Source of the DNA: Hymenobacter cellulosilyticus
GTDB taxonomy: Bacteria > Bacteroidota > Bacteroidia > Cytophagales > Hymenobacteraceae
NCBI RefSeq assembly: GCF_022919215.1
Contig: NZ_CP095046.1
Location: 1,044,501-1,108,500, forward strand
Length of the DNA: 64,000 nt
Reading direction: 5' to 3'
Both the position numbers and the translations under genes were made by a program. Within the stretch, counting starts at the first letter, position 1. Every line of letters begins with the position of its first letter. This document shows positions 1 to 64,000 of this stretch, in pieces. Below the pieces are notes generated by a model. That model saw only the letters and a program-made list of their open reading frames with translations, was not told the origin of the DNA and did not search any database.

Positions 1-1
1 G

Positions 2-712
2 GAATACTACCGGGCGTATCTGGCCAACTACCTGCTGGGCGGCTCGTTTGCCAGCCGCATCAACCACAACCTGCGCGAGGAAAAAGGCTACACCTACGGC
101 GCGTACTCCGGCTTCCGGGGCACCCGCTACGTAGGTCCGTTCACAGCCCAGGCCGGCGTGCGGGCCGATGCCACCACGGCTTCCCTAACCGAGTTTGGCA
201 AGGAGCTTAAAGGCTTCACCACCGGTATTTCTGATGACGAGCTGCAGCTGCTCAAGAATTCCGTAGGCCAGAGCGACGCGCTGAAGTATGAAACCGGTCA
301 GCAGAAGGCCGCCTTCCTGGCCCGTCTGCTCGAATACGACCTCACCCCCGACTTCGTGCAGCAGCAAAACGCCATCCTGACCAGCCTCAAGAAGGAAGAC
401 GTGCAGGCCACGGCCCAGAAATACCTGCCCGTCGATAATATGTACATCGTGGTAGTCGGCGACCGGAACAAGGTATACCCCGGCATTACTACGTTGGGCT
501 ACGAAATCGTGGAAATGGACGCCGAGGGCAACCGCCTCACCAAGGTCATACCGGCCGCCAGCACCGTAACCGCCGCTCCCGCTACCCCGGCTGCTGATGG
601 ACAAGACGTGAAAAAGGCCAAGTCTAAAACCAAGGACGATGACGGCCGCAAGGCTAAGCGCAAGCTCAAAAAGGACGAAGACGGCACCAAGGTGAAGGAG
701 AAAGCCGACTAG
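2..712 (+). CDS. M16 family metallopeptidase, C-terminal part (5' truncated by window edge)
   Basis: The reading frame is open from base 2 and ends at TAG 710-712, so the gene starts outside the window. The protein begins with EYYRAYLANYLLGGSFASR and then NLREEKGYTYGAYSGFRG, the conserved stretch of the C-terminal domain of M16 (pitrilysin/insulinase-like) peptidases, where LREE-KG-YG is typical. The zinc-binding HxxEH half is not in the window. About 45 residues at the C-terminus are rich in Lys, Asp and Ala and look disordered. M16 enzymes of this layout in Bacteroidota are usually secreted or periplasmic, but the signal peptide cannot be seen here. A strong terminator follows directly. The family assignment is fairly sure; substrate is unknown. 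Confidence 0.85.
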   Translation, partial: EYYRAYLANYLLGGSFASRINHNLREEKGYTYGAYSGFRGTRYVGPFTAQAGVRADATTASLTEFGKELKGFTTGISDDELQLLKNSVGQSDALKYETGQQKAAFLARLLEYDLTPDFVQQQNAILTSLKKEDVQATAQKYLPVDNMYIVVVGDRNKVYPGITTLGYEIVEMDAEGNRLTKVIPAASTVTAAPATPAADGQDVKKAKSKTKDDDGRKAKRKLKKDEDGTKVKEKAD

Positions 713-735
713 GCTCTGGCTCCCCGTCAATGCTG

Positions 736-770
736 AAAAAGCCCGGTTCCAGGTTGGGGCCGGGCTTTTT
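736..770 (+). terminator. Rho-independent terminator after the M16 peptidase
   Basis: AAAAAGCCCGG and CCGGGCTTTTT pair around a 13-base loop and end in a T run. It lies 24 bases after the stop codon and works symmetrically, so it may serve both strands. Confidence 0.85.
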
Positions 771-811
771 CATGGACTGTATCTAGCCTTGGCAAACCAC
801 CATCGGCCTCG

Positions 812-1075
812 CAGAACCCTTGAAGGTCCTTCTGAAAACTCCGGCCCGCCATTCAGAACTCTGTAGAGCCTCCCGAGAAACTTCGGAGGGCCGTGCAGAC
901 TTCTGTACGGCACCCATAGAAACTTCGGATGCCTTTCCAGAACTCTGGAAGGGTGACTTAGAAACCTGGGACGTCATTCCAGAACTCTGTAAGGGTGCCT
1001 CAGAAACCAAGGCAGCCCTTACAGAGCTCTGCAAAGCCCTGGAAGAAACTTTGGGGCACTTCCAGGACTCTCGCC
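812..1075. repeat. Degenerate 42-bp tandem repeat, six units plus a partial one
   Basis: A CAGAACTCTG-like core starts at 812, 854, 896, 938, 980 and 1022, exactly 42 bases apart, with a seventh shifted by one base at 1063. The second half of most units carries GAAACTTCGG-like sequence that resembles the core, so the unit may itself be a doubled 21-mer. Because 42 is a multiple of three, open frames run through it on both strands, but neither looks like a known protein and neither has a credible start. It fills most of the gap between the M16 gene and the DUF4175 gene. Confidence 0.85.
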
Positions 1076-1196
1076 GGTCTGGGCCTCCTGCCGGAGCGCC
1101 GAAACGGCTGGCCCGCGCCCATCCGGAACAATTTACCCCTGGGCTGTTGTCGTTTAGGTGAGCGGGGCTGCGTGCAGCCTCCGCAGCTATATTGCG

Positions 1197-1204
1197 TATC
1201 TTTC
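1197..1204 (+). promoter_or_regulatory. Possible -7 promoter element for the DUF4175 gene
   Basis: TATCTTTC is one base off the Bacteroidota -7 consensus TAnnTTTG and sits 47 bases before the GTG start at 1251. No convincing -33 TTG was seen at the usual spacing. Confidence 0.4.
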
Positions 1205-1250
1205 CGAAGAGCCTGCCTTGGGCTCTTTTAGTGGACTGGAAAAAGAATCT

Positions 1251-4200
1251 GTGCCTGTAACGACTACGAACGCGCCGGCCCTGGAGCAGGTTCTGGCGCA
1301 ACTGGATGCCTTTAAGCGGAAGTTTTACCTAAACCTGCTGGTGCGCGGCGCGCTGGTGGCGGGCGGGCTGCTGCTCACGCTTTTCCTGGTGTTCAATACC
1401 CTGGAATACTTCCTTTATCTGCCCACCTGGGTGCGGGCGGACTATTATTTGGCTTCTTGGCCCTGACGGTCTACGCCTTCGTGCGCTGGATCTGGCAACC
1501 TTTGGCCGCCCTGACCAACCTGCGCCGCCTGCTCAGCGACGAGCAAGCTGCCCAGCGCGTGGGTGAGCTGTTTCCGCAAGTGCAAGACAAGCTGCTCAAC
1601 GCCCTGCAGCTGCAAGGTCAGGCCCGGGAAAATGAGCTGATTGCCGCCAGCCTGGAGCAGCGTGCAGGCCAGCTCACCGGTTTGGAGTTTTCCCAGGGCA
1701 TCAACATCAAGAACCAGAGCCGGCCGCTGTGGAAGTACGTGGCCGTGCCCGCCGGTATCATGCTGCTTTTGCTGCTGGTGTACCCGGCCCTCTTCGTGCA
1801 GGGCACCGACCGGATTTTCCACTTCGACCGCGCTTACTCCCCGCCCGCCCCGTTCACGTTTGTCGTCGAGAACAAGGACCTCAAAGCTTTTAAGGGCGAA
1901 AACTACGAGCTGGCCGTGACGGTGGAAGGCGAGGCCCTTCCCAACGAAATCAACATCGTGTACGGGGGTCGGGAGCGGCGCCTGACCAAGGCTAGCGGCA
2001 ACCGCTACACCTACGAGTTCAAGCAGCTGCAGCGCGACGTGGAGTTTCAGCTCTCGGCCGCCGGCTTCACCTCCGACGATTACGACCTGCTGGTGCGCGA
2101 AAGACCCAACCTGCGCGACTTCGCCGTGCACGTTACCTACCCGACCTACATCGGCAAGCCCGCCGAAACCATCCGCAACACCGGCAACCTGACCGTGCCC
2201 GAGGGCAGCACCGTGCGCTGGGAATTCAGTACTGCCGCCACCGACGAGCTGCAGCTGCTGTTCACCAACCCTCAAGAAACCGTCACGGCTACCGAGTCGG
2301 GCGAGGGGTTTGAAACCTCGCGCCGCATCCTGAAAAGCCAGGAGTACGCCGTGCGCCTGCGCAATGCGGCCAGCCTCAACCGGGACCCAATTCAGTACCA
2401 AATCACCGCCATTCCGGACCTCGTGCCGGAAATTACGGTGGAGAGCTTTGCCGACACGACTTCCCTGCGCTACCTGGCCCTGGGCGGTGCCGTGCGGGAT
2501 GACTACGGCCTGAGCCGCCTGCAGCTCCACTACCGCGTGACGTCCAAAGCCCGGCCTAACGGCGACTACAAGGCCCGCGTTATTGCCCTGCAAAGCGGCC
2601 CCAGCCAGAGCTACGCCTACCAGTGGGACTTGGCCCCGCTCAACCTGAAGCCCGGCGACCGGGTGGAATACTTCCTGCAGGTGTGGGACAACGACGGCGT
2701 GCACGGCCCAAAATCGGCCCGGACGCGGGCGGCCGAGTTCAAGCTTCCTTCTACCAAGGAGCTGCGGGAGCAGATGAACGCCCAGTCGCAGTCGGTGCAG
2801 AACCAGCTGAGCCAGGCCGCCGAGAAGTCGAAGAAGCTGGAGCGGGAAATGGCCAAGACCGAGGACAAGCTCAAGACCAAGCGCAACCTCAACTTCCAGG
2901 ACAAAAAGCAGCTCCAGGACATGCTCCAGCAAAAAGAGCAGATGGATCAGCAGCTGGCCGACATGAAGAAGATGTTCGAGGAGCTGACCCAGAAGCAGGA
3001 CCAGATGGACCCCAAGAGCGAGGAGCTGCGCGACAAGGCCGAGGAGCTCAAGAAGCTGATGGACTCTTTGCTCGACCCCGAAACCAAGAAGCTCTACGAC
3101 CAGCTCAAGAAGCTGCTGGAAGAGCAGAAAACGCCCGACGCCCAGCTTCAAAAGATGCTGCAGCAGCTCGAAAACAAGGAAAACACCCTGCAGAAAGAGC
3201 TGGAGCGCGCCCTGGAGATGTTCAAGCAACTGCAGTTTGAGCAGAAGATGGAGCAGGCCACCGAAAAGCTGGAGCAGCTGGCCCAGGAGCAGGAAAAGCT
3301 GGCCGAGCAAACCGAGAAAAACGACAAGGACAACCAGCAGAAAGGCGACTCCAAGCAGGACCAGCAGCAAAAACAGGAACAGCTCAAGCAGGAGCAGGCC
3401 CAGAAGCAGCAGGAGTTTCAGGACGTGAAAAAGGACCTGGAAGACCTCAAGAAGATGGACGAGCAGCTCGACAACCAGAACGGCGCCGACGACATGAAGC
3501 AGGACCAGCAGGACGTGGACCAGCAGCAGCAGGAAAGCCAGGAGCAGCTCAGCAAGAGCCAGAACAAGAAAGCTAGCCAGAGCCAGAAGCAGGCCGCGCA
3601 GAAAATGCAGCAGATGGCCCAGAAGATGAAGCAGCAGCAAGAGGAAGAGCAGGACGAGCAGCAGCAGCAGAACATCGACGACCTGCGCGACATTCTCGAC
3701 AACCTCATCACGCTCAGCTTCGACCAGGAAAACCTGATGAAGCAGTTCCGCACCGTCGACCAGACCGACCCGCGCTTCGTGCAGCTGGGCCAGAACCAGC
3801 GCAAGCTCAAGGACGACGCGGCCATCATCCAGGACTCTTTGTATGCCCTGGCCAAGAAGGTTTTCCAGATCAAGTCGTTCGTAACCCGGGAAGTAGGGGA
3901 AATGAATGGGCAGATGGACGAGTCGCTGAACCAGATCCGGCAGCGCAACGTGGGCCGGGCTACCAGCAGCCAGCAGCTGGCCATGACTAGCATGAACAAC
4001 CTGGCGCTGATGCTCAATGACGCCCTGCAGCAGATGCAGCAGGAGCAGCGCGAGGGGCAGCAAAGCCAGCAGAGCGGGGGCAAGCCCGGCGGTAAAAAGA
4101 AGAAGAAAGGCAACTCGCCTGGCGAGGGTGGACTAGGCAAGATGCAGCAGCAGCTCAACCAGCAGATTCAGCAGCTGCAGCAGAGCGGCAAAACCGGTCG

Positions 4201-4639
4201 GGCTTTGTCGGAAGATTTGGCTAAACTCGCAGCTCAACAGCAAATGCTCCGTGAAGCCCTCAAAGAGCTGGATAAGTTGCAGCAAGGCAGCAAGCAAGGC
4301 AAAGGCCAGGCCGGCGCAGGCGGCACCGGCGACGTGAAGAAATTAATGGAACAAACCGAAACCGACCTCGTAAACAAGCGGCTAACGGAGCAAACCATTT
4401 TGCGTCAGCGTCAAATCATGACCCGTTTGCTGGAAGTCGAGAAATCGGCTCGGGAGCGGGACCAGGATGACAAGCGTGAAGCGCAGACTGCTCAGAACCG
4501 CCCACCGGTGTTTCCCCCTGCTTTTGATAAATATAAGCAGCAGAAAAACCGCCAAACGGAGCTGCTACGGAGTGTTCCACCGGCCCTCACGCCTTACTAT
4601 CAGCGGGAGGTAAGTGAATATTTTCAGAAAATGAAATAG
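1251..4639 (+). CDS. DUF4175 family large membrane protein (one frameshift near 1448)
   Basis: Two overlapping frames join into one protein of about 1129 residues if one T is added to the TTT at 1448-1450: the first frame ends in ...VRADYY and the second continues FGFLALTVYAFVRW, completing a second membrane helix. Membrane segments lie near residues 31-52, 67-82 and 162-182. An Ig-like, beta-rich extracytoplasmic region follows, then from about residue 500 a very long Gln/Lys/Glu-rich coiled coil, and a C-terminal part with more Gln-rich helices and a GGKPGGKKKKKG linker. This matches the DUF4175 family of Bacteroidota, whose function is unknown. GTG 1251 was chosen because the longer version starts inside noncoding-looking DNA. 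The next gene follows after 41 bases. The shift is probably a sequencing error. Confidence 0.8.
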
Positions 4640-4680
4640 TGTTCCGCTAATTTTACCGCCCTGCTCCCTTTTACATACCT

Positions 4681-5139
4681 ATGAAACAGGTTAAAATTCA
4701 GATTCCTTCGCTCGTCGAAAATATCCGCGTCGTAGAAAGCTTTATCGACAACTCGAAGGATACGTTTCACATCGAAGATGATATCTATGGCAACATCATG
4801 GTCGCCGTTACGGAGGCCGTGAACAATGCCATTCGTCACGGCAACAAGTTCGACAAGGACCGCAACGTGTACTTGTCCCTGTATGTCGACAAGGACCGGG
4901 TGAAGTTTGAGGTGGAGGACGAAGGCGAAGGGTTCGACTACACCGACTTGCTGGACCCCACCGCGCCCGAAAACCTGGAGAACCCCGGGGGCCGCGGCAT
5001 CTTCCTCATTCGCCACCTGGCCGATGAGGTGGAGTTCACCAAAGACGGCCGCAACGTGCAGCTGACCTTTATGCTCACGCCGGCCGAAACCGACGAGTCT
5101 TCCGCCACCGACACCGTATCTTCCGAAAACGCGGCATGA
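4681..5139 (+). CDS. RsbW-like anti-sigma regulatory factor / serine kinase ATPase domain protein
   Basis: The 152-residue protein consists of a single GHKL (HATPase_c) ATP-binding domain. The N box is visible as AVTEAVNNAIRHGNKFD near residues 43-59, and the glycine-rich lid as GGRGIFLIRHL near residues 101-111, preceded by DEGEGFDY. This is the layout of RsbW/SpoIIAB-type kinases that bind and phosphorylate anti-sigma antagonists in the cytoplasm. No partner anti-anti-sigma gene is adjacent, so the target is unknown. The short acidic Ser/Thr-rich tail is not conserved in the family. Its stop overlaps the ybeY start in ATGA, so the two genes are translationally coupled. Confidence 0.85.
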   Translation: MKQVKIQIPSLVENIRVVESFIDNSKDTFHIEDDIYGNIMVAVTEAVNNAIRHGNKFDKDRNVYLSLYVDKDRVKFEVEDEGEGFDYTDLLDPTAPENLENPGGRGIFLIRHLADEVEFTKDGRNVQLTFMLTPAETDESSATDTVSSENAA

Positions 5140-5627
5140 ACCAGCACCCTCCCGGCACGGAAAATGAAATGAATGCGGGCCTTCCCGAGGAGTCGCACGA
5201 GTCGCATGGCATCGAGTTCCTGGTCGAAGACGTTGACTTCGAACTGGCTGAGGCCGAGGCGCTGACTTCCTGGGTGGAGAAGATTGCCGAGGTGCACGAG
5301 CATAAAATCGTGCAGCTGACGTATATTTTCTGTTCCGACGAGTATCTGCACCGCGTCAACGTCGAGTACCTCGACCACGACACGTATACCGACGTCATCA
5401 CCTTCGATAACGCCGACGATGCCGATATCATCGAGGGCGACATTTTCATTAGCGTCGACCGGGTGCGGGAGAATGCTCAGCAGCTAGGTGTCACGTTCCA
5501 CGACGAGCTGCACCGCGTTATGATTCACGGCGTGCTGCACCTGCTGGGCTACGCCGACAAAGACCTGCTGAGCCAGACGGCCATGCGTAAGAAGGAGGAT
5601 TACTGCCTTTCGCTGCGCGCTTTCTAG
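5136..5627 (+). CDS. ybeY: Endoribonuclease YbeY (rRNA maturation factor)
   Basis: The 163-residue protein has the YbeY metal motif HGVLHLLGYADKD near residues 130-142 and the TDVITFD strand near residues 88-94. YbeY is a single-strand endoribonuclease needed for 16S rRNA 3' end maturation and ribosome quality control. The third metal ligand of the E. coli enzyme (His in HGxLHLxGYDH) is replaced by Asp-Lys. I recall the same change in other Bacteroidota, so I do not read it as inactivation. An N-terminal stretch of about 25 residues is poorly conserved. ATG at 5136 overlaps the upstream ATPase gene by four bases. A terminator follows the gene. Confidence 0.9.
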   Translation: MNQHPPGTENEMNAGLPEESHESHGIEFLVEDVDFELAEAEALTSWVEKIAEVHEHKIVQLTYIFCSDEYLHRVNVEYLDHDTYTDVITFDNADDADIIEGDIFISVDRVRENAQQLGVTFHDELHRVMIHGVLHLLGYADKDLLSQTAMRKKEDYCLSLRAF

Positions 5628-5652
5628 AAGTCAGGTTTACCGTTATTTTCGT

Positions 5653-5684
5653 AAAGACGCCCGCAGCAATGCAGGCGTTTTTTG
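5653..5684 (+). terminator. Rho-independent terminator after ybeY
   Basis: ACGCCCGCA and TGCAGGCGT form a short stem with a GCAA-type loop followed by a run of six T residues. Confidence 0.75.
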
Positions 5685-5750
5685 TTTATTCATCAGTTGG
5701 CTGCTTATCCTTGGCCAGCCAGACTTAGGCTTTACTCTCTGCCTTACGCT

Positions 5751-6479
5751 ATGTCCGCTTCTTCGGCTCACAACCTGATTATCCCCGGCGAGGCGCTGGA
5801 CTTTTACCTGAGCCAGGGCTATTACCGGATGCATCAGGACCTGTTTACCTGCCGCTTTCTGCCCATTGAGGGCGGCTTTTATACGGTCCACTGGCTGCGC
5901 ATTGCATTAGGTGAGGTGCAGTACGGCCCCGAGCAGCGCCGGCTGCTGCGCCTGGGGGAACGGTTTACGGTGCGGCGGCGGCCATTTCAGCTAACCGATG
6001 AACTAGAGGAATTGTACGCTGCCTACCGCGGCTCCATCAGCTTCGATGCGCCGCCCACGGTGGAGTCGTTTTTGCTGGCCGGAGCTACGCATAATGTATT
6101 TACGACCGAAGTCTTTGAAATTCGGGACGGGGAGCGGCTGGTGGCGGCCGGTATTTTCGACTGCGGCGCCCGCAGCTTGGCCGGCATCATGAACTTCTAC
6201 CACCCCGAGTACCGCAAGTTCAGTTTGGGCAAATACCTGATGCTGCGCAAAATTGAGCACGCCCGGGAGCTGCACCACCGCTACTATTACCCCGGCTACA
6301 TTGCCCACGGCTTCCCCAAGTTCGACTACAAGCTGTTCCCTTGCCCGGCCGCTACGGAAGTCTTCGATGCCCGCCGCAGCCGGTGGGAGCCTTTCTCCTG
6401 GGAAACCGTGGCCCGCCAATCCGCTGATTTGCTTAGTGATTGGCAGGACGACGAGTTGAGCAGCTTCGACGAGGCCTGA
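5751..6479 (+). CDS. Arginine-tRNA-protein transferase-like protein (ATE C-terminal / GNAT-like fold)
   Basis: The 242-residue protein resembles the C-terminal domain of arginyl/leucyl-tRNA-protein transferases: FRGSISFDAPP-like YRGSISFDAPP in the middle, then AAGIFDCGARSLAGIMNFYHPEYRKFSLGKY with the acyltransferase signature, and YYPGYIAHGFPKFDYK near the end. These enzymes attach an amino acid from aminoacyl-tRNA to protein N-termini, marking them for degradation. The Cys-rich N-terminal domain of bacterial Bpt/ATE is not evident, so catalytic specificity is uncertain. ATG 5751 is chosen because the first 23 codons of the longer frame overlap the terminator and do not look conserved. It lies alone between ybeY and mnmG. 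Confidence 0.65.
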   Translation: MSASSAHNLIIPGEALDFYLSQGYYRMHQDLFTCRFLPIEGGFYTVHWLRIALGEVQYGPEQRRLLRLGERFTVRRRPFQLTDELEELYAAYRGSISFDAPPTVESFLLAGATHNVFTTEVFEIRDGERLVAAGIFDCGARSLAGIMNFYHPEYRKFSLGKYLMLRKIEHARELHHRYYYPGYIAHGFPKFDYKLFPCPAATEVFDARRSRWEPFSWETVARQSADLLSDWQDDELSSFDEA

Positions 6480-6513
6480 GCAAGCTCACCGCGCAGAAAA
6501 GCAGCTGAGTGCG

Positions 6514-6521
6514 TATCTTTG
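6514..6521 (+). promoter_or_regulatory. Bacteroidota -7 promoter element upstream of mnmG
   Basis: TATCTTTG is an exact match to TAnnTTTG. It lies 227 bases before the mnmG ATG, which implies a leader of about 220 bases in which I see no other gene or clear structure. Confidence 0.5.
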
Positions 6522-6748
6522 CGCACGTTTTGAGCGTGTTGCCCCGGCATCCGCAGTTGATTCCCTTGAATAAAGCACCGGCCCGATGGTGGGTGCCTGC
6601 TGTTCGAAAGAAGTGCGAACTTTCCCTTAACCGGTTACTGTTTGCCTCCAACGGCCAGCGCATTGGGGCTAGAGTTAAACCACTGGGTTTAACCCTCCGT
6701 CGTCTGCAATCCGCGCCATCCGTCGAATCCGTCTAAAATCCGCGGTCC

Positions 6749-8616
6749 ATGTTTCAGCAAGAAGAGTACGATGTTATTGTAGTAGGTGCCGGCCACGCTG
6801 GTTGTGAAGCGGCAGCTGCCGCGGCCAACCTGGGCTCCAAGGTCCTGCTGGTCACGATGAACATGAACACCATTGCCCAGATGTCGTGCAATCCGGCCAT
6901 GGGTGGGGTGGCCAAGGGCCAGATCGTGCGGGAAGTGGATGCGCTGGGCGGGCAGTCGGGCATTATCACCGACAAGACGATGATTCAGTTCCGGATGCTG
7001 AACCGCTCGAAAGGCCCCGCCATGTGGAGCCCCGGGCGCAGTCGGACCGGATGCGCTTTGCCGAGGAGTGGCGCAACACGCTGGAGCAAACCCCGAACGT
7101 AGACTTCTGGCAGGAATCGGTGACGGGCATCGTGGTAGAAAACGACACGGTGGTGGGCGTCAAAACTCAGCTCGGCATCGAGTTTCGGGGCAAGTCGGTG
7201 GTGCTGACTAATGGCACCTTCCTCAACGGCCTGATTCACATCGGCGAGAAAAACTTCGGCGGGGGCCGCGCCGCTGAGAAGAAAAGCACCGGCATCACCG
7301 AGCAGCTCCTGGAGCTGGGCTTCGAAACGGGCCGCATGAAAACCGGCACCCCGCCCCGCGTGGACGGTCGCAGCCTGGACTATTCCAAAATGGAAGAGCA
7401 GGCCGGCGACGAGGTGCCCAGCAAGTTCAGCTACCTCGATACGCCCGCTCTGGTCAAGCAGCGCCCCTGCTACATCACCTATACCAACCAGGAGGTGCAC
7501 GACATTCTGCGCGAGGGGTTCGAGAAGTCGCCCATGTTCCAGGGCCGCATCAAGGGCCTGGGGCCGCGCTACTGCCCGAGTGTAGAAGACAAAATCAACC
7601 GCTTTGCCGACAAGGACCGCCACCAGATCTTCGTGGAGCCCGAGGGCAGCAGCACCGTAGAAATGTACATCAACGGCTTCAGCAGTTCGTTGCCGGAAGA
7701 CGTGCAGTACCGGGCCCTGCGCAAAATTGCGGGCTTCGAGAATGCCAAGATGTTCCGCCCCGGCTACGCCATTGAGTACGACTTCTTCCCGCCGACCCAG
7801 CTCAACCTGACCCTGGAAACCAAGCGGGTGAAGAACCTCTACTTCGCCGGCCAGATCAACGGCACGACGGGCTATGAGGAAGCCGCCTGCCAGGGCCTGA
7901 TGGCCGGTATCAATGCCCACAACAAGGTACACGGCCGGGAGCCTTTCATCCTGAAGCGGAGTGAGGCCTACATCGGCGTGCTCATCGACGACCTCGTGAA
8001 CAAGGGTACCGACGAGCCCTACCGCATGTTTACCTCCCGGGCCGAGTACCGCATCTTGCTGCGCCAGGACAACGCCGACCTGCGCCTGACGCCCCTGGGC
8101 CACGCCCTGGGTCTGGCCTCGGATGAGCGGATGGAGCGGGTGCAGCGCAAGCAGCAGGAAACGGCCGAAGTAGTAAAGCTGCTCAAGAATTTCAGCATCG
8201 AGCCTTCGGAAATCAACGGTTTGCTGGAAGAGCTGGGCTCGGCCACCATCCACGAGAAAACCCGCGCCGTGAACCTGCTACGCCGGCCCAACGTGGAGCT
8301 GGAACACTTGACCAGCACCTTGCCCGCCCTCACCTTGGCCCTTGGTCAGTACCAGCCCGACAGCCTGGAACAGGCCATTATTGCTATTAAGTACGAGTCC
8401 TACATCGAGAAGGAAAACCAACAGGCCGCCCGCGTGGCCGAGCTGGAAAACTTCGTGATTCAGGGTCGCCTCGACTATAAGCAGATGCCGGCCCTCTCGC
8501 ACGAGGCCCGGGAGAAGCTGCTCAAGGTGCAGCCCGAAACCCTGGGTCAGGCCTCGCGCATCAGCGGAGTGTCGCCGGCCGACGTTTCGGTGCTGATGGT
8601 GTACCTTGGCCGATAA
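6749..8616 (+). CDS. mnmG: tRNA uridine-5-carboxymethylaminomethyl modification enzyme MnmG (one frameshift near 7031)
   Basis: The N-terminal frame shows the FAD-binding [12 protein letters not shown] near residues 11-22 and [24 protein letters not shown]. It breaks after KGPAMWSP, and the continuing frame resumes [13 protein letters not shown], exactly the expected MnmG sequence. One extra C in the CCCC at 7030-7033 restores a protein of 622 residues, the normal length. Later motifs include [23 protein letters not shown] and the C-terminal [18 protein letters not shown]. With MnmE it adds the carboxymethylaminomethyl group to wobble U34 of several tRNAs, using FAD, NADH and methylene-tetrahydrofolate. 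mnmG lies near the replication origin in many bacteria, which fits the oriC candidate 3 kb downstream. The shift is most likely a sequencing error. Confidence 0.93.
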
Positions 8617-8630
8617 TTGAGAACTCAATG

Positions 8631-8695
8631 CTCAGAACTCAGAAGTTAGCAACGGAGAAGCTTTTTGGCGCTCCAACTGACTTCTGAGTTCTGGG
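8631..8695. repeat. Intergenic inverted repeat between mnmG and the methyltransferase gene
   Basis: CTCAGAACTCAGAAGT at 8631-8646 is mirrored by ACTTCTGAGTTCTGGG at 8680-8695 with one mismatch, around a 33-base loop. A further TTCTGAG follows. It could act as a weak terminator or as a dispersed hairpin repeat. Confidence 0.7.
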
Positions 8696-8728
8696 TTCTG
8701 AGCTCTTACTTCTTAATTCAAGAAAAGC

Positions 8729-9621
8729 GTGTCGTACGAACGTCTGGATAATTGCCCGGTTTGTGGCAAAAGCGAGTTTCGCAACAAACTGGTAGTAGAA
8801 GATAAGTCGGTGAGCAAGGAAAGCTTTGCCATCGTGCAGTGCGAAAACTGCACCTTCCAGTTTACCAACCCACGGCCCGGCATCGAGGCCATCGGGCGCT
8901 ACTACGAGTCGGACGACTACGTTTCGCACAACAGCACTGCCACCGGCGTTATCAACCAGGCGTACAAAGTCGCCCGGTTTTTTACCATGCGCCGCAAGGT
9001 GGCCCTGGTTAATAAGCTGGCTCCGCGCAAGGGCAAGCTCCTGGACTACGGCTGCGGCACGGGACATTTTCTGGCGGCGGCCCGCTCCGGCGGCTGGCAG
9101 GTAGCCGGTGTTGAGCCCAACGCCCGCGCCCAGCAGGAAGCCTCTGAGCGGGTAGGGCAGCCTATCGGCAACGAAAGCCTGGTCACGTTTGAGTCGGCTT
9201 CTTTCGACGCCATTACGCTCTGGCACGTGCTGGAGCACGTGCACAACCTGAACGAAACGCTGCAGCAGCTCGTGCGCCTGCTCAAGCCCGACGGTGTGCT
9301 CATCATTGCCGTGCCCAACGTGGACAGCCTTGATGCCCAGCATTACCGCCAGGACTGGGCCGCCTACGACGTGCCCCGGCACCTCTACCACTTCAGCCCC
9401 AAAACCATGAAGCTGCTGCTCAAAAAGCACAAGCTCACGGTACCCGAAACCCTGCCCATGCCCCTGGATGCTTACTACGTGAGCATGCTCAGCGAGAAGC
9501 ACCGGGCCGAGCGGGCGGCGGGCTGATGAACGTGCTCAAGGCCGGCTACAAATCCAATAAGTACGCCGAGGAACACGAAGGCCTGTACTCGAGCGTTATC
9601 TACGTAGCCCACAAACGCTAG
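8729..9621 (+). CDS. Class I SAM-dependent methyltransferase with N-terminal zinc-ribbon-like motif (one frameshift near 9513)
   Basis: The protein starts at GTG 8729 with a four-cysteine motif (CPVCG near residue 8 and CENC near residue 38). A Rossmann methyltransferase domain follows, with motif I LLDYGCGTGHFLAAA near residue 100 and WHVLEHVHN near residue 165. The frame ends early in ...KHRAERAAG, but the next frame continues GLMNVLKAGYKSNKYAEEHE...VAHKR. Adding one G in the GGG at 9513-9515 gives 297 residues. Such Cys-motif methyltransferases often modify sugars or small envelope metabolites; the substrate here is unknown. It is followed after four bases by a small membrane protein gene. 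Confidence 0.8.
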
Positions 9622-9625
9622 AGCC

Positions 9626-9925
9626 ATGCGGGCACTGCGGCTGTGGCTGGTTTTGGGTGGGCTCCTGATGAGCCGCCTCGCCGGAGCCGGCAGGGTAGGG
9701 GAGGGGCCAAAGCCTTTGCTGCCAATAGCTTCGGTTTCCGCTCACTTGGTCCTGCTGCCCGACACGGCCCGCAAGGTGCTGGCGCCCAACTCGGTTTCTA
9801 CCGCGCCGGTCGTGCTGCTGCCCGCCGACGACAAGCCTACGCGCGCCGTTAGTTTGCGCATTCTCGGGGCCATTGCTTTTCTTACCGTTACCACCCTTTT
9901 GCTCTATAATGTCCGTTCGCGCTAA
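9626..9925 (+). CDS. Small hypothetical membrane protein
   Basis: The 99-residue protein has a hydrophobic N-terminus that looks like a signal peptide (LRLWLVLGGLLMSRLAGAG) and a single C-terminal membrane helix near residues 79-95. I do not recognise the family. It begins four bases after the methyltransferase stop and its last 17 bases overlap the start of the Ig-like lipoprotein gene, which suggests that the three genes are co-transcribed. Its start codon and codon position bias are compatible with coding, but without homologues it stays uncertain. Confidence 0.55.
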   Translation: MRALRLWLVLGGLLMSRLAGAGRVGEGPKPLLPIASVSAHLVLLPDTARKVLAPNSVSTAPVVLLPADDKPTRAVSLRILGAIAFLTVTTLLLYNVRSR

Positions 9926-11555
9926 CCTGCTTGTTCTGCTTTCCGCCAGTGCCATTGTGAGTGGATGTGCGGCCGTAAGCTCGCCGCAGGGCGGCCCCCG
10001 CGACGTGACGCCCCCCAAGCTTACCGGCACTTCCCCGGCCAACGGCTCCGTCAACGTGCGCCAGCAAGTCGTCCGCTTGGAGTTCTCCGAGTCGATTCAG
10101 TTGAAGGACCTGGCCAAGAACCTGATTGTGGCACCGGTGCTGGGCGACGACAACAAGTACCGGGTGCGGGAAGAGCGCAGCGCCATTGCCCTGGAGTTCG
10201 AAAAGCCTTTGCAGGCCAATACCACGTACACCTTCAACTTTGGGGCGTCTGTTACTGATATCACCGAAAACCTGCCGGCCCAGGACGTGCAGGTCACGTT
10301 CAGCACCGGCGCCCGCCTCGACTCAGGCTCGGTGCGGGGCAATGTAATTCAACTCTTGAGCGGAGCCGCCGCCGCCGAAGTACCCGTGATGCTGTATCCC
10401 GAAACGGATACCATGACCATCCGGCGCGGCAAGCCTTACTACATGACGCGCACCGACAAGTCGGGTGCCTTTGCCCTCAACAGTCTCAAGACCGGCCGCT
10501 ACCGCCTCTTTGCCTTAGACGACAAAAACAACACGGGACGCTACGAGGAAGGGGAGCAGATAGCCTACCTACCCGAGCCCATTACGGTGCGCCCCGGCCT
10601 CGATTCGCTGCGGCTGGTGCTGGTGCGCCCTGATGCGCGCCGGCCTATCATTTCCAGCCAGCAAGGCACGCCTACTCAGTTCAAAATTTCCTTTAATGAA
10701 GGCCTGACCCAGGCTCGTCTGCTACCCCTGGGTGCAACTCCGGCGACTCCGGCGACTCCCGCGCCTGCCGCGCTAAACGAGGCTTTGCTGGTTAGTGAGC
10801 GGGGGCGGAGCGTCACGCTGTTCCGGACGGCCGCCATTGCCGAGGGGCGCTACCTGCTGGCTACCGCCGACAGCGTGGGCAATACCGGACAGGATACCAT
10901 CAACGTCAAGTTTCCCGGCACCATTACGGGTGCAGCCCGCCGGGCGCCCCAGTATGCCGTGGTCGGTGCTCCCCGCGACGTGTACCGGCAGGGGCAGGTC
11001 AAGTTTCAGTTTGCCGAGCCGCTAAGGCCTCTTACCAAGCAGCCCATCGGTACCCTGCTGGAAGACTCTACTTCCCGCAAGCCGATTCGGGTGCCCCAGG
11101 AAGCTACCCTCAGCCCCGACCGGACCCAGCTCACGGTTAACCTGAATACCAAGGCTAAGAAGACCATCAGCATTATCCTGGACTCGACGGCCGTCACGTC
11201 CATCACCGAGCAGCGCCTGGGTCTTAAACCCGTGCGTCTGCCCGTCACCGACCAGTCGCCGGTGGGCAGCGTGGCAGGCACCATCCAGACCAAATATGCG
11301 CGGTTTCAGCTCCAGTTGCTGGATGGCACCAACCAGATTGTAGCGCTTCTGGAGAGTCCCAAAAAGACCTTTCGCTTCGACAATCTGGCGCCCGGCCCCT
11401 ATCGTCTGCGTGTGCTTATTGATGCCGACAACGATGGCAACTGGCGCGGCGGCGACCCTAACTTCTTAGTTCCAGCCGAGCCCGTGTACTTAGCGCCCCA
11501 GCAGCTACAGGTGCGGGCCAACTGGGAAATGGAGGATATAAAACTGGTTTTCTAG
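9909..11555 (+). CDS. Ig-like domain lipoprotein (Big_5/SbsA-type N-terminal domain)
   Basis: ATG 9909 opens a lipoprotein signal peptide that ends in SAIVSGC, so Cys at residue 18 is the likely lipidation site. Residues 30-120 form a Big_5 (SbsA Ig-like) domain recognisable by PPKLTGTSPANGSVNV and VRLEFSESIQ, and further beta-rich repeats include a carboxypeptidase-regulatory-like segment around NSLKTGRYRLFALDDKNN. The total is 548 residues. Family members sit on the outer face of the cell envelope in Bacteroidota and have no assigned enzymatic function. A terminator stands 31 bases after the stop, closing the + strand block that starts with mnmG or the methyltransferase. Confidence 0.85.
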   Translation: MSVRANLLVLLSASAIVSGCAAVSSPQGGPRDVTPPKLTGTSPANGSVNVRQQVVRLEFSESIQLKDLAKNLIVAPVLGDDNKYRVREERSAIALEFEKPLQANTTYTFNFGASVTDITENLPAQDVQVTFSTGARLDSGSVRGNVIQLLSGAAAAEVPVMLYPETDTMTIRRGKPYYMTRTDKSGAFALNSLKTGRYRLFALDDKNNTGRYEEGEQIAYLPEPITVRPGLDSLRLVLVRPDARRPIISSQQGTPTQFKISFNEGLTQARLLPLGATPATPATPAPAALNEALLVSERGRSVTLFRTAAIAEGRYLLATADSVGNTGQDTINVKFPGTITGAARRAPQYAVVGAPRDVYRQGQVKFQFAEPLRPLTKQPIGTLLEDSTSRKPIRVPQEATLSPDRTQLTVNLNTKAKKTISIILDSTAVTSITEQRLGLKPVRLPVTDQSPVGSVAGTIQTKYARFQLQLLDGTNQIVALLESPKKTFRFDNLAPGPYRLRVLIDADNDGNWRGGDPNFLVPAEPVYLAPQQLQVRANWEMEDIKLVF

Positions 11556-11586
11556 TTTCCGGCCTCGTTTAGTCCGTTGATGACAG

Positions 11587-11617
11587 GCCCCGGCTGCAGC
11601 TGCAGTCGGGGCTTTTT
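11587..11617 (+). terminator. Rho-independent terminator after the Ig-like lipoprotein gene
   Basis: GCCCCGGCTGCAG pairs with CTGCAGTCGGGGC (one mismatch) and is followed by TTTTT. The last genes of the left + strand block end here, just before the DnaA-box region. Confidence 0.85.
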
Positions 11618-11792
11618 CGTGCCTGCTCCCGGCTAGTCTGGGCGGGGCTGTACGCCTTTAGCCGAGGCAAGAGAGAAGCCTGTGGTAGCCGGTTCAGACC
11701 TCAGACCGAGCCAATATGGCGTAAGGGGTGTGAAGGGCTGATGGCTAATGGGTTTCCCTATATAGGAAACCGCGGGAAGCTACCGATTTGAG

Positions 11793-12307
11793 CTATCCAC
11801 ATTGGGCGCTTTCAGAATCAGGCGACTACGTGCTTTCCACAATTTTTTCCACAGCTTCACGGAGCATTTTCCACTCGGCAGGGCAGAAGTGGGTTAATCT
11901 GTGGATAATACTGGGGATACCTGGGGATAACCCGTGGAGAAGTTGCGGAAAAGTTTTTTTGCCCGGGCACAGTCCAGCACAGAGGGCGCTTTCCACATTG
12001 CCGACGTGGATAACGGTGGATAACTATCCCCGGAAAATACCCTAATCCACACTGGGCAAAACCTGTGAATTGTGGATTCGTGGATAACGCTGTTGATTGT
12101 GAATAAATCTCATAACCCATTGATATCATAGAATTTACTATCCACACACCCTGTTGATAGACGGTGTATAAACCCAATCTTGTACACAAGTTATCAGCTC
12201 TGTGTATAACTATATTTTCTTATCCACTTATGAACACCCCCAACGAGTGGAGACAAAGAGAAATCTTTTAAAAAATTTAATTCAAAAGTTATTAACCCTG
12301 TGGATAA
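11793..12307. other. oriC: Candidate chromosomal replication origin (oriC): DnaA-box cluster plus AT-rich stretch
   Basis: This is gene-free DNA. Two perfect DnaA boxes TTATCCACA/TGTGGATAA occur at 11900-11908 and 12299-12307. Single-mismatch boxes begin at 11793, 11845, 11922, 12005, 12015, 12043, 12079, 12098, 12138, 12201 and 12220, in both orientations. Poorer ones occur at 11833, 11867 and 11989. A very AT-rich stretch at about 12260-12295 (AAATCTTTTAAAAAATTTAA) borders the right-hand perfect box and would suit an unwinding element. mnmG, recF, dciA and a parS site elsewhere in the window fit an origin-proximal region. The + strand genes on the left point toward this site, which is not the usual co-orientation. 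The rest of the gap to 12.6 kb shows nothing I can name. Confidence 0.8.
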
Positions 12308-12602
12308 GCTCGGCCCGCTTTCAAAAAATGAAAAGCTCTGTCCTGGCGTAGTCGGGCAAGCCAAGTCCAAGTACACGGGCCGTTCAGCCAAGTGAGAAGG
12401 AGGCTGGGGCCGGGAGGGTGAGCAAACCTATTGCTGGCCGGCTGGGCTGCCTAATACATTACACCAACCGGAACTTGGGGAGTACCACTCCCCTCCTGCC
12501 GACTTCGCCTCCGATTTTACCTTCATGAAGATGAGCTGGCGACTTAACGATGCACTGAGCCCGCTAAAAGGCTAGGTCAGGTCCGGGAAGTAATTGAGCT
12601 TG

Positions 12603-12655
12603 AGTGGATAACCTTCCGAAGTTGTGCACTTTTCCACAGCCTCAGGTGTGGAAAA
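12603..12655. other. Secondary DnaA-box-like cluster
   Basis: Three single-mismatch boxes lie within 53 bases: AGTGGATAA at 12603, TTTTCCACA at 12630 and TGTGGAAAA at 12647. They may be an extension of oriC or regulatory boxes upstream of the DUF4385 gene. Confidence 0.55.
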
Positions 12656-12722
12656 CCACGAAAGCTGGTCCCGAACGTGGCTTTGCCCGTATACAATGCT
12701 TCCACCCGCCCCGCTCCTGCTC

Positions 12723-13214
12723 ATGCCTTTCGATTACACGCTCGACTTCAAGACCACCGATTTTCGTCGGCATCCGGAGTTGTACCGCGTGGGCAAAGGC
12801 GAGCAGGGCGTATTGCTGGTGGAGCCCTATAAGTCGGAGATACTGCCGCACTGGCGCTTTCGTACCCCGGAGGTAGCGCAGGAGTCGTCGGAGCAGATTT
12901 ACCAGCTGTTTCTGGACTATCTAAAAGCCGAAGACTTTATAGGAGCCGACATGGCCCGCAAGTTCATTCAGATGGGCTTTACCCGGGCCCGGCGCTACGC
13001 TAACCACCGCGGCGGCAAGAAGTACGACGGACCCGTGCCCGACGATAAGAAGGGGCAGAGCGGAGCCCACGGCCGCGCCGAGCTGCCCCGCTCCCCCGAG
13101 GACCCCGAAAAGGCGGCCGCTGCGGCTATTTTCAAGGCCAAGTGGGACCAGGCCAAGGTTCACCCCGACTACGTGCGGCAGAAGGCCGAATTCGAGGCCC
13201 GCTACGGCAAGTGA
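12723..13214 (+). CDS. DUF4385 family protein
   Basis: The 163-residue protein has the DUF4385 pattern throughout: FDYTLDFKTTDFR near the start, HPELYRVGKGEQGVLLVEPY, KSEILPHWRFRTPEVA and FIGADMARKFIQMGFTRARR. The family is soluble and of unknown function. ATG 12723 aligns with the usual start of the family; an in-frame ATG at 12696 would add nine residues (MLPPAPLLL) and cannot be excluded. The gene lies immediately right of the oriC candidate, and the DnaA-like boxes at 12603-12655 stand in its upstream region, so it could be influenced by DnaA. It reads in the same direction as the next gene after 74 bases. Confidence 0.85.
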   Translation: MPFDYTLDFKTTDFRRHPELYRVGKGEQGVLLVEPYKSEILPHWRFRTPEVAQESSEQIYQLFLDYLKAEDFIGADMARKFIQMGFTRARRYANHRGGKKYDGPVPDDKKGQSGAHGRAELPRSPEDPEKAAAAAIFKAKWDQAKVHPDYVRQKAEFEARYGK

Positions 13215-13288
13215 AGCCCGAATACCTACCTTTAAATCCGAATTCCGAAACGCACCAGAATTCATCCAACCACCGAAACCAATTCGCT

Positions 13289-13774
13289 ATGCAGACCATC
13301 CAACCCCAACACAGCAGCACCGAGGAAAACGAAATCATCCTGGGCACCGGCATGGGCCCGCTTAAGTTCGGCGCCACCCAGGACGAGGTTCGGGCCCTGA
13401 TGGGCGAGCCGGAGGAAATTGAAGAGTCGGAGGACGACGACGAGTTTGAGCACCAGGCCTGGAATTACCTGGAGGAAGGCTACTCCCTGTACTTCGACCG
13501 GGAAGACGACTACCGCCTGAGCTGCATCGAAACCGACCACCCCGGCCTGCGCATTTTTGGCCAACCCATCCACGGTAAGTCCGTAGACGAAATTCAGGAG
13601 CTCATGCGCCAGAACGGCCTCGAGTCGACCGAAGTAGAGCGCATGGATACCGGCGAAACCCGCCTGTCCTACGAGAAGGAAATGATTGACCTTTACTTTG
13701 ATGAGGACCAGCTGCAGTTCGTCAATTTCGGCGTGTTTATCAGCGACGACTTAGAGGTGCAATGGCCCAGCTAG
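13289..13774 (+). CDS. Hypothetical acidic protein
   Basis: This is a 161-residue, strongly acidic, soluble protein with no signal peptide. A stretch near residues 23-45, GMGPLKFGATQDEVRALMGEP, resembles the G-x-T-x-x-EV-x-x-x-x-GEP pattern of BamE/SmpA-like folds, but no lipobox is present and the similarity may be only local. ATG 13289 was chosen over a longer frame running back into the DUF4385 gene. I do not recognise its function. A perfect DnaA box follows nine bases after its stop codon. Confidence 0.75.
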   Translation: MQTIQPQHSSTEENEIILGTGMGPLKFGATQDEVRALMGEPEEIEESEDDDEFEHQAWNYLEEGYSLYFDREDDYRLSCIETDHPGLRIFGQPIHGKSVDEIQELMRQNGLESTEVERMDTGETRLSYEKEMIDLYFDEDQLQFVNFGVFISDDLEVQWPS

Positions 13775-13782
13775 AGCCAGAG

Positions 13783-13856
13783 TTATCCACAAAATTCGGG
13801 CTTTTTAGTGTTGATAAGTTGATAAGTCGCTAATAACCCGTCGTTTTAGTGGATAA
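13783..13856. other. Isolated DnaA boxes downstream of the acidic protein gene
   Basis: A perfect TTATCCACA lies at 13783-13791 and AGTGGATAA (one mismatch) at 13848-13856, in opposite orientation. Between them are related GTTGATAAG sequences. They lie about 1.5 kb right of the main cluster. Confidence 0.6.
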
Positions 13857-13916
13857 ACGCAGGCCGTTTGGCTAATTCTAATAGCTGGCACGGTCCTTAC
13901 AAAAACTTCCGGCAAT

Positions 13917-13950
13917 AAAAAAGCCGACCCGCAATGGGTCGGCTTTTTTT
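13917..13950. terminator. Bidirectional terminator between the acidic protein gene and the phosphate transporter
   Basis: AAAAAAGCCGACCC pairs with GGGTCGGCTTTTTTT around GCAAT. T runs on both strands let it end both the + strand gene and the convergent - strand transporter gene. Confidence 0.9.
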
Positions 13951-13973
13951 GTGTATTCCGAGGAAACCTCGCT

Positions 13974-15373
13974 TTACAGGATGGCCCGGAACAAGAGGAA
14001 CAGGCCTCCCGAGAGGAACATCGTAACGGGCAGGGTGAGCACCCAGGCCAGAGCAATGTTGCGCACCATCTGCGGATTCAGGTTCTTGATGCCGCGGTTG
14101 GCCACCATCGAACCGGCAATAGCCGACGACAGTACGTGGGTGGTCGAAACCGGCAGGCCAAACTGGGTATTCACGCCAATCATGGCGGCTGCTACCAGCT
14201 CGGAGGAAGCACCCTGGGCGTAGGTCAGGTGCTCCTTGCCAATCCGCTCCCCGATGGTTTTCACGATGCGCTTCCAGCCGATCATGGTGCCGATACCCAA
14301 CGACAGGGCTACCATCAAGGACACTTCCCAGGGGCGTAGTCGGTAAAGGTGCGCATCTGGGCAATGCTCGAATCAAAGACTTTACGGTCGGCGGTGCTCA
14401 GCGGCACTTTCTCGCTCGACACGAGTTTCTTGGATTTGTTGTGGATCAGCAGGATGGCTTTGCGAATCTCGAAGCGGGTAGCCTGGGGCAGCTGCTTCAC
14501 GTCGGTTTTGCCGGCGAAGATCTGGTCGAGCGTGTTGGTCTGGGTCCGGATGTCGGTCAGCAACTGGCGGTCGGCCTGGCTCATGGTTCCGGCGTTGAGC
14601 TTGCCCATTACCAGCTCCACGTTGTTCAGCGACTCGCGCATGTCGAGCGGGTTGAGCTTCTGGTTGAGGGCAAAGTGCGTGGGTACGATTCCAATCAGGA
14701 TGAGCATGATCAGGCCCACACCTTTCTGTCCGTCGTTGGAACCGTGGAAGTAGCTTACCAGGGTGCAGGTCGCAATCAGGATCAGGCGAATCCAGATGGG
14801 TGGTGGCTTACGCTTGTGGGGCTCCCGGAAGATGGATTTGGTCCGCACGAAACGCTTCAGCAGGAACATCATGATGATGGTCAGCGAAAAGCCGAAGATC
14901 GGGCTGATCAGCAGGGAGGCACCGGTTTCCAGGGCCTTGCTCCAGTTTACGGCCGAGCTGTTAGAGTCGGGCAGCAGGGAGAAGGCAATGCCCACGCCCA
15001 GGATGGAGCCAATCAGGGCGTGCGAGGAGGACGAGGGCAGGCCGTAGTACCAGGTGCCCAGGTTCCAGATGATGGCCGCCACAATCAAGGCGCCCACCAT
15101 AGCAATGCTGTGGTACACGTTCTGATCGACGAGGCTTTCCACGGGCAGCAGGTACACAATGCCCATGGCCACCGCAATACCACCGGTAAGTACACCGATG
15201 AAGTTCCAGAAGCCCGACCACACTACCGCCACCCAGGGCCGCAGGGCGTTGGTGTAAATCACGGTAGCCACGGCGTTGGCCGTGTCGTGAAAGCCATTGA
15301 CAAATTCGAAGGCGCAAGCTGCTACCAGACAGGTGATTAGCAGCAGAAGCACATGAGGCTCTAAGCCAAACAT
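13974..15373 (-). CDS. PiT family inorganic phosphate transporter (one frameshift near 14332)
   Basis: The N-terminal frame (352 residues) contains FVNGFHDTANAVATVIY near residue 24 and HGSNDGQKGVGL near residue 210. It breaks after FTDYAP. The next frame resumes with VSLMVALSLGIGTMIGW and carries GLPVSTTHVLSSAIAGSM, the second PHO4 signature. One more G in the GGGG at 14331-14334 (+ strand) gives YAPWEVSLMVAL and a 466-residue protein with two PHO4 halves and about ten to twelve membrane helices. PiT proteins take up metal-phosphate driven by H+ or Na+ across the inner membrane. A long soluble loop between the halves (about residues 235-335) is normal for bacterial members of this subtype. 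The shift looks like an assembly error. Confidence 0.9.
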
Positions 15374-15410
15374 AAAAGGGGAATTAATGGGAAATCGGTT
15401 TTCATCGTTC

Positions 15411-15418
15411 CAAAGGTA
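15411..15418 (-). promoter_or_regulatory. -7 promoter element for the phosphate transporter gene
   Basis: On the - strand this reads TACCTTTG, an exact TAnnTTTG match, 37 bases before the ATG at 15373. Confidence 0.6.
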
Positions 15419-15620
15419 GAGGGACCTTTAGGCGGGGCAAGATTATGAAATTGTTACGCCAAAATGGTACAACGCCCGTTTGCTTGCGCTTAACGCAGGA
15501 ACCGATTCGGGGTTGGGCACCGGGGTAATCTGCTGAGGTAGAAGCCGGCAGAGAGGGCGAAGGGTAGAAAATACTGGCTTTTCCCAAGGTGCATTCTACC
15601 GCGGCTCCGGTGGTTTCTGC

Positions 15621-15628
15621 TACTTTTG
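15621..15628 (+). promoter_or_regulatory. -7 promoter element for glyS
   Basis: TACTTTTG matches TAnnTTTG exactly and lies 30 bases before the chosen ATG at 15659. Confidence 0.6.
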
Positions 15629-15658
15629 CCCACTTCTACTGTATCAGAGTACCTGAAT

Positions 15659-17182
15659 ATGAGCAACGCCCCGCAGAAAACGGCCGCCAATACCGCTGAA
15701 GGCACTTTGGCCGAAATCGTGTCGCACGCCAAGGAATACGGCTTCGTGTTCCCCTCCTCCGAAATCTACGACGGCCTGGCTGCCGTGTATGACTATGGCC
15801 CCAACGGCGTAGAGCTGAAGAACAACCTGAAGCAGCTGTGGTGGAAGGCCATGACCCAGCTCAACCAGAACGTGGTGGGCATCGATGCGGCCATCTTCAT
15901 GCACCCGACCACCTGGAAAGCCTCCGGCCACGTCGACGGCTTCTCGGACCCCATGATTGACAACCTCGACAGCAAGAAGCGCTACCGCGCCGACGTGCTG
16001 CTCGAAGAAAAAGCCGCCGAGTACGAGAAGAACGGCGAAATAGCCCGGGCCGAAACCCTGCTGGCCGAAATGGGCCGCCTGCTCACGGCCGAGGATCTGG
16101 CCGGCGTCAAGCAGCTCATCATCGACGAGAAAATCCTGTGCCCGATCAGCAAGACCGGCAACTGGACCGACGTGCGCCAGTTCAACCTGATGTTCTCGAC
16201 CCAGATGGGCGCCGTGGCCGAGGGCTCGAACGAAATCTACCTGCGTCCCGAAACGGCCCAGGGCATCTTCGTCAACTTCCTGAACGTGCAGAAGTCGGCC
16301 CGCCAGAAGGTGCCGTTTGGCATTGCCCAGATCGGCAAGGCCTTCCGCAACGAAATTGTGGCTCGGCAGTTCATCTTCCGCATGCGGGAGTTTGAGCAGA
16401 TGGAAATGCAATTCTTCGTGCGCCCTGGCACCGAGGAGGAGTGGTACCAGCACTGGAAAGCCGCCCGCCGCCGCTGGCACGAAGTAATGGGGCTGCCCGC
16501 CGACAAGCTCCGCTTCCACGACCACGAGAAGCTGGCCCACTACGCCAAGGCCGCCGTGGATATCGAGTACGAGTTTCCCTTCGGCTTCAAGGAAATCGAG
16601 GGCATACACTCCCGCTCCGACTTTGACTTGACCCAGCACCAGCAGTACAGCCGTAAAAAGCAGAACTACTTCGACAACGACGTAAACCCTGAGACTGGCA
16701 AGCCCTACGGCAACTACGTGCCTTACGTGGTGGAAACCTCGGTGGGCGCCGACCGGCTGTTTTTGGCTACGCTCTGCCAGGCCTACCAGGAAGAAACCAT
16801 TGTGGAAGGCGAAGGGGAGGAGCAGAAAACCAAAACCCGCAAGCTGCTGCGCCTGCACCCGGCCGTGGCCCCGGTGAAGGCCGCCATTTTCCCACTGGTG
16901 AAAAAGGACGGTCTGCCCGAGAAGGCCAACGAAATCTACAACAGCCTGCGCCACGACTTCCGCCTGGTGGTGGAGGAAAAGGACTCCATCGGCACGCGCT
17001 ACACCCGCCAGGACCTCATTGGCACGCCCTTCTGCATTGCCGTCGACCACCAGACCCTGGAGGACGAAACCGTAACCGTGCGTCACCGCGACTCCCGCGA
17101 GCAGACCCGCATGCCGATTTCGGAGCTGCGCGCCTACATCGGCGAGGCTGTAAGCTTGACGCGAATTTTCGAGAACCTCTAA
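15659..17182 (+). CDS. glyS: Glycine--tRNA ligase (single-chain, dimeric type)
   Basis: The 507-residue protein is a class II aminoacyl-tRNA synthetase of the eukaryote/archaeon-like alpha2 type, not the alpha2beta2 type of E. coli. Visible marks are YGFVFPSSEIYDGLAAVYDYGPNG near the start, the motif 2 region RPETAQGIFVNF and FGIAQIGKAFRNEI, the ASGHVDGFSDPM segment, and the C-terminal anticodon-binding domain beginning near HPAVAPVKAAIFPL. It charges tRNA-Gly with glycine in the cytosol. ATG 15659 was preferred to an in-frame upstream start that would overlap the promoter element. It is transcribed alone, divergent from the phosphate transporter and followed by a strong hairpin terminator. 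Confidence 0.95.
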   Translation: MSNAPQKTAANTAEGTLAEIVSHAKEYGFVFPSSEIYDGLAAVYDYGPNGVELKNNLKQLWWKAMTQLNQNVVGIDAAIFMHPTTWKASGHVDGFSDPMIDNLDSKKRYRADVLLEEKAAEYEKNGEIARAETLLAEMGRLLTAEDLAGVKQLIIDEKILCPISKTGNWTDVRQFNLMFSTQMGAVAEGSNEIYLRPETAQGIFVNFLNVQKSARQKVPFGIAQIGKAFRNEIVARQFIFRMREFEQMEMQFFVRPGTEEEWYQHWKAARRRWHEVMGLPADKLRFHDHEKLAHYAKAAVDIEYEFPFGFKEIEGIHSRSDFDLTQHQQYSRKKQNYFDNDVNPETGKPYGNYVPYVVETSVGADRLFLATLCQAYQEETIVEGEGEEQKTKTRKLLRLHPAVAPVKAAIFPLVKKDGLPEKANEIYNSLRHDFRLVVEEKDSIGTRYTRQDLIGTPFCIAVDHQTLEDETVTVRHRDSREQTRMPISELRAYIGEAVSLTRIFENL

Positions 17183-17212
17183 GACGTTCAGCAGCTGCCA
17201 AGCGCGAAAAGC

Positions 17213-17247
17213 CGGGGCCGTCATGCTGAGCATGGCGGCCCCGTTTT
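17213..17247 (+). terminator. Terminator after glyS
   Basis: CGGGGCCGTCATGCT and AGCATGGCGGCCCCG pair over 15 positions with one T-G wobble, followed by TTTT. It begins 31 bases after the stop codon. Confidence 0.8.
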
Positions 17248-17378
17248 CGTTTCCGGTCGGCTGAAGCGGGTCGGGCGTCGAGTGGGGGCGGGCCGCAGAG
17301 CCGGAACCCGTTAGGTTTACCGCTTGGCGGGTGCCGGCAGCCCGAGTTGTATCATCCTTCTACCAGCCAGTCATTGCG

Positions 17379-17386
17379 TACCTTTG
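17379..17386 (+). promoter_or_regulatory. -7 promoter element for the RND exporter gene
   Basis: TACCTTTG is an exact TAnnTTTG match 17 bases before the ATG at 17404, which implies a very short leader. Confidence 0.6.
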
Positions 17387-17403
17387 CTAAATTTTAGCGG
17401 CCT

Positions 17404-19833
17404 ATGTGGAGTAAACTCACCTTATTCAATATCAAGCACCGGCGGATACTGATTCTGCTCCTGGCCGCTATTACGGTGTTCATGGGCTGGCACGCCCGCA
17501 AGGTGGAAATGACCTATGACTTTGCCCAGGTCGTCAGCCCCGACGACCCGGACATGGTGTATTTCCAGCAGTTCAAGAAAACTTTCGGCGAAGACGGCAA
17601 CGTGTTCGTGCTGGGCTTGCAGGACAGCAGCGTGTATGAGCTCGGCAACTTCAACGAGCTGCGCAACCTGACCGAAACCCTGGGCAAGGTGCAGGGCGTG
17701 AGCGGCGTTTTGTCGGTCACCAAGCTCATCAAGCTCGAAAAAGACACCAGCAACCAAAGCTTCCGGGCCAGCCCCATCTTCAAGCAAGCCCCGCAAACCC
17801 AGGCCGAGCTGGACTCCCTGATGCGGGTGGTGAACCGGCAGGAATTCTACAAAGGCCAGCTGATTTCGCCTACCACGGGTGCTACGCTGCTGGCTCTGAC
17901 CATGGACCCCAAGTTTCTGAACTCCTCGAAGCGCGAAGGCGTGATGAAGGAAATTCTGGCCCATGCCGAGCGGTTCCAGCAGAAAACCGGCATCCGGATG
18001 CACTACGCCGGCCTGCCCTACGTGCGCGCCACGATGACAACCAAGGTAGCGGCCGAAATGAAGCTCTTCGTGGCCCTAACGGTGGCCATGATGGCCATTA
18101 CCTTGTTCCTGTTTTTCCGGACCTGGGCTGCCGTAGTCTTCCCCATCCTGATTGTGCTTATCGTGGTGGTATGGTGTATCGGCTCCATGGTACTGATGGG
18201 CTACAAAATCAACCTGCTCACGGGTCTGATACCGAGTATTATCATCGTTATCGGCATTCCGAACTGTACCTACCTACTCAGCCGCTACCACTACGACTAC
18301 CGCAAATCGGGCAACCAGGTGCTGGCTATGACCCGCGTGGTCAGCAAAATCGGCCTCGTGACCTTGATGAACAACACCACCTCGGCCATCGGCTTTGTGG
18401 TGTTCTGCTTCACCAACATTGCCATTCTGTTCCAGTTTGGGGCCGTGGCTACCATCAATATTTTCGTGGCCTTCCTGGTCTCGTTTATCCTGATTCCGAT
18501 TGTCTTTACTATCCTGCCCCCGCCCACGCCCAAGCAGCTGGAGCACCTCGACGCTACCCCGCTGACCAAGCTGCTGGAGTTTTTCGAGCACCTCGTGCTG
18601 GAGCGCCGCGGCATGGTGTACCTGGCCGCTGCTGTGATGATGGCCTTGGCTATTGGGGGCGTTACGAAGGTAAAGTCGGTGTCGTACATGGTGGATGACC
18701 TGCCCAAGGACAGCTCCGTCAACTCCGATTTGAAGTTCTTCGAGCAGCATTTCAACGGCGTCATGCCCCTGGAAATCGTGGTGAATACCGGCTCGAAGCG
18801 GGGCATCATGAAGCTCAAGAACCTGGAGAAAATTGACCGGTTCGAGAAGTTTCTGCGCACCCAGCCCGTGCTGACTACGCCCGTGAGCATCGTGACGTTC
18901 TTAAAGGCTTCAACCCAGGCGTTCTACAACGACAACCCCGAGTATTACCGCCTGCCCGACAACTCCGAGAAGAATTTTATCCTGAGCTACCTGGCCCATT
19001 CCCAGGGCAAGGCTGGTGGCGGCCTAGACAGCAAGCTGATCCGCTCCTTCACCGACTCTACTGGTCAGAGTGCCCGCATTTCGCTGAAGATTGCCGACAT
19101 CGGCTCCCGCAACCTCGACACGCTGCTGACCAACCAGATTCGGCCCCAGATCAAGGAGATTTTCAACGGCACGGGTATGGACGTGAAGCTCACCGGCACC
19201 ACGATTCTGTTTACCAAGGGCAACGAGTATCTGATCAACATGCTCAAGGAAAGTCTGCTGATTGCCTTCGGGCTGGTGGGCTTGGTGGTGCTGATTCTGT
19301 TCCGCAGCATCCGGGCCGTGTTCTTCACGTTGCTGCCCAACTTCTTCACCTTGCTGCTCACCGGCGGTATTATGGGCTACTTCGGCATTCCGCTCAAGCC
19401 CAGCACGGCGCTTATTTTCAGCATTGCCCTGGGCATCGACGGCGACAACAGCATCCACCTGCTGGCTAAGTTCCGGCAGGAGCTGGCTGCCAATGGGCAC
19501 CGTGTGCGGGCCGCCATTAGCACCACGCTCAGCGAGGCCGGCACCAGCATGATTTACACCAGCATTGTGCTGTTTCTGGGCTTTTCGGTGTTTGCCTTCT
19601 CTGAGTTCGGTGGCACCAAGGCCCTGGGCCTGCTTATGTCGGCCTCCCTGCTGATTACCAACTTCTCCAACCTGATTCTGCTGCCTTCCCTGCTCGTTAC
19701 CTTCGAGCACGGCAAGGATGAGAATATCAACGAATCCTTCATTCAGCACTTCGACCACACGTACCACGAGGAAGACGACGACGCGGAAATCAATCTGCGC
19801 CGCATCCCCTTGCAGAAGAAGCTGGATTCATAG
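17404..19833 (+). CDS. RND superfamily exporter (MMPL-type permease)
   Basis: The 809-residue protein has the two-fold layout of MMPL/RND permeases: an N-terminal helix (residues 12-28), a periplasmic domain, a first block of membrane helices around residues 215-360, a further helix near 400-420, a second periplasmic domain, and a second block of helices around residues 615-780. IALGIDGDNSIHLLAKF near residue 678 in the second block corresponds to the conserved proton-relay helix region. MMPL proteins export lipids, hopanoids or other hydrophobic compounds through the inner membrane using the proton gradient. No membrane fusion protein or outer-membrane channel gene is adjacent, so substrate and partners are unknown. 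A 93-bp hairpin repeat follows the gene. Confidence 0.88.
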   Translation: MWSKLTLFNIKHRRILILLLAAITVFMGWHARKVEMTYDFAQVVSPDDPDMVYFQQFKKTFGEDGNVFVLGLQDSSVYELGNFNELRNLTETLGKVQGVSGVLSVTKLIKLEKDTSNQSFRASPIFKQAPQTQAELDSLMRVVNRQEFYKGQLISPTTGATLLALTMDPKFLNSSKREGVMKEILAHAERFQQKTGIRMHYAGLPYVRATMTTKVAAEMKLFVALTVAMMAITLFLFFRTWAAVVFPILIVLIVVVWCIGSMVLMGYKINLLTGLIPSIIIVIGIPNCTYLLSRYHYDYRKSGNQVLAMTRVVSKIGLVTLMNNTTSAIGFVVFCFTNIAILFQFGAVATINIFVAFLVSFILIPIVFTILPPPTPKQLEHLDATPLTKLLEFFEHLVLERRGMVYLAAAVMMALAIGGVTKVKSVSYMVDDLPKDSSVNSDLKFFEQHFNGVMPLEIVVNTGSKRGIMKLKNLEKIDRFEKFLRTQPVLTTPVSIVTFLKASTQAFYNDNPEYYRLPDNSEKNFILSYLAHSQGKAGGGLDSKLIRSFTDSTGQSARISLKIADIGSRNLDTLLTNQIRPQIKEIFNGTGMDVKLTGTTILFTKGNEYLINMLKESLLIAFGLVGLVVLILFRSIRAVFFTLLPNFFTLLLTGGIMGYFGIPLKPSTALIFSIALGIDGDNSIHLLAKFRQELAANGHRVRAAISTTLSEAGTSMIYTSIVLFLGFSVFAFSEFGGTKALGLLMSASLLITNFSNLILLPSLLVTFEHGKDENINESFIQHFDHTYHEEDDDAEINLRRIPLQKKLDS

Positions 19834-19849
19834 TTTTTTAAATACTCTG

Positions 19850-19942
19850 GTCATGCAGAGCGTAGCGAAGCATCTCGCGTGCTGACGTTGCCCTACTTTT
19901 TCCAACGGCGCGAGCAAGATGCTTCGCTGCGCTCTGCATGAC
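19850..19942. repeat. 93-bp intergenic inverted repeat (REP/MITE-like), copy A
   Basis: GTCATGCAGAGCGTAGCGAA at the left end is mirrored at the right end with few mismatches, giving arms of about 40 bases and a short AT-richer loop (CCTACTTTTT). No coding capacity. It lies between the RND exporter and ileS and has exactly the same length and the same GTCATG...CATGAC ends as the element at 24405-24497. Confidence 0.85.
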
Positions 19943-19983
19943 GTTCTGATTTAGCCTACGCTTCACGCGACAACACCCCAACA

Positions 19984-22900
19984 ATGAACTACCCCGAATA
20001 CAAGCAGCCGCTCAACTACGGCCAGGTCGGCACCGATATCCTGGCGTGGTGGAAGCAGAACGGCATCTTTGAGAAAAGCGTGAGCACCCGCGAAGGGCAG
20101 CCCACCTTCGTGTTCTATGAAGGTCCGCCTTCGGCCAACGGCGCCCCGGGCATTCACCACGTCATGGCCCGCACCGTGAAGGACATCTTCTGCCGCTACC
20201 AGACCCTGCTGGGCAAGCAGGTCTCGCGCAAGGGCGGCTGGGACACCCACGGCCTACCCATCGAGCTGCAGGTGGAAAAGGAGCTGGGCATCACCAAGGA
20301 GGATATCGGCAAGAAAATCAGCATCGAGGACTACAACCAGCGCTGCCGGGAGACTGTCATGCGCTTCAAGGCCCAGTGGGACGACCTCACCGAGAAAATG
20401 GGCTATTGGGTAGACCTCGACGACCCTTACATCACCTTCGAGCCTGAGTACATCGAAAGCTGCTGGGCCCTGCTCAAAAAGCTCTACGACAAAGGCCTGC
20501 TCTACAAAGGCTACACCATCCAGCCCTACTCGCCGGCCGCCGGCACGGGCCTCAGCTCCCACGAACTCAACCAGCCCGGCACCTACCGCGACGTGAAGGA
20601 CACGACCATCGTGGCTCAGTTCAAGGTGAAGCAGGACGAGAAGTCGGAGAAGCTATTTGCCGGCGCCGTCGAGGTTCCGACCTATATCCTGGCCTGGACC
20701 ACCACGCCCTGGACCTTGCCCGCCAACACGGGCTTGGCCGTGGGCAAAAACATCAGCTACGTGCTGGTGCGCACCTTCAACCCCTACACCTACGCCCCCA
20801 TCCGGGTGGTACTGGCTGAGGCGTTGGTAGGCCGTCATTTCTCGGAGAAAGCCAAGGACGCTTCCCTGGAAGACTACAAAGCCGGCGACAAAGTGCTGCC
20901 CTGGCGCATCGAAGCCACCTTCAAAGGCTCCGACCTGGTTGGCGTTACCTACGAGCGGCTGTTCGGCCACGACAAGGGCTTTCCGGCCTTTGAAGGGGAG
21001 GAGCGGGCCTTCCGCGTCATCAACGGCGACTTCGTAACCACCGAAGACGGTACCGGCATCGTGCACATCTCCCCCACCTTCGGCGCCGATGACTTCCGGG
21101 CCGCGGCCCTGGCCGACATTCCGGCCCTGCTGGTAACCGACGACGAAGGCAAAATCAGCCCCATCGTGGACCGCACCGGCCGCTACGTGGCTCAGATGGG
21201 TGAATTTGGCGGCCGCTGGGTGAAAAACTACGACGGCCACGACCAGAGCGGAGCCGACTACAAGACCCTCGATGAAAGCATTGCCATCCGCATGAAAGGC
21301 GACGGCACGGCCTTCAAAGTGGAGAAGTACGAGCACACCTACCCCCACTGCTGGCGCACCGAGAAGCCCGTGCTCTACTACCCGCTCGACTCCTGGTTTA
21401 TCAAGACTACGGCGGTGAAAGACCGGCTTATCGAGCTGAATAAAACCATCAACTGGAAGCCCGAAAGCACCGGCACCGGCCGCTTCGGCAACTGGCTGGA
21501 AAACCTGGTCGACTGGAACCTGAGTCGCTCGCGCTACTGGGGTACGCCCCTGCCCATCTGGCGCAGTCAGGACGGCTCCGAGGAAATCTGCATCGGCTCC
21601 ATCGAGGAGCTCAGCGCCGAAATCGACAAGGCCGTAGCCGCCGAAATCATGACCCACAACCCCTACCGTAAAGTGGATGGCAACTGGGTAATGGCCGATG
21701 GCAACGAAGCTGAGTCGACCAAGAAAATCGACCTGCACCGCCCCTACGTGGACGATATTTTCCTGGTGAGTCCCACCGGCCAGGCCATGTACCGCGAAAC
21801 CGACCTCATCGACGTGTGGTTCGACAGCGGCGCCATGCCCTACGCCCAGTGGCACTACCCCCTGGAAAACGGCGAGAAGTTCAAGCAGAATTTCCCCGCC
21901 GACTTCATTGCCGAAGGCGTGGATCAGACTCGCGGCTGGTTCTTCACGCTGCATGCCCTGGGCGTAATGCTGGAGGATTCGGTAGCCTACAAGAACGTCA
22001 TGGCCAACGGTCTGGTGCTCGACAAAAAAGGCGAGAAGATGAGCAAAAGCAAGGGCAACGCCGTGGACCCGTTTGCCACCATCAGCCAGTACGGCCCCGA
22101 CGCCACCCGCTGGTACATGATTGCCAACGCCCAGCCCTGGGACAACCTTAAGTTTGACCTGGCCGGCATCACGGAGGTGCAGCGCCGCTTCTTCGGCACG
22201 CTCTTCAACACGTACTCGTTCTACTCGCTCTACGCCAACCTCGACGGCTTCCAGGCCACCGAAACCGGCCGCGTGCCCCACGCTGAGCTCAGCGAGCTGG
22301 ACCGCTGGATTCTGAGCAAGCTGCAGTCCCTCATCCTCGAAGTGCGGGGCTACTACGATGGCTACGACCCCACCAAGGCCGCCCGCGCCATCCAGGATTT
22401 CGTCACCGATCAGCTTTCCAACTGGCACGTGCGCCTCTCGCGCCGCCGTTTCTGGAAGGGCGAGCTGACCACCGACAAGCGCGCTGCCTACGAAACCCTG
22501 CAGGAATGCCTCGTGACCGTAGCCCAGCTCATGGCTCCCATTGCGCCCTTCTTCGCCGAATGGCTCTACAAGAACATGACCGACGGCCTGCGTCAGGAAG
22601 GCAACGCCCAGCGCTGGACTGCCGAATCGGTGCACCTGACACTGCTCGTGGACGCCGACGAAGCCCGCATCGACAAGGCTCTGGAAGAGCGCATGGAGCT
22701 GGCCCAGCGCATTTCTTCGCTCACCCACTCGTTGCGGAAGAAGTCGGTGCTGAAGGTGCGCCAGCCCCTGCAGCGCATCCTGGTGCCGGTGCTGAACGAC
22801 ACCACGCGGGAGCAGGTCGGCAAGGTGGAGGATTTGATCTGCGCCGAGGTGAACGTGAAGCACGTGGAGTTTCTCGACGATACCAGCGGCGTGCTGGTGA

Positions 22901-23424
22901 AGTCGGTGAAGCCCAATTTCAAACGCCTGGGCCAGCAGTACGGACCCAAGCTGAAGGTGGTAGGGGCCCGGATTCAGCAGATGACGGCCGAGGAAATCAG
23001 CACGCTCGAAAAAACCGGGCAGCTGGCCGTGGAAATCGGGGGCGAAACCTATACCCTGGCCCCCGACGACGTGGAAATCCGCACCGACGACTTGCCCGGC
23101 TGGCTCGTGGCCACCGATGGCCCCCTCACCGTGGCCCTCGACGTGACCCTGACCGACGAGCTGCGCCAGGAAGGCGTAGCCCGCGAATTGGTGAACCGTC
23201 TACAGAACCTGCGCAAGGACAGCGGCCTGGAAGTGCAGGACAAAATCCGCGTAACGCTGCAGCAGCAGCCCGAACTGGAAGCCGCCGTGCAGTCCTTTGG
23301 CGACTATATCCGGGAGGAAGTTCAAGCCCTGGCCCTGGATTTCGCGCCCGAAATCAGCGGCGGTTCGGTGCTCGAATTCGACGAGTATAACGTGCCCGTA
23401 CAGCTGGAAGTCGCAAACGGCTGA
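19984..23424 (+). CDS. ileS: Isoleucine--tRNA ligase
   Basis: The 1146-residue protein is a class I synthetase. The HIGH-type motif appears in PPSANGAPGIHHVMART near residues 44-60 and the KMSKS loop in GEKMSKSKGNAVDP near residue 683. The CP1 editing domain is marked by TTPWTLPANTGLAVG near residue 240, and WFDSGAMPYAQWHY lies before the KMSKS loop. The length and C-terminal region match the eukaryote-like (type 2) IleRS that is common in Bacteroidota and often linked to mupirocin insensitivity. It charges tRNA-Ile and hydrolyses mischarged Val. The AT-poor reading frame is uninterrupted. A hairpin follows the stop codon by seven bases. Confidence 0.95.
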   Translation: MNYPEYKQPLNYGQVGTDILAWWKQNGIFEKSVSTREGQPTFVFYEGPPSANGAPGIHHVMARTVKDIFCRYQTLLGKQVSRKGGWDTHGLPIELQVEKELGITKEDIGKKISIEDYNQRCRETVMRFKAQWDDLTEKMGYWVDLDDPYITFEPEYIESCWALLKKLYDKGLLYKGYTIQPYSPAAGTGLSSHELNQPGTYRDVKDTTIVAQFKVKQDEKSEKLFAGAVEVPTYILAWTTTPWTLPANTGLAVGKNISYVLVRTFNPYTYAPIRVVLAEALVGRHFSEKAKDASLEDYKAGDKVLPWRIEATFKGSDLVGVTYERLFGHDKGFPAFEGEERAFRVINGDFVTTEDGTGIVHISPTFGADDFRAAALADIPALLVTDDEGKISPIVDRTGRYVAQMGEFGGRWVKNYDGHDQSGADYKTLDESIAIRMKGDGTAFKVEKYEHTYPHCWRTEKPVLYYPLDSWFIKTTAVKDRLIELNKTINWKPESTGTGRFGNWLENLVDWNLSRSRYWGTPLPIWRSQDGSEEICIGSIEELSAEIDKAVAAEIMTHNPYRKVDGNWVMADGNEAESTKKIDLHRPYVDDIFLVSPTGQAMYRETDLIDVWFDSGAMPYAQWHYPLENGEKFKQNFPADFIAEGVDQTRGWFFTLHALGVMLEDSVAYKNVMANGLVLDKKGEKMSKSKGNAVDPFATISQYGPDATRWYMIANAQPWDNLKFDLAGITEVQRRFFGTLFNTYSFYSLYANLDGFQATETGRVPHAELSELDRWILSKLQSLILEVRGYYDGYDPTKAARAIQDFVTDQLSNWHVRLSRRRFWKGELTTDKRAAYETLQECLVTVAQLMAPIAPFFAEWLYKNMTDGLRQEGNAQRWTAESVHLTLLVDADEARIDKALEERMELAQRISSLTHSLRKKSVLKVRQPLQRILVPVLNDTTREQVGKVEDLICAEVNVKHVEFLDDTSGVLVKSVKPNFKRLGQQYGPKLKVVGARIQQMTAEEISTLEKTGQLAVEIGGETYTLAPDDVEIRTDDLPGWLVATDGPLTVALDVTLTDELRQEGVARELVNRLQNLRKDSGLEVQDKIRVTLQQQPELEAAVQSFGDYIREEVQALALDFAPEISGGSVLEFDEYNVPVQLEVANG

Positions 23425-23431
23425 GCCTAAG

Positions 23432-23466
23432 GTGCCAACCGACTTTGCAGAAAGGTCGGTTGGCAC
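23432..23466 (+). terminator. Hairpin after ileS
   Basis: GTGCCAACCGAC and GTCGGTTGGCAC form a perfect 12-bp stem, but no T run follows, so termination may be weak or the hairpin may stabilise the 3' end. The rest of the gap to lspA is simple CTCACTTCT-like sequence near 23650-23685. Confidence 0.6.
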
Positions 23467-23687
23467 ATCGGCGCACAAAGCGTTGAAGCGGACCGGAAAA
23501 TCAGCTCAAAAGGGCATAAAACGCCCGAAAAATATATACCAGAGGCAAGGAGGAAGGCCCAGTCGTTTCGCGCAGGAAAGTCTAAAATTCTTCGTCACTT
23601 TGTACCCGGGGAGGGAAGAGGTTCCGAAGCTGACACTACGTCAGCCCGACGTCTCACTTCTCACTTCTAACCTCTCACTTCTCAGAA

Positions 23688-24335
23688 ATGAAGTACTGGA
23701 AATACTACCTGCTGGCTTTGCTGGTCATCGTCATCGACCAACTTTCGAAGTGGGCCGTGCATACCTACATGGAACCCGGTATGGCGGGCGAAATTTCCCT
23801 GCTCGGCGACTGGGGCAAGCTGCATTACACGCTGAATCCCGGCATGGCTTTCGGCGTGGAACTGCCGCCGCCTTACGGCAAAATCCTCCTTACCAGCTTC
23901 CGCTTGGTGGCGATGGTCGGCATCAGCTACTACATCTACAAGCTGTGGCAGCGCCGGGCCATTCCCGGCTACATTGCCTGCGTGGCCCTGATTCTGGGCG
24001 GGGCCGTCGGCAACCTGATTGACTCGATTTTCTACGGCGTCCTCTACGACAACGCTCCGTTTGGCGTGCCTACGCCCTGGTTTCACGGCCAGGTTATCGA
24101 TATGCTGTTCGTGGACTTCCCCGACGGTTTTTTCCCCATTTCCTGGCCGCTGGTAGGAGGGAAGATCATTCCTGACTTTCCCATCTTCAACATCGCCGAC
24201 TCCTGCATCTTCATCGGCGTGGTGCTGATTCTATTCAATCAGAACAAGTTTTTCGCCGAGGAAAACGCTGTTGCGGAAGCTCCAAGAGCCACTGAAGTGC
24301 CCCGCCACGATGCTGAAACGTCGGAAGTGGTGTAA
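23688..24335 (+). CDS. lspA: Lipoprotein signal peptidase (signal peptidase II)
   Basis: The 215-residue protein has four membrane helices and the LspA motifs: YTLNPGMAFG near residue 47, the first catalytic Asp in GAVGNLIDSIFYG near residue 112, and the second in FNIADSCIFIG near residue 168. LspA cleaves the signal peptide of lipoproteins in the inner membrane after diacylglycerol addition to the lipobox Cys. It is longer than the usual 150-170 residues: the extra length sits between the two catalytic Asp motifs (VPTPWFHGQVIDMLFVDFPD...) and in a hydrophilic C-terminal tail. Bacteroidota LspA often has this insertion. A terminator follows. Confidence 0.93.
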   Translation: MKYWKYYLLALLVIVIDQLSKWAVHTYMEPGMAGEISLLGDWGKLHYTLNPGMAFGVELPPPYGKILLTSFRLVAMVGISYYIYKLWQRRAIPGYIACVALILGGAVGNLIDSIFYGVLYDNAPFGVPTPWFHGQVIDMLFVDFPDGFFPISWPLVGGKIIPDFPIFNIADSCIFIGVVLILFNQNKFFAEENAVAEAPRATEVPRHDAETSEVV

Positions 24336-24352
24336 GACAGTCTGCTAAAAGC

Positions 24353-24388
24353 AAAAAGCCCGCTGGAGCAATCCAGCGGGCTTTTTTA
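24353..24388 (+). terminator. Rho-independent terminator after lspA
   Basis: AAAAAGCCCGCTGGA pairs with TCCAGCGGGCTTTTTT around GCAA. It is suited to ending transcription from both sides. Confidence 0.9.
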
Positions 24389-24404
24389 TTGATTTTTGAG
24401 AACA

Positions 24405-24497
24405 GTCATGTCGAACGAAGGGAGACATCTTGCATGCTGATCTTTGATTACCAACCCAACGACGCCACGCGAAACGTCTCCCTTCGCTCGACATGAC
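24405..24497. repeat. 93-bp intergenic inverted repeat (REP/MITE-like), copy B
   Basis: GTCATGTCGAACGAAGGGAG at the left end is mirrored by CTCCCTTCGCTCGACATGAC-type sequence at the right end, with a loop around TTTGATTACCAACCC. It lies between the lspA terminator and the end of the convergent aldo/keto reductase gene. Copy A has the same length and the same outermost GTCATG/CATGAC bases, though the arms differ inside. Confidence 0.85.
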
Positions 24498-24513
24498 CTT
24501 CTACAAGCTCATT

Positions 24514-25500
24514 TTACCACGTATAGTGCACCAGCGGCCGGATACGCTGGTCGTAGATGGCGCGTACCTGCTGCATCTGCTCGTCGGTAATGGCGGGCAG
24601 TTCGGCCGCCTTGAGGTTCGATTCCAACTGGCTAGGCTTGGAAGCGCCGGGAATTACGCAGCTTACCTCGTCGAACATCAAGACCCAGCGCAGAGCTATG
24701 GGCGCCAGGTTGGGCTGGTCAGGAAACACCTTTTTAAGCGCTTCTACGGCCTCCAGGCCTACTTCGTAGTCGACGCCCGAGAACGTCTCGCCTTTGTCGA
24801 AGGCGGCCCCTTCCCGGTTGAATTGACGGTGGTCGTCGGCTGAGAAGGTCGTGTCGCGGGAGAACTTGCCGGTGAGTAGGCCGCTGGCCAGGGGCACGCG
24901 CACAATCAGGCCCACGTTGTGCCGCTTGGCTTCCTGGAACAGCAGCTCTTGGGGCCGCTGCCGGAACATGTTGAAGATAAGCTGGATGGAGCACACGTTG
25001 GGGAAGGTTAAGGCCTTAAGCCCTTCTTCCACCTTTTCCACGCTCACGCCCAGGTGCCGGATCTTGCCCTCTTCCTTGAGCCGGTCGAATACTTCGAAGA
25101 TTTCGGGGCGGTAATAGACCTCGGTAGGAGGGCAGTGAAGCTGAATCAGGTCGATGGTATCGAGCTGCATGTTGCGCAGGCTTTGCTCTACAAACTTGCG
25201 TAGTGCCTCGGGCTGATAGGCGTCGTTGGTGTGGGGCTGCAGCTGCCGGCCGCATTTGGTGGCCACGTACACCTGCTCGGAACGGCTGCGTACGAGCCGG
25301 CCCACGGCCTTTTCGCTTTCGCCGTCGCCGTACACGTCGGCCGTGTCGATGAAGTTGATGCCCCGGTCCACGGCGGCGTTCAGAATCTGGTCAGCGTTTT
25401 CGTGGCTGAACGGGTCACCCCATTTGCCTCCGACCTGCCAGGTGCCAAGGCTGATTTCGGAAACGGAAAGGTCGGTTTTACCTAGTTTACGATACTGCAT
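24514..25500 (-). CDS. Aldo/keto reductase
   Basis: The 328-residue protein is a TIM-barrel NAD(P)H-dependent oxidoreductase of the aldo/keto reductase superfamily. Diagnostic segments are FIDTADVYGDGESEKAVGR near residue 50 with the catalytic Asp and Tyr, YVATKCGR with the catalytic Lys near residue 80, and DLIQLHCPPTEVYY with the active-site His near residue 121. IPGASKPSQLESNLKAAEL near the C-terminus is the cofactor-binding region. The closest match in style is the YajO/YcsN/general stress group; the physiological substrate cannot be told. It is convergent with lspA and divergent from the ABC transporter ATPase gene. Confidence 0.9.
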   Translation of the reverse strand: MQYRKLGKTDLSVSEISLGTWQVGGKWGDPFSHENADQILNAAVDRGINFIDTADVYGDGESEKAVGRLVRSRSEQVYVATKCGRQLQPHTNDAYQPEALRKFVEQSLRNMQLDTIDLIQLHCPPTEVYYRPEIFEVFDRLKEEGKIRHLGVSVEKVEEGLKALTFPNVCSIQLIFNMFRQRPQELLFQEAKRHNVGLIVRVPLASGLLTGKFSRDTTFSADDHRQFNREGAAFDKGETFSGVDYEVGLEAVEALKKVFPDQPNLAPIALRWVLMFDEVSCVIPGASKPSQLESNLKAAELPAITDEQMQQVRAIYDQRIRPLVHYTW

Positions 25501-25623
25501 GTTGAGTGGAAGTAATGTCTTGGGTGTGTTGTTGGGCTAAATAAGCCATACGTAAGCCCCGTCCGGCAAGCTACGGCCCGCCTGCCTATCTTTACCGATT
25601 GTCGTCCCGAATTTCTGTTTCCC

Positions 25624-27524
25624 GTGCCTGAGCCCATTCTGTCCGTCCGCAATCTGACTATCGACTTCCGTTCCCACCGCGGCGACGTGCGGGCCGTACA
25701 TGACGTGTCCTTCGACCTACACCGGGGTGAAACCGTGGCCATCGTGGGCGAATCCGGCTCGGGCAAGTCCGTTACTTCCCTGGCCTTAATGGGCCTGATT
25801 CCGATGCCGCCCGGCCGGATTGCTTCGGGCACGGCGCAGTTTCACTCCGAAGCCCTGGGCGAAGTCGACTTGCTCCAGCTTCCGGATCAGCAGCTGCAAA
25901 AGGTGCGGGGCAACGACATCAGCATGATTTTTCAGGAACCCATGACGTCCCTGAACCCGGTCTATACCTGCGGCAGCCAGGTGGTAGAAGCTTTGCGCCT
26001 GCATACCACGCTCAGCCAAAAGGAAGCCGAGGCCCGCACGGTGGAGCTGTTTCGCATGGCCCAGCTGCCCCGCCCCGAGAAAATCCTGAACGCCTACCCC
26101 CACGAAATCAGCGGGGGCAGAAGCAGCGCGTGATGATAGCCATGGCCATGGCCTGCAACCCCGCCATCCTCATTGCCGACGAGCCTACCACCGCCCTCGA
26201 CGTGACGGTGCAGGCCCGCATGCTGCAGCTCATCGACGAGCTGCGCCGCCAGCACAACACGGCCGTGCTCTTCATCACCCACGACCTGGGCGTGGTAGCC
26301 GAAATTGCCGACCGGCTTCTGGTCATGTACCGCGGCCGGGTAGTGGAGCAGGGCCCCGTGCTCGACATTTTCACCAACCCCCAGCATCCTTACACCAAAG
26401 GCCTGCTGGCTTGCCGTCCCAAACTCTCAGTGGGCCGGCAGTGGCTACCCGTAGTAGCCGATTTTATGACCGAGGACGCGGCCGGCAACCTCGTGGAAAA
26501 ACTCACGCGTTCCACGCCGGAGAGCTCAACTATTGCCGTAACTGCTACCTCTGATAACATTTCTCTTGAAACCACCAAAACGTTCCCCGTGGAACAAAAT
26601 GAGGCGGTTTTAGCCAGCGAAACGAAAGGGGAGGTGCTCAACCAAGCTCTAGCAGTCGAGGCTTCACGTTCAGCTTCAACCACCCATTCCGACCCGCTCT
26701 TACGCGTTGAAAACCTGAACGTCCACTTTCCCATTCGCAAGGGCTTCTTCAACCGCAAGCCCGAGTTCGTGCGGGCCGTGGACGGAGTCAGCTTCGACAT
26801 CTTCCGCGGCGAAACCGTGGGGCTGGTGGGCGAGTCGGGCTGCGGCAAGACCACGCTGGGCCGGGCGCTTTTGCGACTGGTGGAACCAACGGCCGGCCGC
26901 ATCCTGTTCGAAAAGACGGATCTGGCAAGCTTGCCCGCCGGCGAGCTGCGCAAACGGCGCAAGGAATTTCAGATGGTCTTTCAGGACCCCTACGCGGCCC
27001 TCAACCCGATGATGACCGTGGGGGAGGCCATCCTGGAACCGATGCGGGTGCATAGCGTGGGTGGCAGCCGGCAAGAGCAAAAAGCTCGGGTGCTGGAGCT
27101 GCTGCGCACCGTGGGTTTGAAGGAAGAACATTACCTACGTTACCCGCACGAATTCTCGGGTGGCCAGCGCCAACGGATTTGCATTGCCCGGGCCCTGGCC
27201 TTGCAGCCCAAATGCATCGTCTGCGACGAGTCGGTGTCGGCCCTCGACGTGTCGGTGCAGGCCCAGGTGCTGAACTTGCTCAACCAGCTCAAGCGCGACT
27301 TCGGCATCACCTACCTTTTCATCACCCACGACCTGTCGGTGGCCCGCTTCATGTCCGACCGGCTCTTGGTCATGAGTCAGGGCCGGATTGTGGAAAGCGG
27401 CCCGGCCGCCGACGTCTACGCCAACCCCCAACACGACTACACCAAGCAGCTGCTGGCCGCCATTCCCAAAGACGAGCCCAGCGACATCCGCGCCGCCGTA
27501 GCTCGCCGGGCCGTGGAAGCGTAG
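25624..27524 (+). CDS. Dipeptide/oligopeptide-type ABC transporter, fused double ATPase subunit (one frameshift near 26115)
   Basis: Two ATP-binding domains are joined in one chain of about 633 residues. The first has Walker A GESGSGKS near residue 43 and Walker [13 protein letters not shown]; its signature is broken at the frameshift but becomes [11 protein letters not shown] if one G is added to the GGGGG at 26113-26117. The second, starting near residue 360, has [33 protein letters not shown] and [19 protein letters not shown] Ser/Thr/Glu-rich linker of about 70 residues with weak conservation separates them. The fusion corresponds to OppD-OppF or YejF/GsiA. It powers peptide or related uptake; the permease and binding protein are not in the window. 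GTG 25624 is the start. The shift is probably an assembly error. Confidence 0.9.
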
Positions 27525-27535
27525 CCAAACCTTTA

Positions 27536-28275
27536 ATGCAAATCATTTACCCTCCTTACCCTATCAGCCGACTACCATAGACCCACTATGGGAGCCGGAG
27601 TATGCCTGGGTCCGCGCCAATGGTTTTGACGCAGCCTTGTTCGATGTTGAAACCGATAAGCTCCTGCCACGCCTTGCCGGAACTACTCCGGCTCTGTATC
27701 GGGGTTGGATGTTGTCGGCGGCCGAGTACGAACAGCTGGCTCAACGCACCCCGTTGCTGGTAAGCCCGGCCGAGTACCTGTCCTCCCACCAGGCCTCGGG
27801 CTGGTATGACGCCATTCGGGAATTCACCTTTGACAGCTCGTTTCAGCCCGCGGCGCAACTACCGGACTTTTCCGCCGGCCAGCGCTACTTCGTGAAAGGC
27901 CTGGTCAAATCCTTCGGGCCCGATTCGGTTGTGGCCAGTACCGAGCAGTGGCAGATGCTGATTCAAAAGCACGAATTATCCACTACCGATGTTCTATTCG
28001 TGCGGACCTTCACGGAGCTGCTGCCCGACTCCGAGCGGCGGTTCTTCGTAGTGGCTGGTGTGGCGTATGGCGCACATGGTGCCAAGCTGCCTGCCGAGCT
28101 GCAACCAGTCCTGGCCTTACTAGCTCCCCGAAACTTCTACAGCCTGGACATGGTGCTGACTGCTGCCGGTAGTAGCGTAGTGGTGGAAGTCGGCGACGGG
28201 CAAGTGTCTGACATCAAGGAATGGACCCTGGCCGATTTCGGGCAGACCGTTCTGCGGGCTCTTGCTGCGCTGTAG
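27536..28275 (+). CDS. ATP-grasp domain protein, DUF4343-like (one frameshift near 27576)
   Basis: The obvious frame begins near 27580 without a good start. A short frame from ATG 27536 reads MQIIYPPYPISRLP and then stops. One extra C in the CC at 27575-27576 fuses it to IDPLWEPEYAWVRANGFDAALFD and gives 246 residues. The ATP-grasp character is seen in RYFVKGLVKSFGPDSVV, DVLFVRTFTELLPDSERRFFVV and the C-terminal VVEVGDGQVSDIKEW, which resembles the metal-binding end of ATP-grasp ligases. The substrate is unknown. It follows the ABC ATPase gene by eleven bases and could be co-transcribed with it. Confidence 0.75.
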
Positions 28276-28491
28276 CAACTCCGGCGGCGCATATAGTTCT
28301 TCTCGAATTTATTTCGTAGTATCCTTTGTCTGCCGCGCCACAGCTTTTTGGCCGCGGCCAAAACCCGGCCGCTTGGGCCGCGTTCAAATCAACATTCAAC
28401 CCCCGCGCCTGACCAACCGCGTCAGCCGTAATTTCCACTTACCTGCGCCGCCTGCGAAACCGAAAACAACTGGCGGCACCCTTATTTTCTA

Positions 28492-31038
28492 ATGAAGAAA
28501 AAAGAAGAATCCGAGGCTCCCCGCGCTTCCGCGAAAGCCTCCCGCGCGCCTAAAGCCGCGCCTGCCCCAGTAACGAAAAGTCTGGTGTACCGCATTTTTG
28601 CCGACAACCCCGGCAAAGTATTTTCCTACCGCCAGCTCTCCCGCCGCCTCGGCGTGACCACCAAGGAGCAGCGCGAAGACGTGTTCATTCACCTTAAAAC
28701 CCTGCGCAACTCCGGCCAGCTGACCCACCTCCAAAACGACGACTACCGCCTCTCCGACCCCGAAGCCCAGAAGGTACAACCCCTGGCTGCCGAGCGTCCG
28801 GACCACGGCAAGAACGCCGTGAAAGGTGGCCGCCCTGTGGAGGCTGAGTTCGGCAACGACCCCATCGTGCGCCGCCGCCGCACCCAGGGCTTCGACGAGC
28901 CCGGCGACGGGCAGCCGACGGCTAAACCACAGTACCGGGAGCGGGGCCAGGAAGGTCCCGACACCATCACCGGTACCGTGGCGTTGGCTACGAGTCAGTA
29001 CGCCTTCGTCATCTCGGAGGAAAGTGAAACCGACGTGCGCGTCTTCACCGACCGCCTCAAGTTTGCCATGCAAGGCGACACGGTCCGCATCCGCCTGCGC
29101 GGGCAGCGCGACGGCCGCCCCGTGGGCGACGTGGTGGAAGTAGTGAACCGGGTGAAAACCGAAATCGTGGGTCAGCTCAAACTGCAGGGCGGCTTCGGCT
29201 TCGTGTCCCCTGACCACCGCAAACTCTACTTCGACGTGTTCGTGCCCTTCGAGGCTCTGCATGGTGCCAATGATGGCGAGAAGGTCTTGGTCAACATCAC
29301 CGAGTGGCCCGAGGATAGCACCCGTCACCCCGTGGGCGAAATCGTGCGCAGCTTCGGTCCGGCCGGCCAGAACGAGGCCGAGATAAACGCCATCATGGCC
29401 GAGTTCGGTTTGCCCTTCGAATTCCCCGCCGACGTGGAGGAAGAGTCCGAAGCCATTCCCGACCAGATTCCCGCAGAGGAAATTGCCAAGCGCCGCGACT
29501 TCCGCCCCATCACCACCTTCACCATCGACCCCGCCGACGCCAAGGACTTTGACGACGCGCTGAGCGTGCAGAAGCTGGAGAACGGGCACTGGGAAGTCGG
29601 CGTCCACATTGCCGACGTGACCCACTACGTGACGCCTGGCACCATGCTGGAGAAGGAAGCCAAGCATCGCGCCACCTCCGTCTACCTCGTCGACCGGGTG
29701 ATTCCGATGTTGCCCGAGCGCCTCTCCAACGGCGTCTGCTCCCTGCGGCCCCACGAAGACAAGCTTACCTTCTCGGCCGTGTTTGAGCTCGATGAGAAGG
29801 GCAAGCTTTACGACTCGTGGTTTGGCAAAACCATCATTCACTCCGACCGCCGCTTCTCCTACGAAGAGGCTCAGGAGCGAATCGAGAGCAAGGAAGGCGA
29901 CTATGCTGAGGAGATAAATCTGCTCAACGACATGGCCAAGAAGATCTGCGCCGAGCGGTTCCGCAAGGGCGCCATCAGCTTCGAAACCCAGGAAGTGAAG
30001 TTCCGCCTCGACGAGAACGGCAAGCCCCTGGGCGTGTATGTGAAGGAGCGCAAGGACGCCCACAAGATGATTGAGGAGTTCATGCTCATGGCCAACCGCA
30101 AGGTGGCCGAGTTCGTCTACAAGCTCAAGAAAACCAAGCCGCGCTTCACGATGGTGTACCGCGTGCATGACGCTCCCGACGCCGACCGGCTCCAGAACTT
30201 CGCCCTCTTCGCCCAGAAGTTTGGCCACACCCTGGACCTGACCAATCCGAAAAAGCTCAGCACCGAGCTCAACGATTTGTCGACCGAAGTCATTGGCCGC
30301 CCCGAGCAGAACGTCATCCAGACCCTGGCCGTGCGCACCATGTCCAAGGCCAAGTATACCACCGAGCCCATGGGGCACTTTGGTCTGGCCTTCGAGCACT
30401 ATTCGCACTTCACCTCACCCATCCGTCGCTACCCCGACATGATGGCCCACCGCCTGCTGGAGCACTACCTGCAGGGCGGCAAGAACGTGAAGGTGGAGCC
30501 CGTGGAAGAAGAGTGCAAGCACTCCTCCGAGCGCGAGAAACTGGCCGCCAATGCCGAGCGCGCCAGCATCAAGTACAAGCAGGTCGAGTTCATGGCCGAC
30601 GTCATCGGCGAGCAGTTCAAGGGTGTTGTGTCGGGCCTGACCGAGTGGGGACTCTACGTCGAAATCGAGGAGAACAAGTGCGAAGGCATGATCCGCCTGA
30701 GCGACCTGCCCGGCGACTTCTACGAGCTCGACAAGGACAACTATCGCCTCATCGGGCAGCGCAACAAGAAGATCATTCAGTTCGGCGACGAGATTCAGGT
30801 AGTGGTGAAAGCCGCCAACCTGCTCGACCGCACCATCGACTTCGAGGTCGTTGACAACCGTCCCGACTACGTGAAAGACCGCGAGAAGGAAGAACGTGGC
30901 AGCCGTGGAGGCCGCGGTGGTGACCGTTCCGACCGGGGCCCGCGGGGCGAGAAGCCCAGCGGTGGCCGCGGTGGCAAAGGTGGTGGCCGTCCCGGTGGCG
31001 GAGGCCGCAGCGGCGGTGGCGACAAGCGCCGACGTTAA
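28492..31038 (+). CDS. rnr: Ribonuclease R
   Basis: The 848-residue protein has the RNase II/R architecture: a basic, Ala/Lys-rich N-terminus with a winged-helix region (residues 25-85), two cold-shock-like domains, and the RNB catalytic domain from about residue 330. DPADAKDFDDALSV near residue 344 carries the metal-binding aspartates and YRVHDAPD near 555 is the conserved nucleotide-binding stretch. An S1 domain spans about 705-790. The last 50 residues are Arg/Gly-rich (RGGRGG-type repeats). RNase R is a processive 3'-to-5' exonuclease that degrades structured RNA and helps in rRNA quality control and trans-translation. The 216 bases before ATG 28492 show no recognisable signal. Confidence 0.95.
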   Translation: MKKKEESEAPRASAKASRAPKAAPAPVTKSLVYRIFADNPGKVFSYRQLSRRLGVTTKEQREDVFIHLKTLRNSGQLTHLQNDDYRLSDPEAQKVQPLAAERPDHGKNAVKGGRPVEAEFGNDPIVRRRRTQGFDEPGDGQPTAKPQYRERGQEGPDTITGTVALATSQYAFVISEESETDVRVFTDRLKFAMQGDTVRIRLRGQRDGRPVGDVVEVVNRVKTEIVGQLKLQGGFGFVSPDHRKLYFDVFVPFEALHGANDGEKVLVNITEWPEDSTRHPVGEIVRSFGPAGQNEAEINAIMAEFGLPFEFPADVEEESEAIPDQIPAEEIAKRRDFRPITTFTIDPADAKDFDDALSVQKLENGHWEVGVHIADVTHYVTPGTMLEKEAKHRATSVYLVDRVIPMLPERLSNGVCSLRPHEDKLTFSAVFELDEKGKLYDSWFGKTIIHSDRRFSYEEAQERIESKEGDYAEEINLLNDMAKKICAERFRKGAISFETQEVKFRLDENGKPLGVYVKERKDAHKMIEEFMLMANRKVAEFVYKLKKTKPRFTMVYRVHDAPDADRLQNFALFAQKFGHTLDLTNPKKLSTELNDLSTEVIGRPEQNVIQTLAVRTMSKAKYTTEPMGHFGLAFEHYSHFTSPIRRYPDMMAHRLLEHYLQGGKNVKVEPVEEECKHSSEREKLAANAERASIKYKQVEFMADVIGEQFKGVVSGLTEWGLYVEIEENKCEGMIRLSDLPGDFYELDKDNYRLIGQRNKKIIQFGDEIQVVVKAANLLDRTIDFEVVDNRPDYVKDREKEERGSRGGRGGDRSDRGPRGEKPSGGRGGKGGGRPGGGGRSGGGDKRRR

Positions 31039-31059
31039 CCTGCTTTAGGCAGAAGGCGT

Positions 31060-31097
31060 GTCATTGCGAGCAACGTGAAGCAATCCGTCCTCTGCGA
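31060..31097. repeat. Solo half of a GTCATTGCGAGC-type hairpin repeat
   Basis: GTCATTGCGAGCAACGTGAA and the following AGCAATCCGTCC look like the left arm of the intergenic hairpin family seen at 19850 and 24405, but no right arm is present. It lies 21 bases after rnr. Confidence 0.55.
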
Positions 31098-31120
31098 AGG
31101 TAGTCATGCCCTTTACTTAC

Positions 31121-31155
31121 AAAGCCCTTTCTCGTCGTGACGGGAAAGGGCTTTT
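31121..31155 (+). terminator. Rho-independent terminator after rnr
   Basis: AAAGCCCTTTCTC and GAAAGGGCTTTT form the stem and end in a short T run. Confidence 0.8.
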
Positions 31156-31284
31156 CGTTTCAAGAGGCTATGGCTTCGTCCCTGCCAACGCCGCGTTGGT
31201 CTTGACCTGGGCCCCGTAACCGGCTCAGTGCTTCCCCAACTCATCTGTTCCCCGTACCTTTCCGGCGCACCCTTTTGATTACCT

Positions 31285-32256
31285 GTGGACCTTTCGTATT
31301 TCTCTAATAAAATCACCGCCGCCCTGGCGCAGCAGCGCTACGGCGAAGCCCCCGAAACCCTTTACGAGCCCATCCGCTACATCATGGCTTTGGGTGGAAA
31401 ACGTATCCGGCCCCTGCTCACTTTGCTGGGGGCCCACCTCTTCACCGACGACCTAGACCCCATTATCAAGCCGGCCCTGGGCACCGAGGTCTTTCACAAC
31501 TTTACCCTGCTCCACGACGACATCATGGACCAAGCCCCGCTGCGCCGCGGCCAGCCCACGGTGCACGAGAAGTGGAATTCAACGGTGGCCATTCTTAGCG
31601 GCGACGTGATGCTGGTACGGGCCTACGAGCTGTTCCTGGACGTGCAGCCCGAACTGCTGGCGCCCGTGCTGCGCCGCTTTAGCCAGACGGCTGCCGAGGT
31701 CTGCGAAGGCCAGCAATGGGACATGAACTTCGAGACGGAAGGGCAGGTCACTATTGAGCAGTACCTGGATATGATCCGCCTTAAGACAGCCGTGCTGCTG
31801 GGCTTCTGCCTGGAGCTGGGCGCCCTGCTGGCTGGTGCTTCCACCGAGGCTGCCGACCACCTGCGGCAGTTTGGCACCGACATCGGTCTGGCCTTTCAAC
31901 TGCGCGACGACCTGCTCGACGTGTACGGCGACGCGGCAACCTTTGGCAAGCGCGTCGGTGGCGACATCGTTTCGGACAAGAAAACCTTCCTGCTGCTCAC
32001 GGCCCAGGCCCAGGCCAATGCTCAGCAGAGTGCCCTGCTGGCCCAGCACATTGGGCAACCTGTGACCGATGCAGAAGCCAAAGTGCGGGCCGTGCGGGCC
32101 GTGTACGATGAACTCAACGTCCGGACCCAAACCGAAACCCTGATTAATCAGTACTTCCAGGATGCTCTCCAGCACCTCGACCGGGTAAACGTGCCAGCCG
32201 AGCGCAAAGAGCCCCTGCGTGGTGTAGCGCTGCAGCTGCTGGAACGGGAAAGCTAA
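31285..32256 (+). CDS. Polyprenyl diphosphate synthase (trans-isoprenyl synthase)
   Basis: The 323-residue protein has both aspartate-rich motifs of trans-prenyltransferases: LLHDDIMDQAPLRRGQPT near residues 76-93 and FQLRDDLLDVYGD near residue 206, along with GGKRIRPLLTLLGAHL near residue 37 that binds the homoallylic substrate. Such enzymes add isopentenyl units to an allylic diphosphate for quinone side chains, carotenoids or geranylgeranyl lipids. Chain length cannot be read reliably. GTG 31285 is the only credible start, eight residues before the first conserved region. A weak -7 element TACCTTTC lies near 31255. It is transcribed alone. Confidence 0.9.
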   Translation: MDLSYFSNKITAALAQQRYGEAPETLYEPIRYIMALGGKRIRPLLTLLGAHLFTDDLDPIIKPALGTEVFHNFTLLHDDIMDQAPLRRGQPTVHEKWNSTVAILSGDVMLVRAYELFLDVQPELLAPVLRRFSQTAAEVCEGQQWDMNFETEGQVTIEQYLDMIRLKTAVLLGFCLELGALLAGASTEAADHLRQFGTDIGLAFQLRDDLLDVYGDAATFGKRVGGDIVSDKKTFLLLTAQAQANAQQSALLAQHIGQPVTDAEAKVRAVRAVYDELNVRTQTETLINQYFQDALQHLDRVNVPAERKEPLRGVALQLLERES

Positions 32257-32290
32257 GCCTGGTCAAACCGTGCCTTTTTAAGCCCTTCAC

Positions 32291-32319
32291 GAAGACTTGG
32301 CTCGATAAGCCGAGTCTTC
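32291..32319 (+). terminator. Hairpin after the polyprenyl synthase gene
   Basis: GAAGACTTGGCT pairs with AGCCGAGTCTTC (one mismatch) around CGATA. Only a weak T-rich tail follows (CATTCGTTC). Confidence 0.6.
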
Positions 32320-32398
32320 ATTCGTTCTAAGGCTTAGCAGACGCTTAGACGGCCTTAAAATCATTTTTTCTTCTCTTCACCTCCGACCCCAACTACTC

Positions 32399-33043
32399 AT
32401 GCTTACTCTCGATGCTCCCATCGTGCTGCTTGTACTCACGGCTGGCATCTCCATCTACGCCTGGTCCAATCAGGATTTTATGGAAAGCTGGATTCTGAAT
32501 CCGCTGCGTATGCGCCAGCACGGCGAGTGGTACCGCCTGCTTACGTCCGGCTTTCTGCACGCCGACTGGATGCACCTTATCTTCAACATGATTGCCTTCT
32601 ACTCGTTTGGGCAGATGGTGCAGAACATTCTGGTTGCCAACAGCGGCACCAGCGTGGGCCTGCTGCAGTTTCTGGGGCTCTATCTCGGCGGCATTATCAT
32701 CTCTGATTTGCCCACCTATTTTCGCCATAGCACCGATCCTTCTTACCGCAGCCTCGGCGCCTCGGGCGGGGTAGCGGCCGTCATTTTCGCCAGCATCCTC
32801 TTCAATCCCGTGGGCGCGGAAGGCGAGGGCATACGCATCTTTCCCATCCCTATTCCCATCAAGCCCTTCATCTTCGGTTTTCTCTACCTAGGCTATTCCT
32901 ACTACATGGGCCGGCGCCGAGGCGACAACATCAACCACGACGCGCACTTCTACGGTGCGCTCTACGGTATTATCCTCACCCTCGTCTTTGTTCCTGAGGT
33001 AGGGCCGCACTTTTGGAGTGAAATCCAACGGTTTGTATTTTAA
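32399..33043 (+). CDS. Rhomboid family intramembrane serine protease
   Basis: The 214-residue protein has about six membrane helices. Rhomboid marks are WYRLLTSGFLHADWMHLIFNM near residues 41-61, the active-site serine in SLGASGGVAAVIF near residue 120, and a candidate catalytic His in NHDAHFYGALYG near residue 184. Rhomboids cleave membrane-anchored substrates inside the bilayer. The serine sits in GASGG, the common bacterial variant of GxSG. The substrate is unknown. The gene stands alone, with ATG 32399 immediately after a CT-rich leader. Confidence 0.88.
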   Translation: MLTLDAPIVLLVLTAGISIYAWSNQDFMESWILNPLRMRQHGEWYRLLTSGFLHADWMHLIFNMIAFYSFGQMVQNILVANSGTSVGLLQFLGLYLGGIIISDLPTYFRHSTDPSYRSLGASGGVAAVIFASILFNPVGAEGEGIRIFPIPIPIKPFIFGFLYLGYSYYMGRRRGDNINHDAHFYGALYGIILTLVFVPEVGPHFWSEIQRFVF

Positions 33044-33159
33044 CTTATTGATTATCAGTAATTTGTGTATATAGAACTGAGCCGATTATATCTATTCGCG
33101 AAGTCATGCGTAAAGAGCGGCATATTCTCGTCCTTCTCTCTACCAACACCTGACTCCTC

Positions 33160-33432
33160 ATGAATAAGATTGCTGCTCTCGCCAACCGTTTGCCGGTTAC
33201 TGCCTTTCTGCTTGCCCTCTCCACTTCGCTGATGACGGCCTGTTCCGGAAGAAGATCCGACGGTTCGCTAACCATCTTCGGGGTTGCTTACCTCATCCTC
33301 GCCGTGTTGGCTGTAGTAAGCTTGATTAAGCAAGACTGGTCCATCGGTAAGAAGATTGTTTGGGGCCTCATCATTTGGTTCTTCCCCTTCGGTGGCTCTA
33401 TCATCTACTTCCTCTTCTCGGGGCGCAAGTAG
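33160..33432 (+). CDS. Small membrane protein with PLDc_N-type domain
   Basis: The 90-residue protein starts with a signal-like segment ending in SLMTAC, a possible lipobox, then a membrane helix (GVAYLILAVLAVVSLI) and a C-terminal hairpin KKIVWGLIIWFFPFGGSIIYFLFSGRK typical of the PLDc_N domain, the membrane anchor of cardiolipin synthases found alone in many small Bacteroidota proteins. No catalytic HKD motif is present. Its role is unknown. A perfect 18-bp terminator follows 18 bases after the stop codon. Confidence 0.8.
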   Translation: MNKIAALANRLPVTAFLLALSTSLMTACSGRRSDGSLTIFGVAYLILAVLAVVSLIKQDWSIGKKIVWGLIIWFFPFGGSIIYFLFSGRK

Positions 33433-33450
33433 CAGCCTTTGGCAATACAA

Positions 33451-33490
33451 ACAGAAAGCCCCGCCACATGATTGTGGCGGGGCTTTCTGT
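33451..33490. terminator. Bidirectional terminator
   Basis: ACAGAAAGCCCCGCCACA and its exact reverse complement flank a TGAT loop, giving an uninterrupted 18-bp stem followed by TTTT. It separates two convergent genes (33160 + and 33511 -). Confidence 0.92.
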
Positions 33491-33510
33491 TTTATTACTG
33501 AGCCGATTTA

Positions 33511-34131
33511 TTACCGCTTCAGCAGTCGGTCTTTCTCCAGTCGGGCTACGTGCTTCAGAAGCTCGCCGGTATTGGTGATTTCCTTCACTTGCCAGTAGTC
33601 GCCCTTGTCCTGCATCTTCACCTCAATGACCATCGTGGTGTCGTACTTGGGCTGAGTAATCTCGATGCCTACCAGCGCATTTTCACCCTGCTCGTTCACG
33701 TACTTGATGTCCTTAAACTGGCTATCGGTGCTCACTACTTTGCTTGCCAATCCCGCCAGCGAAACCTTTACCAGGCGGTCGGGCTGAGCCGCGGCGGCCG
33801 CTTCCAGCGAGCCCGATTGCACGTAGTTCTCTATCTCCTTATGCGCGGCTTTCGATAGCTGGGGCTTCAGCAGCCGCAGAGCTCCTTTGAAAGCGAAGGA
33901 GCCTGGGTTCAGCAGGCCCAGTGCCGAGCTCTGGCTTGTTACTTGGTCCACTAGACTGCCCGTCACACTACTCACGTCCACGTAGCGCTCAAAAGCAGCC
34001 ATATCATGGTTCTGGGTGGCTTTGGCGGCCTGCATCAACGAGTACTCGGGCCCCGTGGTCAGGCTGCGGTAATACAGATAACCACCCACACCCAACACTG
34101 CGAGGAACAGCAACAGAACGATCTTTTTCAT
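33511..34131 (-). CDS. DUF2939 family membrane-anchored protein
   Basis: The 206-residue protein starts with a single membrane anchor (KKIVLLLFLAVLGVGGYLYY), followed by a soluble domain with YSLMQAAKATQNHDMAAFERYVDV, the pattern of DUF2939. It is probably exposed to the periplasm. Function is unknown. ATG 34131 is preferred; a TTG at 34140 would add three residues. A near-ideal Bacteroidota promoter (TTG, 18 bases, TATTTTTG on the - strand at 34167-34195) lies 36 bases upstream. Confidence 0.8.
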   Translation of the reverse strand: MKKIVLLLFLAVLGVGGYLYYRSLTTGPEYSLMQAAKATQNHDMAAFERYVDVSSVTGSLVDQVTSQSSALGLLNPGSFAFKGALRLLKPQLSKAAHKEIENYVQSGSLEAAAAAQPDRLVKVSLAGLASKVVSTDSQFKDIKYVNEQGENALVGIEITQPKYDTTMVIEVKMQDKGDYWQVKEITNTGELLKHVARLEKDRLLKR

Positions 34132-34166
34132 AAAGTGCAAAAGAAGAGATTACGAGGTTAGAGGCG

Positions 34167-34195
34167 CAAAAATATTGCTTTTGCTACCTAATCAA
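34167..34195 (-). promoter_or_regulatory. Bacteroidota-type promoter for the DUF2939 gene
   Basis: On the - strand TTG (34195-34193) is followed after 18 bases by TATTTTTG (34174-34167), close to the family consensus TTG-N19-TAnnTTTG. This is the best two-element match that I found in the window. Confidence 0.65.
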
Positions 34196-34341
34196 GTGTT
34201 CCTGAAATTCTACCTCGCAAATGCTTTGCATCAGCAGCCGTTGGCATTGGTTGTGGCTTAATTAGACCGCTGTGGGGCGCTTTGCCTGGTGTACCAGCAC
34301 TTGGGTTGGTCATTGAGACCCAAGGCCGCGTAAGATAGGCT

Positions 34342-35208
34342 ATGAATGGTTCTGCTCTCTTTACCGGTCGGTCTCTCCCTGAAGTTCACGGGCATCGGGG
34401 TTGCCGGGGTTTGTTGCCCGAGAATACGCTGCCTGCTTTTGCCTACGCCACCGCTTTGGGTGTGGATGTGTTGGAACTGGATGTGGTTATTTCTGCCGAC
34501 AAGCAAGTGGTTGTTTCGCATGAGCCCTGGTTTTCGGCAGCCATCTGCCGCCTACCCTCCGGGGAGCCAATTGATCCTGCCCAGGAGCTACAGCACAACC
34601 TTTACCAACTTACCTACTCTCAAATCCGGCAGTACGACTGTGGCCTGATTCGGCATCCTAGCTTTCTGGAGCAACAGTCTGTGCCAGCATATAAGCCTCT
34701 TCTGCGGGAGGTGATTCAGCAGACAGAAGCTCAGGTTTCCGCTCTTCCTAGGCAGCCTATGCGGTATAGCATTGAGCTAAAAGCAGAGCCAGCCGGCGAC
34801 GATATATTCCATCCGCAACCCGATGAATTTGTGGCGTTGGTCCTTGCCGTGCTAGGAGAGGAGCGGGTGCTGGAGCGTGTCACGCTACTCTCGTTTGACA
34901 AGCGAATTCTGCAATGGGCCCGCCAGCTTGTACCCGCCCTTTCCTTGTGCTTACTGGTCGAAGACGAACAACCTTTGGCTGAGCACCTCACCGAATTAGG
35001 GTTTGTGCCATCGGTCTTCGGCCCTAATTATTCCCTGCTTACTCCCGGCCTGCTGCGCGAAGTACAGTCTCATAGAATGCGCCTCGTGCCCTGGACAGTG
35101 AACGATGAATCAGCCATGCGGCAGCTGGTCAAGCTCGGCGTTCATGGCATCACCACAGATTATCCTGACCGGCTTCTTAGGGTGTTTCGGGAAGAGTACA
35201 CTGACTAG
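34342..35208 (+). CDS. Glycerophosphodiester phosphodiesterase
   Basis: The 288-residue protein is a TIM-barrel GDPD enzyme. HGHRGCRGLLPENTLPAF near residues 15-32 holds the first catalytic His, VLELDVVISADKQVVVSHEPW near residues 45-65 holds the metal-binding Glu/Asp and second His, and WTVNDESAMRQLVKLGVHGITTDYP near residue 250 closes the barrel. It hydrolyses glycerophosphodiesters to glycerol-3-phosphate and an alcohol. No signal peptide is evident, so it is probably cytoplasmic. From here the base composition becomes AT-richer and the codon use less GC-biased, continuing into the next locus. Confidence 0.9.
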   Translation: MNGSALFTGRSLPEVHGHRGCRGLLPENTLPAFAYATALGVDVLELDVVISADKQVVVSHEPWFSAAICRLPSGEPIDPAQELQHNLYQLTYSQIRQYDCGLIRHPSFLEQQSVPAYKPLLREVIQQTEAQVSALPRQPMRYSIELKAEPAGDDIFHPQPDEFVALVLAVLGEERVLERVTLLSFDKRILQWARQLVPALSLCLLVEDEQPLAEHLTELGFVPSVFGPNYSLLTPGLLREVQSHRMRLVPWTVNDESAMRQLVKLGVHGITTDYPDRLLRVFREEYTD

Positions 35209-35336
35209 AAATGCTGCACACTGTCCAGAACATCCTTACTGCCCTTGAAACACTGCGCTGTAAGCCTGAACGTGCTTGACAGGAAAGTACGTGTCCAAAA
35301 GCTTCTCTGAATCGATTTGAGCTATTGTTCGCATCA

Positions 35337-35864
35337 TGTTACACGATACTAATTACAAGTTGCATACGATTGTAAAGCGTCGCTGTGTAATGTTTGCTTG
35401 TAAAGTGTAAATAGGTTCATGTTACAGTTCTTGTTTTGTAACAGTATTACATTGTTTGCGTCTGTATGTTATTACAGACACTTTTTGTTTCATTGAAACA
35501 CTTTTGACATCTTTACACTCTGCCCTCATTACAACCCGCCATCTATGCCGCATCAAGGCGAAATCCTTCAGGAAGCTATTAAAAACAGTGGTATTTCCAT
35601 CACTCGCATCGTGGAGGAGCTTGGCATCACCCGTCCTACTATCTATCGTAAATTCAAAGAGGATAGTTTGGATTACGCATTTGTAAAGCGAGTTGGGGAA
35701 ATCATCGGACATGATTTTTCGGACGATTTTACTGCTTTACAACAAACTGTATTACCGTTTACTGCTACATCTGTAACACAGTCTTCGCCTGTTTCTGTAA
35801 CACCCCGTTCAAATGTGTTACAAACTCCTGATTCCGATCCTGTAAAGCAGCTTATGGCGTTACA
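35337..35864. promoter_or_regulatory. Dense TGTAA/TTACA motif array upstream of and inside the HTH gene
   Basis: The pentamer TGTAA or its complement TTACA starts at 35339, 35353, 35371, 35386, 35399, 35406, 35422, 35437, 35447, 35472, 35513 and 35529 in the 200 bases before the gene, and at 35682, 35737, 35772, 35796, 35818, 35841 and 35860 inside it. Extended forms are TGTAAAG, TGTAACA and TGTTACA. That is 19 hits in about 530 bases where roughly one is expected by chance. GTCTGTA...TACAGAC at 35460-35479 is a perfect inverted repeat, and TGTTTCATTGAAACA at 35486-35500 is a palindrome. Binding sites for the encoded HTH protein are the natural reading, but this is inference. The rest of the 35209-35336 gap shows nothing. 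Confidence 0.7.
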
Positions 35865-35931
35865 AACTAAGTATATAGCGCTCCTAGAAGCCTATAATGA
35901 GTTGCTTATGAAGGTGTACGGCCCTAAATGA
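35545..35931 (+). CDS. Small helix-turn-helix DNA-binding protein
   Basis: The 128-residue protein has an N-terminal helix-turn-helix: residues 5-60 read QGEILQEAIKNSGISITRIV, then EELGITRPTIYRKFKEDSLD, with the usual Ala/Gly-Ile...Thr-x-x-Ile-Tyr-Arg pattern of XRE or Fis-like folds. Residues 65-95 are Ser/Thr/Val-rich and low in structure, and the C-terminus (KQLMALQTKYIALLEAYNELLMKV) is a predicted amphipathic helix or short coiled coil, so it may dimerise. I do not recognise an exact family. The gene is AT-richer than its neighbours, is packed with TGTAA motifs, and its TGA stop touches a palindrome containing a perfect parS. It could autoregulate, or act with chromosome-organising proteins. 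Confidence 0.8.
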   Translation: MPHQGEILQEAIKNSGISITRIVEELGITRPTIYRKFKEDSLDYAFVKRVGEIIGHDFSDDFTALQQTVLPFTATSVTQSSPVSVTPRSNVLQTPDSDPVKQLMALQTKYIALLEAYNELLMKVYGPK

Positions 35932-35937
35932 CAAAAA

Positions 35938-35953
35938 TGTTCCACGTGAAACA
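35938..35953. other. parS: parS site (ParB-binding centromere)
   Basis: TGTTCCACGTGAAACA matches the bacterial consensus TGTTNCACGTGAAACA at all positions. It is the core of a 30-bp palindrome (35931-35960) whose outer arms ACAAAAATGTT and AACATTTTTGT are perfect and may also work as a terminator for the HTH gene. It lies between convergent genes, about 24 kb from the oriC candidate, as expected for origin-proximal parS. parA and parB are not in the window. Confidence 0.88.
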
Positions 35954-36044
35954 TTTTTGTCACTCCAACTGTAGGGCATCTTCTTTATAGCGAGCTGAAC
36001 TTAGGACAGCGAGATACAGCAAAGGGCTTGAGCTTTGGCTCTGC

Positions 36045-36608
36045 TTAATACACAATTTGACAGCGCTCCTGCTGGAGCAGATACATCTCCTGGTGCACGG
36101 CCAGTGCCGACAAGGCGTTGTCAAACTCAGCCTTATTACGCTCCCGGAACTCGCGCCTTTTGATGGCCTCCAAAAAGCGCCGACTGTCTTCTGGTGTTTC
36201 AAGGGTAAGTCCAGGAACCGCAGTAGGGCGTCCCGAATCATCCTTGGCGACCATCGTGAAATAGGAGGTGTTGGTATGCTTGACGGACCCACTGCGGACG
36301 TCCTCAGCAATGACCTTGATGCCAACCAACAGGGAGGTCCGACCGACGTAGTTAACCGAGGCCAGCAGTGATACCAGCTCGCCAACCTCAACCGGCTGCA
36401 GAAAATTAACTCCGTCGACACTGACGGTGACGCAGTAGTTGCCGGCATGTTTGGAGGCCGCGGCATATGCTACTTTATCCATTAGCGAGAGTAGGATGCC
36501 ACCGTGAATTTTGCCCCCGAAATTGGCATAAGAAGGAATCATTAATTCGGTGAGGGTGACGCGCGAGTAGGAGACTGGGCGAAACTCAGGCAAGTGCGTA
36601 TTTAGCAT
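36045..36608 (-). CDS. Acyl-CoA thioesterase (hotdog fold, YciA/BFIT type)
   Basis: The 187-residue protein has a hotdog domain with the typical NFGGKIHGGILLSLMDKVAYAAASKHAG near residues 29-56 and the VSVDGVNFLQPVEVGELVSLLASVNYVGRTSL strand block. These enzymes hydrolyse acyl-CoA thioesters in the cytosol. The last 55 residues are helical and basic and lie outside the core fold, so the enzyme could be the half-length form that assembles as a trimer of dimers. It runs convergent to the HTH gene with parS between, and it is downstream of the recF-dciA terminator. Confidence 0.9.
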   Translation of the reverse strand: MLNTHLPEFRPVSYSRVTLTELMIPSYANFGGKIHGGILLSLMDKVAYAAASKHAGNYCVTVSVDGVNFLQPVEVGELVSLLASVNYVGRTSLLVGIKVIAEDVRSGSVKHTNTSYFTMVAKDDSGRPTAVPGLTLETPEDSRRFLEAIKRREFRERNKAEFDNALSALAVHQEMYLLQQERCQIVY

Positions 36609-36699
36609 AAGTAGGGGAGGGGAAGAGAAGAAGTGAAGTTAAAGGGCAACGAGTAGTGCCGCGAGTTGAAAAGCTAGCTCACCTAGCTATGGACAAAAT

Positions 36700-36731
36700 A
36701 AAAGCTCCACAATATCTTGTGGAGCTTTTAT
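36700..36731 (-). terminator. Terminator after recF-dciA
   Basis: AAAAGCTCCACAA and TTGTGGAGCTTTT form a long perfect stem around TATC with T or A runs on both sides. It lies 70 bases past the dciA stop codon (- strand). Confidence 0.85.
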
Positions 36732-36801
36732 TAGAAAAGGGAAAACGATTGAGTGGCTATAGTGTACTAAAGCAGTTAAAGTGGGCCTGCCGAACGAAGA
36801 C

Positions 36802-37125
36802 TTATAAGAAAACAACCTCTTTAATAACCTGCTCCCCAACCTCAGCATTGATCAGGTCGAGAACCCGGGTTTTGGCCATCACCAACTCATGCTTTAAAGG
36901 AGCAGAGCTGAGGCGGACGAAAAGCTTTCCTTGGCTGATGTATACCTCCTGCGTTTTGAGGGCCACAGCCTTGCCCATGATTCGCTCCCAGCTAGAAACC
37001 ACTACCGTTTCATTGAGCTTGCCTTGGATACGATAGGCCTTAAGCAAAGCAGTGATACCCTCCTTTAGAGTAAGTACATCGGCTTTGCGGGAATTTTCGG
37101 GCGAGTTATACTTTTTCAAAACCAC
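36802..37125 (-). CDS. dciA: DUF721 family protein, probable DciA-like helicase loader
   Basis: The 107-residue protein has the DUF721/DciA pattern: LKEGITALLKAYRIQGKLNE, WERIMGKAVALKTQEVYIS and KLFVRLSSAPLKHELVMAK. DciA loads or activates the replicative helicase DnaB in bacteria without DnaC, and this family commonly sits beside recF. It lies 83 bases downstream of recF on the same strand, with its own promoter-like TATCTTTG between them. GTG 37125 is preferred; longer frames back to 37158 would overlap the expected leader, and a TTG at 37119 is also possible. Confidence 0.8.
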   Translation of the reverse strand: MVLKKYNSPENSRKADVLTLKEGITALLKAYRIQGKLNETVVVSSWERIMGKAVALKTQEVYISQGKLFVRLSSAPLKHELVMAKTRVLDLINAEVGEQVIKEVVFL

Positions 37126-37186
37126 TATATATAATACGCGCGAACTGATGAGCTGCAAAGAGCAAGAGCAGCCATTTTGGGAAGTG

Positions 37187-37194
37187 CAAAGATA
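37187..37194 (-). promoter_or_regulatory. -7 promoter element between recF and dciA
   Basis: On the - strand this reads TATCTTTG, an exact TAnnTTTG match, 61 bases before the dciA start and just after the recF stop. Confidence 0.55.
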
Positions 37195-37208
37195 GAGTAG
37201 AAGCTAAA

Positions 37209-38318
37209 CTAAAGGGCCGTGACGTGGCCACTTTCTACTCGGAACCGACTGATCTGTTCTGACAGGTTAGCCAGGGCCCGGTCGGTGCGCTCCAGGTGGG
37301 TATCGGTTAGAAAGACCTGCCCAAAGGTTTGATCTGCCACAAGCTGAAGCAGGCGGGTGATGCGCTTCTCATCTAACCGGTCGAAAATGTCGTCGAGAAG
37401 CAGGATGGGCTTATGCTGCTTGCGGGTAGCCGCTATTTCGAACTGGGCCAACTTCAGCGCAATGGCATAAGACTTCTGCTGACCCTGGGAGCCATAGTTT
37501 TTCACGGAGACACCATCCATCAGGAATACGAAGTCGTCTTTATGCGGGCCCACGGTAGTGCGCTGCAGGGCCAAGTCTTTGCGCTCGAAGGTGCGTAGCA
37601 AGTGCAGAAAGTCAGCATCGGGCAGCTGACTCTTATAGTCTAGGGTAACTTCCTCCCGGCTGTCGGCAAGCTGCTGGTAGTGCCGCTGGAAGATAGGCGT
37701 GAAGTCGGCCAGGAACTGCTGGCGTAACTCTACCAGCTGAGTGCCCACCGGAGCTAGCTGCTCATCTATGACCAGAAGGTAGTCGCGGTCGTAACCCTGG
37801 CGGTCGGCGGCTTGCTTGAGTAAGGCATTGCGCTGGCGCAGGATGTGGTTATATTGGATGAGTAGTTCAAGATACTCGTGGTTGAGCTGAGAAATCAGGC
37901 TGTCGAAATAACGGCGGCGCTCCTCGCTACCCTGCCGGATCAGGTCGGTATCGTAGGGTGAAATAAGCACCACCGGGAAGCGCCCGATATGATCGGAGAT
38001 ACGGTCGTAGGCTTGCTTGTTGTGGGTCACCGCTTTCTTCTGCCCGGCCCTGAGGCTGCACTGAATGGTTTCTCGCACGTCGTCGGGCGGAGTGCAGAAC
38101 CGGCCTTTTACCACGAAGAATTCCTCGCCCTGTTTTATGCTCTGGGCATCGGAGCTGGTAAAAGCACTTTTGGTCAAGGCCAGGTAATGGATGGCATCGA
38201 GCAGATTGGTCTTCCCACTGCCGTTATCTCCTATAAAACAGTTGATATGGGGCGAGAGCTGAAGCGTCGCCTCATCGTAGTTTTTGAAGAACAGCAGATG
38301 TAGAGTTTCAAGAATCAT
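37209..38318 (-). CDS. recF: DNA replication and repair protein RecF
   Basis: The 369-residue SMC-like ATPase has Walker A FIGDNGSGKTNLLDAIHYLA near residues 29-48, the signature SQGQQKSYAIALKLAQ near residue 273 and Walker B PILLLDDIFDRLD near residue 304, with a short helical arm domain between. RecF binds gapped DNA with RecO and RecR and helps load RecA at stalled forks. It lies divergent from pdhA and upstream of dciA. recF is often near dnaA/dnaN and oriC in other bacteria; here the oriC candidate is about 25 kb away. Confidence 0.95.
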   Translation of the reverse strand: MILETLHLLFFKNYDEATLQLSPHINCFIGDNGSGKTNLLDAIHYLALTKSAFTSSDAQSIKQGEEFFVVKGRFCTPPDDVRETIQCSLRAGQKKAVTHNKQAYDRISDHIGRFPVVLISPYDTDLIRQGSEERRRYFDSLISQLNHEYLELLIQYNHILRQRNALLKQAADRQGYDRDYLLVIDEQLAPVGTQLVELRQQFLADFTPIFQRHYQQLADSREEVTLDYKSQLPDADFLHLLRTFERKDLALQRTTVGPHKDDFVFLMDGVSVKNYGSQGQQKSYAIALKLAQFEIAATRKQHKPILLLDDIFDRLDEKRITRLLQLVADQTFGQVFLTDTHLERTDRALANLSEQISRFRVESGHVTAL

Positions 38319-38383
38319 TCAGGTTCGGAATTGCAATCCTTTTACGTACTTTCGCATCCCAAACGCGAACAACCGAGAGTACG

Positions 38384-39555
38384 ATGGCGGAGACGAAAGT
38401 AAAGGCTACCCCAAGCGCTTCCAATTCGGCGAAAAAATCGTCGAACAAGAAGGCTACCCCTAAAGCGGACGGTGCCACCGAAACGGTGAAGCAACCTGAT
38501 CCGGTATTGCCCCCAACCCACGACCAGCAGCCAGAGGAAAATGCTCCTCGTGCTACGTCGCCGGCCGAGCCCCAATTCTCTAAGGAGACTTACCTCACCT
38601 GGTATGAGCAGATGCAGCTCATGCGCAAGTTTGAGGAGAAGGCTGGTCAGCTCTACGGTCAACAGAAGATTAAGGGTTTCTGCCACCTCTATATCGGGCA
38701 GGAAGCTTGTGTAGCGGGTGCCGTGTCGGCCCTGGAAAAAGGCGACAAGTGGATTACCGCTTACCGCGACCATGCTCACCCTTGGCCCTGGGCACCTCGC
38801 CTAACGCCATCATGGCCGAACTGTATGCTAAGGCTACCGGCTGCTCGAAAGGCAAAGGCGGCTCGATGCACATGTTCGACAAAGAAGTCAACTTCGTTGG
38901 CGGCCACGGCATCGTGGGTGGTCAGGTACCAATGGGTGCCGGCCTGGCCTTCGCTGAGAAATACAACAAGACTGGTAAGCTCTGCATCTGCTACATGGGT
39001 GACGGCGCTGTGCGCCAAGGTGCCTTGCACGAAGCCTTCAACATGGCTATGTTGTGGAAGCTGCCCGTCATCTTCGTTGTAGAGAACAACGGCTACGCCA
39101 TGGGTACCTCCGTGCAGCGTACCTCGAACGTGACCGAGCTCTACCACATTGGCCGCGGCTACGACATGCCCTCCGAGCCCGTGAACGGCATGAACGTGGA
39201 AGACATTCACGAGGCTGTGGCCCGTGCTGCTGAGCGCGCCCGCGCCGGTGAAGGCCCCACGTTCCTGGAGTTCAAAACCTACCGCTACAAAGGTCACTCG
39301 ATGAGCGACCCGGCAAAATACCGGACCAAGGAGGAACTAGAAGACTACCGTTCGCGTGATGCTATTGAGTCGGTACGCCACACCATCCTGACCAATAACA
39401 TGGCCACGGAAGAGCAGCTGACGGCCATCGACGAGAAGATCAAAGCCCAGGTGCAGGAGTCGGTGGAGTTTGCTGAGAACTCGCCTTTCCCTACTGCCGA
39501 CGAGCTGTACAAAGACGTCTACGTGCAGCAGGATTATCCTTACATCCGCGACTAA
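38384..39555 (+). CDS. pdhA: Pyruvate dehydrogenase E1 component, alpha subunit (one frameshift near 38780)
   Basis: Two frames join at ...AYRDHAHP|LALGTSPNAIMAELYAK if one C is added to the CCC at 38779-38781, giving 390 residues. The thiamine diphosphate motif GDGAVRQGALHEAFNMAMLW is complete, followed by PVIFVVENNGYAMG, and YRYKGHSMSDPAKYR with the phosphorylation-loop-like region lies near the C-terminus. The first 65 residues are Ala/Lys/Pro-rich and not part of the catalytic fold. E1 alpha decarboxylates pyruvate in the complex that makes acetyl-CoA. The beta subunit, E2 and E3 genes are not adjacent. A -7-like TACTTTCG lies near 38347. The shift looks like an assembly error. Confidence 0.92.
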
Positions 39556-39609
39556 CTTCTCTGCGGAGTTTTACCCGGCTGCCCGGCCGCCCTTTTTGAA
39601 AGCCTAGTA

Positions 39610-40386
39610 ATGTCTAAGATTCCCTACACGCGCAATAGCCCGCAGAACCGTCCGCAGCAGACTCAGGTCCCGGCGGACCCCAATCAGCCTATCGAAGGTG
39701 ATTTGGTACCCGAGCATCCCCTGCTCGAAGACCCGGACGCTTTGGCTGAGCGGCTGGCTAACTCGGAGGACTTTCTGCGTCGCAACAAGAACGTGCTGCT
39801 GGGTCTGCTGGCCGTAGTGATACTGGCTGTGGCAGGCGGTTTTGGCTATTACATGTGGCGCTCATCGCAGGACACCAAGGCTCAGGCAGCTATGTTCCAG
39901 GCGGTGAACTATTGGGAGGCCGACTCACTGAACAAGGCCATGAAGGGCGACGGTCAGTACGATGGTCTGGAAGCCATAGCCTCGGAGTACAGCGGCACCA
40001 AGGCTGGTAACCTAGCCAACTTCTATGCTGGCGCTGCTGCCCTGAAGCAAGGCAAGTTCCAAGCTGCTATTGACTACCTAGAGGACTTCAGCTCCGACGA
40101 CCTATTGGTACAGGCCCGGGCTTATGCGCTGCTCGGCGATGCTAACTTGGAACTCAACAAGTACAAGGAAGCTGCCGACCTGTACAACAAGGCTGCCAAC
40201 TATAACGCCAACGAGTACTTCTCGCCCGGCTACCTGATGAAGGAAGCCACGGCCCGGGAATTGGCTAAGGACTACGAAGGCGCTATCAAGGCGTACGACA
40301 AAATCCTGACCGATTACCAGAATGCCCAGGAAGCAGGCGAAGCCAGACAGTTCAAGGCTCGCCTCGAAGGCCTGGCTGGCAAGTAG
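39610..40386 (+). CDS. Tetratricopeptide repeat protein with one membrane helix (YfgM-like)
   Basis: The 258-residue protein has a hydrophilic N-terminus rich in Pro and Gln, one membrane helix near residues 63-84 (NVLLGLLAVVILAVAGGFGY), and a TPR region beyond residue 120. FYAGAAALKQGKFQAAIDYL, ALLGDANLELNKYKEAADLY and ARELAKDYEGAIKAYDKIL are its repeats. The topology resembles YfgM/DUF2133-type ancillary envelope proteins that work with the Sec translocon, but function here is inferred only. It follows pdhA by 54 bases and is followed by a hairpin terminator. Confidence 0.82.
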   Translation: MSKIPYTRNSPQNRPQQTQVPADPNQPIEGDLVPEHPLLEDPDALAERLANSEDFLRRNKNVLLGLLAVVILAVAGGFGYYMWRSSQDTKAQAAMFQAVNYWEADSLNKAMKGDGQYDGLEAIASEYSGTKAGNLANFYAGAAALKQGKFQAAIDYLEDFSSDDLLVQARAYALLGDANLELNKYKEAADLYNKAANYNANEYFSPGYLMKEATARELAKDYEGAIKAYDKILTDYQNAQEAGEARQFKARLEGLAGK

Positions 40387-40409
40387 GAATTTCGAATAAT
40401 CAAGAATAT

Positions 40410-40446
40410 AAGCTGCGCTTTTCCGCAAGGGAGGCGCAGCTTTGTT
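40410..40446 (+). terminator. Rho-independent terminator before ribH
   Basis: AAGCTGCGC and GCGCAGCTT form the stem, followed by a T-rich tail (TGTTTTAT). Confidence 0.8.
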
Positions 40447-40481
40447 TTATAAGTAAACCGACCACTGAACCGAAGACGGCT

Positions 40482-40956
40482 ATGGCTACTTCCCTGAAAA
40501 ACCTGAGTGACTACACTGCCAACAGCTTCGTCGACATTTCCGACAAGCGCTTTGGCCTAGTGGTAGCCGAATGGAACCGCGAAATCACCGACGTACTGGC
40601 GCAAGGTGCTTTTGATACCCTAATTAAGCACGGCGCCAAAGAGGAGAACATCTACCGTAACAGCGTACCCGGCAGCTTCGAACTGACGCTTGGCGCGCAG
40701 TTCTTAGCTCAGCACGAGGAAATCGATGCGGTGATTTGCCTAGGAGTCGTTATCAAGGGCGACACCAAGCACGACGACTACATCAACCACGCCGTGGCTC
40801 ACGGACTGACCAATGTGGGGCTTAAGTTCAACAAGCCCGTTATTTTCGGGTTGGTGACTACCAACAACTTGGAGCAGGCCCTGGACCGGGCCGGGGCAAG
40901 CACGGCAACAAGGGGTAGAAGCAGCCGCTGCCGCTATTCATATGCTGGGCTTCTAG
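40482..40956 (+). CDS. ribH: 6,7-dimethyl-8-ribityllumazine synthase (two frameshifts near 40894 and 40913)
   Basis: The frame reads correctly through the phosphate-binding SVPGSFELTLGAQFL near residue 64 and GVVIKGDTKHDDYINHAVA near residue 88, then LVTTNNLEQALDRAG. After this it runs into a non-homologous tail. One G added to GGGG at 40893-40896 and one more to GGGG at 40912-40915 restores GKHGNKGVEAAAAAIHMLGF and the stop at 40954-40956. This gives 158 residues, the normal length. Lumazine synthase condenses the ribityl-amino-pyrimidine with dihydroxybutanone phosphate in riboflavin synthesis and assembles into large hollow capsids. Two deletions within 20 bases argue strongly for sequencing error. 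Confidence 0.9.
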
Positions 40957-41031
40957 GACCTAGTTGGTCCCGAGCGGCAGGCAAAGAAAAATCGTAGCTG
41001 GCTGATTATCGGACAAAAGCGTAGCTTTGCG

Positions 41032-41039
41032 GCCAAATA
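41032..41039 (+). promoter_or_regulatory. -7 promoter element upstream of the DksA-like gene
   Basis: TAGCTTTG matches TAnnTTTG exactly. It lies 161 bases before the ATG at 41201. Confidence 0.5.
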
Positions 41040-41200
41040 GCGCGGGAATACGCCAAAACCGGAAACCCAACCTCCATGGGGCTGCTCACAGCAACTTATT
41101 TAATAAGCTCGCTGTTAAAAAGCCACATATGCCGGGATTTTGCTAAGACCTTGCTTGGTAGAAACTTAATATTCAATTTATTAACCTCTCCCTGAACCCC

Positions 41201-41584
41201 ATGAGTGAAGAAAACCTACGCTATTCCAGGGAAGAACTGGCTGAGTTTGCGGAAATTATCCAAGATAAACTCACGGCAGCCCGCAAGGAAGTAGCATTCA
41301 TTAAAGAAACCCTGAGCCGCAAAAACGACTCGGGCACCGACAACACCGCTTCTTCGGCCAAAGTGCTGGAAGACGGCGCTGACACGGCTGAAAAGGAAAG
41401 CATGAACCAGTTGGCCTCGCGCCAGATGAAGTTCATTCAGCAGCTCGAAAACGCCTTGGTACGCATCAAGAATGGTACTTATGGCGTGTGCATCGGCACG
41501 GGCAAGCTGATTCCCAAAGAGCGTCTGCGTGCAGTTCCTCACACCCAGCACTCCATCGAAGCCAAAATGGCGCGTCGCGACTAG
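41201..41584 (+). CDS. DksA/TraR family transcription factor with degenerate zinc finger
   Basis: The 127-residue protein has an N-terminal coiled-coil region (RYSREELAEFAEIIQDKLTA and a QQLENALVRIKNGTYG linker) and the DksA-like C-terminal block YGVCIGTGKLIPKERLRAVPHTQ. DksA family proteins bind the RNA polymerase secondary channel and modulate promoters. Only one cysteine remains where the CxxC...CxxC zinc finger should be, as is common in the Bacteroidota branch, so metal binding is doubtful. It has a 160-base leader with a TAGCTTTG promoter element. ATG 41201 is well placed and no alternative start is needed. Confidence 0.85.
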   Translation: MSEENLRYSREELAEFAEIIQDKLTAARKEVAFIKETLSRKNDSGTDNTASSAKVLEDGADTAEKESMNQLASRQMKFIQQLENALVRIKNGTYGVCIGTGKLIPKERLRAVPHTQHSIEAKMARRD

Positions 41585-41751
41585 TCGCGCTGCACACCTC
41601 CCTATCATTGCCCGGACTAGCGGCAGGCGGCCTTCATCATCCGCGCCGTTGGTCCGGGCACTGTTTTCGGGGCTATTCTGTTAGCCCGCCGATTTCCCTC
41701 TGATTTATCTTCATCTCGTACCGTAGCGATACGGCACTTATACTTGCAACC

Positions 41752-43574
41752 ATGGGCAAGAAACACAACGACGACAACTCCGCCCGGCGGGTCGCCCCAG
41801 CGGCGACCGGCCATCCGGCAACTTTGGCAACAGCGGTGGCCCGCGCAAATTCACTTCCCGTCCGGGCGAAGGTGGGTTTGGCGGCAACCGTTCCGGCAAC
41901 GACGCCGGCGGCCGCGACTTTTCCTCTCGGCCTTCTTCTGACCGTTTCGGCAGCCGCCCCAATTCCGGCGGAACTGGTAAGCGGTTTGGCGGTAACTCGG
42001 CTAGTGGCCCCGGCAGCTTTGGTCGTGGCGAAGGCGCCGGCAACCGTGGCAGCTTCGGCGGTCCGCGCCGCGAAGGGGGCAGTGACGACCGTCGCTCCTT
42101 CGGCCGCGACAATGACCGTAACGGGCCCCGCCGCTTTGAGGGTCGGAACGAGGAGCGCCGGGATGAGCGTCCCGTGCAGCCGTATAATCCCAAGGCTAAC
42201 TGGCCCGGCCAGCCTTACCGCCAGGAAGGTAAACCCGCTGTACCCCGCGGTGGCAGCGGCGAGCGGAACCGCAAATTCAATAAAGTAAACCCCTTCGCCC
42301 AGCCCAAGCCCAGCATGCCCGAGCCGCCGGTGGATTTCCGCCATGAGGAGCGTGACGGCGACACGGGTCCGAACCGGGCTATTCGTCCGGCTCGTCCCTT
42401 TGACTTCCGTCAGGTACCCGAAGGCTTCAACCGCGAGGAGAAGCCGCGCACGGACCGCCGTGAAGAAGGCCAGCGCCCCGAGCGTCGGGAAGGTGGTTTC
42501 GGCCGCGACCGGGACGACCGCCGCAGCGCGCCCGACCGCCGCGACGCTGGTTTCGGCAACCGCAGCTTTGGCGAGCGGCCCAGCTTTGGCAATAAGCCTT
42601 ACGGCGACAAAGGAGCAACACGAGGTGAAAAGCCCCGCGCGTTTGGCGACAAGCCGGCATACGGCGACAAGCGTGAAGCACGGCCGTATGGTGACCGTCC
42701 GGAGCGCACCGAGCGGCCGGTACGTCCAGCGTACGAGAACCGCGCGGACAAGCCCAAGCGGGGAGAGGTAGCCGGCGAAGCGCCCGAATACAAAAACCTG
42801 CGTCATTACGAGGAAGACAAGACGCGCGGCAACAAGCGCCGCCGCGACGAGGATGACTCTCAGGCCGACACGACCCGCCTGAACCGCTACATTGCCAACG
42901 CCGGTATCTGCTCCCGCCGGGAGGCCGATTCGCTGATTGCCGCTGGTGAAATCAAGGTGAACGGCGAGGTGGTGACCGAAATGGGTTACCAGGTACAGCC
43001 CACCGACACAGTGCAGTATGGCAAGACCAACCTGAAGCGCGAGAAGCACGTGTACGTGTTGCTCAACAAGCCCAAGGACTACCTGACGACCACCGACGAC
43101 CCCGAAGGCCGTCGTACGGTAATGGAGCTGGTGGCTTCGGCATCAAAGGAGCGTATCTTCCCGGTGGGCCGCCTCGACCGGAACACAACGGGCCTGCTGC
43201 TCTTCACCAACGATGGAGAAGTGGCGCAGAAACTTTCGCACCCCTCGCACAAGAACAAGAAGATTTACCAGGTTGAGCTGAACAACCCCCTGACCGAGGA
43301 GCATCTCAAGCAGATTGCTGCGGGCCTGGAGCTGGAAGATGGCAAAGCCGAAGTAGATGATGTAGCCGTGGTGGCCGGCAACCCGCACTTCGTGGGTATC
43401 GAGCTGCACCTGGGCCGCAACCGGATTGTGCGTCGCATCTTTGAGCACCTGGGCTACGAGGTAGTAACCCTGGACCGGGTACAGTACGCGGGCCTGACCA
43501 AAAAAGACCTGCCCCGTGGCAAATGGCGCTTTTTGAGCGAGAAAGAAGTTATCCGCTTGAAGTATTTCCTCTAA
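41752..43574 (+). CDS. Pseudouridine synthase of the RluB/RsuA type with a long disordered N-terminal extension (one frameshift near 41790)
   Basis: The catalytic part at the C-terminus has an S4 RNA-binding domain (RLNRYIANAGICSRREADSL, then KVNGEVV) and the pseudouridine synthase core with GRLDRNTTGLLLFTNDGE carrying the catalytic Asp. This family modifies 23S rRNA (RluB) or 16S rRNA (RsuA). About 375 residues precede it, made of Gly, Arg, Asp, Asn, Phe and Pro with repeats such as GDKPAYGDK and SGGPRKF-like sequence. From ATG 41752 the frame is wrong until about 41790: one G added to GGG at 41789-41791 yields SARRGRPSGDRPSGNFGN and an unbroken 607-residue protein. Confidence 0.88.
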
Positions 43575-43586
43575 CCAAGCAACCTG

Positions 43587-43618
43587 CAGGCTGGCTGTTG
43601 ACTCATACAGCCAGCCTG
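43587..43618 (+). terminator. Hairpin after the pseudouridine synthase gene
   Basis: CAGGCTGGCTGT and ACAGCCAGCCTG form a perfect 12-bp stem around TGACTCAT. The tail TTTGCTTG is moderately T-rich. Confidence 0.75.
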
Positions 43619-43697
43619 TTTGCTTGAAAGCCCCGTCCTGTGGCGGCTAAGGCAAGCTGGCCTCGTTTCCAGTAAGCTGATATACTCTGAATCCCGA

Positions 43698-44441
43698 ATG
43701 CGTACCCTGGCCCTCGATATTGGCAACACCGCCGTGAAATACGGCTGCTTCGTGGGCGACGAACTACTCGAAACCGGCGTGGTGGAGTCGGTGGGGGCGG
43801 TGAGCGGCTTGCTGCAGCGCCTGCAGCCTGAGCACGTCATCAGCAGCTCGGTGGCCGAGCATACGGCCCACTGGGTGCCGCAGTGGCAGCAGCAGATTTC
43901 GGGCCTAGTACTGGAATTTCTGCCGGCTACCACGCTGTTACCGATTCGCAACGGATACGCGACGCCCCAGACCCTGGGAGCCGACCGACTCGCGGCAGCG
44001 GTAGGAGCCGCCTGGTTCTGGCCGCACCGCAGCACGCTCATTATCGATGCCGGTACGGCCATCAAGTGCGACTGGGTGGAAGGCGGCCACACGTTCCGGG
44101 GCGGGAGTATTGCGCCAGGGCTACGGCTTCGGTTTCAGGCTCTGCACACGTTTACCGGCCGTTTGCCGTTGGTAGAGCCACCAACCGACACCCTGGCTAC
44201 CATGGCCCTGACCGGTGACGATACGGAGTCGGCTATCCGGAGCGGGGTGCTGAATGGGGCTGTGGCCGAAGTAAATGGATTTATTGAAGCATATCAGGCT
44301 CAGAATCCTGATCTGCAGATCGTATTAGCCGGAGGCGACGCTGGCTTTTTTCAACCACGGCTGAAAGGCCGTATCTTTGTCATTCCGGAGCTCGTGCTCA
44401 TTGGGCTTCACCGAATACTGGTGCATAATGTTGAAAACTAA
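43698..44441 (+). CDS. coaX: Type III pantothenate kinase
   Basis: The 247-residue protein is an ASKHA-fold kinase: TLALDIGNTAVKYGCF near the N-terminus binds phosphate, GADRLAAAVGAAW near residue 94 and TLIIDAGTAIKCDWVEGGHTF near residue 113 are the type III CoaX marks, followed by GGSIAPGLRLRFQALHTFTG. CoaX phosphorylates pantothenate, the first step of CoA synthesis, and unlike type I and II enzymes is not inhibited by CoA. ATG 43698 aligns with the family start; a longer upstream frame was rejected. The 3' end overlaps the start of the outer-membrane protein gene by 14 bases. Confidence 0.93.
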   Translation: MRTLALDIGNTAVKYGCFVGDELLETGVVESVGAVSGLLQRLQPEHVISSSVAEHTAHWVPQWQQQISGLVLEFLPATTLLPIRNGYATPQTLGADRLAAAVGAAWFWPHRSTLIIDAGTAIKCDWVEGGHTFRGGSIAPGLRLRFQALHTFTGRLPLVEPPTDTLATMALTGDDTESAIRSGVLNGAVAEVNGFIEAYQAQNPDLQIVLAGGDAGFFQPRLKGRIFVIPELVLIGLHRILVHNVEN

Positions 44442-45780
44442 ATCGGCTGGCTTTGTAGGGCTGGTAGTATTGGGCCTGATGGCCGCCCCCAACGTCTATG
44501 GTCAAGGCCTGGGCAACTCTCCCTATTCGCGCTTAGGGCTGGGCGACTACAACCCCAACCTGGGCGGCGTGCGGCAGCAGGGTATGGGTGGTGTGGGCCT
44601 AGCAGCTCCCAACAGCACCAACGTCAACGACATCAACCCGGCCATGCTGTACTACACGGGCCGCACGACGTACGAGGCGGGTTTCAATGGGCAATACAAA
44701 ACCCTGCGCAACGCTACGGCTACCAACAAAACCGGTAGCGGTACGCTGGGCTATTTGGCCTTGAGCTTCCCGATTTCCAAAAGCTGGGCTGCCGCCATCG
44801 GCCTGCGGCCCTACAGCTCGGTCGACTACGAGTCGAACACGGTAGGTACGGTAACCAACGACAACAGCGGAGCCCAGGCTCTGCAGCAGCAGAAAGGCGA
44901 GGGTGAAATCACCGAAGCCTACCTGGCCCAGGCTTTCCGCGTGGCAAAAGGCCTGACGGCCGGCGTATCGGCCTCCTACATTTTTGGCTCCATCGACGAA
45001 TCGGTGAGTACGACCGTCGTTACGGCGGATGCTACTGCGGCTGCGGATATTACCACCTCGGCCGTACGCGACCAACTGCACTATTCCGACTTTGCCTTTC
45101 GCGGGGCTTTGCACTACCGCGGCAAGGTCAACGAAAAGCTGAACTATAATTTGGGTGGGGTATACACTTTCCAGACCGACCTGAACGGTACGCGCAGCAC
45201 CACGTTGCGGCGCGAAGATGCCGGTGGCGTGCTGATCGAAGAGCAGGCCATCGAAATCGACAAGAAAGGTACTGCTACCCTGCCGGCGCTAACCCAGGTA
45301 GGCATCAGCTTCGACAACAACCGGAGCTGGAGTGCCAGCCTGGACGTGGCGCAGCAGCAGTGGTCGAAGTTCAAGAGCATCGGCGGCGCGGCTTCTGCCA
45401 CCTCCTTGAACAACACCATCCGCGTAGGCGTGGGTGGCGAGCTGACTCCGGACGCCACCGCAGTTGACAATTACTTTAAGCGTGTAAGCTACCGGGCAGG
45501 TCTGAGCGTAAGCCAGATGCCCTACCGTCCCGGCGGCCAAACCCTCTACGACCGGGCCGTTAGCTGGGGCTTTGCTTTCCCTATGCCCTCAGCCACGCCC
45601 CTCGATGCTACCGTGCTAAGCCTGGCCTTTACCTACGGGCAGCGTGGCAATACCGAGAGTAGCACTCTGGTAGAAGGCGGACGCAGCCGCGTGGTCAGCA
45701 ATGTGAAGGAAGACTACATCCGGATGCAGCTGGGCGTGACGCTGAACAACCGCTGGTTTATTAAACGTCGGATTGAGTAA
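44428..45780 (+). CDS. Outer-membrane beta-barrel protein (FadL/OMPP1-like)
   Basis: The 450-residue protein has a signal peptide ending near VYGQGLGNSP and then an aromatic-rich sequence of alternating strands. N-terminal features YSRLGLGDYNP, QGMGGVGLAAPNSTNVNDINPAML resemble the FadL/OMPP1 type, in which an N-terminal plug precedes a 14-strand barrel for uptake of hydrophobic compounds. The C-terminus ends in a strand with NNRWFIKRRIE. Start ATG 44428 overlaps the coaX end, which suggests coupling. lptC, which begins 13 bases later, implies a place in envelope assembly for this operon. Confidence 0.82.
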   Translation: MLKTKSAGFVGLVVLGLMAAPNVYGQGLGNSPYSRLGLGDYNPNLGGVRQQGMGGVGLAAPNSTNVNDINPAMLYYTGRTTYEAGFNGQYKTLRNATATNKTGSGTLGYLALSFPISKSWAAAIGLRPYSSVDYESNTVGTVTNDNSGAQALQQQKGEGEITEAYLAQAFRVAKGLTAGVSASYIFGSIDESVSTTVVTADATAAADITTSAVRDQLHYSDFAFRGALHYRGKVNEKLNYNLGGVYTFQTDLNGTRSTTLRREDAGGVLIEEQAIEIDKKGTATLPALTQVGISFDNNRSWSASLDVAQQQWSKFKSIGGAASATSLNNTIRVGVGGELTPDATAVDNYFKRVSYRAGLSVSQMPYRPGGQTLYDRAVSWGFAFPMPSATPLDATVLSLAFTYGQRGNTESSTLVEGGRSRVVSNVKEDYIRMQLGVTLNNRWFIKRRIE

Positions 45781-45793
45781 GCACCCTGGAGCT

Positions 45794-46368
45794 ATGGCTG
45801 CACAACGCGTAAGCTGGATACTGTGCGGGGCACTGCTGGCCGTGGGCACCTGGAGCTGTGAGAAAAAGGAAGCCCAAGTGGTCAAGAAGGCCGTGGTCTA
45901 CAAGGGCCCGATCAGCGAAACGACCAATGTCCTGACCCTGATCAGCGACTCGGCCAAGCTGCAGGTCCGGCTGGCCGCCCCATCGAAGAGAATTACGAAA
46001 GCCAGGACCAGATCTACCCGAAAGGGGTGAAGGTGACTTTCTATAGCTCCGACGGGCAGACGGTGGTCAACACACTGGAAGGCAAGTACGCCAAGTACGA
46101 CAAGGCCAAAAACCTCTACGTAGTGCGCGGCGACGTGCGCGTGGCCAACCAGGAGAAGAAGCAAAAGATGAACACCGAGGAACTGTTCTACGATCGGGTA
46201 AAAGCCATTATCTACACCAAACCCGAAACCGACGTACGGGTCGAGACCCTGACGGAGGTATTGACGGGCAATGGCTTGACGGCCAACCAGGACTTTTCGC
46301 TCTATAGCATTCTGAACCCTACGGGCATTTTCACCCTGAGCGAGGCACCGCCGGCCAAAGCAAAATAA
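45794..46368 (+). CDS. lptC: LPS export ABC transporter periplasmic protein LptC (one frameshift near 45980)
   Basis: Two short frames join if one C is added to the CCCC at 45978-45981, giving a 191-residue protein: VLTLISDSAKLQVRLAAP continues IEENYESQDQIYPKG, then VKVTFYSSDGQTVVNTLEGKYAKYD. The signal segment ends in LAVGTWSC, a possible lipoprotein site. The beta-jellyroll character and ...VRGDVRVANQEKKQKMNTEELFYD (the typical 'new versus old' LPS-binding sheet) fit LptC, which hands LPS from the LptBFG complex to LptA. Its partner ATPase lptB lies 10 kb downstream. The next gene starts ten bases after the stop. Confidence 0.85.
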
Positions 46369-46377
46369 CCCCTGAGT

Positions 46378-46662
46378 ATGCGTATCGACCCGTCTATGTG
46401 GCGCACCATCCTGTTTTCGCTGGGCGTGGTCACGTTCGTTATCGGCGTGTACCAGACTTTGGTGGAAAACAACCCCAAGGTGCCCGCCGAGAGCCTGCAG
46501 CGCAATTACTGGCTGTTCATGATTTCGCTGGGCTGCATCATGTACTACCGCTACCTCAAGCAGCGCGATAAGGAAGCCCGCTTCTTGGCCGACCTGAAAA
46601 ACGCGCCCAAGGCACCGGCTAAACAAGGCAAGCCCAAACCGCGCAAGAAGCCCCGAAACTAG
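46378..46662 (+). CDS. Small two-helix membrane protein of unknown function
   Basis: The 94-residue protein has two membrane helices (TILFSLGVVTFVIGVYQTL and YWLFMISLGCIMYYRYL) with a short loop and a Lys/Pro-rich C-terminal tail (KPKPRKKPRN). I do not recognise the family. It begins ten bases after lptC, so it is probably co-transcribed and may be an accessory of LPS export. A hairpin closes the group at 46680-46708. Confidence 0.72.
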   Translation: MRIDPSMWRTILFSLGVVTFVIGVYQTLVENNPKVPAESLQRNYWLFMISLGCIMYYRYLKQRDKEARFLADLKNAPKAPAKQGKPKPRKKPRN

Positions 46663-46679
46663 CTTTATACCTGAAACTT

Positions 46680-46708
46680 GTCCGCCCGGAGATACCTTCG
46701 GGCGGACT
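46680..46708 (+). terminator. Hairpin ending the coaX-lptC group
   Basis: GTCCGCCCG and CGGGCGGAC pair around AGATACCTT. No strong T run follows, so termination is only probable. Confidence 0.6.
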
Positions 46709-46793
46709 TGCGTTAGCTTAGCTTTGAATGTCCGGGGGATTCTGGTTATTTTGCGACTCTTTCTACTCTTTTACCGCGCTTTTTTTCAAGTAA

Positions 46794-48920
46794 ATGGCAT
46801 TAATTAACACGATCCGAGAAAAATCGAGCTGGGCTGTTGGCATCGTTGCCATCGGTTTGCTGCTCTTTATCGTCGGGGGAGACCTGATAGGCGGTAATAA
46901 CCGTCTGTTTAACCGCAATGAAAACACGGTAGGCGAAATAGCCGGCGAAAAAGTAGACTACGACGCCTTTAACCAGGCGCTGGAGCAAGCCAAGCAGAAC
47001 TATATCCAGCAGCAGGGCCGTCAGCCCGACGAGCAGGCCATGGGCTATCTGCGCGACCAGGCCTGGAACCAGACCATCTACCGCATTGCCTTCAGCAAAG
47101 AGTTCGAAAAGCTCGGCCTCACCGTTTCCGACGACGAGCTGACTGACATGGTGCAGGGCAAAAACATTCACCCCAGCATCCGCCAGGCTTTCACCGATCA
47201 GCAGACCGGCCAGTTCGACCGCGCCAAGGTGATTGAGTACCTGCGTAACCTGGAAAAACTGCCTCCCCAGTCGCAGCAGGCCTGGTATGCTTTCGAAGCC
47301 AACCTGCCTGCGGAGCGCATGGGCAACAAGTACAACAACCTGCTCAAGCTCTCGACCTACGTAACTACCGCCGAGGCCAAGCTCTACAACGAGAACCAGA
47401 ACACCCGCGCCAGCATCCGCTACCTGTTCGTGCCCTACTTCTCCATCTCGGATTCGGCCGTGAAGGTGAGCGACGACCAGCTGCAGGCTTACCTCGACAA
47501 AAACAAAGGCCGCTACAAGGTAGAAGCCGGTCGTAGCATCGAGTACGTGACCATCCCGGTTACGGCTTCGGTAGAAGACAGCAGCACCGTGAAGAAGACG
47601 GTAGACGAGCTGGCTGCCCAGTTCCGCACTGCCCCCGTCGATTCCCTGTTCGTGAAGCTGAACTCGGACCAGCCCTACAACGGTGCGTTTGTGTCGCCGG
47701 CTGATATGCCCGAGAAGCTGCGTCAGCAGCTGCCCCTCACGGTAGGTCAGGTGTATGGTCCTTACGCCGAAAACGGCGTGTACTCGCTTTTCAAAGTAAC
47801 CGCTCAGAAAGCCGGTGCTCAGGCTGCCGCCCGCGCCAGCCACATCCTGATCAAGCCCGAAGGCACCACGCCCGAGGCGAAAGCCGCTGCTTTGGCGAAA
47901 GCCAAAGAGGTACTGGCCAAAATCAAAGGCGGTGCTGACTTCGCCGCCATGGCCCGTCAGTACGGCACCGATGGTACTACCGCTACCGGCGGCGACCTAG
48001 GCTGGTTTACGCAGGGCCGCATGGTGCCCGAGTTCGAGAAGGCCGTATTCGGCGCTAGCTCGGCTGGCCTGCTGCCTAACCCGGTAGAAACCTCGTTCGG
48101 CTACCACATCATCAAAATTACTGCTCCCAAGACCTCGCAGACCTACCAGATTGCCGCAGTTCAGAAGACCATCACGCCTTCGGATGCTACCCGCGAAGCT
48201 GCTTACGCCCGCGCTCAGGAGCTGAAAGGCAAAGCCACCGACTTGGCTTCGTTCCGCGCTGCCGTAGCTGCCGACAAAACCCTGCAGAAGCAGGAGGCAA
48301 AAGGCCTGGGCAGCGACGCCCGAGCCGTAAACAACCTGCAAAATGCCCGTGAACTGGTACGCTGGGCCTTCGGCGCCGGCAACGGTGGCAAGGAAACCAA
48401 AATTGGTGACGTTTCGGAGGTGTATGAAATTGGTGACCAGTACGTTATCGGCGTCCTGACCGAAGAGCGCGCCAAGGGCACGGCTGATGTGGCCAGCCTG
48501 AAGCAGGAGCTGTCGGCGGCCGTACGCAACGAGGAGAAAGCCAAGCAGATCATGGCCAAGCTCAACGGCAAGAAGGGCACTCTGGAGCAGATTGCTGCCG
48601 CCTACGGCCCCACGGCCCAAGTGAAAACGGCCGACAACGTGGTGCTGGGCACCGGCGTTATTCAGGGCCTGGGCGGTGAGCCCCTGGCCGTGGGCAAAGC
48701 CTTCGGCCTGAAGCCCGGTCAGCAGTCGGCTCCCTTCCAGGGCGAGCAGGGCGTGCTGATCGTCGAAACCGTGAAAATCGACAAGCCTACCGTTCCGGCC
48801 GACCTGAAGCAGGTTCGTCAGCAGCTGACGGCTCAGCGCACGGCCCGTGCCGACGGCGCCATCTACGAAGCCGTGAAGACCAATGCCAACATCAAGGATG
48901 AGCGCACCAAGTTCTTCTAA
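46794..48920 (+). CDS. PpiD-like periplasmic folding protein (peptidylprolyl isomerase, SurA N-terminal type)
   Basis: The 708-residue protein starts with a membrane anchor (AVGIVAIGLLLFIVGGDLI), followed by a SurA/PpiD-like helical chaperone region and a parvulin (PPIC) domain from about residue 345: ASHILIKPEGTTPEAKAAAL, GGADFAAMARQYGTDG and GGDLGWFTQGRMVPEFEKAVF are typical. The C-terminal region is another helical segment. Such proteins help newly exported outer-membrane proteins fold. It fits the neighbouring LPS and outer-membrane genes. ATG 46794 is preceded by a T-rich leader and is followed by a terminator. Confidence 0.9.
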   Translation: MALINTIREKSSWAVGIVAIGLLLFIVGGDLIGGNNRLFNRNENTVGEIAGEKVDYDAFNQALEQAKQNYIQQQGRQPDEQAMGYLRDQAWNQTIYRIAFSKEFEKLGLTVSDDELTDMVQGKNIHPSIRQAFTDQQTGQFDRAKVIEYLRNLEKLPPQSQQAWYAFEANLPAERMGNKYNNLLKLSTYVTTAEAKLYNENQNTRASIRYLFVPYFSISDSAVKVSDDQLQAYLDKNKGRYKVEAGRSIEYVTIPVTASVEDSSTVKKTVDELAAQFRTAPVDSLFVKLNSDQPYNGAFVSPADMPEKLRQQLPLTVGQVYGPYAENGVYSLFKVTAQKAGAQAAARASHILIKPEGTTPEAKAAALAKAKEVLAKIKGGADFAAMARQYGTDGTTATGGDLGWFTQGRMVPEFEKAVFGASSAGLLPNPVETSFGYHIIKITAPKTSQTYQIAAVQKTITPSDATREAAYARAQELKGKATDLASFRAAVAADKTLQKQEAKGLGSDARAVNNLQNARELVRWAFGAGNGGKETKIGDVSEVYEIGDQYVIGVLTEERAKGTADVASLKQELSAAVRNEEKAKQIMAKLNGKKGTLEQIAAAYGPTAQVKTADNVVLGTGVIQGLGGEPLAVGKAFGLKPGQQSAPFQGEQGVLIVETVKIDKPTVPADLKQVRQQLTAQRTARADGAIYEAVKTNANIKDERTKFF

Positions 48921-48944
48921 GCCGCGTAACTAACCCCCGCATCG

Positions 48945-48978
48945 AAAAGGGCTGTATCTTCGGGTACGGCCCTTTTTG
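48945..48978 (+). terminator. Rho-independent terminator after the PpiD-like gene
   Basis: AAAAGGGCTGTA and TACGGCCCTTTTTG pair (one bulge) and end in TTTTT. Confidence 0.85.
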
Positions 48979-49146
48979 TTTGGCCTTGGGTGCAGCCTGT
49001 TGCGCAGCCGCTTACTCTTTCGGCCAGGGGAAGAATCCTCGGCCCGAAGGTTTTACGTTTACATTCTGGTTTTCGGGCCCGAATGAATGAAAGTAAGCCC
49101 CGGCCGGTTTACTGTCTCAGACTATTACTTGATTGAATTCTGCGCT

Positions 49147-50988
49147 ATGCGTCTTTCCTCTCTGCGTCGTTTGGTAAAAGTTGGTCCGGCCCTGGTGCTA
49201 TGCCTGGGGCTGGGGTTGCAGTCGGTGCAGGCCCAGGACGAGGGTAACAGCGGCATTGCCTTGGCCCGGGAATACGCCCGCAAAGGGGAGAATGAGAAGG
49301 CCGCTTTCCTGTTTGGCCGTCTGCGTAGCGAAGAGCAGGCTGCGCCCAACGTACTGCCTGAGTACCTCACCGTGCTGCAAAACCTGAAGCGCTACAAGGA
49401 TGCCGAAAAGCTGGTAAAAAAGGCCATTCGCCAGCGCCCCGAGGAGCCATCCTACGGAGTAGCCCTGGGGGCCCTCTACACCGCCGCCGGCGACCAGGCC
49501 GCTGCTACCAAGCAGTACGAGCGGCTGGTAAGTCAGCTCACTACGGCTCAGGTGGTGCCCGTAGCTACCGAGTTTATGGGCCGCAACCTGCCCGAGTGGG
49601 CCGAAAAGGCTTACCTGAAAGGTCGGCTCCTAGCCAAGGACGAAACCGAGTACGCGCCCCAGCTAATTCAACTTTACACCCAGTCGGGCCAGACCGATAA
49701 GGTGATGACCGAAACCCTGCGCCTGGTGCAGGACGACGAGCAGCAGCTGCCCTTCGTGCGCAACATGCTCCAGAATAGCCTGCGCGAAGACAAGGACTTC
49801 GACGCGCTGGAAAAGGTGCTGTTTGCCAACGTGCAGAAGTTTCCCGAGCGGGCCGTGTACAGCGAGTTGCTGCTGTGGCTGCAGATGCAGCGCCGCGACT
49901 TTACCGGGGCCCTGGTACAGGCCAAGGCTCTCGACCGGCGTGGCCGCACCGAAGGAGCCCGGGTGATGGAGCTGGCCAGCATTGCCCAGCGCAACAAAGA
50001 CTACGAAAGCGCCATTGCCGGCTACGATTACGTGACCCGCGAGTACCGCAGCGGCATGTATTATCGCTTGGCCCGGCAGCGTCTGGTACAGGCCCGCGAA
50101 GAGCAGGTACGGTCTACGTACCCCGTGGATCCGGCTAAAATTCGCGGCCTGATCAGCGAGTACCAGAACGTGCTGACGGAATTGGGCAAAACGCCCGAAA
50201 CGGCCCCGGTGCTGCGCAACATGGCGGCCCTCTACGCCTTCCAGCTCGACGAGAAGGACAAGGCCATGACCATGCTGCAGGAAGTAATTGACATGCCCCG
50301 GGCCAGCCTCGACGTGGTAGATGAAGCTAAGGTAAATCTGGCCGATATCTACCTGCTGCGCAGTGAGCCCTGGGAAGCTACGTTGTTGTACTCGCAGGTC
50401 GAGAAGTCGCACAAAGATTCGCCGGTGGGCTACGAAGCCAAGCTGCGCAACGCCCGCCTGAGCTACTACGCCGGTGACTTTAAGTTGGCCAAAAGCCACT
50501 TGGATATTCTGAAAGAAGCCACCAGCCGCGAAATTGCCAACGACGCCATGCAGCTCAGCCTGCTCATCACCGACAACACCGCTATGGACACGTCTGGCGT
50601 GGCTCTGCGCGACTATTCGGCCGTGGAGCTGCTCGTATTTCAGAACAAGCTCGACGCGGCGCTCAAGGGCCTGGATAATCTGTTGCAGAAGTACCCCGGC
50701 CACGCCCTCACCGACGATGCCTGGTACCTGAAGGCCCAGCTCCAGCGCCGCATGGGCAACTACCCCGCGGCCCTCACCACCCTGGAGAAGATTACGGCCA
50801 ACCCCAAATACGACGTGCTCAGCGACGACGCCCTGTTTCTGACAGCCAGCATTGCTGAGGAAAACCTACAGGACCGCGAAAAAGCCAAGACACTCTACAA
50901 CCAGCTACTGGTTAAATACCCCGGCAGCATCTACACGGCCGAAGCTCGCAAACGCTTCCGCAAGCTGCGCGGCGACGCGGTGAATTAG
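49147..50988 (+). CDS. Secreted tetratricopeptide repeat protein
   Basis: The 613-residue protein has a signal peptide (LVLCLGLGLQSVQAQ, cleavage after AQA-like sequence near residue 28), followed by TPR-type helical repeats over the whole length: EYARKGENEKAAFLFGRL, ALGALYTAAGDQAAATKQY, LRNARLSYYAGDFKLAKSHL and ALFLTASIAEENLQDREKAK are examples. It resembles envelope TPR scaffolds such as those acting with outer-membrane assembly or gliding machineries, but no specific family can be named. ATG 49147 matches the signal peptide; the in-frame ATG 49087 would add 20 residues without signal features. Confidence 0.85.
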   Translation: MRLSSLRRLVKVGPALVLCLGLGLQSVQAQDEGNSGIALAREYARKGENEKAAFLFGRLRSEEQAAPNVLPEYLTVLQNLKRYKDAEKLVKKAIRQRPEEPSYGVALGALYTAAGDQAAATKQYERLVSQLTTAQVVPVATEFMGRNLPEWAEKAYLKGRLLAKDETEYAPQLIQLYTQSGQTDKVMTETLRLVQDDEQQLPFVRNMLQNSLREDKDFDALEKVLFANVQKFPERAVYSELLLWLQMQRRDFTGALVQAKALDRRGRTEGARVMELASIAQRNKDYESAIAGYDYVTREYRSGMYYRLARQRLVQAREEQVRSTYPVDPAKIRGLISEYQNVLTELGKTPETAPVLRNMAALYAFQLDEKDKAMTMLQEVIDMPRASLDVVDEAKVNLADIYLLRSEPWEATLLYSQVEKSHKDSPVGYEAKLRNARLSYYAGDFKLAKSHLDILKEATSREIANDAMQLSLLITDNTAMDTSGVALRDYSAVELLVFQNKLDAALKGLDNLLQKYPGHALTDDAWYLKAQLQRRMGNYPAALTTLEKITANPKYDVLSDDALFLTASIAEENLQDREKAKTLYNQLLVKYPGSIYTAEARKRFRKLRGDAVN

Positions 50989-51093
50989 CAAACAGAGTAG
51001 CTGTGCCAAACCGGCCCGGTGCTGCTTCCGCTTTTCGAAGGCCTATAAAAGCTGAAAGCAACTGCCAAGTGAAAATCGTACGCTCGTTTCCGT

Positions 51094-51207
51094 TTACCGA
51101 AAGAAAATAAACATGATGGCCAGTGCCAGCAGAAATATCAAATACATCAGCCCGTCGGTCAGGATGTACTGTTTGTACTGCTTGTAAAAGGCAATCAGCT
51201 TTTTCAT
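51094..51207 (-). CDS. Small single-span membrane protein (37 residues)
   Basis: An unannotated short frame starts at ATG 51207 and ends at TAA 51096-51094. The peptide opens MKKLIAFYKQYKQYILTDG and continues with a clean membrane helix LMYLIFLLALAIMFIFF ending in Arg. The hydrophilic aromatic N-terminus followed by one helix looks like a bacterial membrane microprotein. It lies in a 348-base gap between the TPR gene and recJ, otherwise empty. Codon use fits, but homologues were not checked. Confidence 0.55.
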   Translation of the reverse strand: MKKLIAFYKQYKQYILTDGLMYLIFLLALAIMFIFFR

Positions 51208-51296
51208 TGGGGGCGTGCTCGGCAGAGAGAACGGCAAAAATATGGATTCGGGCCCGGTCTAATTGGTGATAAGGGGGAGGACCGCAGTTTTCTTCT

Positions 51297-51304
51297 TACT
51301 TTTG
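51297..51304 (+). promoter_or_regulatory. -7 promoter element for recJ
   Basis: TACTTTTG matches TAnnTTTG exactly and lies 32 bases before the recJ ATG. Confidence 0.6.
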
Positions 51305-51336
51305 AAGATAACGCCCGTTAGGGCTGCCGCCGAATC

Positions 51337-53061
51337 ATGGAAAAACGATGGATCCGCAAGCCTGCGCCTGAGCCTACGAAGGTCAGGCACCTGGCCGACG
51401 CCCTGCGCGTGAATGAGGCCATCATCGCGCTGCTCTGCCAGCGCGGGGTGTGTTCTTACGATGAAGCCTACGAATATTTCCGCCCCAGCCTCGACCACCT
51501 GCCCGATCCGCTGCTCATGCGCGACATGGACCGGGCCGTCGACCGGCTGCTGACGGCGCTGCACGAAGGCCAGAAAGTGCTGGTTTTCGGCGACTACGAT
51601 GTGGACGGCACCACGTCCGTGGCGGTGGTGTATTCCCACCTACGTACCCTTTTCGGCCCCGAGCGGGTGGATTACTACATTCCGGACCGCTACAAGGAAG
51701 GCTACGGCATTTCCGATGCCGGTATTGATTACGCCGTCGACCATAACTTCAGCCTCATCATTGCCCTCGACTGCGGGGTGAAGGCCGTGGATCGCATTGA
51801 TTACGCCAACGAGCGGGGCATCGACTTTATCATCTGCGACCACCACTTGCCCGGCACCGAGCTGCCCAAGGCCGTGGCCGTGCTCGACCCTAAGCGCGCC
51901 GACTGCGAGTATCCGTTCAAGGAGCTTTCGGGCTGTGGCGTGGGCTTTAAGCTGATGCAGGCCCTGACGCAGCACCTGGGCCAGGACCAGACGCCACTCT
52001 ACGAACTGCTCGACATGCTGGCCATCAGCATAGCCGCTGATATTGTGCCCATCACGGGGGAAAATCGGATTCTGGCCTACCACGGCCTGCGCCTGCTCAA
52101 CGACCGGGTGCGCGGGCAGCGGCCCGGCGTGGCAGCGTTGAGGGAGCTGGCCGGTCTGCGCGACGGAGAATTGACTATCAGCAGTCTGGTATTTGGGTTT
52201 GCGCCTCGCATTAACGCCGCGGGCCGCATGGGCGACGCCAAACGCTCAGTAGCCATGCTGCTGGCCGAAACCAAAGAGGAAGCTGTGGAGAAAACCGGCG
52301 TGGTGGATAAAACCAACATTGAGCGCCGCGGCTTCGACACCAGCATTACCAAGGAAGCCCTGAGCATGATTGAGGACGACTTGTCCTTGCGCAATGCTCA
52401 CTCCACGGTGCTTTACAAGGAAGACTGGCACAAGGGCGTCATCGGTATCGTGGCCTCGCGCTGCCTCGATAAGTACTACCGGCCCACCATTATTCTGACC
52501 CAGAGCAACGGCAAAGCTACCGGTTCGGCCCGCTCCGTAGTTGGCTTCGATGTACACCAGGCTATTAGTGAGTGCGCCGACCTGCTGGACCAGTACGGCG
52601 GCCACATGTACGCCGCCGGCCTCACGCTGCCGGTCGAGAACGTACCTAAGTTCCGGGAGCGGTTCGAGCAGATTGTGGCCGGCCGTATTTTGCCCGAGCA
52701 AATGATTCCGCCGGTAGAAATCGACAGCGTGCTGAAGCTGGAGGACATCACCGACAGCTTCTACAAGCTGCTGCACCAGATGGAGCCTTTCGGCCCGGGC
52801 AATCCCAACCCAGTGTTTGAGTCGGAGTACGTGTACGCCACGCCCGACTCGGCCCGTATCGTGGGCAACTCCCATCTGAAGCTAACCCTGACCCAGGACG
52901 GCCGCCACACCGTGGACGCCATCGGCTTCGGCCTGGGCGAGTACCACGAGCGGATCATGGACGGCAACCCGTTCAATGTGTGCTACACCGTGGAAATCAA
53001 CGAGTACCGTGGGCAGCGCACTTTGCAGCTGCGGGTCAAGGATATCCGCTGGGTGGAGTAA
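51337..53061 (+). CDS. recJ: Single-stranded-DNA-specific exonuclease RecJ
   Basis: The 574-residue protein is a DHH-superfamily nuclease. Motif I is VFGDYDVDGTTSVAVVYSHL near residue 84, motif III the DHH in FIICDHHLPGTELP near residue 164, and the DHHA1 domain begins with KEDWHKGVIGIVASR near residue 363 and holds GGHMYAAGLTL near residue 425. The C-terminal OB domain has FGPGNPNPVFES near residue 485. RecJ degrades single-stranded DNA 5' to 3' in RecF-pathway recombination, mismatch repair and base excision repair. recF lies 13 kb away. The ATG at 51337 is preceded by a TACTTTTG promoter element. Confidence 0.95.
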   Translation: MEKRWIRKPAPEPTKVRHLADALRVNEAIIALLCQRGVCSYDEAYEYFRPSLDHLPDPLLMRDMDRAVDRLLTALHEGQKVLVFGDYDVDGTTSVAVVYSHLRTLFGPERVDYYIPDRYKEGYGISDAGIDYAVDHNFSLIIALDCGVKAVDRIDYANERGIDFIICDHHLPGTELPKAVAVLDPKRADCEYPFKELSGCGVGFKLMQALTQHLGQDQTPLYELLDMLAISIAADIVPITGENRILAYHGLRLLNDRVRGQRPGVAALRELAGLRDGELTISSLVFGFAPRINAAGRMGDAKRSVAMLLAETKEEAVEKTGVVDKTNIERRGFDTSITKEALSMIEDDLSLRNAHSTVLYKEDWHKGVIGIVASRCLDKYYRPTIILTQSNGKATGSARSVVGFDVHQAISECADLLDQYGGHMYAAGLTLPVENVPKFRERFEQIVAGRILPEQMIPPVEIDSVLKLEDITDSFYKLLHQMEPFGPGNPNPVFESEYVYATPDSARIVGNSHLKLTLTQDGRHTVDAIGFGLGEYHERIMDGNPFNVCYTVEINEYRGQRTLQLRVKDIRWVE

Positions 53062-53099
53062 CGGCACGCTCAGCGAATATCCCTGACCAGCTGGCTGGC

Positions 53100-53714
53100 T
53101 TAGTTCTGGGGGCGGGGTGCCACGAAGTACTCGGTATTGCTGGGGTTACCTTGTGACAGACCTTTACGGGTGGTTTTCTCCAGATAGTCGCCGCGCAGAA
53201 ACTTCACCTGCTTTATCGGGGTGCGGCTGGTTCCCTTGCTTGTTACAGTCGTGTATTTGCCAGCTTCCGTTTTGACCACCTTCACCCGGTCTCCCGGGGC
53301 AACTTCGAGGTAGTCGGAGGCGGTGAGCCGTACCAGCTGGCCATCCTGGTAGTACTCCGACAGCGCCAAGTTGCCCTGGGGAGTGTAGTAGTACACCTTC
53401 TCGACTACGGTACCTACCCGCTTAAACTTGACCACGTGCTTCTTACGCAGGTATAGTGGAAGCTTGTCAACGGAGACGTTTGTAGGCCCCGACAAAGTAG
53501 AGTAGCTTTTGGTGCAGCGCCGCGTGCCCCGGATTGCCAGAAAGGACGTTTTGAAAAATCGAATCTGCCCGTCCGTCTGACTACGGATTGCCGCCGCGTG
53601 TTGAAATAATGAGTCACGCTCGGTAGCAAAGCGGGCCGGGTCAGAGCTTTGGGCTTGAGCAGCTAGTGAAGTAATTAGCGCAATACCAGCGCTAAAAGTC
53701 AATTTACGGGTCAT
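53100..53714 (-). CDS. Hypothetical secreted protein
   Basis: The 204-residue protein has a signal peptide (KLTFSAGIALITSLAAQAQ) and then a basic, beta-rich body with repeated short strands and GDRVKVVKTEAGKYTTVTS-like turns, resembling SH3-like or MORN-like modules but not assigned to a family. No lipobox and no membrane segment. It runs against recJ, with 38 bases between the two stops, and shares no operon with its neighbours. Function unknown. Confidence 0.7.
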   Translation of the reverse strand: MTRKLTFSAGIALITSLAAQAQSSDPARFATERDSLFQHAAAIRSQTDGQIRFFKTSFLAIRGTRRCTKSYSTLSGPTNVSVDKLPLYLRKKHVVKFKRVGTVVEKVYYYTPQGNLALSEYYQDGQLVRLTASDYLEVAPGDRVKVVKTEAGKYTTVTSKGTSRTPIKQVKFLRGDYLEKTTRKGLSQGNPSNTEYFVAPRPQN

Positions 53715-53776
53715 ATAGTGGGTAGTAAAAGCAGATAAGTGCCGCTAATGTAGCGCTTGGCTTATCCTGCCCAATA

Positions 53777-54148
53777 TTATTTTTGGCGTCGGGCATGGCC
53801 CCATACCCACCAGATAAGTAAGGCTTGCAGCGGCAGGCGGGCCCAAGCCAGCCAGGAAGCTACACCCAGGCTGGTCCCGCTGGACTGGGCCATATACACG
53901 TTGGCCGGAAACACGGCTACCAGCAGCCCAATCAGGCCCCAGGCGGCCCAGCGGCGGGTGAAGCGGGGCAGCAGCAAGAGTCCTAACAGCACTTCGGCCG
54001 CGCCGCTGAGCAGCACCAGGCCACGGTGCCAGGGCAAGTACGGCGGCATGATGCGCATATACACCTCGGGCTTGACGAAGTGCAGGACGCCGGCCCCGAT
54101 GAACAGCACGGCTAGCGTGTAGAGGCTAATGGCTTTGAGACGGGGCAT
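53777..54148 (-). CDS. DoxX family membrane protein
   Basis: The 123-residue protein has four membrane helices and the DoxX-like pattern: YTLAVLFIGAGVLHFVKPE at the N-terminus with the conserved G-x-x-H-F, PWHRGLVLLSGAAEVLLGLLLL in the middle and a final helix LPLQALLIWWVWGHARR. DoxX and related MauE/DUF4870-type proteins are small redox-associated membrane proteins of unclear function. ATG 54148 was chosen because the 28 extra codons of the longer frame are Pro/Cys-rich and unlike a start region. Confidence 0.82.
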   Translation of the reverse strand: MPRLKAISLYTLAVLFIGAGVLHFVKPEVYMRIMPPYLPWHRGLVLLSGAAEVLLGLLLLPRFTRRWAAWGLIGLLVAVFPANVYMAQSSGTSLGVASWLAWARLPLQALLIWWVWGHARRQK

Positions 54149-54303
54149 AGGCAGTAGGCAGAAACAATAGGAGGGAGGTGCGGCCGGCAAATGGCTTCTG
54201 CCCAACCGGCAACTTACGGCGGCGGCCGGCAATTTTGGCCGCAGCAGCGCACTGTTTACCTTGGGCGGCCGTTATAGGCTGACTTTTCCCTTGATTTCCC
54301 AGC

Positions 54304-56148
54304 ATGAAACTGTTTTCCCTCGCCCTTGGGCTTACTCTGGCCGCGGCCATGCCAGCCGTAGCGCAGCAGCCCGCCGGCTACCAGATTGACCTCGACCTGG
54401 AACACGCCACCAACGACCAGGTGCGGGTGGTTATCAAAACGCCGCCTGTAAAAGAGGCCCAGGCTACTTACGTCATGCCCTCGGTGGTACCCGGCTCGTA
54501 CTCGCGCAAAGACTATGGCCGATTTGTGCAGAACTTCCTGGCCTTCGACCGCAAAGGCCAGAAGCTCAAGGTGCGAAAGGAGGGAAGCAACCTGTTCATT
54601 ATCGACAAAGCCCCAAATCTGGCCCGCATCGAGTATTCGGTGGACGATACCTGGGACGCCAAGCAGGATGAGGGCTTTATCTTCCAGCCGGGCGGTACCA
54701 ACTTCGAGGCTGGCCAGAACTTCGTGCTCAACCACTACGGCCTCTACGGCTACCTAGAAGGCTACAAGATGCAGCCCTACCAAGTAACAGTGGCCAAGCC
54801 TGCTACCCTGTACGGGGCCACTTCCCTAACGGCCCGCCGCAACAGTGCCACCCAGGACGTATTTACGGCCGCCAGCTATGTGGAGCTGGCCGATTCGCCC
54901 ATTCTCTACAGCCGCCCCGACACGGCCAGCTTCAGCACCGGCGGAGCTCGTATTGCGGTGTCGGTGGTGTCGGAAACCGGAACGGTGAAAGCCGAGCAGG
55001 TGCGCGAGATTATGCGGCCCATGGCCGAGGCCCTGACTAAGTTCTTCGGTCAGATGCCTGTGCCCAAGTATCATTTTCTGATGTATTTCCCGAGCTTCTC
55101 CTCGCCGCTGGCCAGCAAAAACGGCGGCTACGGCGCCATGGAGCATTCCTACTCGTCGGTGTATTTTCTGCCCGAAGTGCCCGGCGAAGACCGGCTGCGC
55201 AGCATGGTGCAGGAAGTGGCCTCCCACGAGTTTCTGCACATGCTGGCCCCACTCAACATTCATAGTCGCGAAATCGGGGAGTTCGACTTCCGCAACCCCA
55301 AGATGTCGCAGCACCTGTGGCTCTACGAGGGCGTCACTGAGTACATTGCCCAGCTGGTGCAGGTGCGCGGCGGCCTGAGCACACCCGCCGAGTTTCGGCA
55401 GACCATGAAGCAGAAGATTGACAAGGCGGCCAAGCATCCTGACGTGTCGTTCACCGAGATGAGCCGCAACATTTTGGAAGCGCCCTACAAGGACATGTAC
55501 GACAACGTGTACGACAAGGGCGCCCTGCTGGGCCTGCTGCTCGATATCCGCATTCAGGAGCTCAGCCAGGGCCGCCAGAGCCTGCGCGACGTGCTGCTGG
55601 CCCTGCGCCAGAAATACGGCCCCACGCGCTCCTTCGAGGACGCCCAGCTGATTCCGGAAGTCGTGGCCCTGACTAACCCGGCCCTGCAACAGTTTTTTGA
55701 CCAGTATGTCATCGGCAACCAGCCCTTGCCCTACGCCGAGTACTTCGATAAAATCGGCTGGCGGTTCCAGGCCACCGCGCAATCCACGGTAAAGGCCTTC
55801 GGGCAGCTGGGCTTCAGCTACGACACCGAGAAAAAGCAGTTTATAGCCGCCAGCACCAAGGCCGACCAGAATGCTTTCGGCCTGAAGGAGGGCGACGTAA
55901 TTCTGGCTGTGAATGGCACCACCGTGGACATGAGCAACGCCGAAAAGCTGCTGCGCCCCCTCGTCGAGCCTACTACCGGCGATGTGGTGAAAGTGCGGTT
56001 CCGTTCGGCCGGCTCGTCGGCGCCCCAGGAGCGGCAGGCGGCACCCCGCGAGTTTGATGTCCAGATCAAGAACGCGCTGGAGGAAGTAGCCACGCCCACC
56101 CCGGCCCAGCTGCAACTGCGCAACCAGGTGCTCAAGCCCTTGGGCTAA
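54304..56148 (+). CDS. M61 family metallopeptidase (glycyl aminopeptidase type)
   Basis: The 614-residue protein has a signal peptide (LALGLTLAAAMPAVAQQ), a beta-rich N-terminal domain, and the M61 zinc site SHEFLHMLAPLNIH near residue 305, with LWLYEGVTEYIAQLVQ, holding the third ligand Glu, near residue 340. A PDZ domain follows near residue 505 (FGLKEGDVILAVNGTTV). M61 enzymes are secreted or periplasmic aminopeptidases with a preference for Gly and related residues. The gene stands alone, divergent from DoxX, and ends 56 bases before the lptB start. Confidence 0.92.
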   Translation: MKLFSLALGLTLAAAMPAVAQQPAGYQIDLDLEHATNDQVRVVIKTPPVKEAQATYVMPSVVPGSYSRKDYGRFVQNFLAFDRKGQKLKVRKEGSNLFIIDKAPNLARIEYSVDDTWDAKQDEGFIFQPGGTNFEAGQNFVLNHYGLYGYLEGYKMQPYQVTVAKPATLYGATSLTARRNSATQDVFTAASYVELADSPILYSRPDTASFSTGGARIAVSVVSETGTVKAEQVREIMRPMAEALTKFFGQMPVPKYHFLMYFPSFSSPLASKNGGYGAMEHSYSSVYFLPEVPGEDRLRSMVQEVASHEFLHMLAPLNIHSREIGEFDFRNPKMSQHLWLYEGVTEYIAQLVQVRGGLSTPAEFRQTMKQKIDKAAKHPDVSFTEMSRNILEAPYKDMYDNVYDKGALLGLLLDIRIQELSQGRQSLRDVLLALRQKYGPTRSFEDAQLIPEVVALTNPALQQFFDQYVIGNQPLPYAEYFDKIGWRFQATAQSTVKAFGQLGFSYDTEKKQFIAASTKADQNAFGLKEGDVILAVNGTTVDMSNAEKLLRPLVEPTTGDVVKVRFRSAGSSAPQERQAAPREFDVQIKNALEEVATPTPAQLQLRNQVLKPLG

Positions 56149-56191
56149 CCACCGCTGCTGGCTCCGGCCGCCGCTTCTGAGTTCTAACGCC

Positions 56192-56199
56192 TACCTTTG
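56192..56199 (+). promoter_or_regulatory. -7 promoter element immediately before lptB
   Basis: TACCTTTG matches TAnnTTTG exactly and ends only five bases before the lptB ATG at 56205, so a transcript from here would be leaderless or nearly so. Confidence 0.5.
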
Positions 56200-56204
56200 C
56201 CGTA

Positions 56205-56935
56205 ATGATTCTGCGCGCTGAACACTTAGTCAAAACCTACAAGTCCCGAACCGTTGTCAACGACATGTCGCTGTCGGTGGAGCAGGGCGAAATCGTGGGG
56301 CTGCTCGGGCCCAACGGAGCCGGCAAAACCACCTGCTTCTACATGACGGTAGGTATGGTAAAGCCCAACAGCGGCAAGATTTTCCTGGACGACGAGGAAA
56401 TCACCAAGCTGCCCATCTACCAGCGGGCCCGTCGGGGGTGGGCTACCTGGCCCAGGAAGCTTCCGTATTTCGCGACCTGACCGTGGAGGAAAACATCCTG
56501 GCCGTGCTGGAAATGACCGACATGCCCAAGCAGGCCCAGCGCGACAAAGTAGAGGAGCTCATCAATGAGTTTAGCCTCAACCACGTGCGCAAGAATATGG
56601 GCCGGGTGCTGAGCGGCGGTGAGCGGCGGCGCACCGAAATTGCCCGGGCCCTGGCCGTCGACCCGAAGTTTGTACTTCTGGATGAGCCCTTCGCCGGCGT
56701 TGACCCCATTGCCACCGAAGAAATTCAGAGCATCGTGGCCAAGCTCAAAAACAAGAACATCGGGATTCTCATCACCGACCACGACGTCAACTCCACGCTC
56801 AGCATTGTGGACCGGGCTTACCTGCTCTTCGAAGGCAAGCTGCTCAAGGCCGGCACCGCCGAGGAGCTGGCCGCCGACGAAACCGTGCGCCGCGTGTACC
56901 TGGGCAAGAACTTTGAGCTGAAGCGCAACGTGTAA
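56205..56935 (+). CDS. lptB: LPS export ABC transporter ATP-binding protein LptB (one frameshift near 56436)
   Basis: The first frame has Walker [19 protein letters not shown] near residue 36 and [19 protein letters not shown]. One more G in GGGGG at 56434-56438 gives [20 protein letters not shown], the Q loop region, and the second frame continues with the signature [15 protein letters not shown] and Walker [16 protein letters not shown], then the H loop in [13 protein letters not shown]. The joined protein has 243 residues, the normal LptB length. LptB energises extraction of LPS from the inner membrane by LptF and LptG, which are not in the window; lptC lies 10 kb upstream. The shift falls inside the most conserved ATPase region, so a real inactivation is very unlikely. 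Confidence 0.93.
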
Positions 56936-57069
56936 GCGCCCAGCCTGCGGGCGGCAGGCAGCTTTGCCGGGCTGATTTGCGTATAGGGGCCACGAATCTC
57001 CGTGAGCTTCGGTAAAAAGGCGTTTATTTCGTCTCCAAACCTGCTCTCCCACCCGGCAACAACCCCTGA

Positions 57070-58587
57070 ATGATTGATTCTATACTGACGTGGACCGTAC
57101 AGCGGCGCCTGGCCAGCATCGAGCATTTTAGCCAGAACCCGCACGAGGTGCAAGCCCAGGTGCTGCAAGACCTGCTGCTGAAAGCCCGTACCACGGAATG
57201 GGGAAAGCGCTACGGCTTTGCCGATGCGCCTACCGCCCGGGAGTTTGCCCAGCGGGTGCCCGTCAGCAGCTACGAGGAGTTGTACCCGGCCATCGAGCGG
57301 GTGCTGCGCGGGGAGCCCGACGTGCTCTGGCCCGGGCCGGTGCAATGGTTTGCCAAGTCCAGCGGCACCACCAACGCCCGCAGCAAGTACATTCCCGTCA
57401 CCCGCGAGTCATTGCAGGAATGCCACTACCGCGCCGGCCGCGACATGACGGCCCTGGCTACCGCTTTGTACCCGGAAAACCGCATCCTGGCCGGCAAAAC
57501 CCTCTCGCTAGGTGGCACCCACGGCCCCAACCCGTTCCGGCCCGATGACGAAAGCTCCCGCGTGGGCGACGTCTCGGCCGTGATTATGCAAAACCTGCCG
57601 GCCTGGGCCGAGTTTCTGCGCACTCCGCCGCTGGAGCTGGCTTTGCTCGACGAGTGGGAAGAGAAAATAGACCGGATTGCCCGTCATGTGCTCGGCGTCA
57701 ACGTGGCCGTGTTGGCCGGGGTGCCCACCTGGATGATCGTGCTGCTGCGCCGCGTTACGGAGCTGGCCGGGGCCAGCAACATCACCGAAGTGTGGCCCAA
57801 TCTGAGCTTGTTTTTGCACGGGGCGGTGGCCTTTGGGCCCTACCAGGAGCTGTTTCGCCAGCTCATTCCCGGCCCGCAAATGCGCTACCTGGAAATCTAC
57901 AACGCCTCAGAAGGCTACATTGCCTTGCAGGACCAACCTAACTCTGAGGACCTGCTGCTGCTGCTCAACCACGGCATCTACTACGAGTTTATCCCGCTGG
58001 AGGAACTGGAAGCCGAGCACCCGCAGGCCCTGACTCTGGAGCAGGTAGAGCTGGGCAAGGCATATGCCCTGGTGCTTTCTACCAACGCCGGGCTCTGGCG
58101 CTATAAAATCGGAGACACGGTGCGCTTTACCAGCCTGGCACCCTACCGAATCCGCATTACGGGCCGTACCAAGCACTTTTTGAATGCCTTTGGCGAGGAA
58201 GTCGTCATTGAGAATGCTGATGCTGCCATTGCCGCCGCCTGCCGCGCCACCGGCACCACCGTGCGCGACTACACCGCGGCTCCCATCTATTTCGACGCCT
58301 CTGATGCCTCACGTGGCGGCCACCAGTGGCTTATTGAGTTCAGCCAGCCTCCCCAGGACCCAGCGCGTTTCACCGCCGTGCTCGACCATACCTTGCGGGA
58401 GCTCAACTCCGACTACGACGCCAAGCGCCACCGGGACCTGGCCCTTAGCCCTCCAGTATTAACCATTGCCACCGCCGGCGCCTTTACCCGTTGGCTGGCC
58501 CGCAAAGGCAAGCTCGGTGGCCAGCATAAAGTGCCACGGCTTAGCAATTCGCGTGAAATCCTGGAAGCTGTCCTGCTGGAATTGTAG
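57070..58587 (+). CDS. GH3-family acyl-adenylate/amide synthetase
   Basis: The 505-residue protein belongs to the GH3 auxin-responsive promoter family of ATP-dependent acyl-adenylate enzymes: FAKSSGTTNARSKYIPVTRE near residue 95 is the adenylation P-loop-like stretch, EIYNASEGYIALQ near residue 275 and LSTNAGLWRYKIGDTVRF near residue 340 are typical, and TGRTKHFLNAFGEEVVIENAD near residue 365 closes the core. Plant GH3 proteins conjugate hormones to amino acids; bacterial members are widespread in Bacteroidota and their substrate is unknown. The gene follows lptB after 134 bases and stands alone. Confidence 0.85.
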   Translation: MIDSILTWTVQRRLASIEHFSQNPHEVQAQVLQDLLLKARTTEWGKRYGFADAPTAREFAQRVPVSSYEELYPAIERVLRGEPDVLWPGPVQWFAKSSGTTNARSKYIPVTRESLQECHYRAGRDMTALATALYPENRILAGKTLSLGGTHGPNPFRPDDESSRVGDVSAVIMQNLPAWAEFLRTPPLELALLDEWEEKIDRIARHVLGVNVAVLAGVPTWMIVLLRRVTELAGASNITEVWPNLSLFLHGAVAFGPYQELFRQLIPGPQMRYLEIYNASEGYIALQDQPNSEDLLLLLNHGIYYEFIPLEELEAEHPQALTLEQVELGKAYALVLSTNAGLWRYKIGDTVRFTSLAPYRIRITGRTKHFLNAFGEEVVIENADAAIAAACRATGTTVRDYTAAPIYFDASDASRGGHQWLIEFSQPPQDPARFTAVLDHTLRELNSDYDAKRHRDLALSPPVLTIATAGAFTRWLARKGKLGGQHKVPRLSNSREILEAVLLEL

Positions 58588-58856
58588 CCGGTCAGCTTAG
58601 GTTACGGCTTATACTTTGCATAATGCTATTTTCAGGGTTTCTGTCAACTCTTCGGCTAGCTTGTTAAAGCACAAAAAAGGCTTTCTATGACGGTTGCCTG
58701 ATGGTAAGAAGAGCTTCGCCGCCGACAGTTGTAGACCAGAGGGCTAAGTGTATTTCGACAATTTTTTAATTACTGGAAATATTTTCCAGCGGATTAGTCC
58801 TGTTTTAATAGATTTAGTTATATATTGTCGGATTGTTAACGTTCACGCCTACACTC

Positions 58857-59090
58857 GTGCCCGCTATATCAACCTCCTCTTCCCGTCCTTACGTTTCCCG
58901 CCGCAAACGTAGTCGCTCTTCGGAGCCATCTAAGCTAAGTACCAAAGCAACGGTAGGTATGCTTAGTCTCTTGGTATTCGCCTTGCTGGCCAGCTTGGCC
59001 GTAATTGCGGCCTCTCTCACCAGCAACGAGCCGGGCGCGAGCCCCGAAACGGCAAGCATGGTGGCTACTGATTTAACCTTAAGCCAGTAG
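58857..59090 (+). CDS. Small hypothetical protein with one membrane helix
   Basis: The 77-residue frame from GTG 58857 has a basic Ser/Arg-rich N-terminus (SRPYVSRRKRSRSSEPSK), one membrane helix (VGMLSLLVFALLASLAVIAAS) and an acidic Ser/Thr-rich end. A longer version could start at TTG 58833. I do not recognise the family. It lies in an AT-richer gap after the GH3 gene and points toward the convergent AIM24-like gene. It may be a genuine small membrane protein, but the evidence is only the frame and its topology. Confidence 0.5.
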   Translation: MPAISTSSSRPYVSRRKRSRSSEPSKLSTKATVGMLSLLVFALLASLAVIAASLTSNEPGASPETASMVATDLTLSQ

Positions 59091-59113
59091 CCACCCACTC
59101 ACACGTCTCTTCC

Positions 59114-59896
59114 TTACTCGTCCAGCACACCGCCAACCAATCGACCTAGAACGCTACCACTCTCTTTCGAGGCATTGCCGCCCGTGGGCGACAAGGCCTG
59201 GATCAGCTTCTTCACCGGCATCGACTGCAGCCATACCCGGCCCGTGCCTTGCAGCGTAGCTAGCAACAGCCCCTCACCGCCAAAAATCATTGATTTTAGG
59301 CCGCCGGCGCGGGCGATGCTGAAATTGACGCTGGGTTCAAACGCCACAACGCACCCCGTATCGACGCGCAGCAGCTCGTTGTTGAGTTGCTTTTCGATGA
59401 TGGTGCCGCCGGCGTGAATAAAGGCTTTGCCGTCGCCGGTGAGCTTTTCCAGGATGAAGCCTTCCCCACCGAAAAAGCCGGCTCCAAGGCGTTGGTTGAA
59501 ATGGATGCCAATCTTCGTGCCTCGGGCCGCGGCCAAAAAGCCGTCCTTCTGCACAATCAGGCCGTTGGGCATGGTGCCCAGGTCGATGGGAATGATGGTG
59601 CCAGGGTAGGGAGCCGAAAAGGCTACGCGGCTTTTGCCGTAGCCCCCGCGGTGGGTGAAATGGGTCATAAACAGAGACTCGCCGGTAACCAGGCGGGTGC
59701 CCGCCGAGAAGAGCTTGCCCAGAATACCTTGGTCGGGCTCTGAGCCGTCGCCCATCTTGGTTTCGAAAGCAATGGCTTCTTCCATGTACACCATGGCGCC
59801 GGCTTCAGCAATGACGGTTTCGTTGGGGTCCAACTCTATTTCTAGAACCTGAATATCGGAGCCCAGAATGCGGTAATCTACGTCGTGGGACTGCAT
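59114..59896 (-). CDS. TIGR00266 / AIM24-like protein
   Basis: The 260-residue protein has the TIGR00266 pattern: DYRILGSDIQVLEIELDPNE at the start, ETVIAEAGAMVYMEEAIAFE, then GGGYG-like HRGGYGKSRVAFSAPYPGTI, and QRLGAGFFGGEGFILEKLTG with VDTGCVVAFEPSVNF in the C-terminal half. The family forms tryptophan-RNA-attenuator-like beta trimers and is of unknown function. ATG 59896 is chosen because the 28 codons of the longer frame overlap a hairpin and are not conserved. It is convergent with the small gene to its left. Confidence 0.85.
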   Translation of the reverse strand: MQSHDVDYRILGSDIQVLEIELDPNETVIAEAGAMVYMEEAIAFETKMGDGSEPDQGILGKLFSAGTRLVTGESLFMTHFTHRGGYGKSRVAFSAPYPGTIIPIDLGTMPNGLIVQKDGFLAAARGTKIGIHFNQRLGAGFFGGEGFILEKLTGDGKAFIHAGGTIIEKQLNNELLRVDTGCVVAFEPSVNFSIARAGGLKSMIFGGEGLLLATLQGTGRVWLQSMPVKKLIQALSPTGGNASKESGSVLGRLVGGVLDE

Positions 59897-59971
59897 AGGA
59901 AAAAGGGTTAATAGGATAACGAGTTCAAGTATAGCGAACTGGCAATTATTGTCGGCGACGACCAGAAAAGA

Positions 59972-60001
59972 AAAGGCCATTCTCCGCCGAGAATGGCCTT
60001 T
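59972..60001. terminator. Hairpin between the AIM24-like gene and its neighbour
   Basis: AAAGGCCATTCT and AGAATGGCCTTT form a perfect 12-bp stem around CCGCCG. It lies between two - strand genes, just past the stop of the 60031-60411 gene, and would terminate it. Confidence 0.8.
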
Positions 60002-60030
60002 ATATGTAGTTCAAACGGAAAATAGGCGGC

Positions 60031-60411
60031 TTACTCGTCGCTGCTCAGCTCCCCGCGTACTTCGGCCTCGGTGTCGGCTTCGGGCTCACCTTTTTTGCCT
60101 TTTTTCTTGGCTTCAGTACTGGTGCGGCGCATAAATTCTTCTTCCGTTTCTTCGGGCTCGGCCACTCCGTTTTCAACCGGAAAATCCTCATCTTCCTCTT
60201 CTACCTTCTCCCCAAACTGCCCATCACGATTTACAAGCTTTTTGTCGCGCACGTGCTGGTTGAGAAAGTGGTTGATTTCCTCGATAGAGTAGTTGGAGGT
60301 GATTTCGCCCAGCGGGTTCACTTTAATTTCGAAGCCTTCCAGGTCCTTATGCACCCGGGCTTTCTTTTCCGGGTCGTTTTTCTTGCTCTTATTAACGGGT
60401 TTCTTAGCCAT
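60031..60411 (-). CDS. Small conserved acidic/lysine-rich protein of unknown function
   Basis: The 126-residue protein has a basic N-terminus (MAKKPVNKSKKNDPEKKARV), a central folded-looking segment around FEIKVNPLGEITSNYSIEE and INHFLNQHVRDKKLV, and a long acidic and Lys-rich tail that is probably disordered. The central part is well conserved in Bacteroidota as far as I recall, without an assigned function. It is soluble, with no signal peptide. It stands between two terminators and is transcribed alone. Confidence 0.75.
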   Translation of the reverse strand: MAKKPVNKSKKNDPEKKARVHKDLEGFEIKVNPLGEITSNYSIEEINHFLNQHVRDKKLVNRDGQFGEKVEEEDEDFPVENGVAEPEETEEEFMRRTSTEAKKKGKKGEPEADTEAEVRGELSSDE

Positions 60412-60461
60412 GATGTCGTCCGTAGGTGGGGTTGCTACGCCAGTGGCCCTTCCTAAAAACG

Positions 60462-60497
60462 AAGGCCGCTCCGTACCAGGTAGTACGAAGCGGCCTT
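60462..60497 (-). terminator. Terminator after gltX
   Basis: AAGGCCGCT and AGCGGCCTT flank a smaller inner GTAC/GTAC stem, giving a two-part hairpin 33 bases after the gltX stop codon (- strand). Confidence 0.7.
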
Positions 60498-60529
60498 GCT
60501 GCCGGATGCACGAATTTTAAAACAGCATG

Positions 60530-62089
60530 CTAGGCGCTGATTTTGTCTGCCAGGCGGGCCACAGCAGCTTCAATGCGCTGCGCAGTCTCCAGGGTGCCCA
60601 GAATGCTCATAATGGCCATCAGGTCGGGGCCGGCGGCTACGCCGGTTACCACGACGCGCAAGGCCTGCAGCACCTGCCCGATTTTAACGCCCTGGCGCTC
60701 CAGCACCTGGGTCAGCAGCGCCTTGATGCCGTCGGGAGTCGTGTCTTGGGCGGCGGGTAGCTCCTGGGCAAAGGCCTGCAGTGCGGCAGCCGTCGGGGCG
60801 TTCCACTTTTTGCTGACTACCTGTTCGTCGTAGCTTTCCGGGGCCAGGAAGAAATACTGGGCTTCGCGCCAGAAGTCCTGGGGGAAAGTTACGCGCTCCT
60901 TCATGGCGCCCACAATCTGCACGGCCTTCTCCTCGGAGCACTCAATATTGTGCTCTTCCAGGGCCGTGAGCAGGAACTGAGCCAGCTCGGTATCAGGCTT
61001 GGCACGCAGGTAATGCTCGTTGTACCAGCGCACCTTGTTCTGGTCGAAGCGGGCCGGCGACTTGCTTACCCGCTCAATGCTAAAGGCCTCAATAAGCTCG
61101 GGCATGGAGAAAATCTCCTGCTGGGAGCCGGGGTTCCAGCCCAGAAAGGCCAGGAAGTTAATAAAGGCATCGGGCAGGTAGCCACTCTCGCGGTAGCCGC
61201 TGCTCACGGTAGGCTGGCCGGTTTCGGCATCGGTGCCGTGCCATTCCAGCGGGAAAACGGGGAAGCCGAGCCGGTCACCGTCGCGCTTGCTGAGCTTGCC
61301 GGTACCGTCGGGCTTGAGCAGCAGGGGCAGGTGGGCAAACTGGGGCATGGTGCTTTCCCAGCCAAAGTAGCGGTACAGCAGCACGTGCAGCGGCGCCGAG
61401 GGCAACCACTCCTCGCCCCGGATTACGTGGGTGATTTCCATCAAATGGTCATCCACGATGTTGGCCAAATGATAGGTCGGCATACCATCCGACTTCATCA
61501 ACACCTTGTCGTCGATGCTGCTGGAGTGTACAACTACCCAGCCGCGGATCATGTCGTTGAAGCGAACTTCCTCCTTGCGCGGAACCTTGAGGCGAATTAC
61601 GTAAGGCGAGCCGCTGTCCAGCAGCTGCTTCACCTCGTCTTCGGGCAGGGTCAGAGAGTTGCGCATCTGAGTGCGCGTAATGCTGTTGTACTGGGGGTTG
61701 GGCACCTTGGCGGCCGTCAGGCGGGCGCGCATGGCGTCTAGTTCCTCGGGCGTATCGAAGGCATAGTAGGCGTGGCCGCTGTTGATGAGCTGCATGGCAT
61801 ACTCCATGTACATCGGCTTCCGCTCGCTCTGCCGGTAAGGCGCGTGCGGGCCGGCTGGCTCACTCCACGGGCTTTCGTCGAGCTCAATGCCGCACCATTT
61901 CAGGGACTCGGCAATGTACTGCTCGGCTCCGGGCACGAAGCGGTTCTGGTCGGTATCTTCAATGCGCAGCAGCATTTTGCCGCCCATCTTACGCGCAAAC
62001 AAATAGTTATACAGCGCCGTGCGCACGCCGCCGATATGTAACGGTCCCGTAGGGCTGGGCGCAAAGCGCACCCGTACTTCTCTCTCCAT
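60530..62089 (-). CDS. gltX: Glutamate--tRNA ligase
   Basis: The 519-residue class I synthetase has the HIGH motif in RFAPSPTGPLHIGGVRTALYNYLFA near residues 7-31 and the KMSKS-type loop KLSKRDGDRLGFP near residue 265. DTDQNRFVPGAEQYIAESLKW lies between, and the C-terminal helical anticodon-binding half is complete. It charges tRNA-Glu and, in organisms without GlnRS-type coverage, may also act on tRNA-Gln. ATG 62089 is clearly the start. A -7-like GATCTTTG lies on the - strand near 62139, followed upstream by the inverted repeat at 62150-62262. Confidence 0.95.
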   Translation of the reverse strand: MEREVRVRFAPSPTGPLHIGGVRTALYNYLFARKMGGKMLLRIEDTDQNRFVPGAEQYIAESLKWCGIELDESPWSEPAGPHAPYRQSERKPMYMEYAMQLINSGHAYYAFDTPEELDAMRARLTAAKVPNPQYNSITRTQMRNSLTLPEDEVKQLLDSGSPYVIRLKVPRKEEVRFNDMIRGWVVVHSSSIDDKVLMKSDGMPTYHLANIVDDHLMEITHVIRGEEWLPSAPLHVLLYRYFGWESTMPQFAHLPLLLKPDGTGKLSKRDGDRLGFPVFPLEWHGTDAETGQPTVSSGYRESGYLPDAFINFLAFLGWNPGSQQEIFSMPELIEAFSIERVSKSPARFDQNKVRWYNEHYLRAKPDTELAQFLLTALEEHNIECSEEKAVQIVGAMKERVTFPQDFWREAQYFFLAPESYDEQVVSKKWNAPTAAALQAFAQELPAAQDTTPDGIKALLTQVLERQGVKIGQVLQALRVVVTGVAAGPDLMAIMSILGTLETAQRIEAAVARLADKISA

Positions 62090-62149
62090 ATAAACAAAAA
62101 TTCGCGTCGGTTCTTACAGAAACGCGCCGCGAAGGTACAAAGATCAACT

Positions 62150-62262
62150 GGTGAAATAGTGAGATGGTGAAATGGTGAGTTTACTGTTCAATTTGCGCCA
62201 ACCGCGCGGTCAGAACAACAACTCACTATTTCACCATCTCACTATCTCACTATCTCACTGCT
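62150..62262. repeat. Intergenic inverted repeat of GTGAAATAGTGAG-type units
   Basis: The left arm has GTGAAATAGTGAGATGGTGA and related units; the right arm carries the complement (CTCACTATTTCACCATCTCA, followed by more CTCACTAT repeats), with 26 near-matching positions around a loop of about 40 bases. Similar GTGAAAT/ATTTCAC sequence appears again near 62465 and 62553 beside ridA. It spans the gap between gltX and the 61-residue protein gene. Confidence 0.75.
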
Positions 62263-62446
62263 AGTCCCGGTTCCGGTAGCTCAGGTAGAGTACCAAACCC
62301 AGCAGGGTAATGCCTCCGCGGATAGCCCAGGCCACGGTAGTACCCCACTGGTCAATCCAAGTCAGGAGCATTGATTTCATACCCAGAAAGGGCAGAATCA
62401 AGGATAAAAGGCCCAGCAGGAGTAAGCCCAGTCCAAGTTCTTTCAT
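62261..62446 (-). CDS. Small hypothetical membrane protein (61 residues)
   Basis: The protein has two membrane helices: LGLLLLGLLSLILPFLGM near the start and TVAWAIRGGITLLGLVLYLS near the end, with a short basic tail. I do not recognise the family, though similar small proteins are frequent in this group. It lies between two hairpin-bearing gaps, ridA upstream and gltX downstream, all on the - strand. Confidence 0.68.
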   Translation of the reverse strand: MKELGLGLLLLGLLSLILPFLGMKSMLLTWIDQWGTTVAWAIRGGITLLGLVLYLSYRNRD

Positions 62447-62550
62447 GTAGCGTGCAGGTGAGGTGGTGAAATGATAAGTGGAAGTTCAGTGCTTGCAATA
62501 CTGCGCAATCAGAACGAAAAAACCCGCCACTTCCCTATATCACAGCTCTA

Positions 62551-62936
62551 CTATTTCACTGCTATGCAGGAAATTTCAACCTGAACGTCTTTGGGCAGGC
62601 GGCTAACCTCCACAGTCTCGCGGGCTGGGCATACTCGGCCGTGAAATAGCTGCCGTAGATTTCGTTGATCAGACCGAAGTTGCCGAGGTCTTTTACAAAA
62701 ATGCTGCACTTCACAACATCCAGTAAGCTCATCCCCGCAGCGGCCAGAACAGCCTGTAGGTTGCGCATTACCTGATGAGTTTCGGCGGCTACATCACCGT
62801 TGCCCACAAGCTGGCCCGAGGCGGTATCGAGGGCAATCTGGCCTGAGACGTACACAGTGTTGCCGGCCTGAATGGCCTGACTGTAGGGACCAATAGGAGC
62901 GGGAGCGTCGGGCGAGTAGATGATGGTGTTGGCCAT
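62551..62936 (-). CDS. ridA: RidA family reactive intermediate deaminase (one frameshift near 62623)
   Basis: The frame has the RidA patterns IIYSPDAPAPIGPYSQAIQ near the start, QIALDTASGQLVGNGDVAAETHQ, VMRNLQAVLAAAGMSLLDVV and KCSIFVKDLGNFGLINEIYG. It then breaks: after TAEYAQP it reads ARLWRL in place of RETVEVSRLPKDVQVEISCIAVK, which the other frame encodes. One G added to GGG at 62622-62624 (+ strand) restores a 128-residue protein with the stop at 62551-62553. RidA hydrolyses reactive enamine/imine intermediates from PLP enzymes and protects branched-chain amino acid and other pathways. Confidence 0.93.
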
Positions 62937-63131
62937 GAGGATGGGGTTAGAAGAAAACAGCCGTTTGAGAGGCGAAAACTACGGAAATTGGTGGGTTATG
63001 TATAGGCTTTGCTTCGCCAGCAACGATTCCCTGGGTAGAGCTCCTATGTAGCTGTAACAGGGCGCTGAAGTACTTGGCTGAAAATCAGCAGCAGATACCC
63101 TGTATTATTTGTGCTGTGCGATAAGCATAAA

Positions 63132-63161
63132 AAGAGCGCCCCGGGTAGAGGCGCTCTTCTT
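63132..63161 (-). terminator. Terminator after glmS
   Basis: AAGAGCGCC and GGCGCTCTT form the stem, with A/T runs on both sides. It lies about 25 bases past the glmS stop codon (- strand). Confidence 0.8.
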
Positions 63162-63185
63162 TAGGTAGTAGCAAAGCCGCGGTGC

Positions 63186-64000
63186 TTACTCAACCGTTAC
63201 GGACTTAGCCAGGTTACGAGGCTGGTCCACGTTGCAGCCGCGGAGCACGGCGATGTGGTAGGAGAGCAACTGTAGCGGAACTACCGATACCAACGGCATC
63301 AGTACTTCGCTGGTAGCAGGCACTTCAATGGTGAACTCGGCCATAGCCGGAATTACTGTGTCGCCTTCCGTTACTACGGCAATGATGCGGCCTTTGCGGG
63401 CCTTCACCTCCTGAATGTTCGATACAACCTTCTCGTAGGAGCTGTCTTTGGTAGCAATAACCACCACCGGCATGTTCTCATCGATCAAGGCAATCGGACC
63501 ATGCTTCATCTCGGCCGCGGGGTAACCCTCAGCGTGGATGTAGCTGATTTCCTTCAGCTTCAGCGCACCTTCCAGGGCTACTGGGAAGTTGTAACCACGG
63601 CCCAGGTAGAGGAAGTTTGGTACGTCGCGGAAAATCTCGGCAATGGCTTCAATCTCATCGTTGAGTTTCAAAGCCTGCTCTACTTTCGCAGGAATATTGC
63701 TCAACTCTACCATCAGTTCCCGCATCTTCGAGTCGGTAAGGGTACCGCGCTTGTGGCCTACAATCATGGCCAGCAGAGTCAGTACAGTTACCTGAGCGGT
63801 AAAGGCTTTGGTCGAAGCCACTCCGATTTCGGGGCCGGCGTGGGTGTAGGCACCAGCATCGGTGGCGCGGGCAATGCTCGAGCCTACCACGTTGCAGATA
63901 CCGAAGATGGTAGCGCCCTTGCTTTTCGCCAGCTCAATAGCGGCCAGAGTATCGGCCGTCTCGCCCGACTGCGAAATGGCAATTACAATGTCGCGCTCGG
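63186..64000 (-). CDS. glmS: Glutamine--fructose-6-phosphate aminotransferase (isomerising), C-terminal part
   Basis: The frame is open to the window edge, so the gene begins outside it. The visible part is the SIS (sugar isomerase) region: [39 protein letters not shown], and [20 protein letters not shown] with the substrate loop, ending in LAKSVTVE, the conserved C-terminus of GlmS. GlmS makes glucosamine-6-phosphate, the first step of UDP-GlcNAc synthesis for peptidoglycan and LPS. The amidotransferase half is missing from the window. A terminator follows the stop codon. Confidence 0.95.

Follow-up and report, generated by a model that had tools for sequence, protein, structure and literature searches.

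A small helix-turn-helix (HTH) gene of Hymenobacter cellulosilyticus has copies of the pentamer TGTAA crowded both ahead of it and inside it, and it ends on a parS site. Bacterial chromosomal centromeres are usually described as parS plus ParB, and the locus raises the question of whether a further DNA-binding protein, with its own gene and binding sites, belongs to the centromere here. We addressed this question in a stretch of 64,000 nucleotides (hereafter the window; features in Table 1) and in related genomes. The reading that we favor, at a probability of roughly 55%, is that the locus is the chromosome centromere built as one self-encoding cassette, in which the HTH protein, assembled on the TGTAA array, would modulate the ParB complex. 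The cassette would run from a promoter with array sites through the HTH gene, again with array sites, to parS inside a palindrome at the stop codon.

Recounting the motifs gave the same 12 upstream and seven intragenic TGTAA/TTACA as the preliminary description, out of 54 in the window; the remaining 63.4 kb hold 35. In 3000 dinucleotide-preserving shuffles, the expectation was 2.0 for the upstream array (maximum 8, observed 12), 1.2 for the gene (maximum 7, which is also what was observed) and 2.7 for both jointly (maximum 9, observed 19). The earlier figure of about one expected was thus approximately threefold too low, but the excess is still real. The gene is also AT-richer than its neighbors, as had been described, with 42.1% GC versus 54.9%, 53.7% and 46.8% for the GDPD, thioesterase and DUF721 genes of the window, respectively. 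The sites are irregular in both spacing and orientation. No direct-repeat family was found at the locus, and an Rfam search (E up to 1) matched no known RNA. A simple promoter/terminator scan reported a stem within the array, at 35460–35479.

Table 1. Positions of the features discussed, in window coordinates.
Feature	Position	Strand	Remarks
ybeY–mnmG interval, place of parS in outgroup genera	5628..6700		without parS here; extra gene 5751–6479
oriC candidate, 13 DnaA boxes (at most 1 mismatch), AT-rich stretch	11793..12307		23 kb from HTH locus
Degenerate parS-like element CGTTCCCCGTGGAACA	26581..26596	+	linker of ABC-transporter gene; in 72/74 loci
Upstream TGTAA/TTACA array, mixed orientation, best extended motif TGTA[A/T]C	35339..35533		12 sites
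Candidate Bacteroidota-type -7 promoter element	35508..35515	+	loose motif match; TTACA site at 35513 overlaps
128-aa HTH protein	35545..35931	+	found in 101/101 sampled same-genus genomes
Intragenic array part, 7 TGTAA/TTACA	35682..35864		count plus synonymous-codon permutation over 80 loci
Extended palindrome, 34 bp, 17-nt arms, around parS	35929..35962		RNA hairpin fold on both strands
parS TGTTCCACGTGAAACA	35938..35953	+	sole consensus parS found in genome

The array was then compared across named genomes, with 80 of the 89 relatives found there retained: 79 from Hymenobacter, MAGs among them, and one from Solirubrum; these are related species, so the 80 loci do not represent 80 independent events. 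With each protein and its codon set held fixed, 200 synonymous-codon permutations of the 80 genes gave 280 expected TGTAA/TTACA (sd 12, maximum 318) versus 549 observed. These shuffles show that selection acts on TGTAA at the DNA level within the gene. The pentamer was the most over-represented 5-mer upstream and, by the synonymous permutation, also in the gene. For the window gene by itself the excess was modest (7 vs 3.4, P about 0.02). TGTAA sites were position-conserved in 40% of pairwise aligned comparisons vs 13% for other AT-rich 5-mers, a difference to which the sites may contribute by themselves assisting the alignment. Approximately half of the intragenic sites fall at gene nucleotides 200–300, near the part encoding a disordered linker. 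Taken together, the shuffles, the synonymous permutation and the footprint comparison rule out chance or AT-richness as the source of the array.

In all 80 named loci, parS lies 5–8 nt past the stop codon, as a consensus site in 75 and with one change in five. TGTAA/TTACA average 7.5 in the approximately 220 bp upstream (range 2–11) and 6.9 in the gene (range 4–10), with 0.51 per kb in the flanks, and the array runs from about 200 bp before the start codon to about 300 bp after it. In a second set, whose species overlap with those of the first, parS adjoins the gene in 52/52 loci from two genera, and the summed TGTAA counts of the gene and 300 bp upstream range from 7 to 23 among the 52 carriers, with the lowest (2 + 5) at locus L045. 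A family sample of 80 genomes contained exactly one perfect parS in 74 cases, two in one and none in five; G023 and G156, which lack a perfect site, have a one-mismatch parS beside the HTH gene. Within the two carrier genera, this sample has 29 perfect parS sites, all of which adjoin the HTH gene, based on coordinates compared by eye. Hence, in the Hymenobacter/Solirubrum lineage the gene is conserved together with the dense array and parS as a single unit. The neighboring DUF721 and recF genes are likewise kept in 80/80 loci, so that the region would be syntenic anyway, which counts against the favored reading. Conservation of the array in homologues and linkage of the gene to parS in relatives, the lack of which would have refuted the preliminary description, were thus borne out.

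Outside the carrier genera the picture was different: the dense array and the adjacent parS, which occur together in two genera, were absent from the more distant homologues that were read. Among 19 genomes with a homologue outside the carrier genera, none had a perfect parS next to that homologue and two lacked a perfect parS altogether, and no nearby parS was found at the 17 homologue loci of other genera where one was looked for. The distant homologues had 2–6 TGTAA in upstream region plus gene at 15 countable loci, a count that leaves out L058 and L066 at contig ends and covers only the matched part of L064, L065 and L067. The highest was L070, with six upstream sites in a stretch of 31% GC. 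Three homologues from genus g3 had 2–3 sites within 230 bp upstream and 2–3 in the gene, vs 1.3–2.7 per kb around them; perhaps these form a small older operator, and such sites at homologues without parS fit an autoregulatory one. In two g3 homologues (L054 and L056), a perfect and a one-mismatch DnaA box were observed at near-identical positions, about -232 and -105, which suggests DnaA control there.

The window genome (6.09 Mb in three contigs, 95% complete) contains a single site within one mismatch of the parS consensus, TGTTNCACGTGNAACA, and this site is TGTTCCACGTGAAACA at the HTH gene. The palindrome around it begins with the TGA of the HTH gene, in agreement with the earlier observation that the stop codon touches a palindrome with a perfect parS. 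ParB itself is encoded away from parS (one TIGR00180 match, at G000:C1:5283944), and all 13 genomes searched had one such match each. The palindrome is kept to about 15-bp arms across loci. Pairs 9–15 from its center, which lie outside the 16-bp parS, were Watson-Crick in 62–70 of 81 sequences and included paired changes (pair 10, A-T in 54 and T-A in 9; pair 12, A-T in 50 and G-C in 12), and a hairpin fold was predicted in 6/6 stretches tested. The palindrome may also be a transcription terminator of the HTH gene. Inner position 4 from the center of parS was not Watson-Crick paired in 80/81 sequences, unlike the outgroup parS sites, which are mostly perfect palindromes; perhaps the unpaired position limits cruciform formation in the long palindrome.

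A plainer explanation is that a former island controller represses itself through many weak sites, with parS hitch-hiking behind it, kept as a terminator and because a single centromere can hardly be moved. We consider this unlikely as the whole account. The conserved arms, paired changes and hairpin fold of the palindrome favor a hitch-hiking parS, whereas the simple terminator scan of the window did not have the parS hairpin among its calls. As for the promoter, a loose Bacteroidota-type motif was present at -50 to -30 in 77/80 loci (a count made without a shuffle control). The candidate -7 element, named after the Bacteroidota promoter motif, reads CATCTTTA in the window and CATATTTG in many species. 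Because an array site overlaps this likely promoter element, autorepression by the HTH protein is likely, and the few TGTAA around the starts of the g3 homologues point the same way. Plain autoregulation, which the preliminary description had named as the simpler alternative, thus probably also occurs, but by itself it explains the intragenic sites and the fixed parS poorly: sites under selection are spread over most of the gene body, though repression should need just a few, and the gene is present in every sampled genome of the genus.

The paralogues of the HTH protein bear on the same explanation. The 13 paralogues in the carrier genera have just 0–3 TGTAA upstream and 0–1 in the gene, which argues against autoregulation as the reason for a dense array. 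One of them, L218, is flanked by an HNH gene and a ResIII gene according to a profile scan, a neighborhood that counts in favor of an island controller. L216, L219, L220 and L222 resemble it in context, as judged by eye. Paralogues located beside an HNH endonuclease gene and a large ResIII (type III restriction-like) gene are possible controllers of a restriction-type defense island, and since L218 lies between HNH and ResIII and the others look alike, the context suggests a mobile or restriction-island source of the HTH protein. The search for a close plasmid or phage relative of the locus gave three weak partial plasmid matches and no phage match. In family f21 of the same order, with genomes of 0.9–1.9 Mb, one to four HTH homologues each were observed in the ten listed genomes; f21 members without a match may fall outside these ten.

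The AlphaFold model of the HTH protein (mean pLDDT 76.8, pTM 0.45) comprises an HTH domain at approximately residues 1–64, a disordered linker at 65–93 and a C-terminal helix at 99–125. XRE-type folds were the best fold matches of the HTH domain, none of them significant in Foldseek (E up to 0.001), and a sequence search against solved structures returned weak matches only (E at least 0.1). A Pfam scan at E up to 1 gave 13 matches, with no KfrA family among them, and no ParB model was matched in Pfam and NCBIfam scans at the same threshold.

The locus had been assumed to be origin-proximal, and this holds: besides the 13-box oriC candidate at 23 kb, the GC skew of the genome (20 sample points, noisy) switches sign, negative to positive, in the interval 0.9–1.2 Mb, and the locus is at 1.08 Mb. 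DnaA boxes were scored against the consensus motif. We read 40 kb on each side of the gene in nine other genomes (eight in one contig, G104 in three; G158 only 20 kb on the parS side), and in 9/9 the densest DnaA-box cluster lay on the array side at a distance of 20.7–28.3 kb from the gene, with 4–14 boxes in 600 bp vs 1–3 on the parS side. The weakest cluster, four boxes with none exact, was that of G104, the sole genome from the second carrier genus, g5. The sole consensus parS near oriC supports the earlier characterization of the locus as centromere-like. The similar distance and shared side of the DnaA-box cluster could also be taken to mean that the protein–array complex regulates initiation at the oriC some 23 kb off, for example as a timer or titration site. 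We regard such replication control as improbable, given that no conserved DnaA box was found at the HTH–parS locus and that the strict partner of the array is parS. The array as oriC itself was ruled out, with the DnaA boxes 23 kb away and none conserved at the locus.

In one genome each of the outgroup genera g2, g3, g4 and g6, parS is located between ybeY and mnmG, with one mismatch in g3. From ybeY to recF, the genes of g2, g6 and the window follow largely the same order. The ybeY–mnmG interval of the window is without parS and contains an additional gene that matches ATE_C and Acetyltransf_6 in Pfam. Beside the thioesterase gene of g2 and g6, neither an HTH match nor an array was found, g6 having about 12 kb of other DNA there. 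In the remaining two of the four outgroup genomes, the 20 kb around the thioesterase gene gave no HTH match either. Since parS lies at ybeY–mnmG in the outgroups and is missing from this interval in the window, it most likely shifted by about 30 kb in Hymenobacter, to the HTH gene on the other side of oriC. A single move in a common ancestor of the two carrier genera, g1 and g5, may account for this distribution. Within the 60 kb read in g2 and g6, DnaA boxes reached at most four and three per 600 bp, respectively, too few to place oriC.

A second parS-like element was found on the oriC side. This 16-bp element, mostly CGTTCCCCGTGGAACA, corresponds to parS with CACGTG changed to CCCGTG and occurs towards oriC at a median of 8.8 kb from parS, about 7.6–9.8 kb upstream of the HTH gene, in 72 of the 74 loci that were long enough; the flanks fetched for the remaining two may have ended before reaching it. 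Over 71–76 loci each, three 4-kb control intervals had no site under three mismatches. The element sits in a variable linker of the ABC-transporter gene, and among 100 conserved columns from 70 loci, four of the seven near-invariant codon columns fall in its patch. L128 and L132 have a reverse form of the element with an altered peptide, and the protein alignment placed both rows differently. A half-parS follows within 40 bp in 62/73 loci, though not in the window, compared with 26/3730 random stretches. Each of 10/10 carrier genomes has one exact copy of the element, while four outgroup genomes have none and show three one-mismatch matches, one of which (G110, 4332821) falls in the interval that corresponds to the position of the HTH gene. 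The degenerate element may be a second ParB contact; according to one report, ParBs of some species bind half-parS (PMC7022226).

The latter property is also relevant to who reads the array. If GTGTAACA, which is similar to the parS half GTGNAACA, were recognized as a half-parS, ParB rather than the HTH protein could be the reader, in keeping with the half-site binding described in PMC7022226. The base counts in the 80 upstream regions (GTGTAAC 99, GTGAAAC 2, GTGCAAC 2, GTGGAAC 0) show that the array avoids the half-parS forms of the literature. They rule out the array as ParB half-sites, and a different protein as the reader of the array is accordingly a poor prospect in our estimation.

Under the favored centromere reading, the HTH domain would bind TGTA(A/T)C and the C-terminal helix would drive multimerization, so that the protein may coat about 500 bp next to parS, on its oriC side, and in doing so repress the promoter of its own gene. 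Most likely, the complex would act from one side as a barrier or bridging platform, restricting how far ParB slides towards oriC and helping to hold or condense the origin region for segregation. In an in vitro study, bound TetR attenuates ParB spreading one-sidedly (PMC7053999), and simulations give short-lived roadblocks a mild effect on ParB spreading (PMC10387095); in view of this mild effect, an array of sites would help as a barrier. The irregular spacing and orientation of the sites, the two upstream sites of L045 and the six of the distant L070 count against the centromere reading. A more far-reaching version, which we put forward tentatively and at somewhat less than even odds, is a composite, self-encoding Hymenobacter centromere: an island-type HTH gene would have been recruited, parS moved to its stop codon and the old parS lost, with the protein–array complex as an obligate second half that controls ParB loading or sliding and the degenerate parS approximately 9 kb towards oriC as a second anchor.

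Noc and SlmA are DNA-binding proteins that act from specific sites, and the preliminary description had likened the HTH protein to them. An origin-proximal DNA-binding protein beside parS is what a division regulator linking segregation and division through chromosome-wide sites might look like, but the spread sites found no support and we hold this reading to be very improbable. No second array was seen in the window, in a 400-kb sample or, genome-wide, in a scan for same-strand TGTAA triples, although single dispersed sites may still exist. Four of the six triples of the genome are at the locus, in a pattern that is unspecific (17 per strand in the reversed control), that misses the locus in 3/10 carriers (G012, G020 and G104) and that the reversed control often matched more. 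The sole dense 200-bp cluster of the 400-kb sample (six sites, L102) was rejected as a different, unrelated tandem repeat. Unlike Noc, the Hymenobacter protein had no ParB-family match at E up to 1, and unlike Noc and SlmA, it has XRE-type folds as its best matches and no second array in the material examined.

Among known systems, iteron plasmid centromeres (ParR/parC, TubR/tubC) have an array of short sites through which the centromere-binding protein represses the promoter of its own gene. Autorepression from a site array would be the point of likeness to Hymenobacter, which differs in its irregular spacing, lack of regular direct repeats, unrelated neighborhood and additional ParB-type parS. 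Chromosomal ParABS centromeres resemble the locus in having a consensus parS near oriC and one ParB (TIGR00180) per genome; unlike the ParABS norm, Hymenobacter has a single consensus parS that is locked to a non-ParB DNA-binding gene and array and lies elsewhere than in sister genera. KfrA of plasmid RA3 comes closest as a working analogue: this HTH/helical protein binds a repeated operator, represses its own expression and makes contact with ParB/KorB (PMC7783346). As in Hymenobacter, an HTH and a helical tail would be combined with repeated sites over the protein's own promoter, and KfrA has an accessory role in ParABS-type partition through its contact with ParB (KorB). The Hymenobacter protein, in contrast, is chromosomal, its helix is short (27 residues), its sites fill the coding region and parS is fixed behind its stop codon; homology to KfrA was not detected by the Pfam scan, the comparison being made through profiles rather than directly between the sequences. 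A search by titles and abstract openings found no study of parS/ParB in Bacteroidota, and we recognized no earlier description of the gene–array–parS arrangement in the literature searched, whose coverage largely leaves out subscription journals. Throughout a genus, then, the one consensus parS stays locked to a further DNA-binding protein with its putative sites after a traceable move, which offers a natural experiment on centromere movement, the limits on ParB spreading and segregation in Bacteroidota.

Three other genes of the window seemed to be frame-broken, namely mnmG (about 7015–7033), a pyruvate-dehydrogenase E1-like gene (38.7–39.1 kb) and an ABC-transporter gene (26.1 kb). These breaks are probably assembly indels of the window genome.
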